From the NCBI RefSeq assembly GCF_000384135.1, contig NZ_KB913028.1, positions 1,515,351-1,579,350 on the forward strand: DNA of 64,000 nt, given 5' to 3'. The notes under the pieces are model-generated. The model was not told where the DNA came from. It searched no databases and saw nothing but the letters and a program-made list of their open reading frames with translations. The stretch is from Succinispira mobilis DSM 6222. GTDB taxonomy: Bacteria > Bacillota > Negativicutes > Acidaminococcales > Succinispiraceae. The stretch's first letter is position 1. Every line of letters begins with the position of its first letter. Below are positions 1 to 64,000 of this stretch, piece after piece. Both the position numbers and the translations under genes were made by a program.

Positions 1-76
1 ATCTCTCCCCTTCTTGTTTTGGATGAAATTGCAATGTCTTCTGTAGAAAAAATCATGTCCGTTATTATCGCAACAA

Positions 77-1183
77 CTACAAGACGACTAATTCATAATC
101 ACGACTGCCCATGCCAATCTCTTCTCCGTATTTGAGTTGTATGGTTCCGTCGACGTGGGCGCGCAAACCGTGGAATTTATCCGCACCAGCTTCGCAATTA
201 CATGACAGAAAAGAATTTGAAAAGCCAAGTTGCTGGTTTACCAGATCGTAGCTCGCTGGATCAATGGCCACAGGATCAGTGGAAGCTAAAAAGCCGATAT
301 CGGGAACGATCGGTGCGTCGCTCCAGGGCACACAATCACAATCAGGAGTAATGTTTAACAGAAAGTTGATATAGCCAATCCGCTTTTCATGAGCCTTGGC
401 AAATCCATACCCATATTCAGTCATGCGCTCAAGAAATGCCGTTAAGTCTGTTGCCCAGTCCATCCCTGTGGCCTTTACAGGACAAACGGTCAGGCATTCG
501 CCGCAGCCAATGCATTTATCTTCAGCGACACTTGCTTTCTTATCACTCACAGTAATCGCCTGTTCAGGACACACCGCGCTGCATTTATTACAGCCAACGC
601 ATTTTTCTTGATCAACCATAATCTTGAGAGCATGCTGCTCTTTTTTTCCAGTTGCCGGTGCTCCACCCATAGCAAGGTTTTTTATTGCTCCGCCGAAGCC
701 CGCCATCTCATGCGCCTTAAAGTGAGACAATACGATTGCGCTGTCGGCACTGACAATGTCTTTAGCCAGTTTCACCTTATCAAAGTGTTTTTTACCTATT
801 TGCACCTCAGCAATATTTTCGCTGCGTAATCCATCAGCTATGATAATGGGCGCCCCGGTGACCGTATAATCAAAGCCATGTTCCAATGCAGTCAGCAGAT
901 GTTCGACCGCATTATGCCGACTTCCCGAATAGAGAGTGTTGGTGTCGGTCAAAAAAGGCTTGGCTCCCCGTTCTTTTATTTTGTCAACAACCTGGCGCAC
1001 AAAAACAGGACTAATAAAGCCATCACTGCCGCGTTCACCAAAGGTCAACTTTACAGCCGTAAGACCATCCGGTTGAATCAGCTCACTGAAACCGGCGCGG
1101 TCAAACAGGTTCCTAATTTTGCTGATTTTATTGCTTTTATCTGTTCTTGCTCTCAAATTTGCGAAATATACTTTGCTGGACAC
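77..1183 (-). CDS. DUF362 domain protein with two 4Fe-4S clusters
   Basis: The protein has an N-terminal DUF362 domain followed by a ferredoxin-like insert with two C-x2-C-x2-C-x3-CP motifs (CVGCNKCSAVCP and CIGCGECLTVCP), enough to bind two 4Fe-4S clusters. A further Cys-rich stretch (CNCEAG) lies near the C-terminus. The family is a cytosolic iron-sulfur protein of poorly defined redox role. The reading frame is open upstream to a TTG at 1246, but I prefer the GTG at 1183 because AAAGGAG lies 8 nt before it; the longer version would overlap the preceding stop. It is the last gene of the leftward operon that starts near 4.04 kb, so co-regulation with the MerR regulator and flavodoxin-like gene is likely. 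Function beyond electron transfer is not assignable from sequence. Confidence 0.8.
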   Translation of the reverse strand: MSSKVYFANLRARTDKSNKISKIRNLFDRAGFSELIQPDGLTAVKLTFGERGSDGFISPVFVRQVVDKIKERGAKPFLTDTNTLYSGSRHNAVEHLLTALEHGFDYTVTGAPIIIADGLRSENIAEVQIGKKHFDKVKLAKDIVSADSAIVLSHFKAHEMAGFGGAIKNLAMGGAPATGKKEQHALKIMVDQEKCVGCNKCSAVCPEQAITVSDKKASVAEDKCIGCGECLTVCPVKATGMDWATDLTAFLERMTEYGYGFAKAHEKRIGYINFLLNITPDCDCVPWSDAPIVPDIGFLASTDPVAIDPASYDLVNQQLGFSNSFLSCNCEAGADKFHGLRAHVDGTIQLKYGEEIGMGSRDYELVVL

Positions 1184-1242
1184 AAGTGTTTCTCCTTTAC
1201 AAATCACATTTTTTCGGGAACTTGTAGGCAAACAGTAATTAA

Positions 1243-1782
1243 TCAAACGTTTTTTCCCATTTGATAAGCTTCTTTCAAGATCGACGGCGAATTACAGATA
1301 TCTCCCGGCTTAGTTGCTCCAACTCCGCGCACAACCCCTGCCAAATTTGTCAGATCAAAGCAATCGATCCATCCTTGCAAGCCCTTTACTGCACCATCCA
1401 TAGAAGCCGGATCTACATCAGCTGATGCTGCCAGCAAATAAATGTCGCGAAAAGCATACTTCTGAGGAAAAAGAGGATTAGAACGATCCAGCAAGGTTTT
1501 CATCTGCCCACACATTTCATAAAAATATATTGGTGTTGCGAAGACTATCGTGTCGGCATGAAGCATTTTTTCGCCAATTGCATTTGCATCGTCGTCTATT
1601 ACGCACTTCTTAGTAGTCTGACAAGCAAGACAACCTTTGCAAAAGCCAATATTTTGGTCATACAGACAGATTTCTTCTACGCTATGCCCGCTTTCAAGAG
1701 CGCCTCGCTTGAACTCATCAGCTAATATTTCAGAATTCCCCCCTTTGCGCGGGCTGGTGGATATAATTAGTATATTTTTCAT
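1243..1782 (-). CDS. flavodoxin-like NAD(P)H-dependent FMN oxidoreductase
   Basis: A 179-residue protein of the NADPH-dependent FMN reductase / iron-sulfur flavoprotein class. The N-terminal strand and phosphate-binding loop read ILIISTSPRKGGNSEIL, the usual FMN site. A CKGCLACQ segment near residues 48-55 is typical of flavoproteins with extra cysteines that may hold a cluster or act as redox thiols. TPIYFYEMCGQMKTLLDR matches the second flavin-contact region of the family. It lies between the lipoprotein and the DUF362 ferredoxin protein, so the pair could form a short electron-transfer chain. That link is inference; the fold assignment is secure. Confidence 0.85.
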   Translation of the reverse strand: MKNILIISTSPRKGGNSEILADEFKRGALESGHSVEEICLYDQNIGFCKGCLACQTTKKCVIDDDANAIGEKMLHADTIVFATPIYFYEMCGQMKTLLDRSNPLFPQKYAFRDIYLLAASADVDPASMDGAVKGLQGWIDCFDLTNLAGVVRGVGATKPGDICNSPSILKEAYQMGKNV

Positions 1783-1837
1783 TCTATTCGTCTCCTGTCA
1801 TGGTTTTTGTAATCAGGACTTAAGGTACACTCGCTAA

Positions 1838-2407
1838 TCAATTGCTGATTTCAAATGTAACCTGTACATCTCCCTTTCCCAGGACCTCTTTCAACCCGGA
1901 AATGTCTTCTATATAACCAAGTCTGACGTATCCACCATTTGAATTGGAAAACGTATTATAAAATAGTACCAGGCTATTAGATGACCAACACATGATCTCT
2001 CCCGCATGAATGGTTGCAGGCGTCTCTGTCGATTTGACAGGCAAATTCTCCGATAAATGATAATATTTCTCCCGGCCATTCAGTTCAGTCATACTAACAG
2101 TCATCGGCAACTTCACAATCAAAGCTCTTGTTGTTTCGTTATTATAAAGCTTCACAGGGAACACCTTGTCACCAACCGTAATCTTTGCGTTTATCATTTT
2201 CTCACTTTCAACATTGCCGGTTTGTTTGCTATGGTTACTTTCTGTAAGTGGTTTAGAATTTGACGTTGGCGATTCCGAATTTTCAGCAACTGAATTGTTT
2301 ACGGCTGTTACCCCTGAATTCTTGGTAAAGCCACAAGCAGCTAGTAGGAACGCCAAAAGAACCGATAGCAACAACAGGAGGAATCTATTTAACCCTTTTA
2401 TTTTCAC
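1838..2407 (-). CDS. lipoprotein with cyclophilin-like fold domain
   Basis: The N-terminus is a lipoprotein signal: basic start, a run of leucines and the lipobox LLAAC with the acylated Cys at residue 25. A Ser/Asn-rich linker follows (about 26-70). The remaining 120 residues, from MINAKITVGDKVF onward, match the small bacterial cyclophilin-like domain (VKLYNNETTRALI..LP at its start, GYIEDISGL..LGKGDVQVTFEI at its end). Members of this family are commonly found next to flavodoxin and alpha/beta hydrolase genes; their activity is unproven. Expected location is the outer face of the cytoplasmic membrane. It lies 26 nt downstream of the MerR gene in the same operon. Confidence 0.75.
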   Translation of the reverse strand: MKIKGLNRFLLLLLSVLLAFLLAACGFTKNSGVTAVNNSVAENSESPTSNSKPLTESNHSKQTGNVESEKMINAKITVGDKVFPVKLYNNETTRALIVKLPMTVSMTELNGREKYYHLSENLPVKSTETPATIHAGEIMCWSSNSLVLFYNTFSNSNGGYVRLGYIEDISGLKEVLGKGDVQVTFEISN

Positions 2408-2433
2408 TTATACTCCTCCAGCTTCAACAAGTC

Positions 2434-2829
2434 TCATTTCTTATTATCTTTATCCATAATTTCTACAGATTCCTCAAGATGATCGTAATTGTCAATTTTG
2501 CACAGCAAACGTTCTTTAACGGCCTGCAATTCCACAATGCGTTCGTCCAATCGACGATACTCATCCAGCAAAAGTTCCTTCCTAGCATCTTTGGTAGCTG
2601 GCCCCTGTTGATAAAGTTGAACATACTCAACAAGAGTTTCTACCGGCATACCGGCTTTTCGCATGCAGTGAATAAATTCAATCCATCCACAGCTGTAGTC
2701 ATCATATTCGCGAATTCCATTAGGCCTGCGTTTAACCGGAGGAATAAGGCCGATTCGTTCGTAATAACGCAGTGTATCATGCGTTAACCCGTATTTTTCA
2801 CTTACTTCCGAGATAAGCATCTGATTCAC
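2434..2829 (-). CDS. MerR-family transcriptional regulator, AdhR-like
   Basis: The N-terminal winged HTH is clear (LISEVSEKYGLTHDTLRYYERIGLIPP), followed by a coiled-coil dimerisation helix from about residue 90 (RRLDERIVELQAVKERLL). The first-helix region after the wing reads FIHCMRKAGMPVE with Cys55, close to where aldehyde- and thiol-stress regulators of the AdhR/NmlR group carry their sensing cysteine; Cys47 is a second candidate. There is no metal-binding C-terminal loop as in MerR or CueR. The gene sits 12 nt after an alpha/beta hydrolase gene whose promoter has the 19-bp spacer used by MerR proteins, so autoregulation is likely. The inducer is inferred only from family resemblance. Confidence 0.85.
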   Translation of the reverse strand: MNQMLISEVSEKYGLTHDTLRYYERIGLIPPVKRRPNGIREYDDYSCGWIEFIHCMRKAGMPVETLVEYVQLYQQGPATKDARKELLLDEYRRLDERIVELQAVKERLLCKIDNYDHLEESVEIMDKDNKK

Positions 2830-2840
2830 TCCTTATAAAT

Positions 2841-3908
2841 TTAAATACTTGAAAAAAACTCAGTTAACTTGTCAAAGGGAATCATATCTTTCCGATCATA
2901 CAAATCAATATGTCTCGCCCCTTTAACGATGTATAATTCCTTTGGCTCAGCCGCCTGTTTATAGGCGTCTTCTGTAAAGTAGCGAGAGTGCGCGTTTTCA
3001 CCCATAATGAACAAAATCGGCCGCGGCGAAATCGTATCAAGATAGTTCATCTCCGGGAAGTTCATAAACGCCATACTACTCGTAATCGTAAATGCGCCTA
3101 TTGAATTTGGATGGTGTCCGCGTGGCGCTACATAGTATTCAAAAAACTCATCCGTAATAGGATCTACGGATTTCTCAGGTATTTCCGCTGGGAACTGCGG
3201 CGCTAACTGGGGTGCGCCATTGTCCACATCCTTCCAACGCTGCTCACCCAGTTGATCCAGAAGTTTATTTCGTTGTTCTGGTGTCATACTGTCTTTCCAA
3301 CCGTTGCGTATCACACGGCTCATATCATACATGCTCGCGGTAGCAACTGCCTTAATTCGATGATCCACCTGTGCTGCGGTAAGCGCAAACCCACCGCTTC
3401 CACAAATGCCGATCGCACCAATTTTTTCTCGGTCTACATAGGGAAGCGTTCCTAAAAAATCTACACCTGCACTAAAGTCTTCTGTAAATATGTCTGGCGA
3501 AGAAATATGTTTAGGTTCTCCGCTACTTTCGCCGTTATAAGATTCGTCAAATGCAATTGCGATAAAGCCTCTTTCAGCCATTGTCTGCGCATAAATACCA
3601 GCACCCTGCTCCTTTACACCGCCATATGGCGTACCGATAACCAGCGCTGCATGTTTTTGGGTTTTATCAAGATTCTTCGGTACATATAAATCTGCAGCAA
3701 CGGTAATACCATATCTGTTTTTATAAGAGACTTTTTCAATTATTACTTTATCGCTAGGCGGGAAAGTCCTCCCATCAATCAAATTATCGGTTGCTGAATG
3801 TTTGTCCGATGCAACCGCAGCATCAACACCGTTCATAGACAATACCAGTCCCAAAGTCATAGTTGCAAGCATTTTTAAGCTTGTCGTAAAAATTGTTTTC
3901 TTTTTCAT
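2841..3908 (-). CDS. secreted alpha/beta hydrolase, paralogue of the gene at 6841
   Basis: A 355-aa protein with a Sec-type signal peptide (basic MKKK start, hydrophobic stretch, likely cleavage after about residue 33). The core is an alpha/beta hydrolase. The nucleophile elbow near residue 169 reads GICGSGGF, which aligns with the Cys-nucleophile elbow of dienelactone hydrolases rather than the common GxSxG. A conserved GENAHSRYF segment and the C-terminal GARHIDLYD supply the likely acid and histidine. First gene of the leftward operon, headed by a MerR-type promoter at 4042-4072. The substrate is unknown; the signal peptide suggests action at the cell surface. It closely resembles the divergent gene starting at 6841. 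Confidence 0.8.
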   Translation of the reverse strand: MKKKTIFTTSLKMLATMTLGLVLSMNGVDAAVASDKHSATDNLIDGRTFPPSDKVIIEKVSYKNRYGITVAADLYVPKNLDKTQKHAALVIGTPYGGVKEQGAGIYAQTMAERGFIAIAFDESYNGESSGEPKHISSPDIFTEDFSAGVDFLGTLPYVDREKIGAIGICGSGGFALTAAQVDHRIKAVATASMYDMSRVIRNGWKDSMTPEQRNKLLDQLGEQRWKDVDNGAPQLAPQFPAEIPEKSVDPITDEFFEYYVAPRGHHPNSIGAFTITSSMAFMNFPEMNYLDTISPRPILFIMGENAHSRYFTEDAYKQAAEPKELYIVKGARHIDLYDRKDMIPFDKLTEFFSSI

Positions 3909-4041
3909 ATTAGTACCCCTTTCATTTTTGATTTTTTAAATGTACATTCAATTTCTGGCTTACAGCAGTTTGATGTAGTCAAGGTAAAGCGAATACATCG
4001 CTGTGCCACTTATAAAATTTACGCAACAGCACTTCAAAATT

Positions 4042-4072
4042 AGTCTAACACCTAGAGTTAACACCAGGTCAA
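4042..4072 (-). promoter_or_regulatory. MerR-type promoter (19-bp spacer) of the hydrolase-merR operon
   Basis: On the minus strand TTGACC (4072-4067) and TAGACT (4047-4042) are separated by exactly 19 bp. The spacer carries the interrupted dyad TGGTGTTAACTCTAGGTGT centred on GTTAAC. Overlong spacers with a central dyad are the hallmark of promoters that MerR proteins twist into activity. It faces the alpha/beta hydrolase gene at 3908 and the merR gene after it. Confidence 0.75.
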
Positions 4073-4194
4073 GTTCTTTTGAAGAAAAAACAAATAAAAT
4101 GCAACAAGTTCGTATAAGCTACGCAAAACACATCGTCTATTATCCGCCAAAATGCAGAGATTTACACACCAAGCCCTCTCTATTCCAAGCCTTC

Positions 4195-5307
4195 TTACTC
4201 AACCTGTTCCCACCATCGCGAAAAGACTTTTTGTGAATTTGCCAATTCGACAATCTCTCCGATGAGGGGTGTAAGAAGTTGATACGTTTTGTTCTGACTT
4301 GCCGAAACAATACGCTGAAACGGTTCATCCCACGGGTGATTTGCAATAGCAAACTTGCCTATATGCCCTAGTAATAACGAATGTGTTTGCAATTCTCCAG
4401 CAGCTTGAGCCGCTTCTTCTGGCGTCATATGAATTAATGACCAGTTAGGGTCATACTGTCCCGCATCTAAAATCGCAAGATCGAACCCGCGAAACTCCTC
4501 CCCTATCTCCTTAAAATGAGGTCCATAGCCGCTGTCGCCACTAAAAAACACTCGACGCTCTCGCGTCACAAAAGCCGCCCCTATCCACAATGTCTTATCT
4601 TTGCTTAACATTCGTCCGGAATAGTGGCGAGCCGGCAAGACATGCACAAGCAGGTTGTCTTCCAATGGTACTTGTTCGTACCAATCTGCTTCATGTATAC
4701 GTTTTTCCTCAAATCCCCATTGTGCAAAGTAATTCCCCACGCCTAACCCACAAACCACATGATTAATCTTAGATTTTAGCGCAATAATCGAAGAATAATC
4801 CAAATGATCCCAGTGGTCGTGGGAAACAACCAAGCAATCGATTTCCGGCATATCTTGAGCCGTATAGAGGTTGGTTCCTGCAAAGGCCTTATTGGCGAAC
4901 GAAACAGGCGATGCATACGCGCTGAATACAGGATCGATCAATATTCTTTTCCCGCCAAGCTGCATGTAGTATGAAGAATGGCCAAGCCATATTACCACAT
5001 CCTTGGAGATATCCAATGTCTTTAAATCCGTTTTTACTGCAGGAATAGATTCGCTCGGCGTTAGCCGCTCTTTTTTAGCAAAAAGGAAATCCCACCATAA
5101 TGAAAGTAAATTTCGTTCGTTGACAACCACCGTAGTAGGAACTAGGTTTTGAAATTTCCCATTTGAATAATGCGGCGAGCTTTCCAGCTTCTCCAATCTA
5201 GCTCCATCGGGTAAAGAACCAAACTTAGGATGCTGAAGATACAGAGCGGTGCCAAGAAGTAGAACCGCGATAATCAGTAATAAAATCAACGTCATTTTTT
5301 TAACCAT
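4195..5307 (-). CDS. MBL-fold metallohydrolase, NAPE-PLD/UlaG-like, membrane anchored
   Basis: A 370-aa metallo-beta-lactamase-fold protein. The zinc motif HxHxDH is present near residue 160 (VVSHDHWDHLDY), with later ligands in FFSGDSGYGPHF, DAGQYDPNW and LLGHIGKF. Arrangement and length fit the NAPE-PLD/UlaG-like branch, which hydrolyses phosphodiester or lactone bonds. The first 25 residues are hydrophobic after MVKK, giving a signal anchor without a clear cleavage site, so the enzyme probably sits on the outer face of the membrane. It follows the MFS gene by 56 nt on the same strand and probably shares its MerR-type promoter. The substrate cannot be read from the sequence. Confidence 0.8.
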   Translation of the reverse strand: MVKKMTLILLLIIAVLLLGTALYLQHPKFGSLPDGARLEKLESSPHYSNGKFQNLVPTTVVVNERNLLSLWWDFLFAKKERLTPSESIPAVKTDLKTLDISKDVVIWLGHSSYYMQLGGKRILIDPVFSAYASPVSFANKAFAGTNLYTAQDMPEIDCLVVSHDHWDHLDYSSIIALKSKINHVVCGLGVGNYFAQWGFEEKRIHEADWYEQVPLEDNLLVHVLPARHYSGRMLSKDKTLWIGAAFVTRERRVFFSGDSGYGPHFKEIGEEFRGFDLAILDAGQYDPNWSLIHMTPEEAAQAAGELQTHSLLLGHIGKFAIANHPWDEPFQRIVSASQNKTYQLLTPLIGEIVELANSQKVFSRWWEQVE

Positions 5308-5363
5308 CTTTCACCATAAGTCTTTCCATAATCATTATTGTTTTTTGAAAAAATGCCAAATCA

Positions 5364-6569
5364 TTACGCTAAGCTTTTTTCGCCCGCTTCCTCAGTCGTC
5401 ATTTTTTCGTCCCTTTGGGAACGACAGAGACGCATAAAAATAAAGACGCTGCTTAGCGCGGAAAAAACCACGCCTCCAAGCATAACGAATTCCATGCCAA
5501 TTTCGGATATGAAATAACCACATACCGTAGCACCCAGCGTCACCCCTAAATTAGCGGAAGTTAGAAACAACCCGTTGGCAAAATCCGGCGCTTCCGGCGC
5601 AGCTGTGGAAACCCAATACTGGTTAATATTAGCCCCGATTCCTCCTAAAACGCCCCAAATAAAAATAAGCAGCGCCGCAGGCATAGCAAATTCACCTACT
5701 AGAAATAGAAGCATATAAAGCGCTCCCAAGAAAAACGGAAAAGCGGCTACCGTTTTGTTTGCATTCTTAGTAAGCAAGCGCCCGGCAAGCATACTGCCGA
5801 GAATATTGGCCATTCCATACACAAATAGAACCAAACTAATTGTATTCCAGGAAAAGTGCGTAACCGATTCTAAATATTTTGCCAGATAGCTAAACACGCC
5901 AAACACGGCGCCATTCATAAGGAGCACTGCGATAAGGGATATCCATGTTAGTGATTTTTTCAGCACACTTACCTGTTCCCCATAAGACAGCCGCCTTTCT
6001 ACCGGCATAGAGGGTACCCAGAAAAAGGTCGCCAGCAATGCCAGAGCAGTGACAAGGGCAAAAAACGCCATAGACATCTCAAGAGAAACCGCAGCGGCAA
6101 TGAAATTGCTCACGGGTACGCCAATAACCATTCCGGCTGACACGCCAATGAATACTTTTGCCACAGCTTTGGGAGACTCCTCTGGTTTAACTGAGGCAGC
6201 CGCTACTGAAAAGGCCAGTGAACAATAAATCGGATGAAAAAAAGCCGGGATCACTCGCGCCAGCAGGGCAATTACGAAATTAGGCGCAAAGATAGCGACA
6301 ATATTTCCTGCAGTAAAAATTCCAAGCACCAACAACATCACTTTTTTACGATCAATCCCAGAAAACAAAAGAGGCATTGTAGGGCCGGATATTGCAACAA
6401 CCAAAGCAAACAAACTTACGAGCAAACCAGCCTGTGATATACTGACTTGAAACTTCTCCGCCACAAACGGCAAAATCCCAATTATTCCCATTTCAGTATT
6501 TAGGATACCAAAAACTCCTACAGTTAAAATAAATATGATCAAATTATTTCGTTTCTTCAACTGATACAT
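5364..6569 (-). CDS. MFS efflux transporter (DHA1-like)
   Basis: A 401-aa hydrophobic protein with 12 predicted membrane spans, beginning with NNLIIFILTVGVFGILNTEM. The loop between helices 2 and 3 carries SGIDRKKVM, the shortened form of the MFS signature, and helix 4-5 contains R-x-I-P-AFFHPIY, as in AraJ/YdhP-type DHA1 drug:proton antiporters. An acidic, basic tail (CRSQRDEKM..) ends the protein in the cytosol. It is read from the MerR-type promoter at 6639-6669 and precedes the MBL-fold hydrolase. Together with the divergent hydrolase this suggests export or detoxification of a small organic compound; that role is inference. Confidence 0.85.
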   Translation of the reverse strand: MYQLKKRNNLIIFILTVGVFGILNTEMGIIGILPFVAEKFQVSISQAGLLVSLFALVVAISGPTMPLLFSGIDRKKVMLLVLGIFTAGNIVAIFAPNFVIALLARVIPAFFHPIYCSLAFSVAAASVKPEESPKAVAKVFIGVSAGMVIGVPVSNFIAAAVSLEMSMAFFALVTALALLATFFWVPSMPVERRLSYGEQVSVLKKSLTWISLIAVLLMNGAVFGVFSYLAKYLESVTHFSWNTISLVLFVYGMANILGSMLAGRLLTKNANKTVAAFPFFLGALYMLLFLVGEFAMPAALLIFIWGVLGGIGANINQYWVSTAAPEAPDFANGLFLTSANLGVTLGATVCGYFISEIGMEFVMLGGVVFSALSSVFIFMRLCRSQRDEKMTTEEAGEKSLA

Positions 6570-6638
6570 CTCCTTATCTCAACGAATTCTATGCATTTGA
6601 TAAATAGTATCGCCTTCTTTCGGCTGATACACCTAAGC

Positions 6639-6669
6639 AGTGTATCACTTGGAGTTAAGACTAGGTCAA
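6639..6669 (-). promoter_or_regulatory. MerR-type promoter (19-bp spacer) of the MFS gene
   Basis: On the minus strand TTGACC (6669-6664) and TACACT (6644-6639) are separated by 19 bp. The spacer holds a degenerate form of the same dyad (TAGTCTTAACTCCAAGTGA). A separate perfect 7-bp inverted repeat GATACAC-N7-GTGTATC overlaps the -10 and likely start point (about 6626-6646) and could be an additional operator or a leader hairpin. Confidence 0.7.
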
Positions 6670-6703
6670 ACGTTTTTTTTTAAAGAAAATTTCACGGCCC
6701 CTA

Positions 6704-6734
6704 TTGACTTGGTGTTAACACCAGGTTGTACCAT
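6704..6734 (+). promoter_or_regulatory. MerR-type promoter (19-bp spacer) of the hydrolase at 6841
   Basis: TTGACT (6704-6709) and TACCAT (6729-6734) are 19 bp apart, and the spacer holds the perfect 14-bp palindrome TGGTGTTAACACCA. It is the best dyad of the three MerR-type promoters here and closely matches AdhR-class operators, which also centre on GTTAAC. It is back-to-back with the MFS promoter, with 35 bp between the two -35 boxes. Confidence 0.8.
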
Positions 6735-6840
6735 AATAACGAAACACAAACTCTCTTGAAAACAAGAAAGAAAATATATAACAATAACGCAGTCTGTGTT
6801 TCAAAAGCATAGGATCTAAAAGAAAAGGAAGGGGTTAATT

Positions 6841-7908
6841 ATGAAAACGTCTATTATTACTCGAAGCCTTCATTTATTAAAGACGCTAGCGTTAGGTGTG
6901 CTCTTGTCGGTAGCCGGCGTTGGCGTTGCATCCGCGGCAGACATGTCCAATGGAGCAGACAACTTTTATAAGAGCGACAATGTAACCATGCAAAGGGTTA
7001 CATTTAAAAACCAATATAATATGAAAGTTGTAGGGAATCTTTTTATTCCCAAAGATTTTAATCAGAACGCCAAAAATCCCGCGATCATTGTCGGGCATCC
7101 TATGGGCGCGGTAAAAGAACAAAGCGCCAATCTATATGCCACGAAAATGGCTGAACAGGGCTTCGTTACTTTGTCCTTAGATTTGTCTTTCTGGGGAGAG
7201 AGTGAGGGGCTGCCTCGCAACGCTGTTTCGCCGGATATCTATGCCGAAGATTTCAGTGCTGCGGTGGATTTTCTGGGTACCCGCCCGTTTGTTGACAGGG
7301 AACGGATAGGTGTTATCGGAATTTGTGGCAGCGGGAGCTTTGCTATCAGCGCCGCCAAGATCGATCCGCGCATGAAAGCCATCGCCACAGTCAGCATGTA
7401 CGATATGGGTGCCGCCAACCGCAACGCTTTGCACCACTCACTTAGCATTGAGCAGCGAAAGCAAATCATCGCGGAAGCAGCAGAGCAACGCTACGTAGAA
7501 TTCACTGGCGGTGAAACCAAGTACACCAGTGGGACAACGCATGAGTTGAATGAGAACACCCACCCCATTCAGCGTGAATTTTATGATTTCTATCGCACTC
7601 CAAGGGGCGAATTCACTTCTAAAGGCTCATCACCAAAGCTGACGACGCACCCGACGTTTACCAGCAATGTTAAATTCATGAATTTTTACCCTTTCAATGA
7701 CATCGAAACCATTTCTCCTCGCCCCATGCTTTTTATCGCGGGCGAGAACGCTCATTCCCGAGAGTTTAGCGAAGACGCCTATAAGCTGGCAGCCGAACCG
7801 AAGGAACTCTACATTGTTCCGGGCGCAGGTCATGTGGATCTGTACGACCGGGTAGATTTAATTCCCTTTGCCAAGCTCACATCCTTCTTCAAAGAAAATC
7901 TGAAATAG
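6841..7908 (+). CDS. secreted alpha/beta hydrolase, paralogue of the gene at 2841
   Basis: A 355-aa protein with a signal peptide of about 33 residues ending VASAADM. The hydrolase core carries GICGSGSF near residue 160 (Cys- or Ser-type nucleophile elbow), GENAHSREF near 300 and GAGHVDLYD near 328 for the catalytic histidine. Length and all motifs are shared with the gene at 2841-3908, so the two arose by duplication. They are now driven by different MerR-type promoters of one regulon. A good Shine-Dalgarno (AAGGAAGGGG) lies ahead of the ATG. The gene stands alone and is followed by a terminator at 7967. Substrate unknown. Confidence 0.8.
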   Translation: MKTSIITRSLHLLKTLALGVLLSVAGVGVASAADMSNGADNFYKSDNVTMQRVTFKNQYNMKVVGNLFIPKDFNQNAKNPAIIVGHPMGAVKEQSANLYATKMAEQGFVTLSLDLSFWGESEGLPRNAVSPDIYAEDFSAAVDFLGTRPFVDRERIGVIGICGSGSFAISAAKIDPRMKAIATVSMYDMGAANRNALHHSLSIEQRKQIIAEAAEQRYVEFTGGETKYTSGTTHELNENTHPIQREFYDFYRTPRGEFTSKGSSPKLTTHPTFTSNVKFMNFYPFNDIETISPRPMLFIAGENAHSREFSEDAYKLAAEPKELYIVPGAGHVDLYDRVDLIPFAKLTSFFKENLK

Positions 7909-7966
7909 AAATCGCGTTAAAGCGCTAGAAACTTAGCATGCCATTGATACTTTAAGTAAAACCACC

Positions 7967-8004
7967 GTGAGAATCCCATATATTTTGGGTTTCTCACTTT
8001 TTTT
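7967..8004 (+). terminator. rho-independent terminator after the hydrolase gene
   Basis: GTGAGAATCCCA pairs with TGGGTTTCTCAC (one mismatch) across a short AT loop and is followed by seven Ts. Confidence 0.8.
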
Positions 8005-8024
8005 CTGAGTAGCAAATTATCTGA

Positions 8025-8062
8025 TGCATAATGAGAAAAATCATAATGATTTTCATTATGCA
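8025..8062. promoter_or_regulatory. orphan palindrome, Fur-box-like
   Basis: TGCATAATGA and TCATTATGCA are perfect arms around an inner ATCATAATGAT core, giving a 38-bp palindrome built of the ATAATG/CATTAT hexamers seen in Fur boxes. No gene begins next to it on either strand: it is followed by the 3' end of a leftward recombinase remnant. It could be a leftover operator at the island junction, or simply a hairpin. Confidence 0.4.
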
Positions 8063-8081
8063 TGTGCAAATAACAGCAAAA

Positions 8082-8110
8082 GCCGGCCAAGGTGATAACC
8101 CCAGCCGGCC
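8082..8110 (-). terminator. terminator of the truncated recombinase
   Basis: The self-complementary arms GGCCGGCT and GGCCGGCTTTT flank a 15-nt loop on the minus strand, just after the recombinase stop at 8122. GC-rich stem followed by Ts. Confidence 0.6.
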
Positions 8111-8121
8111 TAATTTTGCTT

Positions 8122-8575
8122 CTATTCAAATGTACACTCGACTTCTGTGCCGTCAAGCAAAACCACCATCAATCTGCCTTCACCATGAACTACTACTTTT
8201 TCCGTCAGCGCAAAGTACAGTTCAACATCAAATTCTTTGATCCGTCCTCTCTCCGCTATGATTTTTGCAAACTGCTTTGCTTTGTAGCGTTGAAGCGAAC
8301 TATCACTTTCCCGCATTCTTTTCCATTTGTCGATAAAATAATCCTTGTTTTCGACCATCATATTGAACACATTTACAAATGCCTGATACAAAACCCCATC
8401 GTCAAAATGCTTGCTCTCACAACCCCTTTTACCTTTTGATGGATACTTGCCATTGCATCGCCAGATAATTCTTCTAAGCCTTTCATCAGTAGAGTTCCAT
8501 ACCTTCCTGCCAAAAACTTGATCGCAAGAACCGCAAATAACTCTACCAGCAAAGGGTGTACTGGTCAAGCTTTTT
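8122..8575 (-). pseudogene. large serine recombinase, C-terminal fragment
   Basis: About 150 codons remain, from KSLTSTPFAGRVICGSC onward. The zinc-ribbon (CGSC..WRC..GC), the region where such recombinases carry DNA-contact helices, and the usual ending LDGTEVEC are recognisable. The resolvase catalytic domain with the nucleophile Ser and the recombinase domain are absent: the frame runs into the inverted repeat of the IS at 8576. The in-frame ATG at 8607 lies inside the IS and is not a natural start. This fragment belonged to a different element from the intact integrase at 23795, because its sequence and ending differ. Confidence 0.8.
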
Positions 8576-8599
8576 TGTAACACTTCGTTCGGTAAATAT

Positions 8600-9451
8600 C
8601 TATGCAAATCGAGCTTCCATTGGTGTTAAATAATCATTGTAAGAATGGGGTCTTACATAATTGTACCAGTTAATATATTCTTTTGTCATTTTATCTAGCA
8701 TTTCTACACTTTCAAAAGTAAATCTATAGTAGAAACAACTTTTAAAAGTATTATAGAATCTTTCCATCGGTGCATTGTCATATGGGCATCCAGCTTTACT
8801 CATACTCTGTGTTATACCTTGTTCTCTACAAAACATAACGAACTCCCATGAGGCAAACTGCTGACCCTGATCCGAATGTAATATTAAATTTTTTGGATAT
8901 TTCTCTTGTTTTAAAGCTGCCTTTAATGTATCTTTTGCAAGATCTGTGTTTATATAATCACTATTGACTGACGCAATAGCTGATCTATCAAATAAATCGA
9001 TAATGGTGCAGTTATATCTGAACCTGCCGTTAGGCTGACGCATATAGGTAAAGTCGGTGCACCACACCTTGTTTTTATAATCAACAGTGAAGTTTTGGTT
9101 TAATAGATTATTAAATACCTTGTGTTTTTTGCCAGAAGTATATCCTGGCTTTTTACGCATGATGATAGCAGCTAAATTAAGTGTTTTATTCATATATTTA
9201 TGTACCGTAGTTTTACTTAAATGAATTCCATAACGTGATAAAAATACACGCATAGCTCTGTGCCCTACAGTTCTATTATTATTGTAATAAATATACTTAA
9301 TCCTTTCATAGATGGTCTCGCGCTGCTCGTGATATTCAACTTTAGTATCTTTAAGATAATTATAATAACCATTAGGACTAATGCCAAATCTGCGACACAG
9401 CCACCTTAAACCAAAATATTCTTTATTGTTGTCAATGAAACGATATACCAC
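8600..9451 (-). CDS. IS3-family transposase OrfB (DDE integrase domain)
   Basis: A 283-aa protein with an N-terminal HTH_21-type region (residues about 45-105) and an rve integrase core. The catalytic triad is visible: Asp in VWCTDFTYM, Asp in LHSDQGQQFAS and Glu in NAPMERFYNTFK, with the D(35)E spacing of the family. It begins with GTG that overlaps the orfA stop (TAGTG), so it is translated by coupling or through a frameshift fusion with OrfA. The reading frame is complete, so the element may still be active. Confidence 0.9.
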   Translation of the reverse strand: MVYRFIDNNKEYFGLRWLCRRFGISPNGYYNYLKDTKVEYHEQRETIYERIKYIYYNNNRTVGHRAMRVFLSRYGIHLSKTTVHKYMNKTLNLAAIIMRKKPGYTSGKKHKVFNNLLNQNFTVDYKNKVWCTDFTYMRQPNGRFRYNCTIIDLFDRSAIASVNSDYINTDLAKDTLKAALKQEKYPKNLILHSDQGQQFASWEFVMFCREQGITQSMSKAGCPYDNAPMERFYNTFKSCFYYRFTFESVEMLDKMTKEYINWYNYVRPHSYNDYLTPMEARFA

Positions 9452-9741
9452 TAATCGATTTCCTTTGCGAAGAATGCCGCTGCTTTTTTTAAGAACTCAA
9501 TCTCTTTATCTTTTTCCTTGAGCATCTGGTTGAGTTTTCGAATTTCACTTGCAGAATCACTTTCACTTGTTTTTTGAGTGGTATGTTTGTATTGGCATTC
9601 TTCACCATATTTTTTAGACCATTCTGTAATGGTGCTTTTGGCAACATTATATTCAGCAGCTAATTCTACTGTTGATTTATTGCCTGACATATAGGCTCTT
9701 ACAACTTCTCTTTTGAAGTCATCGTTGTAACGTACTGACAT
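9451..9741 (-). CDS. IS3-family transposase OrfA (HTH and leucine zipper)
   Basis: A 96-aa protein with an HTH_Tnp_1 DNA-binding domain (YNDDFKREVVRAYMSG..STVELAAEYNVAKSTITEWSKKYG) and a C-terminal coiled coil (IRKLNQMLKEKDKEIEFLKKAAAFFAK) that lets OrfA and OrfAB pair. It binds the terminal repeats. The stop codon overlaps the orfB start by one base. In related elements a -1 frameshift near this overlap makes the OrfAB transposase. Confidence 0.9.
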   Translation of the reverse strand: MSVRYNDDFKREVVRAYMSGNKSTVELAAEYNVAKSTITEWSKKYGEECQYKHTTQKTSESDSASEIRKLNQMLKEKDKEIEFLKKAAAFFAKEID

Positions 9742-9801
9742 TGCTCAGTCCTCCTTGGATAATAAATTTATTTTATCATATTATCCGAACAGGGTGTTAC
9801 A

Positions 9802-10466
9802 AATTTAGTATACCACTACAAACCATCAAAGGAATTAAGCCGCTTACCTCCAAAAGAAAACCAACACAAAAACCTGTGCAGCGTGTTAATCTGCTTGTGG
9901 ATATACAGGCAAAATTACAGGCAGGAAAAGGAGAGAGCTACGAGCGATGGGCAAAGGTTTTTAACCTCAAGCAGATGGCACAGACCATCAACTTTTTATC
10001 AGAAAACAATCTCCTTGCTTATGAGGACTTAGAGCAAAAAGCCCAAACCACAACCTTTACATTTAATAAGCTTTCTGCCAAAATCAAAGCTGCTGAGAAG
10101 CGTATGGGCGAGATTGCTGTGCTGAAAACCCACATTATTAATTACGCAAAAACTCGTGATACTTATACCGCCTACCGCAAGGCAGGATATTCAAAAATGT
10201 TTTATGAGGAACACACTGCCCATTTGCTTTTACACAAGTCGGCAAAGGCAGCTTTTGATGAATTGCAGATGAAAAAACTCCCCACCGTCAAGACCCTCCA
10301 AGCGGAATATGCAGAGCTGCTTTCCGCTAAGAAAAAAGCGTATGCCGAGTATGTGACTGTTAAAAAATCCATGCAGGAAATCCAGACCGCAAAGGCGAAT
10401 GTTGACCGACTTTTAGGATATGATGACCTCTTGAAAGAGAAAGAAAAAAAGCAGGAACAGCGATGA
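9802..10466 (+). pseudogene. relaxase/mobilisation protein, C-terminal fragment
   Basis: The open frame from 9741 starts inside the IS, and the native sequence begins at the IS end with TIKGIKPLTSKRKPTQ. The remaining roughly 215 residues resemble the helical C-terminal part of MOB_P-type relaxases of Tn1549-like elements (RVNLLVDIQAKLQAGKG..ERWAKVFNLKQMAQTINFL, and the long coiled coil to KEKEKKQEQR). The His-rich nicking domain is missing, so the protein cannot act as a relaxase. The fragment shows that the island once carried mobilisation functions. Family call is from sequence pattern only. Confidence 0.7.
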
Positions 10467-10757
10467 GCTGACCTGTGTTTTTTGAGCCTCCGCAGGAGGC
10501 GTAGCCACACAATTTATTGTGTGTTCAAATGGGGATTGGGGATACTCCCCAACAAGCATTTTGCCGAAAATTCCGATAGGAAATTTTGAGCAAAATCGCA
10601 AGGTGTGTACCACCTTGCCCTGCTTGCCACTTTACTTCAGCTCAGATATCAATAACAACGAGAAAATAAGTTTTCCTAGTAAGTATAAAAGAAAAACGCT
10701 GCAAACCCGTATCGGCTGCAACGTTTCTTATTCCATATTCTGTTGTGCTTGGGACAT
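10467..10757. other. non-coding region after the relaxase fragment, possible oriT
   Basis: This 291-nt stretch has no convincing gene. It contains an inverted repeat CACACAAT-TTATTGTGTG (about 10505-10523), a second one TTGGGGAT-ACT-CCCCAA (about 10535-10553), and the motif CACCTTGCCCTG near 10609-10620. That motif resembles the YATCCTG-type nick sequence of RP4-like origins. Repeats next to such a motif beside a relaxase gene are what an oriT looks like. In relatives the oriT usually lies upstream of the relaxase, so this call is tentative. Confidence 0.35.
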
Positions 10758-11111
10758 TCATTCGTCCTCTGTTTCGACTTCCTTAACCTCTTTTGCTGTG
10801 GCAGTAACTATCCGCAATCCATTATCGCTTATATCATCAAGCAGGCTTTCAAGCTGTCTGCGCTGCGTAGATTTGTCCGTTTCATTATTTGGAAAAAAGA
10901 ACTGGTCTACCGACACATCTAAAAGAGTGACAAGTTCATAAAAGATTTGCAGGCTGGGATGCTGTCCACTATTTTCAATGGACGCAATATACCGAGGGGC
11001 AATGTGCATTTGGTCTGCTAACTGATTCCTCGATATTCCTTTTGCTTTTCTTGCTGCTTTTATGGCTTGACCGAAAGCCTTAAAATCATATTTGTCGATT
11101 TCACGCTTCAT
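10758..11111 (-). CDS. XRE-family transcriptional regulator
   Basis: A 117-aa protein with a Cro/C1-type HTH at residues about 10-70 (FGQAIKAARKAKGISRNQLADQMHIAPRYIASIENSGQHPS), followed by a short acidic C-terminus (SLLDDISDNGLRIVTATAKEV). Regulators of exactly this build accompany Tn1549-type conjugative elements in Bacillota and usually control transfer genes. It is read away from the UvrA-like gene; its own targets are not evident now that the transfer genes are gone. Confidence 0.85.
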   Translation of the reverse strand: MKREIDKYDFKAFGQAIKAARKAKGISRNQLADQMHIAPRYIASIENSGQHPSLQIFYELVTLLDVSVDQFFFPNNETDKSTQRRQLESLLDDISDNGLRIVTATAKEVKEVETEDE

Positions 11112-11233
11112 TATTATTTCACCCTACTACATCTTACCGTTCACCTTTATGCTTTGGATATGATTACACACATCATATACATGACTTAATTAAATCTAAT
11201 TATTATGCTTTTCACAAAATTCTATTCTAGTCA

Positions 11234-11290
11234 TTGCAAAGAAATAAAAATGGTGATAAAATATAGTTAACCCACTCATATATTAACTAT
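11234..11290 (+). promoter_or_regulatory. promoter and operator of the UvrA-like/marR cassette
   Basis: TTGCAA (11234-11239) and TAAAAT (11257-11262) are separated by 17 bp. Directly after the -10 lies the perfect inverted repeat ATAGTTAA-N12-TTAACTAT (11263-11290), placed where a bound repressor would block transcription start. The MarR protein encoded two genes on is the natural candidate for binding. Confidence 0.65.
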
Positions 11291-11318
11291 GTCACATAAA
11301 TAAAAGCGAGGAAAAAGT

Positions 11319-13580
11319 ATGTCTGATAATTATATTCAGGTATCAGGTGCAAGGGAACGAAATCTAAAAAACATAAATGTTCTGATACCCAAAAAAGAAA
11401 TTACGGTTTTTACAGGTGTTTCCGGTTCAGGAAAATCATCTTTGGTATTTGATACAATAGCGGCAGAATCGCAAAGACAATTGAATGAAACCTACACCAG
11501 TTTTATCCGCCACCGTATGCCACATTACGGAAAACCCGATGTGGACACCATTGAAAATTTGTCCGTAGCCTTTATTATCAATCAAAAACGATTAGGCGGT
11601 AATGCTCGTTCAACAGTTGGGACAATTACAGATATTTATTCTGTATTACGTTTATTGTTTTCCAGAATTGGAGAGCCATTTGTAGGTTATTCAGACGTTT
11701 TTTCATTCAACAATCCGGCTGGAATGTGTGAATATTGCGAGGGCTTGGGCAAAATTGAAACCATTGATATTGAAAGGCTGTTAGATAAAAATAAATCCTT
11801 AAATGAGGGGGCTATCCGTTTTCCAACTTTTGAACCCGGCGGTTGGCGATTAACCCGCTATATTCATTCAGGCTTTTTTGATAATGGCAAAACAATTAAG
11901 GACTATTCTGCCGAAGAACTGGAGCTGTTACTTTACGCTGATGGAATTAAGGTTAAAAATCCTACCCCCGAATGGCATAAAACCTCATTGTATGAGGGTT
12001 TGCTTCCACGCATTGAGCGGAGTTTTCTTAAAAAAGAAGATGGCGAAAAGGTTAGATATGGAAAAGAAATTGAGCGGTTTGTTGTAAAACAGGATTGTCC
12101 CCACTGTCATGGAACACGCTTGAATGATAAGGTACTATCTTGCAAAGTGAACGGAAAAAATATTGCGGAATGCGCAGATATGCAAATAAATGAGCTTTTG
12201 GATTTTGTTCAATCTATTCATGCTCCCGTAGCCGCTACAATCGTTTCGGAACTTGTGAATCGGATTCAGCACATGATATCCATTGGGCTAGGCTATTTAA
12301 ACTTAGGCAGAGAAACCTCTACACTTTCAGGTGGAGAGTCGCAAAGAATTAAAATGGTTAGCCAGCTTGGCAGTAGCTTGACCGACCTTACTTACATTTT
12401 TGACGAACCGAGTATAGGGCTTCACCCTCATGACATAAGCAAAATTAATGAGCTTATGAGGTTGTTGCGTGACAAAGGGAACACTGTTCTGATCGTAGAG
12501 CATGATCCAGACATGATAAAAATTGCAGACCATATTATTGATATGGGACCAGGTGCGGGAACCCACGGAGGGGAAGTTGTATATCAAGGAAATTTAGATG
12601 GGCTGAAAACAGCGGGTACTCTCACGGGAAAATATTTATCCTACTGCCCCAAACTAAAATCTGATATTCGTGCCCCGAAAGGTTGGCTTTCTATTCAAAA
12701 TGCAACCATGCATAATTTGAAGAACCTTTCGGTTGATATACCAAGCGGAGTAATGACTGTTGTAACCGGAGTTGCCGGTTCAGGAAAAAGTACGCTTATT
12801 AATGGGGTATTGCCACGGTTATATCCAGAAACTGTTTTTATTGACCAGAAAGGAATTCAAGCGTCAAAACGTTCCAACATTGCGACCTTTACAGGTATCT
12901 TTGACATTATCAGAAAATTATTTGCGAAAAGGAACGGTGTAAGCGCCTCCCTATTCAGTTTCAATTCACAAGGTGCTTGTCCTGCCTGCAAAGGTCTAGG
13001 AGTTACTTATACAGATTTGGCGTTTATGGATACAATTGTTACGGTATGTGAGGAATGTCACGGAAACCGTTATACGGACGAAGTGCTTGCCTATCAGCTA
13101 AGAGGAAAAAGTATTGCCGATGTTCTTAAAATGACGGTCACAGAAGCCTTAGAATATTTTCAGGAAAAAGAAATCGTAACGGTACTAAAACGGCTTTCAG
13201 ACGTTGGTATCACTTATGTTTCTTTAGGACAACCATTAAGCACGCTTTCAGGTGGTGAATTACAGCGAATTAAACTTGCTTCCGAACTCGAAAACGGTGG
13301 TCAGATTTATGTTTTGGACGAACCGTCAACAGGTTTGCATATGGCTGATATAAAACAGTTGATTAGTGTAATGAATCGCCTTGTAGAACAAAATTCCACT
13401 CTTATTGTTATAGAACACAATTTGGATATTATTTGTCAAGCAGATTGGATTATTGACATAGGCCCCTATGCAGGACAGAATGGTGGTAAGATTATGTTTA
13501 CAGGATTACCAAAAGATTTAATCAACTGTCCAGATTCTTTAACTGGAAAGCACCTGAAAAAGTATATTAATGAAAAATAG
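11319..13580 (+). CDS. UvrA-like ABC ATPase, resistance type (UvrA2/DrrC-like)
   Basis: A 753-aa tandem ABC ATPase of the UvrA family. First half: Walker A GVSGSGKSS near 34-42, zinc module CEYCEGLG/CPHCHGTR, signature LSGGESQRI near 337. Second half: Walker A GVAGSGKST near 482, zinc module CPACKGLG/CEECHGNR, signature LSGGELQRI near 644 and Walker B VLDEPSTGL. It is about 190 residues shorter than housekeeping UvrA (about 940), consistent with loss of much of the region that contacts UvrB. Short UvrA paralogues include the daunorubicin-resistance protein DrrC, so a role in removing or tolerating a DNA-binding drug is plausible. It is followed 12 nt later by a MarR regulator and has its own promoter. 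Confidence 0.85.
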   Translation: MSDNYIQVSGARERNLKNINVLIPKKEITVFTGVSGSGKSSLVFDTIAAESQRQLNETYTSFIRHRMPHYGKPDVDTIENLSVAFIINQKRLGGNARSTVGTITDIYSVLRLLFSRIGEPFVGYSDVFSFNNPAGMCEYCEGLGKIETIDIERLLDKNKSLNEGAIRFPTFEPGGWRLTRYIHSGFFDNGKTIKDYSAEELELLLYADGIKVKNPTPEWHKTSLYEGLLPRIERSFLKKEDGEKVRYGKEIERFVVKQDCPHCHGTRLNDKVLSCKVNGKNIAECADMQINELLDFVQSIHAPVAATIVSELVNRIQHMISIGLGYLNLGRETSTLSGGESQRIKMVSQLGSSLTDLTYIFDEPSIGLHPHDISKINELMRLLRDKGNTVLIVEHDPDMIKIADHIIDMGPGAGTHGGEVVYQGNLDGLKTAGTLTGKYLSYCPKLKSDIRAPKGWLSIQNATMHNLKNLSVDIPSGVMTVVTGVAGSGKSTLINGVLPRLYPETVFIDQKGIQASKRSNIATFTGIFDIIRKLFAKRNGVSASLFSFNSQGACPACKGLGVTYTDLAFMDTIVTVCEECHGNRYTDEVLAYQLRGKSIADVLKMTVTEALEYFQEKEIVTVLKRLSDVGITYVSLGQPLSTLSGGELQRIKLASELENGGQIYVLDEPSTGLHMADIKQLISVMNRLVEQNSTLIVIEHNLDIICQADWIIDIGPYAGQNGGKIMFTGLPKDLINCPDSLTGKHLKKYINEK

Positions 13581-13592
13581 GAGGTTGACTTA

Positions 13593-14015
13593 ATGGCTAT
13601 AAAAGAATTAGAGGAAAGTTATGTTCCCTTTCAATGCATGATTGTATCAGATTCAAATCGGTTCAATGTTGAGGGTGTTTCAACGGCACAATACTATATA
13701 CTCGATACATTGAATAAGCAAGGGGCGAAAACCACGAAAGAACTTGCTGAAATGAGAGGTATCTCACAATCTGGTATTTCAAAATTAACAAAGCGTTTGC
13801 TGGAAAAAAAATATATTATTCAGGAAAGGCAGGCGAATGACCGCCGCTCTTACAATATTGTTCTTACCAAAGATGGAAAAGCTTTTTTAAATCGTGTTGA
13901 GGATTTTGGAAATGAAATTATGAACCTAATTGAAGAAGCATTAACAGAGGAAGAAGTACATGCCTTTTCAATGATGTGCAAAAGGATTACGAACTTATAC
14001 GCAGGAAAGCAATAG
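13593..14015 (+). CDS. MarR-family transcriptional regulator
   Basis: A 140-aa winged-helix protein. The recognition region reads TTKELAEMRGISQSGISKLTKRLLEKKYI and the wing ERQANDRRSYNIVLT, with the DxRS/R signature (NDRRS) of MarR proteins. The terminal helices form the dimer interface. It is encoded 12 nt after the UvrA-like gene and probably represses the shared promoter through the palindrome at 11263-11290, being released by a small ligand. A terminator follows at 14118. Confidence 0.88.
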   Translation: MAIKELEESYVPFQCMIVSDSNRFNVEGVSTAQYYILDTLNKQGAKTTKELAEMRGISQSGISKLTKRLLEKKYIIQERQANDRRSYNIVLTKDGKAFLNRVEDFGNEIMNLIEEALTEEEVHAFSMMCKRITNLYAGKQ

Positions 14016-14477
14016 GCATACTTAGTAGAATACGAGAATTTATCTGCCCTACGGTAAATAAAAAAAACCGTAGTTATGGCAGATGTTTCGTTGTGCTGTA
14101 ATTGCATAAAGTGCCAGACGGCGGTTTTGAGATAAAATCAAAGCCGCCGTTTTTCTGAAAAAAATTGAATTGCGGAGGGTGTATTAAAGTCGCCCATTTT
14201 TTAGGACACGACGGTATTAGGAGGTATCGTTGTGTCCATTTTTATTTGTCATACACCACCTGATTTTTATTATTCGTTAAAAAAAGTCCAGCTCCACCAA
14301 CGGGATATTTCGGTCATCAATATGAATACACACATCATCATGTAACTTCTAATAATTCCCTTATGCCCGGTTGCACTATGCAGCTGGGCCTTTTTGCTTT
14401 TATAGAGCCTCACTGCCGATCTCCACCACTGTCCTTTCGATTTCAGCAAACTCCAAAAATTGAAAGGATGGAAAAAT
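14016..14477. other. intergenic region with two terminators
   Basis: No gene is supported here. The region holds a strong hairpin at 14118-14150 (see separate entry) and a second at 14365-14389 (GCCCGGTTGC/GCAGCTGGGC with G-U pairs) followed by CTTTTTGCTTTT, lying just ahead of the sigma-like gene. A GGACAC-AACGATACC-like repeat around 14201-14229 (GGACACGACGGTATTAGGAG... GTATCGTTGTGTCC) can also pair. The stacked hairpins suggest transcription attenuation before the sigma-like gene. Confidence 0.5.
14118..14150 (+). terminator. terminator of the UvrA-like/marR cassette
   Basis: ACGGCGGTTTTGA pairs with TCAAAGCCGCCGT and is followed by TTTTTC. Confidence 0.8.
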
Positions 14478-14900
14478 ATGAAAACAATAAATTTAAAAGA
14501 TTATTACCCCTTCTACACACAAGACACCTTTGTGGACGTTCCTGATGAACTATTAGCTATCTTTGAGGAATCTGCAAAAGCTGAAGCAGCATACGAGAGA
14601 AAAAAATTTCGCTATAAAGCTCACTATTCCCTTGACCGTGGCGATGGAATTGAGCATGACATCTTGTTTGTTTCGCTCTCACCCGATGAGATTTACGAAC
14701 GTAAGCTCACAAGTCAGCAGCTCCATGCTGCCATTGCCTCTCTGCCTGACAAGCAGGCAAAGCGGATCTATGCTCATTATTTTATGGGCATGAGTAAGTC
14801 TGCTATTGCCAAAGCTGAAGGAGTGAATAAAAGTCAAATATCACGCTCTATTAAAAAGGCTTTAAGAAGTATAGAAATATATTTAAAAAACGTTTTTTAA
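14478..14900 (+). CDS. sigma-70-like / DUF-type regulator of conjugative elements
   Basis: A 140-aa protein whose C-terminal half (LTSQQLHAAIASLPDKQAKRIYAHYFMGMSKSAIAKAEGVNKSQISRSIKKALRSIEIYL) is a sigma region-4-type HTH. Such small sigma-like proteins are regular passengers of Tn916/Tn1549-type elements. I place the start at ATG 14478, preceded by AAAGGATGG, instead of the in-frame ATG at 14460, which has no ribosome site. No region-2 domain is present, so it is unlikely to be a complete sigma factor. A shared hairpin at 14965 ends this unit and the opposing hsdR operon. Confidence 0.75.
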   Translation: MKTINLKDYYPFYTQDTFVDVPDELLAIFEESAKAEAAYERKKFRYKAHYSLDRGDGIEHDILFVSLSPDEIYERKLTSQQLHAAIASLPDKQAKRIYAHYFMGMSKSAIAKAEGVNKSQISRSIKKALRSIEIYLKNVF

Positions 14901-14964
14901 AAAATAACTCATAGATTATGAACCAGTAATTTTAAGAGATACATTCAGTGAATAGCAAAAAACT

Positions 14965-14999
14965 CGACCACACCAAAGTGTAAAACTTTAGTGTGGTCG
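14965..14999 (-). terminator. terminator of the defence operon
   Basis: CGACCACAC-AAAGT pairs with ACTTT-GTGTGGTCG (one bulge). On the minus strand the stem is followed by AGTTTTTTGC, so it mainly stops transcription coming from hsdR; it could also act on the sigma-like gene from the left. Confidence 0.8.
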
Positions 15000-15003
15000 T
15001 TTC

Positions 15004-18000
15004 CTATTTTGTATTTGTCCAAAAATCCGCAAGATTCTCTGCTTGTTTCATAACATGCTCAATAGCAATTTTTTGCTTATCAGGAGGATAACCGTATTTA
15101 TTAAGTATTCTTCTCACGATGACCATAAGCCTTGCTCTAACACTTTCTTTTACAGTCCAGTCAATCGTTGCGTTTTTACGCACCTTTTCTGCTAGTTCAC
15201 GAGCAATCTCTCTCAGTTGTTCATCACCTAAAACTTTTACTGCACTATCGTTTATTTCCAAAGCATCATAAAACGCAAGCTCATCTTCTGTTAACCCAAG
15301 CTTGTCTCCTCTTTTATCAGCAGCGTTGATTTCTTTTGCTATACGTATCAATTCATCGATTATCTCCGCTGTCGTTAAAAGGTTATTTTGATATCGTTTT
15401 ATTGCACCATCTAGCATATCCATTAATGATTTAGATTTCGTAAGATTGTGCCTAGATCGTATTTTGATTTCATCTGAAAGCAATTTTTTTAATAATTCAA
15501 TGGCTACATTTTTGTATTTCATTCCTTCAATTTCTTTTAGGAATTCATCTGATAAAATTGATAGTTCTGGCTTTTCTATTCCAGCAGCATTAAAAACATC
15601 AATAACTTGGTCTGATGCAATAGCAGAATCAACTATGTTTTTAATAACTGTATCATACCCATCGCCACCACGACTACCCGTTGATTCAAATTTCGAAATA
15701 CGAGCCTTTACAGCTTGGAAAAAAGCTATTTCTTCAGCATTTTCTATTGTCTTAGGGTCTGGTTTCGCAAGGGCATAAGCTTGTCCCAAAAGAGTAACTT
15801 CCTTAATATATCTGTTCTTACCGTCATCAAGAGCAAGTATGAAATCTTCCGCTTTAAGTATTAAAGAGAGCTTGTCCTTAACCTGTGCCGAAAAGAAATC
15901 GGAATAATCAAATCCACAAAACAGCTGTCGTACTACTTCTAGCTTTTCTATCATAATTGCAACTGCTTTTTCATGAGTTTCGGCAGGCACACCTTTTCCG
16001 CCACTTTCTGCATAAAAACCTAATGCTTTTTTAAGGTTTGTGGCTATTCCAATATAATCAACTATTAGTCCACCCGGCTTGTCCTTAAACACACGATTTA
16101 CACGAGCAATTGCTTGCATTAAACTGTGGTCTTTCATTGGCTTATCAATGTACATAGTATTCATACAAGGTGCATCAAAACCCGTTAACCACATATCACG
16201 AACAATTACTATTTTTAGCTCATCATTTTCATCCTTCATGCGGTTTGCCAGTGCTTTTCTTTGTGCTTTTGTTGTATGGTGTTTTTGCAATTTTGCACCG
16301 TCTGAGCTTGATGTGGTCATAACTACCTTAATAACACCCTTGTCTAAATCATCGCTATGCCAATCCGTTCGAAGCTTAATAATCTCATCATATAAATCAG
16401 CGGCTATACGACGGCTCATTGCAACAACCATAGCTTTTCCTGTAAACACCTTTTGCCTGTCCTCAAAATGTGTCACAATATCATTTGCCAAAATTTTAAT
16501 ACGATCTTTATTACCAACAATAGCCTCAAGTTTTGCCCATTTTAACTTAGCCTCTTTCGCTTCGTCAATTTCATCTGTTTCATCAAGTTCTGCATCGAAC
16601 TGCTCTATTAGCTTCTTTCCTTCTTCTGTGAGATTTACTTTTGCTAATCTACTTTCATAATAAATGCGAACAGTCACCTTATCTTCAACTGCCTGCGCAA
16701 TATCATAAATATCGATATAGTTACCGAATACAGCCGGAGTATTTGCATCTTGTTTTTCAACAGGCGTTCCAGTAAAACCAATAAATGTTGCATTAGGCAT
16801 TGCATCTCGCATATACTTAGCAAATCCATATGCTATGCGTTGGCCTATAATATTTTTGTTTTCATCCTTAACATCTCTCAATTTTGCATTAAATCCATAC
16901 TGGGTTCTATGTGCTTCATCTGCAATAACAATTATATTATCTCTTGACGAAAGCAGTTCATATACAGATTTATCATTGTCTGGTATAAACTTTTGTATAG
17001 TAGTAAATACAATCCCTCCAGACGCTACCTTCAAAAGTTCTTTCAATTCCTCGCAAGAGTCCGCTTGCTTTGGTGGTTGCCTAAGCAGGTCACTGTTATC
17101 TGCAAAAGTATCGAAAAGCTGATCGTCAAGGTCATTGCGATCATTAATGACTACGATAGTCGGGTTGTTCAGTATCTGTACCATTTTCCCAGTATAAAAC
17201 ACCATTGAAAGAGATTTTCCAGCGCCTTGCGTATGCCATACGACTCCCGCTTTTTTTGTTCCATCTGCTTGTGCCGCATCAATGGTTCTGGATACAGCCT
17301 TATTCACTGCATAATACTGATGATAAGCTGCAATTTTTTTTACTGTTTCAACCTTTGTAACTTTAGTTTCCTTATCTTCTGTCTTGGTCTTTTCATATGT
17401 GATAAAATTCTTTATATAATCGAGTAAGGTAACAGGATTGCAAAGCCCATGTATTAATGTCGACAATTCATCATCAAATTTTGATGCTTCCTCTATACCG
17501 TCTTTTGTTTTCCATGAACTAAAACGAGAAAAAGAAGCCGTTAATGATCCTGCCTTTGCTTCTAGCCCGTCAGATACAATACATATTTCATTATAAGTAA
17601 AAAGACTTGGAATAGTGGCTTTGTATGCTCCTATCTGGTCAAAAGCTTTACGAACCGTTGCATTTTCATCAGCTGGATTTTTTAGTTCAAACAAAACCAT
17701 TGGAATACCATTTATAAAAATCAATACATCCGGTCTTTTGTTATTGTTATTTTCTATGATGGTAAACTGATTTACTACAAGAAACTCATTATTCTTTATG
17801 CCATCCTCCGAAAAGTCACAAACCCGAATGGTATCACCAACAATATCACTTCCACTACGGTATTCCACAGGAACACCATTAACAAGCATACGATGAAAGT
17901 TTTCGTTGTCCGTAAGCATATTAGATGACGCTATCCGGGATAATTTTTTAGTTGCATCTCTTATTGCTTCAGAGGGCACAGCAGGATTAAGCATTGCAAG

Positions 18001-18162
18001 AGCATTGCTCAGTCTATCCATGAGCAGTATATCTGAAAAGCTGTTTCGTTCCGCATTTGGCATTTCAGGTGCAATATCAACACCAGCAAGATATGTATAC
18101 CCCAGAGAAACAAGTTCTTCTATGGTCATTATTTCTATTTCAGATTCGCAGAGTTTTGGCAT
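15004..18162 (-). CDS. hsdR: type I restriction endonuclease subunit R
   Basis: A roughly 1050-aa motor and nuclease subunit. N-terminal PD-(D/E)xK nuclease: [18 protein letters not shown] near 150-168. Superfamily 2 helicase motor: Walker [11 protein letters not shown] near 320, DEAH box IADEAHRTQ near 422, FTGTP motif and motif [13 protein letters not shown] helical C-terminal domain for complex assembly follows. Length is normal and no frameshift is seen. I choose ATG 18162 because GGTGG from the end of kwaB provides a ribosome site; an upstream in-frame ATG (18186) would overlap kwaB by 23 nt. It cleaves DNA not methylated by HsdM2S. It is unusual in being separated from hsdS by two other genes. 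Confidence 0.95.
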
Positions 18163-18163
18163 T

Positions 18164-19141
18164 TCACTCACCACCTTGTTCTTCAACTGTTAATGTGTCC
18201 TTTGCTAAGCTGTCGTAATAAGCCTGTGTTAATTCAGAACGTAAATAATCATCGTTTAACATCTTCAAAAACTGCTTTTTTGATTCCTTTGTATCAAGAT
18301 GCAACTTTCTTTCGTCTTGAGTAAGCTTAATCTTATCCTTTAATTTAGGATGATTTTTGACAAAGTTTATGATGGCTGGTGTTGGTATTTTGCCAAGAAC
18401 AGGTGACCCTTTTGCGGTTTTGGTAAGCTTTCTCGCAAAACTCACTTCATCTACCATATCTCTCAGAACTTCAGCATTATCAACAATGTCTGCCTCTGTG
18501 ATAGCCTGTACACTTACAGTAGCCTCTCGTTTGATAACATCATGGAAACCTGCATATTTTTCTAATGTGTCAAGTTTTTTAATTACGATTGTCCCATCAA
18601 CATAAAGCATCTCGAAATTAGTATCAAGCCTAATCATTGGTTTTTCTAATTTAGTAAACCTATGATCTGATTCAAAAATACAAAACTTTTCAGGACTAAA
18701 ATAACTTGTTGTAAAATGCTTTTTAAAGAGCAACGCTTTGTTCTGATTGGTTCCTACAGCAATCACATATCCGAATAAATCTTTTAAACTATCGTTATTG
18801 GACGAAAAAATTTGTTGTTCTCCATCCTGTGCAATTGTATTAAAAAATGCGAATTCATCAGGAATGTCCTCGAGGTCATATTCATATAAGGCATTGTCTC
18901 TTTGGTCTGCAACAGATATCTGCAAAAGTTGTAATTCTTCAACTCTAGCATCCTCCGTATTCATTATTGAGGTAGTAAGACTGTTTAGATAACAAGTTTT
19001 TAAGTCATCCAGGAATTCATTCTTAATATCAACCATTCTAATACATAATTGGTTTTCAATTTTAAGAATAAAATATGCAACAGCACCAGCTCCGTCTTCA
19101 TAAAGGCAATTCAATTTTTCTCTTAATTCAGCAATCGTCAT
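18164..19141 (-). CDS. kwaB: Kiwa-like defence protein KwaB (DUF4868 family)
   Basis: A 325-aa soluble protein without membrane spans. Its composition and plan fit the DUF4868 family that defines KwaB of the Kiwa anti-phage system: an N-terminal alpha/beta part ([24 protein letters not shown]), a central part with [19 protein letters not shown] and [24 protein letters not shown], then a helical and basic C-terminal part ([21 protein letters not shown]). The gene starts 3 nt after the small membrane-protein gene, the same A-B order as in Kiwa. Known Kiwa systems need both proteins; KwaA senses the phage at the membrane and KwaB acts on DNA. The assignment rests on recalled family pattern and gene order, not on a database search. 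Confidence 0.65.
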
Positions 19142-19144
19142 ATT

Positions 19145-19729
19145 TTACACCTTCCTGACAAAAAACGCGTTTCTGTCTAGTCTTATATATCGTATTTTTT
19201 CATTTTCTTCGATATCACCTTGGGATATCATAATTCCGCATATATCTCCGTTTTCTGTTTTAATATCATTGATTTTGTAACCCAACAATGCTAGTGTGGG
19301 ATTTGATAAAAACATGTCCGTTTTCACATACATAAAACCTATTGAAATAAGTAGCAATATCAATATCAGTACTTGCCTTTTTGAATCAAAGTTAACAAAT
19401 ACAAGAGGAATGATATAAGTAGATAGAAAAGCTAAATAATCTGCATTCCTATTGCACACCTTAGTTACCTTTACAGGCAACTGAGTAGTACCACTTAGCT
19501 CATGCTTAAATTGAAAGTAAAATATTATACACAACACGAGCATTATGATGCAAACAATTGGAATAATATTTCCAGTCAACATATTCAACCAGTCTATCTT
19601 TTCAGAGCAAAAACTTTCGCATATTATCTTAAAATCCAACGTGGCTATAGTGATGAAGCAAAACAGTAGCCACAAGGATAAAATATACATTTTTACTTTA
19701 AGTCTAACATTGTTTTTTCTATTTTGCAT
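19145..19729 (-). CDS. kwaA: Kiwa-like membrane protein KwaA
   Basis: A 194-aa integral membrane protein with four likely spans: about 14-32, 46-70, 97-114 and 118-137 (FLSTYIIPLVFV and LILILLLISIGFMYV are the last two). A cytosolic C-terminal domain of about 55 residues (IKTENGDICGIMISQGDIEENEKIRYIRLD) follows. Size, four spans and the position directly before a DUF4868 gene fit KwaA. It has a strong ribosome site (TAAGGAG) inside the end of hsdS. Base composition is AT-richer than hsdM, suggesting that the pair was inserted into the restriction operon later. Alternative: an unrelated small membrane protein; the KwaB neighbour makes KwaA the best reading. Confidence 0.6.
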   Translation of the reverse strand: MQNRKNNVRLKVKMYILSLWLLFCFITIATLDFKIICESFCSEKIDWLNMLTGNIIPIVCIIMLVLCIIFYFQFKHELSGTTQLPVKVTKVCNRNADYLAFLSTYIIPLVFVNFDSKRQVLILILLLISIGFMYVKTDMFLSNPTLALLGYKINDIKTENGDICGIMISQGDIEENEKIRYIRLDRNAFFVRKV

Positions 19730-19738
19730 AATAACTCC

Positions 19739-20938
19739 TTACATTTTTATCCTAACCTCACCGCTGATAAGCTTCGGAAGTAGGGTATCTCTTAATTTTT
19801 GTAGAGTGATTATTTCGGCTTGATTTTTATCCACTTTTCCCATAACAGGTGTAAACACATCATTAAATTTATCAAGTAACCTCTCATCTGGAGCAGGTGT
19901 TTCAACCTCTGTTATATATTCTGGGCGGATTCTCTGATGACTACCGCTTGTGCCAGATGCACTCATAGCAAATGATTGCACTACATCATAAGATTTCATC
20001 AAGCAATACAAGAATAGATAATGTTTCATATCAAACGGATTTAATACTTGAAACTCAGTAGAGCATACGCTGTTAGATGCTACCGTTTCGCCTATTCTCC
20101 AAATGCGAGGTTTTATTGGGTTTAGTTTTGAAATTAGAATAGTGTTTGGCTGCACAATATATTTGTTGCTTAAAATTGCTTGCCCCAATTCGATAGCAGG
20201 TGTATGCCCATCATCGAAAGACGGTAGACTATAATGATAAAAAGGTTCCAGTGGCTTTTTTGATGGATTTACGCTTACATTATTTAGCTTCGCAAGGTCT
20301 GAAACAAAAATATTATCGTTATTGTTGCTCTCTACAAACCACTGTCTAAAATAAGTCTGTGCCAAATCTTCAAGGGTTTTGTTTTGGCGACTTAACAGGT
20401 CTATTTTATCGTCAAGAGAGGACAATACTTCTGCTACGGCTTGTTGTTCGGGTAAATCAGGTAAATCTATTACCACTTCTTCTATTTGTGTTGCAGATAT
20501 ATTTGCTTGATTAGCACTGCCGCTAGCTATATTAGCTAATGAAAAAACTGTGTCATCTTGTATCATATGGTAAAACAAAAAATCCTCATCAAGATTTTCA
20601 CTATCTGTACTGACGATCTTTCCAACTCTTTGGTTTATATACGCTTTATGCTCTAAACTATATCGTGTAACACGACCTACCATTGAAGATGGTTGAGTAA
20701 TATGTGACCCAGTCATTGCAATAAGTATATCTTTGGTTTTGGCTTCATAATTACTGGCTCTTATAGCAATTTCATTTGTGATATATTGACAACTACTCAT
20801 ATCAATTTTTCCACTAGCAATATTTTTAATTTTTATTACTGGATAATCAGCTGTTTCTTTAAAATCAGCTGATTTAAATGCATATCCACCTAATACTTTT
20901 GCATAGTCACCTAGCTTACACTTTTTCCATTCACTCAC
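19739..20938 (-). CDS. hsdS: type I restriction specificity subunit S
   Basis: A 399-aa protein with two target-recognition domains and two conserved helical spacers. TRD1 begins [16 protein letters not shown]; the first spacer is [42 protein letters not shown]2 starts near residue 215 and the second spacer reads [42 protein letters not shown]. It gives both HsdM and HsdR their bipartite recognition sequence, which cannot be predicted here. Its start overlaps the hsdM end by 8 nt. A GQ-type TRD1 motif ([11 protein letters not shown]) is visible in TRD2. Confidence 0.93.
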
Positions 20939-22559
20939 CGCTTTTCACCTCGACTTTTGAAAGGTTTTCTTTGATACGCTTATCAAGCTCAACTCCTTCA
21001 GACATCTGTTTCTCAAGCTCTGCGGTCAGGGTTGCCACACGTTCGTTAAAATCGAATTCTTCCTCATCATCTGCAAGACCTATATACCTTCCCGGTGTTA
21101 ATACATAGTCTAGTGCTTTTACACCATCTTCACCATTGAGGTCAGCAGATTTACAAAAACCAGGAATATCCCCATAACTACCATCATTCTTTTTCCATTT
21201 GTGGTAGGTGTCTGCTATCTGGTGAATATCATTTGTTTCTTCGCTCTCTGCACCACTTGTCAGTTCTCTTGTTTTACGACTAATCAGCTTGCCCATGTTA
21301 CGAGCATCAATAAACAAAATTTTATTTCTACGTGGGTGGTTAGGGTCATTTTCTTTTTCACGTGACAAAAACCACAGACAAGCAGGTATTTGAGTGTTCA
21401 AAAACAATTTTGTGGGTAAGTTTACAATACAATCCACCAAGCCAGCATCGATGAGAGCCTTTCTTATTTTGTCCTCACCGTTTGTTTTACTTGAAAGTGA
21501 TCCTTTTGCCAAAACAAAGCCCGCTGTTCCTTTTGGTGAAAGGTGATAAAGAAAGTGCTGAATCCATGCATAGTTCGCATTACCTGTCGGAGGTGGATTA
21601 TCTTTTGCATACTGCCAACGACCATCATTACGAAGCAATTCACCACTCCAATCACTGTCATTAAATGGTGGGTTTGCAATCACAAAATCAGCTTTGAGAT
21701 CGGGGTGTGCATCATTAAGGAAAGAACCCTCGTTGTTCCACTTTACATTAGAACTATCAATACCACGAAGCGCAAGATTCATTTTACATAGACGCCAAGT
21801 GGTTTGGTTGCTTTCTTGTCCGTATACAGACACAACGCTGTCAAACAATTTGTCAATTTCGCTTGTTTTCCCATTATAACGGTCTGCGTGTGCCTCAATA
21901 AACTTTTCGCTTTGCACAAACATACCGCCACTACCACAGCAAGGGTCTAAAACTCTACCCTCGTAAGGCTCAAGCATTTCGACAAGCAACCTAACAACGC
22001 ATTGTGGTGTGTAGAACTGACCACCCTTTTTACCTTCGGCAAGAGCAAACTGTCCGAGAAAATATTCATATACACGTCCCAAAACATCATTGGAACGAGA
22101 AATACTGTCGCCCAATGCAATGCCACTTATTTTATCGATTAAACCACCCAGAGATTGCTTATCCAACTTTTCTTTGGCATATTCCTTTGGTAAAACGCCT
22201 TTTAGCGAAGGATTATCCTTTTCGATGGCATCCATAGCATCGTCAACATCTTTACCGATAGATGAAAGCTTTGCTCTTCCTTGTAGATAATCCCAACGAG
22301 CTTGTGGTGGGACGTAAAACACACCCTCTGCACGGTATTCGTATGGGTCATCGGGGTTAGCGCCCTCGTATTCACCTTCACCAGCTTCAAATTTACTATA
22401 CAATTCATAAAAATTATCAGATATGTACTTTAAGAATATGAGGCCTAGTACAACATGTTTATATTCAGCTGCATCCATGTTTTTACGCAACGCATCAGCA
22501 GCCGACCACAGCACCTGCTCAACAGGTAATTCTTTCTTTTCTTTTTTAGCTTTTGCCAT
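20931..22559 (-). CDS. hsdM: type I adenine-specific DNA methyltransferase subunit M
   Basis: A 542-aa N6-adenine methylase. The helical HsdM_N domain lies at about 8-165; the catalytic domain has the SAM motif [11 protein letters not shown] near 208 and the catalytic motif IV NPPF near 296. It modifies host DNA together with HsdS so that HsdR does not cut it. The start codon directly follows the stop of the small HTH gene (TAA then ATG), implying tight co-translation with the regulator. Complete and of normal length. Confidence 0.96.
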
Positions 22560-22787
22560 TTATTTATCCTCACTCTCTTCTTTTTCGTCGGGTACTAACT
22601 CAATTACATCTGAAATATCAGCCTTTAAAGCAACACAGACTTTTACTAGCACATCCATACTTACATATTCATTTTTAGAGAGCTTAGCAATTGACGATGA
22701 ACTAATACCTGCAATAGTCTGTAAATCTCTCTTTTTCATATCTCTATCAATTAGTAATTTCCATAATTTTTTATAACTAACTCTCAT
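22560..22787 (-). CDS. small XRE-type HTH regulator heading the defence operon
   Basis: A 75-aa protein that is almost entirely a Cro/C1 HTH of the YozG-like class (YKKLWKLLIDRDMKKRDLQTIAGISSSSIAKLSKN) followed by MDVLVKVCVALKADISDVIELVP. Its stop abuts the hsdM start, so it is the first gene of the hsdM-hsdS-kwaA-kwaB-hsdR operon and is the likely controller of it, similar in role to C proteins of restriction systems. A strong AGCGAGGTG ribosome site precedes it. Its operator is not certain; a direct repeat AGTAAGTAAA-like stretch lies upstream near 22822-22835. Confidence 0.85.
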   Translation of the reverse strand: MRVSYKKLWKLLIDRDMKKRDLQTIAGISSSSIAKLSKNEYVSMDVLVKVCVALKADISDVIELVPDEKEESEDK

Positions 22788-23582
22788 TTTGCACCTCGCT
22801 AAAAGTTTGGTTTATTTACGTTTTACTTACTTAGTTTTGTTCATTTTAGCATAAAATATTTGAGAACACAATGCTTATTCTCCATTATCAAAGACAATCT
22901 TTATATTCTAGCTATTTACACATGTATTTTTTTCTACACAGTGAACAAGTTGAAACGGATTGTGTATGAATACAAAAGCATACTTAAAGGGAGCAACTTT
23001 TTTCCTATTTTTGTCATGGTTAATGAAGGGAGATATTTTCTTCCATTGTTCCTTGACAACCGAATATACGGTATTTTGAGTACGAAACTTATGTGGCTGA
23101 AAAGCAAAGCGACATAATGGGCATCGCCATGATGACTGCTGTAACACACTTGCCAAAACAGGAAACCAAATAATTGATTCAACCCTTTATGAACATAGGT
23201 ATTACAGCAGTCGAAGCGATAAATGCAGCCATTAGACCGAACGGTGGCACGTTCGCCGCAATAACGCACATAAGGGATAATGATACTTTCTCACGACCTC
23301 CCACAGACTTGAGGGGGAGTTCCTGCGGTATGCGTAGCTTTTGGGACAAGCACATACGGTAATTGCAGGGCTATGATGCCGAGCTAACGGCAGCTCAAAA
23401 TATCCCCTTGCCGGGTTGCGTGGCAAATATGGCAAACAGATAAAACTAACCTCACCGCATTTTTGTTTTTAGCAGATTTGCGGTGTGCTTGGTTTTACGA
23501 TAAATGATGCAGTGACAAACTTTTCATAAATGGTATATACGCTTATACTTTATGTAAGCAATACACTTGGAGGTGATTGCAA
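22788..23582. other. 795-nt non-coding stretch with decayed coding remnant and hairpins
   Basis: No intact gene is supported. A frame at 23063-23173 (+) reads NIRYFEYETYVAEKQSDIMG... and ends LPKQETK; it looks protein-like, is stopped upstream by TGA, and may be the tail of a lost element gene. An 11-bp inverted repeat GACTGCTGTAA...TTACAGCAGTC (23135-23212) overlaps its end. A hairpin CACCGCA/TGCGGTG at 23453-23485 resembles a terminator. The opening 60 nt should hold the leftward promoter of the defence operon. Base composition rises in GC between about 23.1 and 23.4 kb. Confidence 0.4.
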
Positions 23583-23741
23583 ATGGAAAATATCAAAAAT
23601 GCAGCTGATAATACTACGACTGCTGAACCGTCTAAATCCTATGAGAAAACCAAAGCATATCAGGATTTTATCAATGTACTTTCTCAGATTATAGAAAAAC
23701 ATGGTGCAGAGGTCTTAGATGAAATCAATCGTGTTGTCTAA
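23583..23741 (+). CDS. 52-aa hypothetical protein upstream of the integrase
   Basis: A short gene with a near-ideal ribosome site (GGAGGTGATTGCAA before ATG). The product is hydrophilic and helical: a polar, Ser/Thr-rich start (ENIKNAADNTTTAEPSKSY) and a C-terminal amphipathic helix (YQDFINVLSQIIEKHGAEVLDEI). It lies 53 nt before the integrase gene on the same strand. Its position suggests a role in element maintenance or excision, for instance as a small accessory protein, but no family is recognised. Confidence 0.6.
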   Translation: MENIKNAADNTTTAEPSKSYEKTKAYQDFINVLSQIIEKHGAEVLDEINRVV

Positions 23742-23794
23742 AAGAGCAGTGTATGGATTGATGTTTTCCAATCATTGATTGGAGGTCAGCTACT

Positions 23795-25453
23795 ATGAAT
23801 AGGAGCGGAAAAAAATGTGTACTTTACCCTCGTGTAAGTACCGAAATGCAGGTTGATGGGTTCAGCTTGGACGGGCAGAAAAACAGCTTAAAGCGTTTTG
23901 CAGACAGAGAAGAAATGGAGATTGTAGACATTTACGAAGATGCTGGTAGATCGGGCAAATCCATAGAAGGCAGACCCGCTTTTAAACAAATGCTGTGTGA
24001 TATTGAAAATGGTTTAGAAATTGATTACATCTTAGTCTATAAGCTCTCTCGATTTGGAAGAAACGCAGCCGATATTTTAAATTCTTTGGAACACGTTCAA
24101 TCCTTTGGCGTAAACTTAATTTGCATTGAGGAAGGAATTGATTCTTCTCAAACAAGCGGAAAGCTTTTAATATCAGTGCTGTCTGCTGTTGCTGAAATAG
24201 AGCGTGAAAATATCATAGAGCAGACAATGAACGGACGAAAAGAAAAGGCTCGTCAAGGTGGCTGGAACGGCGGATTTGCTCCCTATGGTTACTACCTGAA
24301 AGACAAACAGCTCTATATCCAAGAAAATGAAGCAGAAGCGATACGCATTATCTTTGATAAATATGTAAATGGTAATATGGGATTTTATAAAATTGCAAAC
24401 TATCTAAATTTGCAAGGTATCCCAAAAATCAAACGTGCAAACGGTACTCTTTCACAATGGAGTACGCATTTTGTCAGAATGATAATCGACAATCCTGTGT
24501 ACACTGGAAAAATTGCTTTCGGCAGACGAACAAGAGAAAAGGTCAAAGGCACTAAAAATGAATACCGCCAAGTACACCAAGATGAATACATTATTGCAGA
24601 CGGTCAGCATGAGGCTATTATAGATGAGGAACTATGGAATGAAGCACATGAAAAACGAGAATTAACAGGCATTAAATCCCCGTCCAAAATTGGTAGGGAC
24701 AGAGCACACTTATTAAGCGGTATTTTAAAATGCCCGAAATGCGGTGGCCCGATGTATACCAACAAACACGCTTGGACAAACAAAGACGGTACATATAAAG
24801 AAATTTACTATTATGTATGCAGCAAGGCTCGCACCGCACGGGGAAAAAGCTGTGATTATAAAGCCATGCTCAAAAAAACTGATATTGAGCCGCTTGTCAT
24901 TGAGGCTATCAGAGAGCTAATTAAAAATCAGGATTTTGCGGCAGAAATCAAATCAAGGATAGGCAAGGAAATTGATACTTCCACTTTAAACAGAGAACTC
25001 AAGAACTATGAAAATAAACTTAGAGAAGTGGAACTCAATAAAACTCGTCTTGAAAATGAAATTGACAGTCTGCCGGAAGATATCCGTTTTAGAGAACGCA
25101 AGCTCCATGATATGACCCTTCGCCTTGATGGACTGTATGATACTATCGTAGAGCTTGAAGAAAAAATTGAAGATGTAAAGCTGCGCCGCAAAGCCGTGGA
25201 GCAAGATGCTATCACACTGGAAAACATCTACACCCTGCTGGAAAACTTTGATAAGGTGTATGATAAAATCAGCGAGGAAGAGAAAAAATCTCTGATTTCT
25301 TCGTTAATCAAAGAAATAGAGATTTTTCCATGTGACGAGGCTGAATTGCCTTTGAAGTCTATTTTATTCAATTTTCCTGTTTATAAGGACGGTGGAGATG
25401 TTTGTGGGTTTTTGTGGGACAAAAGTACGCACGTCTCAACGTGGCTAGTTTGA
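23795..25453 (+). CDS. large serine recombinase / integrase
   Basis: A 552-aa large serine integrase, apparently complete. The resolvase catalytic domain spans about 7-150 with the nucleophile Ser15 in YPRVSTEMQ and the downstream arginine region YKLSRFGRNAADI. The recombinase domain covers about 160-280. The zinc ribbon has CPKC near 312 and a second pair CSK..GKSC near 341-351, followed by a long coiled coil (about 385-475) that governs synapsis and direction. GATTGGAGG precedes the ATG. The last 24 codons overlap the 3' end of rlmD on the opposite strand, so the gene abuts the attachment site it presumably used, the usual place for such integrases. Confidence 0.93.
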   Translation: MNRSGKKCVLYPRVSTEMQVDGFSLDGQKNSLKRFADREEMEIVDIYEDAGRSGKSIEGRPAFKQMLCDIENGLEIDYILVYKLSRFGRNAADILNSLEHVQSFGVNLICIEEGIDSSQTSGKLLISVLSAVAEIERENIIEQTMNGRKEKARQGGWNGGFAPYGYYLKDKQLYIQENEAEAIRIIFDKYVNGNMGFYKIANYLNLQGIPKIKRANGTLSQWSTHFVRMIIDNPVYTGKIAFGRRTREKVKGTKNEYRQVHQDEYIIADGQHEAIIDEELWNEAHEKRELTGIKSPSKIGRDRAHLLSGILKCPKCGGPMYTNKHAWTNKDGTYKEIYYYVCSKARTARGKSCDYKAMLKKTDIEPLVIEAIRELIKNQDFAAEIKSRIGKEIDTSTLNRELKNYENKLREVELNKTRLENEIDSLPEDIRFRERKLHDMTLRLDGLYDTIVELEEKIEDVKLRRKAVEQDAITLENIYTLLENFDKVYDKISEEEKKSLISSLIKEIEIFPCDEAELPLKSILFNFPVYKDGGDVCGFLWDKSTHVSTWLV

Positions 25454-26760
25454 CCAAACATATCTACTGGTTGCACTTTTACTAGTTCATATAGGCCGCT
25501 ATCTACCAAAATCCGTAAATCTCTCGCTAGTGTTGCTGGATTACAAGATACATATACAACTCGTTTTGGTTTAGAGTTTACAATTGTATCTAACAAAGCT
25601 TTATCACAGCCAGCGCGTGGTGGGTCTAATACCACAACATCCAGGCGGGTTTTTTTCGAGATTTTCTCTAGAGCCAGATTAACATCCGCCTTGAAAAATT
25701 CTACATTTTCAATTCCATTAGCTTTGGCATTAATTTTAGCATCTTCTACAGCAACATCGACAATTTCAATCCCCCAGACTTTTTTAGCTTGCTTTGCTAA
25801 AAACAAACTAATTGTCCCAATCCCGCAATACAAATCCACTACCTGCTCTTCACCGGTTAGTTGTGCATAATCTAATGCTGTTTTATATAGAACTTCAGCT
25901 TGCTTAGTATTTACTTGAAAAAATGATTTAGCCGCAATTTGGAAGGTGAATTCACCTATTTTATCGGCAATACTTTCTTTACCATATAATACTTTGGTAA
26001 TATCACCCAAAATAACGTTCGTGCGACGGGAGTTAATATTTTGCACGACGCTCGTAATATTGGGAATGCTTAGTTTGAGCATTTCAATTAGTTCTTCTTT
26101 GTGAGGCATAGATTTTTGAGTACAGACAATCCCGGCCATTACTTCACCGGTTGCACTGCTCACTCGTCCTAGGACATGGCGCACCAAGCCTTTACCTGTT
26201 TGTTCATTATATACTGAAATGCGAAATTTTCTAATCCAATCACGCACTACCGTCAAAATTGTATTATTAACTTGGTTTTGAATATGGCACTCGCGCACAT
26301 CTACTACTTTATGTGAACCAACTTCATAAAAACCTAATTTCAAACCATCTTGGCTGGCTACAGGACATTGCATTTTATTGCGATAATTTAAAGGCTGTTT
26401 ATCCGCCAAAACTGGGAAAATTTGCACATCACTAAATTTACCAATTCGCTCTAATGCATCCCGCACTTGTTGTTCTTTGACTTTCAATTGCCCAGGATAA
26501 TCTAGATGTTGCAACTGACAGCCGCCACATTTGTAAAATACTTCACAAACTGGACGTTGGCGATGTGGACTTTTTTGATTAATTTCCAACAATTTCCCAG
26601 TTGCATAGCTTTTTTTCACCAATGTTAACCGTGCTTTAATTTTCTCGCCTGGTAAGGCGCGGGCTACAAATACCGCAAAGCCATCGACTTTGCCAACCCC
26701 TTCACCCGCACTACCTACACTAGTTATTTCTAAATCTACAATATCGCCTACTTTAAACAT
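25381..26760 (-). CDS. rlmD: 23S rRNA (uracil-5-)-methyltransferase RlmD/RumA type
   Basis: A 459-aa TrmA-family enzyme that transfers methyl from SAM to a uracil of 23S rRNA. Order: N-terminal TRAM domain (1-60), an iron-sulfur cysteine cluster (CEVFYKCGGCQ near 70-80 with a later Cys), the SAM site DLYCGIGTISL near 308, a DPPRAGCDK motif and the catalytic Cys in YVSCNPATLARD near 408. Which uridine is methylated is not certain from sequence. The 3' end has been rebuilt by island integration: 11 or so terminal residues come from island DNA while all family motifs are kept, so activity is probably unaffected. It overlaps the integrase gene tail to tail by 73 nt. Confidence 0.92.
   Translation of the reverse strand: MFKVGDIVDLEITSVGSAGEGVGKVDGFAVFVARALPGEKIKARLTLVKKSYATGKLLEINQKSPHRQRPVCEVFYKCGGCQLQHLDYPGQLKVKEQQVRDALERIGKFSDVQIFPVLADKQPLNYRNKMQCPVASQDGLKLGFYEVGSHKVVDVRECHIQNQVNNTILTVVRDWIRKFRISVYNEQTGKGLVRHVLGRVSSATGEVMAGIVCTQKSMPHKEELIEMLKLSIPNITSVVQNINSRRTNVILGDITKVLYGKESIADKIGEFTFQIAAKSFFQVNTKQAEVLYKTALDYAQLTGEEQVVDLYCGIGTISLFLAKQAKKVWGIEIVDVAVEDAKINAKANGIENVEFFKADVNLALEKISKKTRLDVVVLDPPRAGCDKALLDTIVNSKPKRVVYVSCNPATLARDLRILVDSGLYELVKVQPVDMFGQTSHVETCVLLSHKNPQTSPPSL
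25395..25450. other. attachment-site junction in the 3' end of rlmD
   Basis: Here the sequence changes from chromosomal rlmD to island DNA. On the rlmD strand the conserved C-terminal motif of the family (MFGQTSHVETCVLLS) is intact, but the last residues (HKNPQTSPPSL) are encoded by island DNA that is also the end of the integrase gene. Integration at the 3' end of uracil methyltransferase genes is known for streptococcal ICEs such as ICESp2905. The exact crossover dinucleotide cannot be set without an empty site. Confidence 0.6.
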
Positions 26761-26777
26761 TCTCTAATTCCTCCACT

Positions 26778-27524
26778 TTATTCGTTGGTCGCTTTGTTGA
26801 CCAATTTATTCGCCATTACTATAAATACCACAAAATAACCTATCATTAAGGCAATTTGTGCTAAATCAACCACTCCCCCTTGACTTAAGGCCCGCAAACT
26901 CACACTGGCTGGGGTCAAGGGTAAGAGATTTACAAAGTATTTTAAAACTACTGGCAGACTATCTGCCTTAAAAAAAGTTCCGCATAAAAAAGACATCGGC
27001 ACTAAAACATAGGTACTAAAATTGGCCATATCCTCATGAGAACTCATGGACATCGCCGCGGTTACCGCTAAAGCTGAAAACACCAAGCAATTTAAGCTCA
27101 ACACCAATACAAATCCCAGCCCAATTTGCAACTGAGCTCCAAAAGTATAGCCTAAGGCAATAATTATTAGTGAAGATAACAGGCCGCGTAAACTTCCCGC
27201 TAGAACTTTACCTAATACAAAGGCCCAAGAAGATATTGGGGCCGTTAAATATTCTTCAAAAGTTTTATGATATAGCTTCGCCATATTTAGCGGTGTCCCC
27301 ACCGAGTTAAAACTAATATTCATAGAATTCAGGGCAATAATCCCAGGAATAATAAAATTAAGATAGCTGCCACCATCAAAACTAATACTTTTGCCTAAGC
27401 CTAGACCAAAGGCAAAAATATATAAAATTGGCGTTACCATGCGTGATAAAATAAATTTTGCCATCCGGCGGTTTAGCACAATCCATTCCCGCCAAAAAAC
27501 AGTATATATATCTTGAAAAAACAT
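26778..27524 (-). CDS. ABC-2 type transporter permease
   Basis: A 248-aa membrane protein with six predicted spans in the ABC-2 pattern. It begins FWREWIVLNRRMAKFILSRMVTPILYIF and carries the conserved stretch FNSVGTPLNMAKLYHKTFEEYLTAPI..WAFVLGKVLAG between spans 2 and 3. It lies 5 nt after the ATPase gene and together they form an exporter of the Nod-J/DrrB class for a lipid, polysaccharide or drug. The substrate is not evident from the neighbours. Confidence 0.9.
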   Translation of the reverse strand: MFFQDIYTVFWREWIVLNRRMAKFILSRMVTPILYIFAFGLGLGKSISFDGGSYLNFIIPGIIALNSMNISFNSVGTPLNMAKLYHKTFEEYLTAPISSWAFVLGKVLAGSLRGLLSSLIIIALGYTFGAQLQIGLGFVLVLSLNCLVFSALAVTAAMSMSSHEDMANFSTYVLVPMSFLCGTFFKADSLPVVLKYFVNLLPLTPASVSLRALSQGGVVDLAQIALMIGYFVVFIVMANKLVNKATNE

Positions 27525-27529
27525 CTTCT

Positions 27530-28366
27530 CTACAGCACCTTTCTTCCCGTAAGCTCGACAAATACATCTTCTAAATTACAATCGCGAATTAAAGTCATGC
27601 CTTGTTTGCTGGCCGCAAATTCCGCCGCACTTTCTCGTTTACTAAAAAATTTAGTTTGCAATACTTCATCTTCTAGATATTCGACTACATATTGTCCTAA
27701 TTTGGCTTTAAGCGCCTGTGGCGTGTCAGTTACCAGCAATTGCCCTTTTTCCATAATCGCCACTCGGTCACATAGCGCATCAGCTTCTTCAATATAGTGA
27801 GTAGTTAATAAAACCGTCATGCCTTGATTTTTCATTTTACGAATAATTCCCCATAAATTCCGCCGCACTTGCGGATCTAAGCCCACGGTCGGTTCATCTA
27901 AAAACAATACCTGGGGCTGATGTAACAGTGCTCGTGCAATCATTAGGCGGCGTTTCATCCCACCTGAGAATTTTCCGACCATATCAAACCGTCTTTCATA
28001 CAGTTCTACAAATTGTAACAACTCTTTAATTCGATAACAATATTCCGATTCTGGCAGATGATGCAACTTGGCATGTAATACTAAATTTTCCGCACAAGTA
28101 AGATCTGTATCTAAATTAAAATGCTGTGGTACAATCCCAATTACTTTTTTTATAGCCAAGGGTTGGCTTTGTAAATCATGGCCCGCAACCTGGATTTGGC
28201 CACTACTTGCTTTAGCTAACATCGTCAAAATTCTAATTAACGTAGTTTTGCCAGCGCCATTAGGTCCTAATAGGCCAAAAGCTTCTCCTTTGACAACTTG
28301 GAGACTTAAATTATTTACTGCCGTCATCTCGCCAAAATTTTTAACGAGTTTTTCTATTTTTATCAT
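27530..28366 (-). CDS. ABC transporter ATP-binding protein (ABC-2 exporter)
   Basis: Walker A GPNGAGKTTLIR, signature SGGMKRRLMIARAL, Walker B VLFLDEPTVGLD and the H-loop TTHYIEEAD are all present, with the C-terminal extension usual in DrrA/NatA-type ATPases. I place the start at ATG 28366, preceded by GGAGGAAAA; the upstream in-frame extension to 28432 has no ribosome site and non-conserved sequence. Coupled to the permease that follows. Final residues LEDVFVELTGRK are typical of the subfamily. Confidence 0.92.
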   Translation of the reverse strand: MIKIEKLVKNFGEMTAVNNLSLQVVKGEAFGLLGPNGAGKTTLIRILTMLAKASSGQIQVAGHDLQSQPLAIKKVIGIVPQHFNLDTDLTCAENLVLHAKLHHLPESEYCYRIKELLQFVELYERRFDMVGKFSGGMKRRLMIARALLHQPQVLFLDEPTVGLDPQVRRNLWGIIRKMKNQGMTVLLTTHYIEEADALCDRVAIMEKGQLLVTDTPQALKAKLGQYVVEYLEDEVLQTKFFSKRESAAEFAASKQGMTLIRDCNLEDVFVELTGRKVL

Positions 28367-28411
28367 TTTTCCTCCATAACAACATCTGCATAAAAATTCA
28401 CAAGATAAAAA

Positions 28412-28440
28412 GTAGGGACGGTCACAAACCATCCCTACTA
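28412..28440 (-). terminator. rho-independent terminator
   Basis: GTAGGGATGG and CCGTCCCTAC pair on the minus strand and are followed by TTTTTATCTT. It ends the transcript of the small membrane protein gene and separates it from the ABC exporter. Confidence 0.75.
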
Positions 28441-28486
28441 AATAAATTTTGCGTTTCTAGGTTCGAGTTATCATCCTCACGCGTTG

Positions 28487-28774
28487 CTACTCTTTTTTGC
28501 TTTTTAAAATTTTAGCAAAAATCAAAAACATAGTATACAGACTGGTTATACTACTGCCGAGCATAAAATAAAATGGAATTGGATGAGCAACCATAATTTC
28601 ACTTGTAGCTATTAACAACATCAGGGTAGTAATAATATAAGCAAAAAATTTATTTGAATAATCTTTCGTTGTCGCTTTAGGTAACAAAACCAAAGACATA
28701 ATAAACCCAATAAAGGCAATGCCTGCGTTTGTATGTAGTAACATCAATCTCCCAACCTCTTTTTCTTTAATCAT
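28487..28774 (-). CDS. small integral membrane protein, unknown
   Basis: A 95-aa protein with three hydrophobic segments (about 16-32, 44-60, 67-86) and a Lys-rich tail ILKSKKE. No family is recognised. An in-frame ATG at 28744 (LLHTNAGIAFIGF) preceded by GGGAG may be the true start, which would give 85 residues. It is read as a single gene between the ABC exporter and the divergent aldolase gene, with its own terminator. Function cannot be assigned. Confidence 0.6.
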   Translation of the reverse strand: MIKEKEVGRLMLLHTNAGIAFIGFIMSLVLLPKATTKDYSNKFFAYIITTLMLLIATSEIMVAHPIPFYFMLGSSITSLYTMFLIFAKILKSKKE

Positions 28775-28881
28775 AAGATAATAACATATTATACCAATTT
28801 TTCACAACTGACACAACCTAAATTGCTAAAATCATCCAAATTATATACTGCTTTTATATCAGTTATATAGTATATTCTATT

Positions 28882-28910
28882 TTGTCTTTTTACGTTAAAT
28901 ATGCTATAAT
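28882..28910 (+). promoter_or_regulatory. promoter of fba
   Basis: TTGTCT (28882-28887), 17-bp spacer, TATAAT (28905-28910), 33 nt before the aldolase start; AGGAGG precedes the ATG. Confidence 0.75.
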
Positions 28911-28943
28911 TAATGCGAATTTAAATAGGTAGGAGGATATTTT

Positions 28944-29873
28944 ATGCCTTTAGTTACATCAAAAGAAATGTTTCAAAAAGCGTATGAAGGTGGTTATGCA
29001 GTAGGTGCCTTTAACGTAAATAACATGGAAATTATCCAAGGAATTGTTGAGGCTGCCAAAATTGAACAGTCGCCTCTAATTTTACAAGTATCTGCGGGCG
29101 CACGTAAATACGCTAAACACATCTACTTGATGAAATTAGTTGAAGCAGCTGTAGAAGATTCAGGGTTGCCAATTTGCTTGCATCTTGACCATGGTGAAGA
29201 TTTTGAGATTTGCAAATCTTGTATTGATGGTGGCTTTACTTCTGTAATGATTGATGGTTCTAAACATTCCTTTGAAGAAAATATTGCCTTAACTCGTAGA
29301 GTTGTAGAATATGCTCATGCACGCGGCGTAGTTGTAGAAGCCGAACTCGGTAAACTTGCTGGCGTGGAAGATGCCGTTAAAGTAGATGCAAAAGACGCCA
29401 CTTATACTGACCCAGATCAAGCTGTAGAGTTTGTAGAACGTACTGGAGTAGATTCTTTGGCTATCGCCATTGGCACTAGTCATGGGGCTTATAAGTTTAA
29501 AGGCAAGCCAGAGCTAGATTTTGCACGCCTAGAAAAAATTTCACAATTACTGCCAAATTTCCCCTTAGTTTTGCACGGCGCGTCTACTGTATTACCAGAG
29601 TTTGTTGCCGCTTGTAATCGTGCTGGTGGCAAAATCGATGGTGCTCAAGGAGTTCCAGAAGACATGCTTCTTCAGGCTGGTAAATTAGGTGTTTGTAAAA
29701 TTAACATTGATACTGACCTGCGTTTAGCAATGACTGCTTCTGTACGTGAACATTTAATGAACAATCCTGGTGATTTTGATCCTAGACAATATTTAAAACC
29801 TGCACGAGAAGCTATTCAAAATATGGTTGCTCATAAAATGCGCAATGTTTTAAATTCCTCTAATCGTTTATAA
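28944..29873 (+). CDS. fba: class II fructose-bisphosphate aldolase
   Basis: A 309-aa zinc-dependent ketose-bisphosphate aldolase for glycolysis and gluconeogenesis. Zinc-binding LHLDHGEDFE lies near residues 79-88; VEAELGKLAGVED near 131-143 is the second signature; the phosphate and zinc residues TSHGAYKF and LHGAS follow. The C-terminal CKINIDTDLRLAMT is characteristic of the FbaA-like class IIA/IIB short enzymes. It stands alone with its own promoter and terminator, fitting a highly expressed housekeeping gene. Confidence 0.93.
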   Translation: MPLVTSKEMFQKAYEGGYAVGAFNVNNMEIIQGIVEAAKIEQSPLILQVSAGARKYAKHIYLMKLVEAAVEDSGLPICLHLDHGEDFEICKSCIDGGFTSVMIDGSKHSFEENIALTRRVVEYAHARGVVVEAELGKLAGVEDAVKVDAKDATYTDPDQAVEFVERTGVDSLAIAIGTSHGAYKFKGKPELDFARLEKISQLLPNFPLVLHGASTVLPEFVAACNRAGGKIDGAQGVPEDMLLQAGKLGVCKINIDTDLRLAMTASVREHLMNNPGDFDPRQYLKPAREAIQNMVAHKMRNVLNSSNRL

Positions 29874-29898
29874 TTATCGCTTGATTTTTTCTTAATTT

Positions 29899-29922
29899 GG
29901 TTGTCTAATTAATTAGACAACC
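29899..29922 (+). terminator. terminator of fba
   Basis: The perfect palindrome GGTTGTCTAATT-AATTAGACAACC is followed by TTTTTTTAT. Confidence 0.9.
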
Positions 29923-29948
29923 TTTTTTTATAATTTGGAGGTGCTTAT

Positions 29949-30524
29949 ATGCTAAATGTTGGTATCTTAGTCTTTCCATTTATTGAAGAATTAGATTTTA
30001 TCGGTCCTTTTGAGGTTTTAAATTATGTAAATAAAATTAAACCGCATAGCGTTCGCGTTCAATTAATTGCCAAATCTTTCGAACCGGTTCAAGCCTTTAA
30101 TGGTCTACGCTTTTTACCAGATAGCAAACTCGAAGATGTGCATGCTCTAGATATCTTAGTAATCCCTGGTGGTAAAGGCCGACTTACAGCAATGCATGAT
30201 TCTAGTTATTTAACCTTTTTAACGCGGATTTTCCCAACCTGCACACATGTCGCATCTGTTTGTACAGGAGCATTTTTACTGGCTGAAGCAGGTTTTTTAG
30301 CCAATAAGATTGTAACAACGCACCACGCAGCTTTGAATGAATTGCGACAATATCCTCACGTTCAAGTAGTTGGAAATACTAAAGTTATCGCCGATGGCAA
30401 GATAATTACTTCAGCTGGGGTTAGTTCAGGGATTGATCTAGGGCTTTTTCTGTTAGAAACTTACTTTGATCGGGCTTGTGCCGAGCTAGTTGCCAATTCT
30501 ATCGAATACTCAATACAGTATTAG
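29949..30524 (+). CDS. DJ-1/PfpI family protein
   Basis: A 191-aa class I glutamine-amidotransferase-like protein. The nucleophile elbow is ASVCTGAFLLAEAG with the conserved Cys near residue 101, followed by the acid/histidine region TTHHAALNEL. An N-terminal Glu (FIGPFEVL) matches the residue that polarises the Cys in this superfamily. It resembles the isonitrile-hydratase/ThiJ-like branch and AraC-type regulators' sensor domain, but has no DNA-binding domain. Likely roles are glyoxalase/deglycase-type or hydratase activity; unproven. Good ribosome site (TTTGGAGG). Confidence 0.85.
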   Translation: MLNVGILVFPFIEELDFIGPFEVLNYVNKIKPHSVRVQLIAKSFEPVQAFNGLRFLPDSKLEDVHALDILVIPGGKGRLTAMHDSSYLTFLTRIFPTCTHVASVCTGAFLLAEAGFLANKIVTTHHAALNELRQYPHVQVVGNTKVIADGKIITSAGVSSGIDLGLFLLETYFDRACAELVANSIEYSIQY

Positions 30525-30568
30525 TAACTTTGTATAAAAAATTCTTTTGAAAATCAGGTAAAATCCTC

Positions 30569-30598
30569 TTGAAATTTTATGCGAACTTGTTGTATAAT
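30569..30598 (+). promoter_or_regulatory. promoter of the arg operon
   Basis: TTGAAA (30569-30574), 18-bp spacer, TATAAT (30593-30598). No clear ArgR box was seen next to it. Confidence 0.7.
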
Positions 30599-30646
30599 AA
30601 AACAAGTTTAAAATCTAGTTATTATTTTTAGGAAGTGATTTGCCTT

Positions 30647-31591
30647 ATGCAACTATCAAACAAAGATTTATTAAGTATCCATAATTTAACAACTTCTGAG
30701 GTTTGTAAAATTTTAACCCTCAGCACCAAGCTAAAAGCACTACAAAAAGCAGGTACAGCTCATAAACTTCTTGCAGGCAAAACACTAGGTATGATTTTCA
30801 ATAAAGCCTCTACCCGTACCAGAGTATCTTTTGAAGTCGGCATGTACCAACTAGGTGGGCACGCACTTTATTTAAATGACAGTGCAACCCAAATTGGTCG
30901 TGGTGAACCAATCGAAGATACTGCTCGCGTACTCTCACGCTATGTCGATGGAATTATGATAAGAACCTTTTCCCATGACAGCGTTGAACAATTAGCTAAA
31001 TTTTCTAGTGTTCCTGTTATCAATGGTTTAACAGACTTGCTTCATCCCTGCCAAGCTCTTACCGACTTATTTACTATTCAAGAATACAAGGATAGTTTTC
31101 AAGGACGTAAGCTAACTTATGTAGGTGATGGTAATAATATGGCTAACTCACTAATGTTTGCCGCAGCAAAAGTCGGCATGGATATTACTATCGCTTGCCC
31201 TGCTGCTTACCAACCTAATGCTGAAATTCTAGAGTTAGCTCAAAATGACGCACTTTGTACTGGCGCAAAAATTGAAATAACTAACGACCCACTCAAAGCT
31301 TGCGAACAAGCTGATGTTTTGTATACAGATGTTTGGGCTAGTATGGGTAATGAAAGTGAAACTAATATTCGTGCTACAGCCCTTAAGGATTACCAAATCA
31401 ATGCACAAAGTTTTGCCGTTGCTAAACCAGATGCAATTTTGTTACATTGTCTGCCAGCCCATCGTGGTGAAGAACTCACCGCTGAAGTTTTCGAACTCCA
31501 CGCCCAAGAGATTTTTGATCAAGCTGAAAATCGTCTACATGTACAAAAAGCAATTATGGCCCTTCTGATGTCACCAGAAAATCTGCTATAA
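30647..31591 (+). CDS. argF: ornithine carbamoyltransferase
   Basis: A 314-aa enzyme that makes citrulline from ornithine and carbamoyl phosphate. The carbamoyl phosphate site STRTR lies near residue 55 (KASTRTRVSFE), HPCQALTDL near 133, and the ornithine-loop Cys in HCLPAHRGEE near 267. I use ATG 30647, preceded by AGGAAG; the frame is open to 30635 without a better start. First gene of argF-argG-argH, the last three steps of arginine synthesis. Confidence 0.95.
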   Translation: MQLSNKDLLSIHNLTTSEVCKILTLSTKLKALQKAGTAHKLLAGKTLGMIFNKASTRTRVSFEVGMYQLGGHALYLNDSATQIGRGEPIEDTARVLSRYVDGIMIRTFSHDSVEQLAKFSSVPVINGLTDLLHPCQALTDLFTIQEYKDSFQGRKLTYVGDGNNMANSLMFAAAKVGMDITIACPAAYQPNAEILELAQNDALCTGAKIEITNDPLKACEQADVLYTDVWASMGNESETNIRATALKDYQINAQSFAVAKPDAILLHCLPAHRGEELTAEVFELHAQEIFDQAENRLHVQKAIMALLMSPENLL

Positions 31592-31647
31592 TTATGCTAA
31601 GTATCTAATTCATAAATTTATTTTAAAAAAATTTGGGGGTTATTATT

Positions 31648-32862
31648 TTGAAGAAAAATGTAAAAAAAGTAGTTTTAGCTTATTCCGGTGGTTTAGATAC
31701 CTCTGTTATCATCCCTTGGTTAAAAGAAAACTATGACAACTGTGAAGTCATTGCCATGTGTGCTGACTTAGGTCAAGGCGATGAATTAGAACCAGTTTAT
31801 GAAAAAGCACTTAAATCTGGTGCTAGCAAATGCTATATTGAGGATTTAAAACAAGAATTTGCTGAGGATTTTGTTTGGCCAGTACTCAAAGCTGGTGCTG
31901 TTTATGAGAAAAAATATCTTTTAGGTACTTCTTTTGCACGTCCACTAATTGCTAAAAAATTAGTAGAAATTGCTGCTAAAGAAGGGGCTGATGCGATAGC
32001 TCATGGCGCTACTGGTAAAGGGAATGACCAAGTTCGTTTTGAACTAACTGTAAAAGCCCTAGCTCCTGAATTAACAATTATTTCGCCTTGGAGAGAGTGG
32101 GATATTCGTTCTCGTGAAGATGCGATTGATTACGCTGAAAAACACAATATTCCTGTACCTGTAACTAAAAAACGCCCTTATAGCATGGATAGAAATATGT
32201 GGCATTTAAGTCATGAAGGTGCAGATTTAGAAGATCCATGGAATGAACCAAAAGAAGATTTATATATGATTTTGACTGCTCCAGAAAAAGCACCTGATCA
32301 AGCTGAATATTTAGAAATCGGTTTTGAACAAGGTCTTCCTGTTACTTTAAATGGCGAAAAATTGGACGCTGTAAGCATGATTGAAAAGTTAAATGTTATT
32401 GGCGCTAAACATGGTGTAGGAATCTCTGATATGGTTGAAAACCGTTTAGTAGGGATGAAATCACGTGGGGTTTATGAAACTCCAGCCGGTACTATTTTAT
32501 ACTATGCGCATAATGAACTTGAAGCTTTAACTTTAGATCGCGCTACTTTACATTATAAACAATTAGTTGGCATCAAATATGCGGAAATGGTTTATGATGG
32601 TATGTGGTATGCACCACTGCGTGAAGCTCTTGCTGCTTTTGTGGACGAAACACAAAAAACCGTTACTGGTACTGTCCGCGTTAAATTATATAAAGGTGGC
32701 ATCTACAGTGCGGGAGCAAAATCACCATTTTCTTTATACCATGAAGGCTTCGTAACTTTTGGTCGTGATGAAGTTTACAATCAAGCAGACGCTGAAGGCT
32801 TTATCAACCTGTTCGGTTTACCACTAAAAGTTCGTGCGCTCATGAAAAAGGAGAACAACTAA
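31648..32862 (+). CDS. argG: argininosuccinate synthase
   Basis: A 404-aa enzyme that joins citrulline and aspartate with ATP hydrolysis. The N-terminal PP-loop AYSGGLDTS is at about residue 9-17, followed by [13 protein letters not shown] (about 117-129) and other conserved blocks. It starts with TTG at 31648, with GGGGG eight bases ahead; an in-frame TTG at 31633 has no ribosome site. It lies 56 nt after argF and 2 nt before argH. Confidence 0.95.
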
Positions 32863-32864
32863 GC

Positions 32865-34280
32865 GTGAATAAAAAACTTTGGGGTGGGCGTTTTAATAAA
32901 CAAACAAACCAACTAGTAGAGGCATTTAATGCCTCTATTAGCTTTGATTGTCGTTTGTACAATGAAGATATCCGCGGCAGTAAAGCCCACGCTGCGATGT
33001 TAGCCAACTGCGGAATTATTAGTTCAGCTGAAGCTGAAGCCATAACTACTGGTTTAGATGAAATTCTTAGTGATATCAATAATGATAATTTTACTTTCGA
33101 GCAGTCTCTAGAAGATATTCATATGAATATTGAACATCGCTTGACAGAACGTATTGGTGACGCCGGTGCAAAACTTCATACTGCGCGGAGTCGTAATGAT
33201 CAAGTTGCTTTAGATATGCACATGTATGTCAAAAAAGAAGTTGCCGAAACAGCTAAGTTATTGCTCAATCTGCAACAAGTGCTCATTAATTTAGCTAGTC
33301 AGCACCAAAAAACCATTATGCCTGGCTACACACATTTGCAACGCGCTCAGCCTATAACTATGGCTCATCATCTACTTGCCTATTATAATATGTTCGCGCG
33401 TGATTTCCGTCGTCTAAAAGGCGTATATGAAGGTGCAGATATTATGCCTCTAGGTGCAGGCGCAATTGCTGGAACTACTTTGCCAATTGATCGACATTTT
33501 GTCGCAGAACAGCTATCTTTTTCGCAAATTTATGCTAACAGCATGGATGCTGTTAGCGATCGTGATTATGTAATCGAGTACTTGGCTTTCGCTAGCACTT
33601 GTATGATGCATCTTAGTCGTTTAAGTGAGGAAATTATTCTTTGGTCAAGTACTGAATTTGGCTTTATCGAATTAGATGATGCTTTTTCAACTGGCTCAAG
33701 CATGATGCCGCAAAAGAAAAATCCTGATATCGCCGAGCTAGTTCGTGGCAAAACTGGGCGGGTCTATGGACATTTACAAGCAATGCTCACAACCTTAAAA
33801 GGCTTGCCACTTACTTATAACAAAGATATGCAAGAAGATAAAGAGGGGCTATTTGATACTATCGATACTTTAAAATTCAGCTTACAAGTTTATGCCGATA
33901 TGCTGGACACAATGACTGTTAATGTTGATAAACTGTATCAATGTGTTTCTAAAGATTTCTCAAATGCCACAGATTTAGCTGATTATTTAGTAAAAAAAGG
34001 CTTGCCGTTCCGCAAAGCTCACGAGGTTGTGGGCAAGTGTGTGCGTTATGCAATTGAACAACAGCGTTATTTAACTGAAATTAGCTTAAGTGAATACCAA
34101 CAATTTTCCGAGCTATTTACTGAAGATTTATTAGAGGCAATCAAAATCGAAACCTGTGTTGCAGCGCGAAACTCTTATGGCGGGCCTGCCTATGAGCAAA
34201 CAGCTTTCCAATTAACTCGTGCTCAAGAAGATCTAAATCAAGAGCAGTTAGTTGTAGAATATTTTGAGCAAAACGCTTAA
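32865..34280 (+). CDS. argH: argininosuccinate lyase
   Basis: A 471-aa member of the fumarase/aspartase superfamily that releases arginine and fumarate. The superfamily signature GSSMMPQKKNPD lies near 278-289 with the catalytic Ser; TARSRNDQVALD and TPGYTHLQ-like segments (MPGYTHLQRAQP) are conserved. The gene starts with GTG only 2 nt after argG, so translation is coupled; AAAGGAGAAC at the argG end is the ribosome site. Ends the operon, with a terminator at 34338. Confidence 0.96.
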   Translation: MNKKLWGGRFNKQTNQLVEAFNASISFDCRLYNEDIRGSKAHAAMLANCGIISSAEAEAITTGLDEILSDINNDNFTFEQSLEDIHMNIEHRLTERIGDAGAKLHTARSRNDQVALDMHMYVKKEVAETAKLLLNLQQVLINLASQHQKTIMPGYTHLQRAQPITMAHHLLAYYNMFARDFRRLKGVYEGADIMPLGAGAIAGTTLPIDRHFVAEQLSFSQIYANSMDAVSDRDYVIEYLAFASTCMMHLSRLSEEIILWSSTEFGFIELDDAFSTGSSMMPQKKNPDIAELVRGKTGRVYGHLQAMLTTLKGLPLTYNKDMQEDKEGLFDTIDTLKFSLQVYADMLDTMTVNVDKLYQCVSKDFSNATDLADYLVKKGLPFRKAHEVVGKCVRYAIEQQRYLTEISLSEYQQFSELFTEDLLEAIKIETCVAARNSYGGPAYEQTAFQLTRAQEDLNQEQLVVEYFEQNA

Positions 34281-34337
34281 CTCGTAACTATAGATTTCTA
34301 GCAAATATTATATTGAAATATGAGTAAACAAATTTAA

Positions 34338-34371
34338 ACTGGATTAAGAAGGTAAAAGTTCTTAATCCAGT
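34338..34371 (+). terminator. terminator of the arg operon
   Basis: ACTGGATTAAGAA pairs with TTCTTAATCCAGT and is followed by TTTGTATTT. Confidence 0.88.
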
Positions 34372-34415
34372 TTTGTATTTCCAGATATATTAAGGTTAGA
34401 CTCTATAATTGGGGG

Positions 34416-34437
34416 CGCTATAATATATGTTATAGCG
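34416..34437. repeat. small inverted repeat before the transposase relic
   Basis: CGCTATAA-N6-TTATAGCG, a perfect 8-bp palindrome about 90 nt before the ISL3-like remnant. May be a hairpin or a remnant of insertion-sequence DNA. Confidence 0.4.
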
Positions 34438-34529
34438 TGTGGAAAACTTCTGCATAGCACAGCATTTTTTTAGAAAAAATGCGCATTATCTTGAAAATTC
34501 TTTATGATAACAAGGAGGATTTTCAAATC

Positions 34530-34685
34530 ATGCTCAATATAGATAATTTACTAGGACTGGAAGATGTCATTATAACAAAAGTCCAAAGAAATTTAAATGA
34601 AACTTTAGTTTTCGTAGAATTGCCTAGAAATACCTTTATTATTATAAAAAACAGACAGTATGAACTTCACGATTTAAACCTTTAA
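34530..34685 (+). pseudogene. ISL3-family transposase, N-terminal relic (51 codons)
   Basis: The frame starts at ATG 34530 after a strong AAGGAGG and reads LLGLEDVIITKVQRNLNETL, then VFVELPRNTFIIIKNRQYELHDL before a stop. This follows the start of ISL3 transposases, which open with LLxLxDxIxxKVE and then ELPRxxHxCPxCG...HDYR. The zinc cysteines have been lost and nothing of the catalytic domain follows. The open, well-started frame could still be translated as a small protein, so domestication is possible but not shown. Confidence 0.5.
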
Positions 34686-34714
34686 ACCGGAATATTTTCA
34701 TAATGCCTGTTCAC

Positions 34715-35407
34715 TTATATTGTAGTGCCTATAATTTGGCGAACTACTAACGAACCTAATAATAAACCTGCTGTAGCTGGTACAAAAGCCATGCTCGCAA
34801 TAGTATTATCCTTTCGTTCTGGATTTATTACTTTTTTTTCAGTGGAAAAAACTACGGTGAGACCTTTTTCTAAGCCTTGCTTTTTCAAATTAACCCGCAA
34901 TTTTTTAGCTAAAGCACAGGTATGTGTCTTACTGATATCCGCAGCTTTAATCTGCATTGGGTCTAATTTGTTTCCCATCCCCATCGAAGAGTAAACTTTT
35001 ATCCCTCTTTGCTGAGCCGCTAAAATTAAATCTTGCTTAGATGGCAAGCTATCAATTGCATCTACTATGCAATCTACAGGTTGCGGAATAAATTTTTCAA
35101 AATCGCCTGGATAATAAAATTTAGTGATAATTTCAATTTGGCATTGTGGGTTTATATCTAACAAACGTTGCCGCATAACTTCCGTTTTGGCATGACCTAA
35201 AGTCGAGTTTAGAGCCGGTAATTGTCGATTAATATTACTTGCCACAACTACATCTGCATCTATTAAAATCAACTTCCCCACACCACTACGTGCTAAACTT
35301 TCAGCTACATAGGAGCCTACTCCACCTAAGCCGAATATTGCTACTTGGGCTGCTTTAAGTTTTTCTATATTGGCACTGCCTACTAACAAACTAGTGCGTG
35401 TATACAT
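34715..35407 (-). CDS. tcdA: tRNA threonylcarbamoyladenosine dehydratase
   Basis: A 230-aa ThiF/E1-like enzyme that cyclises t6A to ct6A in tRNA at the expense of ATP. The nucleotide loop is FGLGGVGSYVAESLARSG near 24-41, the adenylation Asp/Arg block is DADVVVASNINRQ near 49-61, and VDAIDSLPSKQDL near 113-125 is conserved. The C-terminus has the GLTVVFSTE and PATAGLLLGS blocks of the TcdA/CsdL group. A single gene downstream of 6S RNA on the same strand. Confidence 0.9.
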   Translation of the reverse strand: MYTRTSLLVGSANIEKLKAAQVAIFGLGGVGSYVAESLARSGVGKLILIDADVVVASNINRQLPALNSTLGHAKTEVMRQRLLDINPQCQIEIITKFYYPGDFEKFIPQPVDCIVDAIDSLPSKQDLILAAQQRGIKVYSSMGMGNKLDPMQIKAADISKTHTCALAKKLRVNLKKQGLEKGLTVVFSTEKKVINPERKDNTIASMAFVPATAGLLLGSLVVRQIIGTTI

Positions 35408-35431
35408 CTTGTCACCTCTTTTAAAAAGAAA

Positions 35432-35620
35432 AAGAACAATCCCGCCAAGCCGTCTCGCGTTAACGTTTTGAACCTGCTAATGCAGGTGGGTGTCCTCCCA
35501 AATAAATCATGGTTTCCAACTTAATGGCTTACTATCCCTATTTGGAGCTCTGGGACTCCCCTATTCGAAGTGTTGGCTCAAAACATCAACTTAATAACTA
35601 ACTCGGCAGGAATTGCTTTG
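35432..35620 (-). ncRNA. ssrS: 6S RNA
   Basis: About 190 nt on the minus strand can fold into one long rod: CAATTCCTGCCGAG at the 5' end pairs with CTTGGCGGGATTG at the 3' end, and GTTGATGTTTTGA pairs with TCAAAACGTTAAC. Many of the pairs are G-U on this strand and would be C-A mismatches on the other, which fixes the strand. A promoter TTGAAA-17 bp-TATGAT (35656-35628) points into it and a T-rich tail follows. An open central region and flanking internal loops fit 6S RNA, which binds sigma-70 RNA polymerase. The family call rests on structure and location without a covariance-model search. Confidence 0.68.
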
Positions 35621-35666
35621 TGTCTTTATCATAACAAAAAAGAGAATCATTTTCAAGTAATTTTTT

Positions 35667-38084
35667 TTACTTGTCCAATTCACGAAGTTTTTCACTATTT
35701 TTCCGTAAATTCTCTGATACTAATTTATGCACTGTCCCCTCTGGATAACAACCATTTTCCTCTAATTTACCTGCGGGTAAATCTGTGAGAATTTCAATTC
35801 CCTGATCAATTTTCCAAACTGGGTAAATATGAAATTTTCCGTCGGCAATCGCAGCGACAATTTCATCTGCCAAAATCAACTCATCTACATTTTGCCCTGG
35901 AATCATAACCCCATGACTTCCATCTAAGCCTCGCTGCTTACAAAGTTCAAAAAATCCTGTGATTTTCTCGCTCACGCCACCAATCGGCTGAATTTCACCT
36001 TTTTGATTAACCGAACCTGTAACAGCGATATGTTGTTTTAATGGAATTTTGCCAATTGCACTTAATAAAGCATACAGTTCTGCACTAGAGGCACTATCTC
36101 CATCAATGCCGCTGTATAACTGTTCAAAGGTTAAACTTGCTGATAGTGTCAAGGGAATATCTTGAGCATATTTTTCGCCTAAATAGCTACTTAAAATTAG
36201 TACCCCTTTAGAATGGGAGGTACCACTCATTTTTATCTCGCGTTCGATATTGATGACTCCATCCGTACCTAAATAAGTATTAGCTGTTATTTTACTAACA
36301 TTACCAAAAATATAATCAACAGTGCTCAATACTGCCAACCCATTTATTTGTCCAATAGCTTTACCAGTTGTATCTAGCAAAATTTTTCCTTGTTGCACCA
36401 TTTCTTGCAAATAAAGCTCATAACGATTTACACGGTTATTCATCTCACTTTTAGCTTTAACTACACATTCTTCATCAACTAGCGTTTTGCCAAGCACTTT
36501 ACGCCAAACATCTGCTTGATAAGCTACTTCCAATACTTCGTTAAAATATGTAGTCAGCTTCTTTTGACTACCTGCGATATAGCAACTATGTTGTAAAATT
36601 TTAGCCACAGCGTCTTTAGTAAAAGCCGCCAATTTTTTTTCTTTTGCTTTGTAGGCAATAAAATTCGCCAATTTAAATGCATTTTCTTTATTATTTTCCA
36701 TATCATCTTCAAAATCAGCATAAATTTTAAATAATTTGCCAAAATCAGCGTCTCGTGTTTTTAGCATATTATAAATATAATTATTGCCAATTAATAGAAC
36801 TTTTATATTTATCGGAATCCGTTCCGGCTTTAATGTAATAATATTTACACCGGTAAATTGGTCACTAAGATTTTCTACTTCAATATAGCCTGATTTTAAA
36901 GCTCTTTTCAAGCCTTCCCAGGCCAATGGGTTTTTAAATAAATCATAGGCATTTAAAATCAAATAACCTCCATTAGCTCTTTGAATTGCCCCTGGTTTAA
37001 TTAGATTATGATTAGTACTCAAAACGCCAATAGCATTTTTATATTCAATTTTACCCGTTAAGCGCTGATATGTTGGATTGGTTTCATATATAACAGGAGC
37101 ACCTTTGCTATTAGAATTATCTACCAAGACATTGACCGTGAAATAATTGCGAAATCTAATTTTAAAATTGCGTTTTTCTGCCATTAAAGTTTGATTTAGT
37201 TGTTCATCCTCTGTATCAGGTGGTTCGGTTTTAAAATAATGCAAATTTTTTAAAATCGCTTGAGTTATATCATCTAAATATTTATCAATTACATTATTAT
37301 CTTTGTATTTTTCCCGCAAAGCCAAAAAATATTCATTAATAAACTGCATAACAAACTTTTCTTCGACTTTCTTCATATTCCCAACAAACAGCTCTTCTAA
37401 ATTTTGACTGCGCCGCACCATTTCATCTGCTGCTTCTTGAACAATAAAAATTTTTTCGTTAACCTTCTCGCGTATTTCTTTGGGAAGTTTTTGCAAATCA
37501 TCGCCAATAATTACATTGCCTTCATACAGTGGCGTCATATTTATCCTAGCTTCTTTACTAGCCCACTGCACCATCACTTCGTGCATTTCTGCAAAGGCAC
37601 TAAACTCATCCCATAGGGCCTCTTGTTTTGTTTGCAATTCTTTAAACAAGGCCATTTTCGTTTTATCATAATCATCACTTTTAAACATATCTTTCAACTT
37701 ATTACTTACCTGTTCAAAAAGATGCTTAATATCTTTGGCAAAAACTTCTCCTTCACCGGGCTTAAAACTTAAAGCCATCGGTTTGCTAGTCTTTTTAAAA
37801 TTGTGTACATAGCACCAGTCTTGAGCTGGCAATTCTGTGGCCGCAATTTTGTGTGCAGCTCGACAAGCATAGCTTGTTTTTCCAGTACCTACGGCACCCG
37901 CTAAAAAAATATTATATTCCGGATTCTTACATAATAGTCCAAAGTCTATCGCTTGGATGGCTCGATCTTGACCAATCATTCTATCTTCTGGTTTAAGCTC
38001 ACTAGTATCAGCGAAATCAAAGATTTCAGCACTGTAGTAGTTTGTTAGTTCTTGAGCTGTTATTTTATTATACTCTTTAATCAT
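35667..38084 (-). CDS. Lon-family ATP-dependent protease (AAA_32 / LonB-like)
   Basis: An 805-aa protein with the LonB/YcbZ-like plan. There is an AAA module with Walker A GAVGTGKTS near 66 and a long helical insertion, no classical LON N-domain, and a C-terminal S16 protease domain. The catalytic dyad is Ser in GDSASSAEL near 663 and Lys in GGVSEKI near 706. It is soluble, as no membrane span is present, unlike archaeal LonB. It degrades proteins with ATP. Single gene, followed by 6S RNA. Confidence 0.9.
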   Translation of the reverse strand: MIKEYNKITAQELTNYYSAEIFDFADTSELKPEDRMIGQDRAIQAIDFGLLCKNPEYNIFLAGAVGTGKTSYACRAAHKIAATELPAQDWCYVHNFKKTSKPMALSFKPGEGEVFAKDIKHLFEQVSNKLKDMFKSDDYDKTKMALFKELQTKQEALWDEFSAFAEMHEVMVQWASKEARINMTPLYEGNVIIGDDLQKLPKEIREKVNEKIFIVQEAADEMVRRSQNLEELFVGNMKKVEEKFVMQFINEYFLALREKYKDNNVIDKYLDDITQAILKNLHYFKTEPPDTEDEQLNQTLMAEKRNFKIRFRNYFTVNVLVDNSNSKGAPVIYETNPTYQRLTGKIEYKNAIGVLSTNHNLIKPGAIQRANGGYLILNAYDLFKNPLAWEGLKRALKSGYIEVENLSDQFTGVNIITLKPERIPINIKVLLIGNNYIYNMLKTRDADFGKLFKIYADFEDDMENNKENAFKLANFIAYKAKEKKLAAFTKDAVAKILQHSCYIAGSQKKLTTYFNEVLEVAYQADVWRKVLGKTLVDEECVVKAKSEMNNRVNRYELYLQEMVQQGKILLDTTGKAIGQINGLAVLSTVDYIFGNVSKITANTYLGTDGVINIEREIKMSGTSHSKGVLILSSYLGEKYAQDIPLTLSASLTFEQLYSGIDGDSASSAELYALLSAIGKIPLKQHIAVTGSVNQKGEIQPIGGVSEKITGFFELCKQRGLDGSHGVMIPGQNVDELILADEIVAAIADGKFHIYPVWKIDQGIEILTDLPAGKLEENGCYPEGTVHKLVSENLRKNSEKLRELDK

Positions 38085-38230
38085 AGATAAGCTTCAACTC
38101 CTTATGCAAATTTATCTTCTATATCTCTAATTCGACAATTTAAAGAAAAATCCTACATTTTTTCAAAAAAAAGAAAAATGTTTAAAAACTCTGCTTGTTT
38201 TTAAACACTTTCTTAGGTAAATTGTTATAA

Positions 38231-38725
38231 TTACAGCTTTATTTCACTTTTATAATCTTTACGTTCATCACCCAAAGGTTCATCTTTTTTGGGGTTATCA
38301 AGCAATAGAGTGATGTTTTTTTTGGCTTTACTTTGTTCTTGTTCAAAAACTTTTTTCAAAAAATCTAAATCATTGGGTTTACCAGCTTTCAACCAGGCAT
38401 GTGCTACTTTTCCTAAAGCATAAGTCACACTCACCGCAATTGGAATTTGTACTGGCGCAAAAGGAATTAAAGTGGCTAAAGTTTGTCCTACAAAAGCCGC
38501 TCCCAATGAAGACAAAAATCCCACGACCATACTCTCCGATAAAGTTTCTCCATGTGCTTTGCCAATACGCATTATCATATACACTTCATTGGCGATTAAG
38601 GCCATCGTGCCTAAAAGTGGCGCTACCACGATAACACCTGCTCGTGCAGCAGCCCATTTACAAATACTTTCAACCTCTTGTTCTATTTCTCGCTCTAGCT
38701 TTTCATCAATAATATCTATACCCAT
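38231..38725 (-). CDS. DUF697-like membrane-associated protein, unknown function
   Basis: A 164-aa protein with two hydrophobic, Gly/Ala-rich segments (about 28-50 and 68-110) that contain ARAGVIVVAPLLGTMALIANEVYMIMRIG and FLSSLGAAFVGQTLATLIPFAP. This layout resembles the DUF697 domain that is often linked to GTPases. The rest is a charged, Lys-rich C-terminal tail (EQEQSKAKKN..KDEPLGDERKDYKSEIKL). No enzyme motif is visible. Single gene; function unknown. Confidence 0.55.
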   Translation of the reverse strand: MGIDIIDEKLEREIEQEVESICKWAAARAGVIVVAPLLGTMALIANEVYMIMRIGKAHGETLSESMVVGFLSSLGAAFVGQTLATLIPFAPVQIPIAVSVTYALGKVAHAWLKAGKPNDLDFLKKVFEQEQSKAKKNITLLLDNPKKDEPLGDERKDYKSEIKL

Positions 38726-38905
38726 GTTCTGCCTCCTCGCTTATTTAAATATTAGATTTTTACTTTATAAATGCTAGACATTTATAAAGTTATATTTGGG
38801 AATTTTAATATTCTGACCTTATACTACTTTACAGCAATCCCCGCTAATTTAATTTTATCAAAGCTTTTACAATTATCAGAATTATTACTAGTTTAATTAC
38901 CTAGA

Positions 38906-39655
38906 TTATTTAGCTAAATAAAAGCCTACATATTCCCAAAGACAAATAGTTATATCTTGCATAGCCCCCGCAGTCGGGATAAATTTATCGATTTTAAATT
39001 CACTATTCACTTGATTAGTTCGATAGTCCCCCGCAAAAGGCACTACAGTGATTTGTCGATTTTGGAAATTAGACATAGCTCGCGGCATATGATAAGCCGA
39101 GGTAACTAAAATCGGTTTAAAAAAACCCTGTTCCTGAAGAATTTTTTTTACTTGCTCTGCATTTTGTCGAGTGTTTAAACTTTGGTTATCTTGAAAAATT
39201 ATTTCCGGTCGAACTCCTACTTGTACTAAAATCCGCTTAGCTATTTCCGCTTCACAGCCAGTGTCAACAAATACCTTACCACCAGTTACAATAATGGGCA
39301 ATGCCGTTTGTTGATGCAATTGCAGAGCTGTTAACAAGCGGTTTGCAGCACCTGAACTAAGATGCCCTTTGCCCAACAAATTAGGCGTATCCGCCGTAGC
39401 CCCACCACCTAATAAGACAATTACATCTGCATCACTAGGTAATTGGTTTTGATAGCGATATTCCAGACTATACATTAGTTTTTCTGCTACATAACCATTA
39501 GCACTACAATATAACAGAAAAGTTATTAATAATAAAAAAGATGCTATTCTATTTTGCATGCGCCGATATAAATACACCGCTAGTATAAATAGTATGATAA
39601 TAAAAATACTCGGTGGGAGACACAGCAACATTAAATTTTTTAACACATACAACAT
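38906..39655 (-). CDS. YdcF/ElyC-like membrane protein (DUF218)
   Basis: A 249-aa protein with two N-terminal membrane spans (about 5-30 and 35-52) and an outward DUF218 domain. The family blocks are visible: DVIVLLGGGATAD near 80, LPIIVTGGK near 117, and NTRQNAEQVKKILQEQGF followed by LVTSAYHMPRAMSNF near 165-195. Relatives such as ElyC and SanA take part in cell-envelope upkeep. Substrate unknown. It lies 8 nt before the end of cysK on the same strand and may be co-transcribed with it. Confidence 0.85.
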   Translation of the reverse strand: MLYVLKNLMLLCLPPSIFIIILFILAVYLYRRMQNRIASFLLLITFLLYCSANGYVAEKLMYSLEYRYQNQLPSDADVIVLLGGGATADTPNLLGKGHLSSGAANRLLTALQLHQQTALPIIVTGGKVFVDTGCEAEIAKRILVQVGVRPEIIFQDNQSLNTRQNAEQVKKILQEQGFFKPILVTSAYHMPRAMSNFQNRQITVVPFAGDYRTNQVNSEFKIDKFIPTAGAMQDITICLWEYVGFYLAK

Positions 39656-39663
39656 TGTTATCT

Positions 39664-40593
39664 CTAAACTTCAAATAGCGGTGTTGACAGATAGCGTTCT
39701 CCGCTATCAGGTAAAATCACTACTATGGTTTTGCCTTCATATTCTGGTCGCGATGCTAATTCTGTTGCCGCCCACAAGGCTGCACCTGATGATATGCCAA
39801 TCAAAATACCTTCATATCTGGCCATTTGCCTAGCTGCAGTAAAAGCTTGTTCAGTCTGCACAGTTACGATCTCATCATAGATATTGACATCTAAGGTTTG
39901 GGGTACAAAACCTGCACCAATTCCTTGTAATTTATGAGCCCCGGCAACTCCAGTTGATAGAACTGCAGAATCTGCCGGTTCTACAGCTACGATTTTTACA
40001 GCAGGGTTTTGTTGTTTTAAGTATGCTCCCGTACCACTAATTGTCCCACCGGTACCGACTCCAGCGACCAAAACATCCACAGCACCTTGAGTATCTGTCC
40101 AAATTTCTGGGCCAGTACTGTTTAAATGCGCCTGTGGATTGGCATTATTTGTGAACTGTCCTGGAATAAAAGACCCTGGAATTGTTGCTGCCAATTCCTC
40201 GGCTTTAGCGATTGCACCTTGCATCCCTTTACTACCGTCTGTTAACACCAGTTCGGCCCCATAAGCCTTAAGCAAATTACGTCGCTCTAAGCTCATCGTT
40301 TCTGGCATCGTCAAAATAATTTTATAACCGCGGGCCGCAGCCACACAAGCTAAGCCAATTCCAGTATTACCACTGGTTGGCTCAATGATTATGCTATTTG
40401 GTTTTAACAGTCCTGCTGCTTCAGCGGCATCTAACATAGCTTTAGCTACTCGATCTTTAATACTACCAGCTGGATTTTTATATTCAAGTTTTACTAAAAT
40501 TTTTCCTAAAAGTTGGTTAGCTCTGTTGTAATTCAGTGGTTCTAACAAAGGCGTCTTACCTATTAATTGTGTCACACTTGTATATATTTGCAT
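39664..40593 (-). CDS. cysK: cysteine synthase A
   Basis: A 309-aa PLP enzyme that makes cysteine from O-acetylserine and sulfide. PLP lysine in [11 protein letters not shown] near residue 43, [10 protein letters not shown] near 71, and the phosphate loop [12 protein letters not shown] near 175 match OASS enzymes. The start is ATG 40593, preceded by GGGAGG; the upstream frame to 40662 would run through a hairpin and is rejected. The -35 of its promoter (TTGTGC, 17 bp, TATAAT) lies inside the stem of the preceding terminator. Confidence 0.94.
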
Positions 40594-40644
40594 TAATAAA
40601 CCTCCCTGCTTAGACTTGTTTCCATTATACTGCAAAAAAATATA

Positions 40645-40674
40645 TAGCACAACACGCCACAAGCGGTTGTGCTA
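40645..40674 (-). terminator. terminator of hsp20, overlapping the cysK promoter
   Basis: TAGCACAAC pairs with GTTGTGCTA and is followed on the minus strand by TATATATTTTTTTGC. The 3' arm includes TTGTGC, which is 17 bp from TATAAT (40629-40624). Confidence 0.75.
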
Positions 40675-40693
40675 TATTAGTTTACAATATAAG

Positions 40694-41134
40694 TTATTCG
40701 ACTGTTATTTTTTTTGTAGTTGTTACTTTCTCAACTTTAGGCACTTTCACCTCTAAAATCCCGTTTTCTAACTTCGCTGTAATTTCACTATCTTGAGCGT
40801 CTGCCAAATAAATACTCCGACTCATAGCTGATGTCCGTCGTTCCTTATGGATATAATTTTTCCCTTCTTCTTCTTTATTTTCTTCTTTTTTCACAGCTAT
40901 TGTTAAACGACCTTTTTCCATTTCAACTTCAACATCTTCTTTATTTACTCCAGGAATTTCTGCCTGCACTACATATTCTTTTTCAGCGTCACATACATCT
41001 ACTTTAAAAGAATCCCGCAAAAAATTTCTTGAGAACAAACCTTCATCACTAAAAAAATCCTCCAACATATTATTTAGTGGCGACCGATTAGCAAAAAGTT
41101 CATTCTTTCTCCTGTTAAAAGGAATTAAACCTCT
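40694..41134 (-). CDS. small heat-shock protein Hsp20
   Basis: A 146-aa alpha-crystallin-type chaperone. The alpha-crystallin domain (about 38-130) has the conserved pieces VDVCDAEKEYVVQAEIPGV and RLTIAV...R-SIYLADAQDSEITAKLENGILEVKVPK. The N-terminal arm has RSPLNNMLEDFFSD. I place the start at ATG 41134 with AAGGAG ahead; the frame is open further to 41182 but includes the CIRCE element. A CIRCE operator and a canonical promoter lie just upstream, so it is probably under HrcA control. Confidence 0.9.
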   Translation of the reverse strand, partial: RGLIPFNRRKNELFANRSPLNNMLEDFFSDEGLFSRNFLRDSFKVDVCDAEKEYVVQAEIPGVNKEDVEVEMEKGRLTIAVKKEENKEEEGKNYIHKERRTSAMSRSIYLADAQDSEITAKLENGILEVKVPKVEKVTTTKKITVE

Positions 41135-41175
41135 CATACTATACCAACTCCTTAAATAATATATTATTTTCTCGG

Positions 41176-41202
41176 TTAGCACTCTATTGTCTCGAGTGCT
41201 AA
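41176..41202. promoter_or_regulatory. CIRCE element (HrcA operator)
   Basis: TTAGCACTC-N9-GAGTGCTAA is a perfect match to the CIRCE consensus. It starts 42 nt before the hsp20 start codon and directly after the promoter, where HrcA binding would block transcription. Confidence 0.95.
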
Positions 41203-41212
41203 CTTTAATTAT

Positions 41213-41241
41213 TTTATATCATATATTTTTAAATTTGTCAA
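41213..41241 (-). promoter_or_regulatory. promoter of hsp20
   Basis: TTGACA (41241-41236), 17-bp spacer, TATAAA (41218-41213) on the minus strand, immediately upstream of the CIRCE element. Confidence 0.75.
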
Positions 41242-41519
41242 CTATTTTAAAGGTTTCTAATTAAACTCTTAATTTTTTTAGTCATTATGCTCGACTTGCT
41301 TATACTCTTGAGAAAATATCTCAGTAAGTGGTGTTTTTTATGGTTAAAATCCATGTAATGAACTTATTTAAAGGCCTTGAGGGAGTTCCAGTAATTGTAC
41401 CTTTAATAAAAAAACTATGCTCGCTCAATAATATCTATCGAGCAAGCATAGTTTACGATACTTTATTTTATAAATTTCTACTGTTTTTAACTACTAAAAT
41501 CAGCCTAACACCTTTAAGT
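41242..41519. other. intergenic stretch with transposase-like trace and alaS terminator
   Basis: No intact gene. A plus-strand frame from 41340 (MVKIHVMNLFKGLEGVPVI...) resembles the start of some DDE transposases but is cut by the alaS terminator hairpin. The hairpin CTATGCTCGCTCAATA/TATCGAGCAAGCATAG (41417-41454) is followed on the minus strand by seven Ts. Confidence 0.4.
41417..41454 (-). terminator. terminator of alaS
   Basis: A 16-bp stem with two mismatches and a 5-nt loop, followed on the minus strand by TTTTTTTATTAAAG. Confidence 0.8.
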
Positions 41520-44129
41520 TTACTTAATTTGTTGCTCAATTACAGTAGCTGCTAATTGTAAGGCTTCTGGCAATTTACTAACATCCTTACCGCCAGCTTG
41601 GGCCATATCTGGGCGACCACCGCCACCGCCACCCGTTACTTTGGCAATTTCTTTAATAATATTTCCAGCATGAATCCCTTTAGCTACCACATCTTTCGTA
41701 GCCATAGCCAATAAGCTGATTTTGCCTTCTTCTTGTACACTAGCTAAAACTATTACGCCCGCGATTTTATCTCGCAATTTATCACCTAAAGCGCGTAAAT
41801 TTTCTACATCCATAGCTGGTATTTGTGCAATTAAAGCTGCCACTCCTTTAATTGTTTGAACTTGTTGTTCGATATCAGCCGTTTGATTTTCAGCTAAAGC
41901 ACTATTTAACTTGTTAATCTCCGCATGCAATTCTTTAGCTTCCGCTTGCAAGGCTTCTACTCTAGCTACCACATCTTGAGCACGACATTTAGCTATCTGG
42001 GCTACCTGTTGTACTAGTTGCTCTTGTTCATATAAATAAGCTAAAACTCCAGCTCCAGTTACTGCCTCAATTCTTCTAATACCTGCCCCAGTACTGCTTT
42101 CAGTTAAAATTTTAAATAGACCAATTTGGGCGGTATTATCTACATGTGTACCACCACAAAGTTCAATACTATAACCAGCTACAGTAACTACCCGCACTAC
42201 TTCGCCATATTTTTCACCAAACAACGCGGTAGCGCCCATGGCTTTCGCTTGCTCTTTATCTGTTAAAACTTTAGTTACCACTAAACCTTTGAGAATTTGC
42301 TCATTAACAATATTTTCTACTTGTTGCAATTCTTGTTTAGTAACTTGTGAAAAATGGGAGAAATCAAAACGCAAACGATCTTCGCCCACATAGCTACCAG
42401 CTTGGTTTACGTGTTCACCTAATACAGTTTTTAACGCTTTATGTAACAAATGTGTCGCTGTATGATTTCGAGCAATACTTAGTTTACGTACTTCATTTAA
42501 CTTAATTTCTACTGCCTCACCAACTTGAGCTAAGCCATCTGTCAAGCTACCTACATGTACTACACTGCCATCGGCAAGTTTTATCGTATTGCTGATCACG
42601 ATATTACCGGATGGGCATTTCAATTCGCCAATATCACCGACTTGTCCGCCCCCTTCAGCATAAAATGGTGTAGTATCTAAAATCAAGCGCACATCTTGAC
42701 CATCATAGGCTTTAGCAACTTGCTTGCCTTGTTCATCAAAGATTGCCACAATTTTTGCTACTTTAGCTTGCTCATCTTGTTTTAGACTAGCAGTGTCAAT
42801 TCCATTTAAATCTACTAGTGCAGCATTCCCATTTTTATCAGCACGAGCCGCTCTTGCTCTTTCGCGTTGCTCTTGCATTGCCGCATCAAACCCTTGTTTA
42901 TCCATACTTAGGTTATGTTCTTCTAATATTTCACTGGTCAGTTCCCAAGGGAAACCAAACGTATCATATAGCTTAAATGCCGTTTGTCCGGCTAGAACTA
43001 CTTGTTGTTGTGCTGTTAAATTTTTAATTTCCTCGTTTAGTAACTCTGTACCTTGCTCTAAAGTCGTATTAAAACGTTCTTCTTCTAATTGAATTACTTT
43101 TTGGATGTAATCGCGTTTTTCTTTTAACTCTGGATAAACAGTAGCAAATATTTCAATTACTTTATCTACTGCTCCCGCTAAAAACATTTCTTTTATCCCA
43201 ATTAATTTTCCATGACGTACCGCGCGCCGTAAAATTCGTCTTAAAACATAGCCGCGCCCTTCATTAGATGGTAATACACCATCCCCAATCATAATTGTCA
43301 TACTGCGCGCATGGTCAGCAATAACTTTTAGGGAAATATCAGATTTTGTCGCTTGTCCATATTTTACTGTAGCTAAAGCTTGGGCGTAGTCAATAATCGG
43401 AAAAATTAAGTCCGTTTCAAAGTTAGAAGGTTTGTTTTGAATTACTGAGGCTAAACGCTCTAAGCCTGCCCCTGTATCAATATTCTTTTTAGCTAGTGGT
43501 GTGTAACTACCATCTTCTTCTTTGTTAAATTGCGTAAATACTAAGTTCCAAATTTCTAAATAGCGATCACAGTCACAACCAACTTTACAGTCAGCAGAAC
43601 AACCGCGTTCTGCACCTAAATCTACATGTATTTCTGAGCAAGGTCCACAAGGGCCCGTGCCTATTTCCCAAAAATTCTCTTCTAAACGCACAATACGCTC
43701 TGGCGCCAACCCAATTTCTTCGTGCCAAATTTTAAAAGCCTCATCATCTTCTGTATGAATTGTCACCCACAATTTTTCCGCAGGAATTTTCAATACGTCG
43801 ACGACAAATTCCCAGCCCCAGGCAATAGCTTCTTTTTTAAAGTAATCCCCAAAAGAAAAATTACCTAACATTTCAAAAAAAGTGTGATGACGCGCTGTCC
43901 GTCCAACATTTTCAATATCACCTGTGCGCACACATTTTTGACAAGTAGTTATTCTAGTGCTAGGTGGTTTCATTTTCCCAGTAAAAAAAGGTTTAAACGG
44001 TGCCATGCCTGCACCAATTAACAATAGCGTGGGATCATTTTCGGGAATTAAAGGGGCACTTTGCAAAATCAAATGTTGTTTGCTTTCGAAAAACTTTAAA
44101 TACTTCTCTCTTATCTCATTGCCTGTCAT
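41520..44129 (-). CDS. alaS: alanyl-tRNA synthetase
   Basis: An 869-aa class II synthetase that charges tRNA-Ala. It has the aminoacylation domain with FFEMLGNFSFGDYFK (motif 2 region), the SCGPC-like loop GTGPCGPCSEIH, the editing domain with HTATHLLHKAL near 559 and CGGTH near 659, and the C-terminal oligomerisation domain ending with the Gly-rich TGGGGGGRPDMAQAGG. Complete and of normal length. It has its own promoter (44188-44216) and no T-box leader. Confidence 0.97.
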   Translation of the reverse strand: MTGNEIREKYLKFFESKQHLILQSAPLIPENDPTLLLIGAGMAPFKPFFTGKMKPPSTRITTCQKCVRTGDIENVGRTARHHTFFEMLGNFSFGDYFKKEAIAWGWEFVVDVLKIPAEKLWVTIHTEDDEAFKIWHEEIGLAPERIVRLEENFWEIGTGPCGPCSEIHVDLGAERGCSADCKVGCDCDRYLEIWNLVFTQFNKEEDGSYTPLAKKNIDTGAGLERLASVIQNKPSNFETDLIFPIIDYAQALATVKYGQATKSDISLKVIADHARSMTIMIGDGVLPSNEGRGYVLRRILRRAVRHGKLIGIKEMFLAGAVDKVIEIFATVYPELKEKRDYIQKVIQLEEERFNTTLEQGTELLNEEIKNLTAQQQVVLAGQTAFKLYDTFGFPWELTSEILEEHNLSMDKQGFDAAMQEQRERARAARADKNGNAALVDLNGIDTASLKQDEQAKVAKIVAIFDEQGKQVAKAYDGQDVRLILDTTPFYAEGGGQVGDIGELKCPSGNIVISNTIKLADGSVVHVGSLTDGLAQVGEAVEIKLNEVRKLSIARNHTATHLLHKALKTVLGEHVNQAGSYVGEDRLRFDFSHFSQVTKQELQQVENIVNEQILKGLVVTKVLTDKEQAKAMGATALFGEKYGEVVRVVTVAGYSIELCGGTHVDNTAQIGLFKILTESSTGAGIRRIEAVTGAGVLAYLYEQEQLVQQVAQIAKCRAQDVVARVEALQAEAKELHAEINKLNSALAENQTADIEQQVQTIKGVAALIAQIPAMDVENLRALGDKLRDKIAGVIVLASVQEEGKISLLAMATKDVVAKGIHAGNIIKEIAKVTGGGGGGRPDMAQAGGKDVSKLPEALQLAATVIEQQIK

Positions 44130-44187
44130 ATTTCAAGACACTCCTCACACACACTTTTATCTATTTATTGTAGTAAAACATATGAAA

Positions 44188-44216
44188 ATTATACAAAAAT
44201 AAGCTATTTCTGTCAA
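44188..44216 (-). promoter_or_regulatory. promoter of alaS
   Basis: TTGACA (44216-44211), 17-bp spacer, TATAAT (44193-44188) on the minus strand: a perfect consensus. The leader is only about 50 nt, too short for a T-box riboswitch. Confidence 0.85.
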
Positions 44217-44257
44217 TTAATCGCCTTTATTTACCCGCTTAATTTAGCGAACTAGAA

Positions 44258-44343
44258 AGGCAACAAAACTTTATAAGTGTTCCTCTCTCTTATACTTAAA
44301 TTTAAAATTAAGAGTTATACGCACTTTTTATAGTTTGTTGCCT
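44258..44343. repeat. 86-bp long inverted-repeat structure between arsR and alaS
   Basis: AGGCAACAAA at the left pairs with TTTGTTGCCT at the right; inner parts (ACTTTATAAGTG with CACTTTTTATAGT, and CTCTTA with TAAGAG) extend the pairing almost over the whole segment. It could be the terminator of the leftward folate-arsR operon, a processed RNA hairpin, or a MITE-like element. It has no strong U-tract. Confidence 0.45.
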
Positions 44344-44347
44344 AAAT

Positions 44348-44662
44348 TTATTTTAATGCATTATTGGATTGAGGATAAACATGCTCATTTTCTCGTAATT
44401 GTGCATTTTCGGCCGCAAAGGCTTGCACTTTTGCAAAAGTTTCGGGATTTAAAGAATAATATATCCATTTACCTTCCCGTTTGTCATTTACCAAACCTGC
44501 TTGCCGCAAAATTTTCAGATGATGTGATATCGCTGGTTGCGAATGAGAAAAAGCATCTAAAATATCACATACACACAATTCTTTAGTTTTTAGCAAGCCT
44601 AAAATATCTAAACGTGTTTTATCCCCTAAAGCTTTAAAAACTGTTGCTAGTTCACTCATCAT
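44348..44662 (-). CDS. ArsR/SmtB-family metalloregulator
   Basis: A 104-aa winged-helix repressor. The alpha-3 helix carries the ELCVCDI motif that binds arsenite or related metals in ArsR proteins; the recognition helix is HSQPAISHHLKILRQAGLV and the wing KREGKWIYYSLN. It overlaps folK by 11 nt and is thus the last gene of the folate cluster, an unusual position since no arsenic transporter gene is near. Its target may lie elsewhere in the genome. Confidence 0.88.
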   Translation of the reverse strand: MMSELATVFKALGDKTRLDILGLLKTKELCVCDILDAFSHSQPAISHHLKILRQAGLVNDKREGKWIYYSLNPETFAKVQAFAAENAQLRENEHVYPQSNNALK

Positions 44663-45128
44663 CTTTCACACCTTTTAATTGTTGATATAATTCTTTAATT
44701 GTTTTTTGTAAAACTGGATGAACTTTCTCTGGGGCTAACTCTAACAGTGGCCCCAAGACAAATTCACGATTTTGTAAGTCAGCGTGAGGAATTGTTAATT
44801 GAGGTAAATTGCAGACGATATCGTCATAAAAAATAATATCTAAATCAATACACCGCTCGCCCCAGCGTATTGTAGACACTCTACCTAATTGCTTTTCAAT
44901 GCCTTTTAGTAGTGTCAATAATTGTAACGGCTCTAACTGGGTTTCCACCAATAATACTGCATTTAAAAAATCAGCCTGCTGCTCATATCCGTAAGCTTTG
45001 GTTTTTATGGTAGTAGAACTTGCTAAAATTTTTAGTCCATACTTCTGTAATTGCTCTTTAGCTAAAGCAAAATACTGTTCTGTATCTCCTATATTTCCAC
45101 CTAAAGCTATATATACCTGTTTATACAT
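44652..45128 (-). CDS. folK: 2-amino-4-hydroxy-6-hydroxymethyldihydropteridine pyrophosphokinase
   Basis: A 158-aa HPPK that transfers pyrophosphate from ATP to 6-hydroxymethyldihydropterin. YIALGGNIGDTEQYF at the start and the signature RWGERCIDLDIIFYDD near 83-98 with the two Mg-binding Asp residues are clear, followed by IPHADLQNREFVLGPLLEL. It overlaps folP upstream by 8 nt and arsR downstream by 11 nt. Confidence 0.94.
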   Translation of the reverse strand: MYKQVYIALGGNIGDTEQYFALAKEQLQKYGLKILASSTTIKTKAYGYEQQADFLNAVLLVETQLEPLQLLTLLKGIEKQLGRVSTIRWGERCIDLDIIFYDDIVCNLPQLTIPHADLQNREFVLGPLLELAPEKVHPVLQKTIKELYQQLKGVKDDE

Positions 45129-46320
45129 TTTTTATCGCCTCTAGCATCTGGATTAGTTGTTTATTTTCTAAAACATCATGAACGCGAATAATATTAGTAC
45201 CTGCTTGTACTGCTTGCGCAGTTATCGCCAAAGTACCTGCTAAACGATCCTTTGCTTCAGGCAAATTAAGAACTTTCCCCACTACACTTTTGCGTGAAGC
45301 ACCTAATAAAGTCGGATAACCCAAGCCTTGAAATTGACTTAAACATTTTAACAGTTGCAAATTATCCACAGTTGTTTTCCCAAAACCAATGCCAATATCT
45401 AAAATTATCTTATCTGGCGCTAGTCCTTGAGTTTGTAATAACTCTGCCCGAGCACTTAAGTGCGTAGCTACTTCACTTACAATATCGCTGTATGGCTTTA
45501 GTTCATTTTGCATACTACCAATCTGACCGCGCATATGCATCAGCACAATTGGCACTTGATGTTTTACTGTTATTTCAAACATTTTTTCATCGGCACCAGC
45601 TGTAACATCATTGATAATATCTGCTCCAGCCCCAATTGCCGCTTCTGCGGTCTGACTTTTATAGGTGTCAATAGATATTAAAACTTGATTGCCAAATTTT
45701 TCTTTTAAGGCATATATCGCTGGCACTACCCGCTCTATTTCTTCTTGTGCACTTACATAGTCAGCATTAGGTCGCGTAGATTCACCACCAATATCCAAAA
45801 AATCTGCCCCAGCCGCCAACATGGTCTCAGCTTTATTCAAAACATCTTGGACACTTTCTTGGCGCGATTTTGCAAAAAAAGAGTCTGGCGTAACATTTAT
45901 AATACCCATCACTTTGGTATTATTATATTCAAGTAGTTGTCCATTAGCTAATCGAGTTTGTACTGGCTGATTTTGTAAATATTTTTGCACAGCTAAAATA
46001 ACTCTATTAATCCCAAAATAACCATGCATCATTTTCAATTTAGGAATCACCTTTAAATAGTGTTTCCGTGTACCGAGCAGTAGAATATCAGTGTAATCTT
46101 GCTTGCAGGTAATACAATTGCGGTTAACTACACAGTCGCCACCTAAAGCTAACATTTCTTGCTTAATAATATTGGCAGCAGGTGTACGCACCTGAAAAAT
46201 TTTCAAAGGTTGAATATAGCTTTTATTTACTAACATAAGATTAGAATCCATATGTACACCAATCTTATGTATTTCCTCTACTACTTGCTCTTTTTCTATA
46301 GGTAAATACAACATCTTCAT
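45121..46320 (-). CDS. folP: dihydropteroate synthase with N-terminal extension
   Basis: The C-terminal 275 residues are a full DHPS TIM barrel: VMGIINVTPDSFFAKS near 136-152, DIGGESTRPNA near 176-186, IINDVTAG and the C-terminal IRVHDV. It joins p-aminobenzoate to the pterin pyrophosphate. The first roughly 125 residues are an extra domain (MLYLPIEKEQVVEEIHKIG... DILLLGTRKHYLKVIPKLKMM) without a recognised motif; such long FolP proteins are known in several anaerobic Bacillota. The start may be either ATG at 46320 or 46314 after GTGAGA. Confidence 0.92.
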   Translation of the reverse strand: MKMLYLPIEKEQVVEEIHKIGVHMDSNLMLVNKSYIQPLKIFQVRTPAANIIKQEMLALGGDCVVNRNCITCKQDYTDILLLGTRKHYLKVIPKLKMMHGYFGINRVILAVQKYLQNQPVQTRLANGQLLEYNNTKVMGIINVTPDSFFAKSRQESVQDVLNKAETMLAAGADFLDIGGESTRPNADYVSAQEEIERVVPAIYALKEKFGNQVLISIDTYKSQTAEAAIGAGADIINDVTAGADEKMFEITVKHQVPIVLMHMRGQIGSMQNELKPYSDIVSEVATHLSARAELLQTQGLAPDKIILDIGIGFGKTTVDNLQLLKCLSQFQGLGYPTLLGASRKSVVGKVLNLPEAKDRLAGTLAITAQAVQAGTNIIRVHDVLENKQLIQMLEAIKNV

Positions 46321-46327
46321 TCTCACT

Positions 46328-47092
46328 TTATTTACTATTTTTTTCTATACAGGCAAATGCGTTGTGGTTATGAATACTCTCAATACTCTCCACACTAACT
46401 CTATACCAATCCAAATCATTTAGTTGTTCTAGAGCCAAGCCAATTTCTCGCACCGCATCTTCAACAAACATCGGGTTTTCGTATGCTTGTTCAGTTACAT
46501 ATTGTTCATCAACTCTTTTTAACAAGGAGTAAATAGGTGTACTTGCACCTAAATCAGCAATTTCTACCAACTTTTCAATGGAGTAGATTTTATCACTGCT
46601 TACCTCAATACTTACAATTGCTCGCTGATTATGTGCTCCATATTTGCTAATTTCTTTCGAACAAGGACATAATGTGTTTACTGGTACTTTAACAAAAGTA
46701 TTAACCTTTAAATTTTTACCTAAATTGGCAATATAGGCACATTCAATATCAACCAACGCTTGTTTTTTGCTTTTCGGAGCGGTTTTATTAATAAACCCAG
46801 TAAACTGAACTTTTAAATAAGATTTTTTACTTTTTAAGCGGGTTTTTAAATCACTTAAGATTTTTTCTAATGATTTTTGCTCTAAAATTTTAATATCTTT
46901 TAAAGTTTCAATAAAGCGGCTCATATGTGTCCCGCGAATTTCTTTATCTAAATCTACTGCCATATCAAACTTTGCCACAGTGGGCTGTAAATCGCCTTGA
47001 ATTTTCACACTCAAGGGCCAGACTAATTTATTAATCCCAACCTTTTTTATTGGCAGTTTAACTTTAGCCAATTCGTTTTGGACATCCTTCAT
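46328..47092 (-). CDS. folE2: GTP cyclohydrolase, FolE2/MptA type
   Basis: A 254-aa GTP cyclohydrolase IB. The N-terminal NELAKVKLPIKKVGINKLVWPL and MSRFIETL are typical, and the active-site cysteine lies in VNTLCPCSKEISKYGAHNQRA. The C-terminal Glu/His metal ligands are in NHNAFACIE. It makes 7,8-dihydroneopterin triphosphate, the first pterin step, using a range of metals instead of only zinc. It directly precedes folP in the cluster and lies 0 nt after the PTPS gene stop. Confidence 0.92.
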   Translation of the reverse strand: MKDVQNELAKVKLPIKKVGINKLVWPLSVKIQGDLQPTVAKFDMAVDLDKEIRGTHMSRFIETLKDIKILEQKSLEKILSDLKTRLKSKKSYLKVQFTGFINKTAPKSKKQALVDIECAYIANLGKNLKVNTFVKVPVNTLCPCSKEISKYGAHNQRAIVSIEVSSDKIYSIEKLVEIADLGASTPIYSLLKRVDEQYVTEQAYENPMFVEDAVREIGLALEQLNDLDWYRVSVESIESIHNHNAFACIEKNSK

Positions 47093-47455
47093 TTACAGAG
47101 CCTCCCCCTTGTAAACAACCCCACTGGTTTTTGTTTCCCAAACTTCAATTTCATATAATTGACAATTATCTTTTCTAACTAAATCGACCAATTTTTGCCA
47201 TACCCAAACAGCAATATTTTCGGCCGACGGTTGCGGTAATATATTGTTTAGTAGCGCATGATCGAGCTTACTTAGCACTTGCTCTTTGACAAATTGCTTC
47301 AAAACAATAAAATCCATAATCATCCCTTCTGCATCTGGTTTGCCTTGCAACTTTACTACCAACTTATAAGTATGTCCATGCAGATTCTCACACTTACCAT
47401 GATATTCTGGTAAATAATGTGCCGCATCAAATTCAAATTCTTTTATTAAAATCAT
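47093..47455 (-). CDS. PTPS/QueD-family enzyme, candidate folate branch (PTPS-I/III type)
   Basis: A 120-aa member of the 6-pyruvoyltetrahydropterin synthase family. Zinc histidines are in FDAAHYL and LHGHTY. The active-site stretch is CENLHGH: it has the Cys of QueD (C-x3-HGH) and also the Glu of PTPS-III (E-x2-HGH), which replaces FolB in folate synthesis. It sits at the head of folE2-folP-folK and no folB is present in the cluster, so it may bypass dihydroneopterin aldolase. It could equally make queuosine precursor; both may apply. Later C-terminal IEVWETKTSGVVY is typical. Confidence 0.85.
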   Translation of the reverse strand: MILIKEFEFDAAHYLPEYHGKCENLHGHTYKLVVKLQGKPDAEGMIMDFIVLKQFVKEQVLSKLDHALLNNILPQPSAENIAVWVWQKLVDLVRKDNCQLYEIEVWETKTSGVVYKGEAL

Positions 47456-47473
47456 CTCTTATCACCTTTGTTC

Positions 47474-47974
47474 TTAATTATTATAAAATGGCGCATAACC
47501 TAGTATTCCCCATAACTTGTTATTATATACCTTGGCAAACATGGAGATTTTCATGCTTTGTAAATTTTTCACTTCTGCTAAAGAGCTTAAGAATAATTTG
47601 CTCAAGGGATGGGGTACATTGGCACTTGCTTGTTGATAAAATTCTTGCAAACTTTCATTAGCCTTATCTAGCATTAACAATCCTAATAATTGCTGGGGTT
47701 GATATTCCAAATCCGGCATTATTTTATCTAACTCCGCTTGCCAAGTTTCTTGTGTAAAAATAATTTCTTCGATGTTAAGCTCTGGATATTCTGGAAAACT
47801 ATCTTCTTGCTTAGCCGCTTGTTCTAATAAAACTACCACATTTTTTTGGCTAGCTAAAATCAAGGACATATAACTGTGGGTAACTTGAGCTTCATTAGCA
47901 AATTTTTGAATTATATTTAAAACTTCATTTTCTAGTTTTTGCGCAATTTCTAGGCATTTTTTCATTTTTTTCAC
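47474..47974 (-). CDS. hypothetical protein, helical
   Basis: A 166-aa protein predicted to be mostly alpha-helical, without membrane spans or signal. It starts KKCLEIAQKLENEVLNIIQKFANEAQ and ends SMKISMFAKVYNNKLWGILGYAPFYNN. The heptad-like pattern could fit a helical bundle. No family is recognised. It overlaps the TVP38 gene by 4 nt, so it is probably co-translated with it. Confidence 0.6.
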   Translation of the reverse strand: MKKMKKCLEIAQKLENEVLNIIQKFANEAQVTHSYMSLILASQKNVVVLLEQAAKQEDSFPEYPELNIEEIIFTQETWQAELDKIMPDLEYQPQQLLGLLMLDKANESLQEFYQQASANVPHPLSKLFLSSLAEVKNLQSMKISMFAKVYNNKLWGILGYAPFYNN

Positions 47975-48666
47975 CCACTATTTTTATTTTTTCTTTGTTT
48001 TTTATACCAAATAAATAAATAAATTGCTATAACAATAATTATAATAAAAGTTAACCTATTTAAATTATCTTGATAATTTACTACATCATGCCCTACTACA
48101 ACCTCTAAAGCTGTCGAGGGAAACTTGCCAATAAAAGTTGCTAAAATGTAATCTCGCGTACTAATGCCACTAACTGCTCCAAGTGCGGTTAAAATTCCCG
48201 AAGGAAAATAAGGCATAGTTCTAGCGGCAACCATAAACTGAAAACCATTTTTGCTACTTAAAGTATCTAAATCATGCAAGCGTTTACTTTTGCTTATTAT
48301 TAATAATGCTGTATCACGCAACAAAAAACGCATAACAAAAAAACTAATAATAACGCCCACGGACTCAGCCGTCCAAGAAATTAAAATCCCTAGAGGCAAA
48401 CCAAACAAAATGCCATTAGCCGTTGAAATAAAAATAGATGGCAAAAAACCTAAACTATTTACAATTACATCCACGATAAAACTAATTAAAATCGCCCAAA
48501 CACCAAAAGAGCGAAAAAAATCAATTATTTTATCTACATCACCTTGGGTCGATAAGTAAAATAATTTTTGGTAAAAGTCAGGCATAGCCGTATGAATACC
48601 TACTAATACACAAATTAGTGCCGCTATTAAGGCTAAATTTATTTTACTTTCTGTTTTTATTCTCAT
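47971..48666 (-). CDS. TVP38/TMEM64 (DedA-like) membrane protein
   Basis: A 231-aa inner-membrane protein with five to six spans. The SNARE-assoc / VTT domain carries the family blocks FLPSIFISTANGILFGLPLG and MVAARTMPYFPSGILTALGAVSGISTRDYILATFIGKFPSTALEVVVG, which forms the re-entrant loops of the superfamily. Members take part in lipid scrambling or envelope upkeep. The C-terminus is basic (YKKQRKNKN). Overlaps the following hypothetical gene. Confidence 0.88.
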   Translation of the reverse strand: MRIKTESKINLALIAALICVLVGIHTAMPDFYQKLFYLSTQGDVDKIIDFFRSFGVWAILISFIVDVIVNSLGFLPSIFISTANGILFGLPLGILISWTAESVGVIISFFVMRFLLRDTALLIISKSKRLHDLDTLSSKNGFQFMVAARTMPYFPSGILTALGAVSGISTRDYILATFIGKFPSTALEVVVGHDVVNYQDNLNRLTFIIIIVIAIYLFIWYKKQRKNKNSG

Positions 48667-48681
48667 TTATTCACCATCTTT

Positions 48682-50736
48682 TTAGTTTAAGCGCTGAAAA
48701 AATTCTTGGGTCACAAAAGAATTCAACTTACTCTTTTGCAAAGCTTCGAATAACTCTAAATTATCTTTATTGTTCTGCAGATAAGAGCTTATTCTTAAAA
48801 TTAACTCGCTATCTCTTATGATATCAGCCATCAGGAAATCTGACAAGCCATGTTGCTGTTCGCCTAACATTTCCCCCGCGCCTCGCAATCGCAAATCTTC
48901 TTCCGCCAATTTAAAACCATCTGTATATTTTACCATGAGTTCTAATCTTTCCCAGCTATCTTGCTTACTACTTTCACTTAATAAAACACAGTAAGACTGT
49001 TCACTGCCCCGGCCTACTCGGCCCCGCAATTGATGCAGTTGTGCTAACCCAAAAAATTCAGCATTCTCGATAATCATTAAACTGGCATTGGGAACATTTA
49101 TTCCGACTTCAATAACAGTTGTACTAATTAATATTTGAATTTCGCCAGTAATAAACCCTAGCATTACCTTATCTTTCTCTTTACTTGCAAGCTTGCCATG
49201 TAAAATCGCGCAATTATATTTAGAAAAATATTTCTCTTTCAAAAACTTATGTGTCTTTAAAACAGAACTTATTTCTTCTTCCTCGTCTTCACCTTCAATT
49301 AACGGACAGACTACATATACTTGTCGCCCTAAAGCAAGTTGCCTGCAAGCACCTTGATAAATTTTATCACGCATTTCTAAGGTATATAGCAGAGTCTTTA
49401 CGGGCTTTCTCCCCTCAGGCATACTTTCTATCCTAGAAACTTCAAGGTTGCCGTATAGCGCCAATGCTAAGGTTCTAGGAATAGGTGTGGCTGACATCAC
49501 TAGTAGATGTGGTGTGGAAATCTGATTTTTGGCCAACAAACATTGTCTCTGCAATACTCCAAATCGATGTTGTTCATCAATTATTCCTAATGCAAGTTTA
49601 GCAAACTGTACTTGCTCATTTAAAATCGAATGTGTTCCCACTAAAATATTAATTTTGTTATTCCTTAATTCTTCTAAAATTCTAGTACGTTTAGACGCCA
49701 AAACCGAACTTGACAAAAATTCAATTTTCAAAGCAAATTCGGCCAGCAAAGTTTGAAAATAGTTATAGTGTTGTCGTGCTAAAATTTCCGTTGGTGCTAT
49801 TATTACCGCTTGATAACCATTTTCTACCGCTGTTAAAATTGTTAAAATAGCTATTATTGTCTTGCCAGAGCCAACATCACCTTGAATTAGACGTTGCATA
49901 CATTTTTTTGCTTGAAAATCATTTTTTATATCTTGCCAAACATTTTTTTGAGCCACTGTTAATTCAAAAGGAAGTTTCTTTAACAAGTTTTTAGCATATT
50001 CGTTTTTATTCAAAACCACACTACTTTTGTTTTCCTGTTGTTGCTTTTGTTCAAATAAACTATATTGTAAAAAAAACAGTTCTTCAAAAATTAAGCGATA
50101 TTGAGCTGACTGAAGCAAATTTCGATTTTGTGGAAAGTGAATATTTTCTATTGCCTGTTCAAGTGATATAAGTCCAAAATCTTTACAAATTTTTATTGGC
50201 AAACTTTCGGAATAATTTTTTTTATAAACTTGCAATGCACTTTTTATGGCTTGCTGCAATTGTTTTTGAGTCAAACCTTTAACTAATTTATATTTAGTTA
50301 ACACGCCAAAGAATTCTTCAACATTAAAATGCTTATTTATTATAGCATTTTTCAAAGTCAATTTACCGTGTTGCCACTCAGCTTTAGCAATTATTAAAAT
50401 ATTATCACCTGGTTTTAATATTTTAGCCTGATAAGTTTGACTAGCAAATAATAATATTTCAGCATAACCACTGCTATCTTTTACAATTATGTTAGTATAT
50501 TTCAATCTTTGTCTAGATTGTCGATTTTGTATTCCTACCACATTTGTTAAAAACAAGGCCGTTTGATAATTCTCGGCCGTTTTTAATGGTACAATATTTT
50601 CCAAAAAAGTATAACTGCTCTGTTTCGGATAAAATTTAAGTAAATCACTTACTGTATTTATCGCTAATTTCTCAAGCAATTGTGCACGTTTAGCGCCAAT
50701 TCCCTTTAGTTTAAGTACATTATCTTGTAAACCCAT
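48682..50736 (-). CDS. recG: ATP-dependent DNA helicase RecG
   Basis: A 684-aa SF2 helicase that reverses stalled replication forks. The N-terminal wedge/OB domain is followed by motor motifs: Walker A QGDVGSGKTI near 287, IIDEQHRFG (DEQH form) near 388, SATPIPRTLAL, and motif VI QLRGRVGRGSEQ near 585. The C-terminal TRG region is present (LRLRGAGEMLGEQQHG). Complete. It lies 15 nt upstream of the TVP38 gene on the same strand and diverges from rpmB. Confidence 0.95.
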   Translation of the reverse strand: MGLQDNVLKLKGIGAKRAQLLEKLAINTVSDLLKFYPKQSSYTFLENIVPLKTAENYQTALFLTNVVGIQNRQSRQRLKYTNIIVKDSSGYAEILLFASQTYQAKILKPGDNILIIAKAEWQHGKLTLKNAIINKHFNVEEFFGVLTKYKLVKGLTQKQLQQAIKSALQVYKKNYSESLPIKICKDFGLISLEQAIENIHFPQNRNLLQSAQYRLIFEELFFLQYSLFEQKQQQENKSSVVLNKNEYAKNLLKKLPFELTVAQKNVWQDIKNDFQAKKCMQRLIQGDVGSGKTIIAILTILTAVENGYQAVIIAPTEILARQHYNYFQTLLAEFALKIEFLSSSVLASKRTRILEELRNNKINILVGTHSILNEQVQFAKLALGIIDEQHRFGVLQRQCLLAKNQISTPHLLVMSATPIPRTLALALYGNLEVSRIESMPEGRKPVKTLLYTLEMRDKIYQGACRQLALGRQVYVVCPLIEGEDEEEEISSVLKTHKFLKEKYFSKYNCAILHGKLASKEKDKVMLGFITGEIQILISTTVIEVGINVPNASLMIIENAEFFGLAQLHQLRGRVGRGSEQSYCVLLSESSKQDSWERLELMVKYTDGFKLAEEDLRLRGAGEMLGEQQHGLSDFLMADIIRDSELILRISSYLQNNKDNLELFEALQKSKLNSFVTQEFFQRLN

Positions 50737-50779
50737 AATCTAACTTCACAACCTATTTAATTATTTTTATACTTTTCAC

Positions 50780-50809
50780 TTGCCTTTTTAGTCCCGTCTA
50801 TGTTAAAAT
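50780..50809 (+). promoter_or_regulatory. promoter of rpmB
   Basis: TTGCCT (50780-50785), 18-bp spacer, TAAAAT (50804-50809). Confidence 0.6.
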
Positions 50810-50860
50810 AATGCTGTTATACGGTAAGGTTATGACCTTCACTAAAAGGAGGTGTGCTAT

Positions 50861-51052
50861 ATGGCAAATGTTTGTAAGCTTTGTGGAAAAGGTGAAACTA
50901 GTGGTTTTAATGTGAGTCACTCTCATAGAAAAACAAAACGCACTTGGAAACCAAATATCCAAAAAGTAAAAGCTCAAGTTAATGGTTCTGTAGAACGCAT
51001 CAATGTTTGCACTCGCTGCTTACGTTCTGACAAAGTAACTCGTGCTGTCTAA
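50861..51052 (+). CDS. rpmB: 50S ribosomal protein L28
   Basis: A 63-aa basic ribosomal protein starting MANVCKLCGKGETSGFNVSH; the SHSHRKTKRTWKPNIQKV block and the C-terminal NVCTRCLRSDKV are typical. Two Cys pairs (C-x2-C at each end) show the zinc-binding (C+) form of L28. The start is ATG 50861, preceded by AAAAGGAGGTG. Single gene with promoter and terminator. Confidence 0.95.
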   Translation: MANVCKLCGKGETSGFNVSHSHRKTKRTWKPNIQKVKAQVNGSVERINVCTRCLRSDKVTRAV

Positions 51053-51097
51053 TTAAAAATAGCATTCCCATCCCCCTAAGCAATGGGGGTAATAATA

Positions 51098-51120
51098 CAA
51101 ACCAAATTAAATTTGGTTTG
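51098..51120 (+). terminator. terminator of rpmB
   Basis: CAAACCAAAT-TAA-ATTTGGTTTG followed by TTTTTTTAT. A GC-richer hairpin CCCCC-N8-GGGGG lies just upstream (51072-51089). Confidence 0.85.
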
Positions 51121-51129
51121 TTTTTTTAT

Positions 51130-51528
51130 TTACTGTGGCGTGCCACATTCAGGACAAAATTTAACTTCTTTGGCAATATTAGCTTGACAATTCGGGCAAA
51201 TCTTACCTTGTTCGTAAATTTCTAAAAGTTTTTCAAATTTACCAAAAAAAATCTCTACACTTTTCACATTGTTGTTAAATCCAAACAGTCGAGCTTTTTT
51301 ACCCGCAACATCAATTATCACTTCTACTTGCTCCGCAATAGGTTTTATACCTATTGTATAATTATTTTCTTTCTGATCCTGACCTTTTATTACATAATTC
51401 TCGTAATCAAGTTGAGAAATTTTAATCTCTAATTCTGTAACTATTTGACAAACAAAATCCCAAGCTTTACTGTCAGCCACATGGTATTTTCTGGACTCAA
51501 AACAACTTCCTGCTCCTACAACTCTCAT
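51130..51528 (-). CDS. zinc-ribbon protein, unknown function
   Basis: A 132-aa protein whose last 25 residues form a zinc ribbon, CPNCQANIAKEVKFCPECG. The N-terminal 100 residues (RVVGAGSCFESRKYHV..FVCQIVTELEIKISQLDYENYVIKG) have no recognised family. The start is set at ATG 51528, preceded by GGGGATGA; an in-frame ATG nine bases earlier lies within that ribosome site. Possibly a small regulatory or RNA-binding protein. It lies just downstream of rny on the same strand but a hairpin separates them. Confidence 0.7.
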   Translation of the reverse strand: MRVVGAGSCFESRKYHVADSKAWDFVCQIVTELEIKISQLDYENYVIKGQDQKENNYTIGIKPIAEQVEVIIDVAGKKARLFGFNNNVKSVEIFFGKFEKLLEIYEQGKICPNCQANIAKEVKFCPECGTPQ

Positions 51529-51569
51529 TATCTTCATCCCCTTTCAATTTTCAATATTTCGTCAAACAC

Positions 51570-51608
51570 GGGACTGTGCTAAAACTAAGTTTTAGTGCAG
51601 TCCCGTGC
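51570..51608 (-). terminator. terminator of rny
   Basis: On the minus strand GCACGGGACTGCACTAAAAC pairs with the later GTTTTAGCACAGTCCCGTG around 51570-51608, an approximately 18-bp stem with a few mismatches, ending the rny transcript. Confidence 0.65.
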
Positions 51609-51625
51609 ATATTTTATATTCAAAT

Positions 51626-53170
51626 TTATTTTGCGTAATCAACCGCACGTGTTTCTCTTATAACCGTAACCCTTATTTGTCCTGGATATTCTAATTCAGC
51701 TTCAATTTTCTTAACAATATCTCTAGCTAATTGAACTGAAAGAACATCATCAATTTTATCTGGTTTTACCATTATTCTTACTTCGCGGCCAGCTTGAATC
51801 GCAAAAGATTTTTCTACACCTTCAAAAGAATCTGATATTTCTTCTAACTTAGTAAGGCGTTTTAAGTAGCTTTCTAAAGTCTCTCTTCTTGCACCAGGTC
51901 TAGCCGCTGAAACAGCATCAGCTGCTGCAACTAGGACTGCTTGCACTGTAGTTGGCTCCACGTCACCATGATGAGCCATAATTGCGTTAATAACTTCTTT
52001 TGACTCGCGATATTTGCGAGCAATCTCACCACCGATTTCAATATGTGAGCCTTCCATTTCATGGTCGATTGCTTTACCAATATCATGCAACAAGCCCGCT
52101 CTTTTAGCCAACATAGCATCTACACCCAACTCTGAAGCCATCATACCTGCTAAATGTGATACCTCTATTGAATGTTTCAAGACATTTTGGCCATAACTTG
52201 TGCGATATTTTAATCTACCTAACAATCTAATTAATTCAGGGTGTAAGCCATGCACTCCCGTTTCAAAAGTAGCTTGTTCACCAGCTTCTTTCATTTTTTG
52301 TTCTACTTCTTTTTGCGCTTTCTCTACCATTTCTTCGATACGCGCAGGGTGTATTCTACCATCGTTAATTAATTTTTCTAAAGCGATTCTTGCAACTTCG
52401 CGTCTTACAGGATCAAACCCCGACAAAATAACGGCTTCTGGAGTATCATCAATAATTAAATCTATTCCAGTCAAAGTTTCTAAAGTACGAATATTGCGAC
52501 CTTCACGTCCAATAATTCGACCTTTCATATCATCGTTTGGTAAACTAACCACTGAAACTGTAGTTTCAGCAACATGATCTGCAGCGCAACGTTGAATTGC
52601 TAAGGAAATAATTTCACGGGCTTTTTTATCCGCATCTTCTTTTGCTTGTTGTTCTAAATCCTTAATCAGCATTGCAGTTTCATGTTTGATTTCTTCTTCA
52701 ACCGCTGCTAATAATTCATTTTTTGCTTCATCATAGGTCAAACTAGCAATTCTTTCTAGTTCAGCCATTTCTCGCTCTTTTAATTCTAAAATCTCTTCTT
52801 TAGTCGTTTCTACTTCTTTTTCTTTTAATTCTAAATTTGCTTCACGTTTTTCAAAAGAATCTAATTTTCTATCTAAATTCTCTTCCTTTTGAATTAATCT
52901 TCTTTCTACTCTTTGTAATTCGCTACGACGATCTTTGTTATCTTTTTCTACGTCTGCCCGCAAGCGATGGATTTCTTCTTTAGCCTCAAGTAAAATCTCT
53001 TTTTTTCTAGCCTCTGCAGAATTTTCCGCATTTTCAACAATCTTACGTGCCACATCTTCTGCTAAACCAAGCTTGCCTTCAGAAATATTTCTTCTCACAA
53101 AATATCCTACTAGCGCACCTATAAGAGCACCTACTAATATCATAAGTATAGTAATTAAAATTTCCTTCAC
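51626..53170 (-). CDS. rny: ribonuclease Y
   Basis: A membrane-anchored endoribonuclease that starts mRNA decay. N-terminal membrane span ([22 protein letters not shown]), a long coiled coil rich in Glu and Lys, a KH domain with [12 protein letters not shown], and an HD domain with [15 protein letters not shown] and [11 protein letters not shown] place the start at GTG 53170. The frame is open up to 53236, but that part contains the recX terminator hairpin (53191-53218), so it cannot be coding. The product is about 514 aa, normal for the family. Confidence 0.94.
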
Positions 53171-53190
53171 CTCCACAACTTTCAAAATAA

Positions 53191-53218
53191 AAGAGACAGC
53201 ATGTTCATGCTGTCTCTT
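53191..53218 (-). terminator. terminator of recA-recX
   Basis: AAGAGACAGCATG-AA-CATGCTGTCTCTT, a perfect stem, followed on the minus strand by TTATTTTG. It falls between recX and rny and defines where rny can start. Confidence 0.85.
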
Positions 53219-53308
53219 TGGCATTTTATCACCCATTGATTATACATGCTCACTCAATAATTGTAATTCTTTTTGAAAAAAGTGTCAAGATACCGCATAT
53301 ATTCAACA

Positions 53309-53803
53309 CTATTCGAAAAAGTCATTTGTACACTCATTAAGTGCAGTATTTATCACTCTAGGCGAGTATCCTTGGTTTTTCAAATAATTATATATTTTCA
53401 TTTTATTTTCAAGAAAACTAGTCCCCGTACGCTTTAAGTATTTTTCTAGCAGTAATTTAGCTCTTGATAACTCTAGTTCTTGAAAATCAGCTTCTGTATA
53501 CTCATTTACTATTTCTTCAGCAACTTTGTGTTTTTTCAATTTTAAAAGCAAATATATTTTTCCTTTTAACCCTCCGTCTAACCAACCATTATAAATGCTT
53601 TGAGCATAGCGTCGATCGTTTATATAGTTATTCAACAAAAAATCTTTTAATAATTCTTCTATTTCAGCTGAATTCAGATCCTGTGTTAATAAAAATTCGC
53701 GTAATTCTCCATAACTATAATCACGTCGATTTAACTTCCTTAAACAGGCCGCATACGCAGTTTTACTTGTCAATAAAGATTTCTTTTTCTTGTAAAATCT
53801 CAT
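53309..53803 (-). CDS. recX: regulatory protein RecX
   Basis: A 164-aa helical protein that binds RecA filaments and controls recombination. Three repeats of the RecX triple-helix unit can be seen ([48 protein letters not shown], and [19 protein letters not shown]). It overlaps the 3' end of recA by 41 nt in another frame, so recX is translated from the recA transcript and its expression tied to the SOS response. Confidence 0.9.
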
Positions 53804-54872
53804 CTAAATTATCTTCTTCCAAATTTTCTATACTTTCCGTTAAAGGCAAAATGCTATTTAAACTCAAAGATGCCGCCTGAGCTCTTACTTTCAGCTCTAT
53901 TTCTTTAGCAATTTCTAGGTTGCTTTGCAAATATTCTTTCGAAGTTTCTCGTCCCTGCCCCATCCGAATATCGTTGTATGAATACCAAGAGCCACTTTTG
54001 TTTATAATTTCCATGCTCGTAGCTAAATCTAATAAACTACTTTCATGAGAAATTCCTTGTCCATACATAATATCAAATTCAGCTTGTTTAAAAGGAGGCG
54101 CAATTTTATTTTTAACAACCTTGATACGAGTTTTATTACCAACAACATCACCATTTGCTTTAATAGTGTCTATTTTACGAACATCTAAGCGGACACTCGC
54201 ATAAAATTTAAGTGCTCTACCACCGGTAGTGGTCTCAGGGCTACCGAACATTACCCCAACTTTTTCCCGAATTTGGTTAATGAAAACAGTAGCTGTGCGT
54301 TGTTTACTTATTGCCCCTGTTAGTTTTCTTAATGCTTGACTCATTAAGCGTGCATGCAGTCCAACATGCGAATCACCCATTTCCCCGGCAATTTCTGCCC
54401 TAGGCACAAGCGCTGCCACAGAATCAATTACGATAATATCTAAGGCTCCACTGCTTACCAAGGCATCTACAATTTCTAAAGCTTGCTCACCGTTATCAGG
54501 CTGAGAAATCAGTAAATTATCAATATCCACACCTAAACGCCGTGCATATTCTGGGTCAAGAGCATGTTCCGCATCAATAAAAGCCGCCAAGCCACCTTGT
54601 TTTTGTGCTTGCGCAATCATATGTAAAGCTACAGTAGTTTTACCAGATGATTCTGGTCCATAAATCTCAATTATTCTGCCTCTAGGAATACCGCCCACGC
54701 CTAAGGCAATATCTAAAGCTAAACAGCCTGTGGGAATAACTTCAATATTCATCCGCGCACTAGCTTCGCCTAAACGCATTATCGAACCTTTACCAAAATC
54801 TTTTTCTATGCTTTTTATTGCTAATTCAATAGCTTTATCTCTATCTACTAAGGATTTTTTATCTAAACTCAT
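53763..54872 (-). CDS. recA: recombinase RecA
   Basis: A 369-aa RecA with Walker [13 protein letters not shown] near 68, the MAW motif [20 protein letters not shown], loop L2 [22 protein letters not shown], and the C-terminal regulatory tail. It makes nucleoprotein filaments for recombination and triggers LexA cleavage. The length is 20-25 residues above the usual 345-350 owing to an acidic C-terminal extension ([18 protein letters not shown]). It has a LexA-controlled promoter at 54909-54937. Confidence 0.97.
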
Positions 54873-54908
54873 TTTCGCATCCCCTTTAATTTTACTTTAT
54901 ATGTTAAT

Positions 54909-54937
54909 AGTATATAAACACTAGTTCGCTTTGTCAA
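54909..54937 (-). promoter_or_regulatory. recA promoter with LexA box
   Basis: TTGACA (54937-54932), 17-bp spacer, TATACT (54914-54909) on the minus strand. The spacer holds CGAACTAGTGTTTA (54928-54915), matching the Gram-positive LexA operator CGAAC-N4-GTTCG at all but the last two bases. Confidence 0.85.
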
Positions 54938-54961
54938 GTTAATTCCCCAAACTAAATAAAC

Positions 54962-54994
54962 AGTCCTCCTTATTTTTTATAAAGAGGACTGTTT
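54962..54994. terminator. terminator between hslO and recA promoter
   Basis: ACAGTCCTC-CTT pairs with AAG-GAGGACTGT across a short AT loop; on the minus strand it ends the rib-hslO transcript and a T-rich stretch follows. Confidence 0.75.
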
Positions 54995-54997
54995 AAA

Positions 54998-55858
54998 CTA
55001 TTTTTCTCTAATTAGCTCTGCTATTTCTTGTGACGTAAAATAATATTTACTATTGCAAAAATGACAAGAAACCTCTGTTTGAGCGTCAGCTAATAGTTCT
55101 TGTAAGTCATCTTTATTCAAAGTCGCTAAGCGTTCACTAATTTTTTCTTTGCTACATTGGCATGCAAATTGCAATTGTGTTTGTTCATAATAATTAACTG
55201 CAAGTTCGCCAGCAATTTGGCCTACAATTTCTTGTAAGCTATAGCCTGCTTCTAATAAAGTGGTTATTGGTGGTAATTGGCTGATATTAAACGCAATTTT
55301 ATCTAAATTTTCTTCTTCTGCCTCTGGCAAAGCTTGTACAAAAAAACCACCCGCATGACTTACAACTCCATCTGGTTGTACTAATACGCCTAAGGCCACA
55401 CTACTGGGAGTTTGCTCTGATACATATAAGTATTCGGTTATATCTTCAGCAATTTCACCGCTCTTTAAATCACAAACCCCTGTAAATGGTTCTGTATAAT
55501 CATTAAAGCGCGTTACGGAAATTTGCCCAGAACCTATAGCTTGACCTACAGCTAATTTGCCATTAACTAATTCTAATTCAGCATAAGGATTGTCAACATA
55601 GCCTCTTACTACCGCATTACTGGCATCTGCAACCACACTTCCAAGAATTCCATCGCCTTTTATTTTCAGCGTAATGCATTCATTCATTTTCATAGTTGCT
55701 GCTAACAGCAGGGCTCCCATCATTGTTCGCCCTAAGGCAGCACTTGCTAAGGGCAAGCATCCATGTTTTTTGCAAGCTTCATCAACTAAGTGACTTGCTG
55801 ACAAAATATATATTCTAATTCCTCCAGCAATTGTTGCTTTTAATAATACATCTTGCAT
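54998..55858 (-). CDS. hslO: redox-regulated chaperone Hsp33
   Basis: A 286-aa holdase chaperone switched on by oxidation. The C-terminal zinc switch is CQC near residue 233 and CHFC near 266, giving the four cysteines of the family. The N-terminal region LLKATIAGGIRIYILSASHLV and the linker are conserved. It starts one base after the ribH stop, so it is translated as the last gene of the rib operon, an unusual pairing of a chaperone with riboflavin genes. Confidence 0.94.
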   Translation of the reverse strand: MQDVLLKATIAGGIRIYILSASHLVDEACKKHGCLPLASAALGRTMMGALLLAATMKMNECITLKIKGDGILGSVVADASNAVVRGYVDNPYAELELVNGKLAVGQAIGSGQISVTRFNDYTEPFTGVCDLKSGEIAEDITEYLYVSEQTPSSVALGVLVQPDGVVSHAGGFFVQALPEAEEENLDKIAFNISQLPPITTLLEAGYSLQEIVGQIAGELAVNYYEQTQLQFACQCSKEKISERLATLNKDDLQELLADAQTEVSCHFCNSKYYFTSQEIAELIREK

Positions 55859-56323
55859 CTAAATTACCCTCATTAAATTCGCCATTTCTATTGCGGTAAT
55901 CGCTGCATCAAAGCCTTTATTACCAGCCTTTGTACCTGCTCGTTCAATAGCCTGCTCAATATTTTCTGTTGTCAATACCCCAAAGGCTACAGGTATATTA
56001 AATTTCAAACTAGTTTGAGCCACACCTTTTGAGACTTCTGCACAGACATAATCAAAATGTGGTGTGCTACCACGAATAACTGTACCTAAGCAAATTATCG
56101 CATCATATTTGCCACTTTGAGCAGCTTTTTGAGCAATCAACGGAATTTCGAAAGCCCCAGGAACCCAAATTGTATGTATATCAGCTTCCTGTGCACCATG
56201 TCTTATTAAAGCGTCTTTAGCGCCCCCGAGTAACTTGCTAGTAATAAACTCATTAAATCTGGCTACTACTACTGCTACTTTTAAGTTTGTTGCTACTAAA
56301 TTTCCTTGATATATATTTTCCAT
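55859..56323 (-). CDS. ribH: 6,7-dimethyl-8-ribityllumazine synthase
   Basis: A 154-aa lumazine synthase, the penultimate step of riboflavin synthesis. Conserved ARFNEFIT near 20-27, [11 protein letters not shown] near 53-63, [15 protein letters not shown] near 78-92 with the catalytic His, and [12 protein letters not shown] near 112-123. I place the start at ATG 56323 with GGGAG eight bases ahead. It lies 180 nt downstream of ribBA. Confidence 0.95.
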
Positions 56324-56503
56324 AATCTTCATCTCCCTAAATTAATTTTATTATATTTGCAGTTTTTCAAGCTATTGCATCAAGCAAACCCTAATTAGTT
56401 TTTTATTTAGCAACTTTAATATCCAATACTTTTTCATAAATACCTATATTAACTGCTATAATACTTAATATTTCTTAGCTTTCTATTTTAAGAAGCTAAC
56501 TAT

Positions 56504-57706
56504 TTATTCTTCAGTTTGAAGCATATGCCCCATTTTTAATTGTTTGCATGACAAATAATGCTCATTGTATTTATTGGCAGGTATTTCTATTGCGGTTCGC
56601 TTAGTAATACTTAAACCATAGCCAGATAGTCCCGAAATTTTTTGTGGATTATTGGTAAGTAAATTAATACTGGTGATCCCTAAATCCGCTAAAATTTGTG
56701 CGCCGACACCATAATCGCGCAAATCAGCTTTAAACCCTAGTTTCTCATTAGCTTCTACTGTATCATAGCCCGCATCTTGTAACTGATAAGCCTTCAATTT
56801 ATTAATTAAGCCAATCCCACGGCCTTCTTGACGCAAATATAAAACTACACCCTCACCAGCTTTTTCAATCATTTGCAAAGCCGCAGCTAATTGATCCCCA
56901 CAATCGCACTTTAAAGAACCTAGAACATCACCAGTTAAACACTCTGAGTGTACTCTTACTAAAACATCCTGTTTATCTGCAACTTCGCCTTTAACTAAAG
57001 CAAAGTGAGTGAATTCATCAAGTGAGTTTTTGTAAGCTACCATCTTAAACGTGCCAAATTTAGTGGGCAAATTAACTTCTACTTCGCGCTCTACTACTTT
57101 TTCTGTAGCCTTACGGTAAGCAATTAAATCAGCAATAGCAATCATCTTTAAACCATGTTTTTGCGCAAAAATTTCTAGATCTGGCACACGAGCCATTGTT
57201 CCATCAGCATTTAAAATCTCACAAATTGCCCCAACTGGTTTTAATCCAGCCAAAACAGCTAAGTCAACTGTAGCCTCTGTATGCCCAGCACGTTTTAATA
57301 CCCCGCCTTTTTTGGCACACAAAGGAAAGATATGGCCTGGGCGACGAAAATCATCCCACTTGCAACCATTTTCTGTGAATTTTTTAATTGTCAATGCCCG
57401 CTCAAAAGCACTGATACCTGTCGTGGTTTCCACATGATCAATCGATACTGTGAAAGCTGTTTGGTGATTATCGGTGTTTTGCACAACCATCTGATTTAGT
57501 TGTAGTTTTTCCAAATACTCTTTAGTAGTTGGCATACATACTAACCCACGAGCGTGAGTTACCATAAAATTAATTGCTTCAGGTGTTACAAATTCGCCTG
57601 CCATCAGCAAATCCCCTTCATTTTCCCTGTCATAATCATCAACTACAATAATCATTTTGCCATTTTTAATATCTTCAATCGCTTCTTCAATTTTATTAAA
57701 TTGCAT
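56504..57706 (-). CDS. ribBA: bifunctional 3,4-DHBP synthase / GTP cyclohydrolase II
   Basis: A 400-aa fusion. The N-terminal half is RibB with [17 protein letters not shown] and the [13 protein letters not shown] metal histidine; it makes dihydroxybutanone phosphate from ribulose phosphate. The C-terminal half is RibA with the zinc cysteines in [17 protein letters not shown] and the catalytic [11 protein letters not shown]; it opens GTP. The start is ATG 57706, preceded by GGGGTGA; the GTG nine bases earlier overlaps the ribE stop. Supplies both precursors for riboflavin. Confidence 0.95.
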
Positions 57707-57711
57707 TATTT

Positions 57712-58368
57712 TCACCCCAAAAATCCATTTTCTTTTAAATTTGCTAGACTTATACCTTTTCTTTCAGTCTGCTGAATTTGTCCAAATTGTAAAAACCGCT
57801 CGACATATTTCCCTAAAATATCCGTTTCAATATTAACCCGTTCACCTACTTTTTTAATTCCTAAAGTTGTATTTTTCAACGTATGTGGTATTATTGAAAC
57901 TTCAAATTCAGTTTGCTGTACTGCAGTTACCGTAAGGCTAATTCCATCTATTGCAACTGATCCTTTATGTAATATATATTTCAACTTCTCAGGAGCTAAG
58001 CTAATTCTTATGCGCCAGGCAATTTCATCTTGTTGCTTGCTAGCAATTATACCAACAGCATCTACATGTCCACTAACAATATGTCCATCTAAGCGATCGC
58101 TGACGCGTAGCGTGCGTTCTAAATTAACCTTAAAACCGCTTTTAAGTTGCCCAATAATCGTATTTTGAGTGGTTTCAGGCATCGCCTCCACGGTAAAGCT
58201 AGTCGCAGATAATTCAACAACTGTCAAACAAGCCCCATTTACAGCTACACTATCGCCAATTTTTAATTCTTCCAAAGTTTTTTTTGCCCTTATTTTTAGT
58301 TTTGCCGACTCACCAGTATTGCTAATACTTATTATTTCCCCTAATTCTAAAATTAAACCTGTAAACAA
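57712..58368 (-). CDS. ribE: riboflavin synthase alpha subunit
   Basis: A 218-aa protein of two lumazine-binding repeats. It starts [12 protein letters not shown], with VNGACLTVV and the first barrel end [23 protein letters not shown]; the second repeat has [10 protein letters not shown] and [12 protein letters not shown]. It dismutates two lumazines to riboflavin. It lies 3 nt after ribD and just overlaps the possible GTG start of ribBA, so all rib genes are coupled. Confidence 0.95.
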
Positions 58369-58371
58369 ACT

Positions 58372-59469
58372 CTACTCACCTCTTTTTAGATAGCCTGTAA
58401 TTAAAACATCTTGCTGCAATTTTTCAACTGTTAAATCTTCTAATTGTAAAGCTGCTGACATATAATCAATACCTAAATCGCCGACAGGAGATTTTGCTGT
58501 ACTTCCGCCAATAATTTTCGGCGCAATAATTGCATAAACTTTATCAACTAATCCAGCTTGCAAAAATCCTGCATGAATTTCACTCCCGCCTTCAACTAAA
58601 ACACTCGTCAAATCTCGTTGAGCTAGAAAGTCCATTAACTCAGTTAGAATAACTTTGCCGTCGCTGCTCGGTAGTTCCACCACTTCAATATTAGGTATTC
58701 CTTTAAATTCTTCATAATTTTCATTGCCGCTAGTTGTTATTATTATTGTCGGAACCCCATCTGCCAAAAATACTTTACTATCTAGAGGTAAGTTAAAAGA
58801 ATTAGTTAAAATAATTCTTACAGGATTACGGCCAGCAACCAACCTGCACGTTAACTCAGGATTATCAATTCTTATCGTATTACCACCTACTAAAATTGCT
58901 GCATAAGTAGTACGCAAAACATGAGCATATTCTCTAGATAAAGGACAACTTATCCACTTAGAATCACCTATGCCAGTTGCTATTTTTCCATCTAAAGTCA
59001 TCGCAAACTTCGCAGCCACAAAGGGCTGTTTTTTAGTAATCCATTTAAAAAACACTTCGTTTAAGCGTTGTGCTTTTTTCTCTAGTAAACCTATTTCCAC
59101 ACTAATGCCAGCAGCCTGCAATTGTTTTACGCCTTGCCCAGCAACTAATGGATTGGGATCTAACGTGGCAATGATAACTTTGGTAATACCTGCTTTTATA
59201 ATCGCTTGAGTGCAAGGTGGTGTTTTGCCAAAATGTGAACAAGGTTCTAAGGTTACAATTATCGTTCCGCCTTTAGCTAAGGATCCAGCATTGCGCAATG
59301 CATTAATTTCTGCATGAGCTTCGCCTACTTTTTCATGCCAACCTTCAGCCAAAAAGTTGTCTTGTTCATCTAAGATAACAGCGCCTACCATGGGATTAGG
59401 AGCTGTAAAGCCAATAGCGCGTCTAGAAATATCTAAGGCATGTTGCATCCATTTTTTATACTTTTCCAT
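58372..59469 (-). CDS. ribD: bifunctional diaminohydroxyphosphoribosylaminopyrimidine deaminase/reductase
   Basis: A 365-aa two-domain enzyme. The N-terminal deaminase has the zinc motif HAEINAL near 51-57 and PCSHFGKTPPC near 77-87; the C-terminal reductase has KFAMTLDGKIATGIGDSKWIS and VLVEGGSEIHAGFL. It carries out the second and third steps of the pathway. First gene of the rib operon, headed by an FMN riboswitch and terminator. AGGTGG precedes the ATG. Confidence 0.95.
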   Translation of the reverse strand: MEKYKKWMQHALDISRRAIGFTAPNPMVGAVILDEQDNFLAEGWHEKVGEAHAEINALRNAGSLAKGGTIIVTLEPCSHFGKTPPCTQAIIKAGITKVIIATLDPNPLVAGQGVKQLQAAGISVEIGLLEKKAQRLNEVFFKWITKKQPFVAAKFAMTLDGKIATGIGDSKWISCPLSREYAHVLRTTYAAILVGGNTIRIDNPELTCRLVAGRNPVRIILTNSFNLPLDSKVFLADGVPTIIITTSGNENYEEFKGIPNIEVVELPSSDGKVILTELMDFLAQRDLTSVLVEGGSEIHAGFLQAGLVDKVYAIIAPKIIGGSTAKSPVGDLGIDYMSAALQLEDLTVEKLQQDVLITGYLKRGE

Positions 59470-59504
59470 AAATCCACCTCAAAAACAAATTAAAAAAACA
59501 AAAA

Positions 59505-59536
59505 AACATATATCAACTATAAAAAGTGATATATGT
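59505..59536 (-). terminator. FMN-controlled terminator ahead of ribD
   Basis: AACATATATCA pairs with TGATATATGTT across a 10-nt loop on the minus strand, followed by TTTTTTTG. It lies between the riboswitch aptamer and ribD, where FMN binding would allow it to form and stop transcription. Confidence 0.8.
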
Positions 59537-59557
59537 TCCCTAATCCAACTCTTATAT

Positions 59558-59672
59558 CGCCTTTTATCATCCAGACTATACTGTCGGTTTTGGAATCGCA
59601 CCAAATCATGCTTATATAAGCTCGCGGACTTTACCGCCGGTCGGGATTTTCACCCTGCCCCAAAGGCCAATA
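59558..59672 (-). promoter_or_regulatory. FMN riboswitch (RFN element)
   Basis: The minus strand carries the conserved RFN cores GGGGCAGGGTGAAAATCCC, GACCGGCGGTAAAGTCCGCG and, after a variable arm, GATTTGGTGCGATTCC, AAACCGACAGTATAGTCTGG and ATG. The outer stem closes with CTTT-GGGG and the AAAGG end. It is the leader of ribD and senses FMN. Confidence 0.95.
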
Positions 59673-59687
59673 TTAACTTATGAATAA

Positions 59688-59716
59688 ATTATACGTTCTT
59701 CTTTTAGAATTTGCAA
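59688..59716 (-). promoter_or_regulatory. promoter of the rib operon
   Basis: TTGCAA (59716-59711), 17-bp spacer, TATAAT (59693-59688) on the minus strand, about 20 nt before the riboswitch. Confidence 0.75.
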
Positions 59717-59719
59717 GTA

Positions 59720-60370
59720 TTATTTTTCCGCCTTCAAAACCTTAATTGTTTTCACCATATCGGCTGAATTATAAATCGCTGAGCCCGCTACCAAAACATT
59801 TGCTCCAGCTGCCGTTACTTGCTGCGCATTTTGCTCTGTAATTCCGCCATCTACCTGAATATCAAAAGCCAAATTTAAATTTTGCTGCATTGCTTTTAAA
59901 CGTTTTATTTTGTCAAGACAAGTTGGAATAAATGCCTGTCCACCAAAACCTGGGTTTACACTCATAATTAGAACTAAATCCACAAATGGTAAAATTTCTT
60001 CTATACTACCTAGTGGTGTTCCAGGATTCAAAGACACACCAGCTTTTAAACCTGCTTCTTTGATTTGCTGCACCAAACGATGTAAGTGTAAGGTCGCTTC
60101 AGCGTGCACTGTAATTAAATCTGCTCCCGCTTTAACAAAATCGTTAATATAATTCTCTGGATTGTTAACCATTAAGTGGCAATCAAAAAACAATTTCGTT
60201 ACCTTGCGAATTTTACTGACTACTGGTGCACCAAAAGTTAAATTAGGTACAAACTGTCCATCCATTACGTCAATGTGAACCCAATCTGCTCCAGCTGCTT
60301 CAACTTTTTTTATTTCTTCCCCCAAACAGGAAAAATCTGCCGATAAAATTGAAGGTGCTATTTTTATCAT
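59720..60370 (-). CDS. rpe: ribulose-phosphate 3-epimerase
   Basis: A 216-aa TIM-barrel enzyme of the pentose phosphate pathway. [17 protein letters not shown] at the start, [16 protein letters not shown] near 34-49 with the metal ligands, [14 protein letters not shown] near 137-150 and the C-terminal [10 protein letters not shown] and VAGSAIY phosphate site are present. I place the start at ATG 60370 after AAAGGATGG; the frame extends to 60445 without a conserved start. It supplies ribulose phosphate for the adjacent rib operon, though the genes have separate promoters. Confidence 0.94.
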
Positions 60371-60453
60371 TCTTAACCATCCTTTGCTAAATTTTTTATT
60401 TTGCAATATAGTATAACAATTAATTTTATTTTTTTCAACAGACATAGGAAAAA

Positions 60454-60480
60454 GGCGAAGCGAAAAAAATCCGCCTCGCC
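60454..60480 (-). terminator. terminator of the TRAP operon
   Basis: GGCGAGGCG pairs with CGCTTCGCC on the minus strand and is followed by TTTTTCC. Confidence 0.75.
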
Positions 60481-60539
60481 CTAAAATTTGAGGTTCAGAG
60501 ATTAAAGCATTAATTTCTGAAAACCTTTTATTTTACTAT

Positions 60540-62477
60540 TTAGCCAACTTTATTTTGTGCATCAAGCTTTCTTTTACGCTTATATTGGAAGAAACTTGCT
60601 GTTGCCAATATTGCAATACCAATTAAATCTGTCATACCACCTGGGTCAATCATAAATACACCACCGACAAAGTATAACAGTCGTTCCAATTTTGTAGTTG
60701 GCGCCACGAAAAAGCCAATCATGGAAATACTCAGACCCCACATTCCAATTAAGGCAGTTAAGGTTGCCATAATCAATGTCGGTATAGTCGCATTAATCAT
60801 CAATATTGTTGGTGACAATACGAAAACATAAGGAATTATAAAAGCTGCAATTGCCAATTTAGCCGCAACAACGCCAGTGCGCATAGGATTTGAACCTGCA
60901 ATTCCAGCCCCAGCATAAGCCGCTAAGGCAACTGGAGGAGTTACATCAGCTACTATACCAAAATAGAAAGCAAACATATGCGCTGCTAAAATCGGAATAC
61001 CCATTTGTTCTAAAGCTGGTGCAGCGATAGTCGAGGTAATAACATAGTTAGCCGTTGTTGGTACACCCATACCTAACAATAATGAAGTAATCATTGTGAA
61101 GAACATCGCCGGGATCAAATTTCCCCCTGCTAGTTCTAGTAGTGCTGTAGCTAATTTTAACCCAACCCCAGTTTTAGTAACAACACCAATGATAATCCCC
61201 GCTGTAGCACAGGCTACTAATACCCCCAAAATTCCTTTAGCACCATTAATCAGCCCTTCAACTATTTGCCAAGGTGTAATGCGCGTAGATTTTTTCAACA
61301 TCGATGCCCCAATTGCTAAAACTATCGCGACTAAGGCAGCCCGCATCGGAGTATAACCTGTAACCAACAGATATACTATTACAATTAACGGAATTGCTAA
61401 ATGTCCTTTTTCAAATAACAAGTCTTTAAATTTAGGTAATAATTCTCGCGGTGTACCTTTTAAACCATGTTTTTTAGCTTCATAATGCACACCTAGCCAA
61501 ACACCTACGTAGTAAAGGAGCGCAGGAATTGTAGCTGCTTTAACTACATCAATATAAGGCACGCCTACGAATTCAGCCATTAAAAAGGCAGCGGCACCCA
61601 TTACTGGCGGCATTAACTGCCCACCAGTAGAAGCGGCAGCTTCTACTGCTCCTGCAAATTCAGGTCGATAGCCTAATTTTTTCATCATTGGGATAGTAAA
61701 ACTACCAGTACCAGCTACGTTAGCAACTGAGCTACCAGATACCGTACCCATAAGTCCACTGGATAATACGGCAACTTTGGCCGGGCCACCAGCAGCCCAA
61801 CCAGCTAAGGCATTTGATAAGTCAATAAAAAACTTACCCAAACCTGTTGTTTCTAGATACGCCCCAAACAAAATAAATAAAAAGATAAAAGTTGAAGATA
61901 CACCTAAGGGAATTCCAAATACCCCCTCAGTAGTAAAATACAAATGCCCTACTAGCTCTTCCCAGCCTAAACCACGATGGGCTAATACCCCCGGCATATA
62001 AGGTCCAAGGAAGGAATATGTAATAAAAAATAACGCGACTAAAATCATCGGCCAACCAACAACGCGTCTAGTTGCCTCAATCAGAAGAATTATTCCTATT
62101 AATCCCACCAGTAAATCTGTACTAGTGTTAATTCCCGCTCGAGTAACCAGCTCATTGTAAAAAACTATTATATATATTGGTGTAGCCGTTGCAATTAATC
62201 CCAGAATTAAATCTACGGGGTGCAAAGTTGTTCTAGACCAAGAACTACGTCCTGGATATAGTAAATATATTAATAATAGACCAAACGCCAAATGAACTGC
62301 TCTTTGCAAATGCGCATCAAGCACACCAAATACTGCAGTATAGATTTGAAAACCTGAAAATAATACACAAATGGCCATAATTAACTTACCCATCGTGCCT
62401 TGATAATTTCGCGAACCTGCTTCTTTATCAAATTTTTCCAAGACTTCTTCGGCAGATAATTCTTTATATTCGCTCAT
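60540..62477 (-). CDS. TAXI-type TRAP transporter fused permease (DctQM-like)
   Basis: A 645-aa membrane protein in which the small and large TRAP permeases are joined. The N-terminal 4-span part (about 25-140) corresponds to DctQ; the rest is a DctM-like permease with the conserved blocks AGAVEAAASTGGQLMPPVMGAAAF near 280-303 and LLLGMGVPTTANYVI near 460-475. It imports an organic acid with sodium or proton driving. Such fused permeases pair with TAXI-type binding proteins, here encoded two genes upstream. The substrate is unknown. Confidence 0.92.
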   Translation of the reverse strand: MSEYKELSAEEVLEKFDKEAGSRNYQGTMGKLIMAICVLFSGFQIYTAVFGVLDAHLQRAVHLAFGLLLIYLLYPGRSSWSRTTLHPVDLILGLIATATPIYIIVFYNELVTRAGINTSTDLLVGLIGIILLIEATRRVVGWPMILVALFFITYSFLGPYMPGVLAHRGLGWEELVGHLYFTTEGVFGIPLGVSSTFIFLFILFGAYLETTGLGKFFIDLSNALAGWAAGGPAKVAVLSSGLMGTVSGSSVANVAGTGSFTIPMMKKLGYRPEFAGAVEAAASTGGQLMPPVMGAAAFLMAEFVGVPYIDVVKAATIPALLYYVGVWLGVHYEAKKHGLKGTPRELLPKFKDLLFEKGHLAIPLIVIVYLLVTGYTPMRAALVAIVLAIGASMLKKSTRITPWQIVEGLINGAKGILGVLVACATAGIIIGVVTKTGVGLKLATALLELAGGNLIPAMFFTMITSLLLGMGVPTTANYVITSTIAAPALEQMGIPILAAHMFAFYFGIVADVTPPVALAAYAGAGIAGSNPMRTGVVAAKLAIAAFIIPYVFVLSPTILMINATIPTLIMATLTALIGMWGLSISMIGFFVAPTTKLERLLYFVGGVFMIDPGGMTDLIGIAILATASFFQYKRKRKLDAQNKVG

Positions 62478-62489
62478 AATTTACCTCCT

Positions 62490-63035
62490 TTAAAAGTTAC
62501 TTATAAAAATTTTATACCTAGGCAATACATTTATTTCTAACAGGCTTCCTGCTGGATATATCTTATATAGCTCTAGTGTTTCGTTTTTAGTTTTTAATTC
62601 AACTTTTGCCTCTTGTCCCGTCCAAACTTTTACAAGGGGAAAAGTTCTTTGCAAAAGCAACTGCATGCGCCCATCCGGCATTATTTTTAATTTGCCATCA
62701 GTTGCCAAGAATGGTAATCCTACGCCATAAGAACTAAATCTAGTTTCATATAACAAAAATCCTTGTTCTTGCACCTGAAAAAATTCCTCGACCAAAGTTT
62801 TCTGCACAGAATGAGTGTAGCTCAAATACCATTTCCCATCAGGAATATTCACAATTCGGTCTTGTATATTGCTATTTTTCGCCTGAATTACCAACACTTT
62901 TTCAGTTTCATACCACAAAAAAATACTTACTAAAACTATAAGTATCCCAAATAAAAGCAGTCTTTTTTTTCGGCTACCAAAAAATACAGGGCCAGTAAAC
63001 TGACCCTGAACAGTATTTTTCCTCTCAAACAACAA
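62490..63035 (-). CDS. DUF1850 protein of the TRAP operon
   Basis: A 181-aa protein with one N-terminal membrane span (LLLFGILIVLVSIFLWYE) and an outer domain. The DUF1850 core includes WYLSYTHSVQKTLVEEFFQV and YETRFSSYGVGLPF. This domain occurs between TAXI binding proteins and TRAP permeases and is thought to assist them; its exact role is unproven. It starts with TTG 2 nt after the preceding stop. A hairpin with a U-rich tail lies inside its first codons (62987-63008), which may lower expression of the distal genes. Confidence 0.8.
   Translation of the reverse strand: MLFERKNTVQGQFTGPVFFGSRKKRLLLFGILIVLVSIFLWYETEKVLVIQAKNSNIQDRIVNIPDGKWYLSYTHSVQKTLVEEFFQVQEQGFLLYETRFSSYGVGLPFLATDGKLKIMPDGRMQLLLQRTFPLVKVWTGQEAKVELKTKNETLELYKIYPAGSLLEINVLPRYKIFISNF
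62987..63008 (-). terminator. intra-operonic hairpin, partial terminator
   Basis: CAGGGTCAGT-TT-ACTGGCCCTG on the minus strand, followed by TATTTTTTGG. It lies a few codons into the DUF1850 gene, after the binding-protein gene, and may lower transcription of the permease relative to the binding protein. Confidence 0.55.
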
Positions 63036-63037
63036 TT

Positions 63038-64000
63038 TTATTTTTCCTTGAAGTATTTATCAGCACCAGCAGCCATTGGTAAAGACATACCCTCTGTTGC
63101 AGTTGCTTTGGAAATATTTTTTGCTATAGCATGAGATGATTTTAATCTATCAGTGTTCGTATATAGGGCTTTAGCAATATTATAGCTTAGATCATCAGAC
63201 ATTTTATCTGTAGCCACTAACATTGCTTTAACAGCAACAGTATTGATGTCTTGTTCTTGACCTGGATATGTTTTGGCTGGAATAACTTGTTTAGTATAGA
63301 AAGGATATTTTTTAATAAGTCCATCTGCTTGTTGAGCATCTACACTCAATAGTGCTACAGGATTTTGGGTAGAGATATCTTGAATGGCTGCAGTTGGTAT
63401 ACCAGCAGTTACAAAGGCGATATCTACATTACCATCTTTCAAAGCACCAGCAGCTTCAGCAAAAGATAGATATTGTACTTTAATATCAGAATATGTTATG
63501 CCATTAGCTTCTAAAACCTGACGAGCATTAGCTTCTACCCCACTGCCCGCAGCACCAACGGCCACTCTTTTACCTTTAGCCTCAGATAATTTTTTGATAC
63601 CTGATTTTTGAAGAGTTATTATCTGTACTGTTTCTGGATATAAAGTTGCAATCCCCTTAAGGTTTGCCACTTTTTTGTCTTTAAACATTTCTGTTCCGTT
63701 CAAAGCATAATAAGCAATATCATTTTGGACAAAAGCTAAATCAACTTTACCCGTAGATAATAAGTTAACATTGGCAACAGAAGCACCAGTACTTTGAGCA
63801 CTAGCATTAACTCCTGGAATATTTTTATTCAATATTTCTGCCATCGCACCACCTATTGGGTAATAAGTTCCTGCTGTACCACCTGTGGCAATATTAACAA
63901 ATTGTTGTTTTGCAGCTGGTTTTTGATCTGCTTTTTTATCTCCACCACAACCAGCAACAAGACCAGATACTAAAACCCCAGTAACTAATAAAGCCGTAAG
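63038..64000 (-). CDS. TAXI-family TRAP solute-binding lipoprotein (5' end outside window)
   Basis: The reading frame runs to the window edge. Its first visible residues LTALLVTGVLVSGLVAGCGG form a lipoprotein signal with the lipobox VAGC, so only a few codons are missing. VNIATGGTAGTYYPIGGAMAEIL is the typical start of a TAXI (Imp-like) binding protein, followed by VDLAFVQNDIAYYAL and GVEANARQVLEANGI. It captures the substrate outside the cell for the TRAP permease. An in-frame ATG at 63844 lies inside the mature protein and is not the start. Confidence 0.93.
   Translation of the reverse strand, partial: LTALLVTGVLVSGLVAGCGGDKKADQKPAAKQQFVNIATGGTAGTYYPIGGAMAEILNKNIPGVNASAQSTGASVANVNLLSTGKVDLAFVQNDIAYYALNGTEMFKDKKVANLKGIATLYPETVQIITLQKSGIKKLSEAKGKRVAVGAAGSGVEANARQVLEANGITYSDIKVQYLSFAEAAGALKDGNVDIAFVTAGIPTAAIQDISTQNPVALLSVDAQQADGLIKKYPFYTKQVIPAKTYPGQEQDINTVAVKAMLVATDKMSDDLSYNIAKALYTNTDRLKSSHAIAKNISKATATEGMSLPMAAGADKYFKEK

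Follow-up and report, generated by a model that had tools for sequence, protein, structure and literature searches.

MerR-family regulators sit on a dyad in an over-long promoter spacer, kink the DNA and realign the two boxes (PMC9909328). In AdhR (YraB) of Bacillus subtilis the sensor cysteine is residue 52, and the C52A substitution abolishes the adhA transcript upon formaldehyde challenge (PMC4776306). The sensor cysteine of the NmlR/AdhR clade (Cys52 in AdhR, Cys54 in HiNmlR) is reported to be invariant and needed for the formaldehyde response, and a carboxymuconolactone decarboxylase is among the AdhR targets (PMC4776306). Members of the clade differ in how their genes are arranged (PMC4776306); therefore, a missing adhC-type output does not bar a regulator from membership.

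The window, a 64,000-nucleotide stretch of the Succinispira mobilis DSM 6222 genome, has three putative MerR-type promoter/operators. Site A (4042-4072, minus strand) precedes the hydrolase-merR-lipoprotein-flavodoxin-DUF362 operon and contains the -35 box TTGACC (4067-4072), a 19-bp spacer with a dyad (TGGTGTTAACTCTAGGTGT) and the -10 box TAGACT (4042-4047) with an extended -10 TG. Site B (6639-6669, minus strand) precedes the MFS-MBL operon and has the boxes TTGACC (6664-6669) and TACACT (6639-6644), the 19-bp spacer TAGTCTTAACTCCAAGTGA and an extended -10 TG. Site C (6704-6734, plus strand) precedes the gene of the second hydrolase (hydB) with the boxes TTGACT (6704-6709) and TACCAT (6729-6734) and the 19-bp spacer TGGTGTTAACACCAGGTTG; it lacks the extended -10 TG. 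In each site, TTGAC and TA...T flank a 19-bp spacer with a dyad, and the coordinates and spacers that a sequence-only reading had given for three promoters with a TTGAC-type -35 box, an exact 19-bp spacer and a dyad match to the base. The features of MerR-family activator promoters (a spacer of 19-20 bp, a dyad between the -35 and -10 boxes and a regulator present) are all found here. A 22-bp pattern covering the -35 box and the dyad, with at most 3 mismatches allowed, gave 6 matches in the window vs 0.02 expected per window shuffle. The 6 matches are the three sites, each matched a second time, weakly, on the opposite strand.

The candidate regulator merR1 (2434-2820, minus strand) encodes a protein of 128 aa counted from the ATG at 2820, with cysteines at residues 44 and 52. 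Its best NCBIfam model is NF041849 (NmlR; E 2.5e-38, positions 1-114 of 117), with 130.7 bits vs a curated cut-off of 175, and its similarity to the CueR, MerR and SoxR models is far weaker. Among solved structures, the MerR protein 3gp4 and H. influenzae NmlR (5d8c, 5d90, 5e01) are its nearest relatives. By sequence, the regulator probably falls in the NmlR/AdhR clade. Cys52 aligns with the HiNmlR cysteine and is kept in all homologues that are 60% or more identical and in 22/23 at 50-60%; a few entries in this count are the window gene itself, recurring in several loci. The earlier proposal of an AdhR-like MerR protein with the sensor cysteine of the clade is supported, with a best model that scores below its cut-off. 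The cysteine had been placed at position 55; it is residue 52 when counted from the ATG that follows AAGGAG, and the count of 55 starts at an upstream GTG inside the Shine-Dalgarno sequence. A single MerR protein had also been proposed, but a second paralogue, merR2, lies 15 kb away behind a separate copy of the site (positions 6434-6817 of locus L034, genome 1502439-1502816). It is 89% identical to merR1 and also carries Cys52. The two proteins have 15 residue differences, mostly outside the DNA-binding head, where only S7G and H14P are found, with E48Q just beyond; they cluster together with moderate support (89/86). The remaining MerR_1 proteins of the genome are only two, of about 280 aa, and are at none of the sites.

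Several other features of these proteins were observed. The merR2 gene (NmlR-type) stands alone with its own operator and has no obvious co-transcribed target. Cys44 is conserved along with Cys52 in most homologues that share about 50% identity or more, and the two may act as a pair. In the Sporomusa malonica locus (L127, 12391-12771), an NmlR paralogue with its own operator has Ala at position 52 and is possibly an insensitive partner. At two other loci (L091 and L092) the same 19-bp operator adjoins MerR-like proteins with Arg at position 52, so the operator seems to be common to a clade that is unable to use Cys52. Therefore, the operator alone is no proof of a cysteine sensor.

The sequence-only reading had described a local regulon, which is too narrow, since three of the six sites in the genome lie outside the window. 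With at most 3 mismatches, the 22-bp pattern finds exactly six TTGAC-starting sites across the 2.09-Mb genome, and an extended pattern with the -10 box added returns the identical six; the reversed pattern gave 0 sites in the whole genome. Since this was a pattern search and not a weight-matrix scan, the count of six may leave out weaker sites. The three extra sites each have a 19-bp spacer ending in TA...T. The first, in L034, stands upstream of merR2 (-10 box 38 nt before the gene); in L035 the gene downstream of the site encodes a purple-acid-phosphatase/metallophosphoesterase, and in L036 it encodes a second DUF362 ferredoxin. The last two target promoters are distant, at about 160 kb and 880 kb, and the predicted regulon takes in 2/3 of the DUF362 genes of the genome above the Pfam cut-off. 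A genome scan for further copies of the palindrome had been proposed, and it succeeded with the full 22-bp element; the central 12-bp palindrome was uninformative. The latter was dropped as a site marker because its count (26 seen vs 19.6 expected) is at chance level. The plain consensus TTGAC-N19-TATAAT was also rejected as a finder, as none of its 12 genome matches is one of these sites.

The spacer was analysed in sites collected from this genome and its Negativicutes relatives by means of a pattern that ends ahead of the -10 box. In 76/76 distinct sites (six from this genome and 70 others), TA...T follows the -35 box at exactly 19 bp; at other spacer lengths it was found in 0-17%, depending on the subset. 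At other TTGAC words of the same DNA, TA...T occurs at 19 bp in 2.4%. The extended -10 TG is present in 54/76 distinct sites. The GTGTTAAC form was seen in 9/9 hydA/hydB-cluster promoters of the sample, including those of the window. The distant sites L035 and L036 carry AGTTAACTC/AGTAAACTC, the island sites have GTGTTAAC or GTCTTAAC, and the site of merR2 itself has the island-type GTGTTAACTCTAGG form. An assignment of these operator sub-types to two NmlR subgroups was dropped because the GTGTTAAC form goes with the target gene (hydrolases) and not with the regulator; in one genome (G093, L125) a single NmlR-like protein was detected and both site forms are present. Among the papers searched, none gives GAGTTAACTC alongside MerR.

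Such sites, in many cases as back-to-back pairs, also occur in Sporomusa malonica, S. ovata, Pelosinus propionicus and several MAGs, as well as in other Negativicutes, where they precede orthologues of the hydA/hydB, MFS, merR, DUF362 and lipoprotein genes; the arrangement of site B also recurs in relatives. The first genes downstream of 72 sites include merR homologues (17), DUF362 genes (about 11), hydA/hydB-type hydrolases (9-10) and MFS genes (6), along with aldo/keto reductases, flavodoxins, cyclophilin-like lipoproteins, cupin/CMD proteins, Fe-ADH, SDR, MATE and metallophosphoesterases. The class-wide targets (aldo/keto reductases, Fe-ADH, SDR, CMD, flavodoxins and MATE efflux) are gene types expected in carbonyl/electrophile defence. 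Among 250 sampled genomes of the class, sites were found in 15/15 genomes with a close orthologue of the regulator (E<1e-50; mean 5.1 sites), in 27/48 with a mid-range orthologue and in 13/35 with a far one. Genomes without an NmlR-like match at E<=1e-20 had sites in 12/152 (mean 0.09), and in some of these twelve a more distant MerR protein adjoins the site. The comparison of genomes with any NmlR-like match vs none gives a Fisher p of 4e-17, which is overstated because the genomes are related. The predicted MerR-type nature of the three window promoters is supported by the sequence itself, by genome-wide uniqueness, by conservation ahead of orthologues and by co-occurrence with the regulator, and their predicted control of the three transcription units has the same basis. 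The three would make up half of a well-supported predicted stress regulon of six promoters that is kept in Sporomusa/Pelosinus-type bacteria.

The predicted target genes in the window encode hydrolases, transport and redox proteins. Downstream of site A, hydA (2841-3908, minus strand) encodes an alpha/beta hydrolase of the DLH/PA2218-YcjY type with an apparent signal peptide and a GICGSG motif. It is 51% identical to hydB (6841-7908, plus strand), whose product is another hydrolase of the DLH type that also appears to have a signal peptide and has an invariant Cys162 within GICGSG; a search with hydB gave PA2218 and YcjY as relatives. The site A operon also encodes a cyclophilin-like lipoprotein (PF18050; 1838-2404, minus strand), an NADPH-dependent FMN reductase/flavodoxin-fold protein with CKGCLACQ cysteines (1243-1782, minus strand) and, as its last gene, a DUF362 protein with two 4Fe-4S ferredoxin motifs (77-1189, minus strand). 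The start codon of the DUF362 gene is uncertain, either the TTG near 1189 with AAAGGAG or the TTG at 1246. Site B precedes an MFS transporter of the drug-efflux type related to Cmx/CmrA and PRK03545 (5364-6569, minus strand) and a metallo-beta-lactamase-fold hydrolase (Lactamase_B_2; 4195-5307, minus strand). Hydrolases with apparent signal peptides and an invariant cysteine in GICGSG, together with efflux and with flavin/ferredoxin redox proteins, would suit a wider response to electrophiles or xenobiotics. No match to class-III AdhC (formaldehyde dehydrogenase; TIGR02818) was found in the genome at E<=0.001; therefore, formaldehyde as the inducer is not a safe assumption.

Positions 1-8000 of the window have a GC content of 43% vs 37% in the rest. 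IS3-type transposase-like ORFs, named by eye, follow at 8600-9741, and the nearest relatives of merR1 (89-90%) are in other families of the class, and identities within its own order reach at most 58% in the genomes sampled. The GC contrast, these ORFs and the closest merR relatives outside the order suggest that positions 1-8000 are a horizontally acquired island whose operators are compatible with merR2.

With a probability of about 0.7, sites A-C are operator-promoters of NmlR/AdhR-type MerR regulators in which modification of the Cys52 thiol by an electrophile triggers promoter realignment. A MerR dimer would occupy the dyad between boxes that are 2 bp too far apart (19 vs 17), and the promoter would be kept off. 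Upon modification of Cys52 by a thiol-reactive electrophile, the regulator would kink and untwist the DNA, sigma could engage both boxes and transcription would begin. Binding, DNA distortion, the cysteine chemistry, the kind of inducer and the use of common sites by both paralogues are what we infer. Since merR1 and merR2 each lie downstream of their own site, positive feedback is likely, and the switch would be self-amplifying. The predicted outputs are the two signal-peptide hydrolases, the MFS exporter and MBL-fold enzyme, the cyclophilin-like lipoprotein, the flavodoxin-type reductase, two DUF362 ferredoxins and the purple-acid-phosphatase-like protein.

The same MerR switch could respond to a signal other than an electrophile at Cys52, such as a ligand (drug, aromatic acid or metal) or the redox state, in which case the MFS pump and hydrolases would act on a xenobiotic. 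The targets in the window itself are mostly the MFS exporter and hydrolases, AdhC was not detected, and the Arg52 proteins beside the same operator elsewhere also agree with such a signal. However, Cys52 is invariant in close orthologues and aligned with the HiNmlR sensor cysteine, carbonyl reductases are among the class-wide targets, and proteins of about 120-130 aa are too short for a BmrR-type ligand-binding domain; a ligand or redox signal is therefore unlikely. That the sites might be plain sigma-70 promoters, or inverted repeats that arose by chance, would agree with the lack of over-representation of the 12-bp palindrome, but it is already contradicted by the 0.02 full elements expected per window, the fixed 19-bp spacing in 76/76 sites and the conservation ahead of orthologues, and is extremely improbable.

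It is also possible, if quite unlikely, that the paralogues have separate jobs with no overlap, with merR2 (GC 38%, about the genome average) in charge of the scattered sites and merR1 confined to the GC-rich island. The GC contrast of the island and the different forms at the distant and island sites could reflect such a division. It is difficult to reconcile with the few head differences among the 15 between the proteins, with the island's form at the merR2 site and with the occurrence of both forms in G093 beside the one NmlR-like protein detected.

A pattern noticed by eye turns out to be a real, conserved predicted regulon. It gives a testable context for the poorly understood DUF362 proteins, cyclophilin-like lipoproteins and signal-peptide DLH-type hydrolases, and it suggests that an NmlR/AdhR switch operates in an anaerobe genome without a classical formaldehyde dehydrogenase. 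More tentatively, and with the odds somewhat against it, this could be a class-wide electrophile regulon of anaerobes with DUF362 ferredoxin proteins as a main output and as a redox component of AdhC-free detoxification of electrophiles. The papers searched gave nothing usable on this regulon or on DUF362 induction in anaerobes.

Of the known systems, AdhR resembles MerR1 in its short length and in the position of its sensor cysteine, residue 52, and the carboxymuconolactone decarboxylase family is also found downstream of one site of the class survey (L078). AdhR activates adhA (formaldehyde dehydrogenase), yraC and yraA, whereas here an AdhC-type gene was not detected, the predicted targets encode DLH-type hydrolases, MFS/MBL, flavodoxin, DUF362 and phosphatase proteins, and there are two paralogues. 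NmlR of Haemophilus influenzae, Neisseria and Streptococcus pneumoniae is the best NCBIfam match, with near full-length homology and an aligned sensor cysteine; however, MerR1 scores below the curated cut-off, the regulon lacks the adhC-estD pair, and the conserved Cys44 has no counterpart in HiNmlR, which is without a cysteine at that position. Control of an adhC-type, thiol-dependent formaldehyde dehydrogenase, the usual though not universal NmlR/AdhR output, was not found here. The promoters of CueR, SoxR and BmrR have a dyad in an over-long 19-bp spacer, as here, and are activated by DNA distortion (PMC9909328; PMC7722741 for BmrR), as predicted here, but the 128-aa protein has no ligand domain and shows much weaker similarity to the CueR, MerR and SoxR models. 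On the best reading, the mechanism is an ordinary one, predicted to be a known kind of thiol-based electrophile switch, and the novelty is in the make-up of the regulon.
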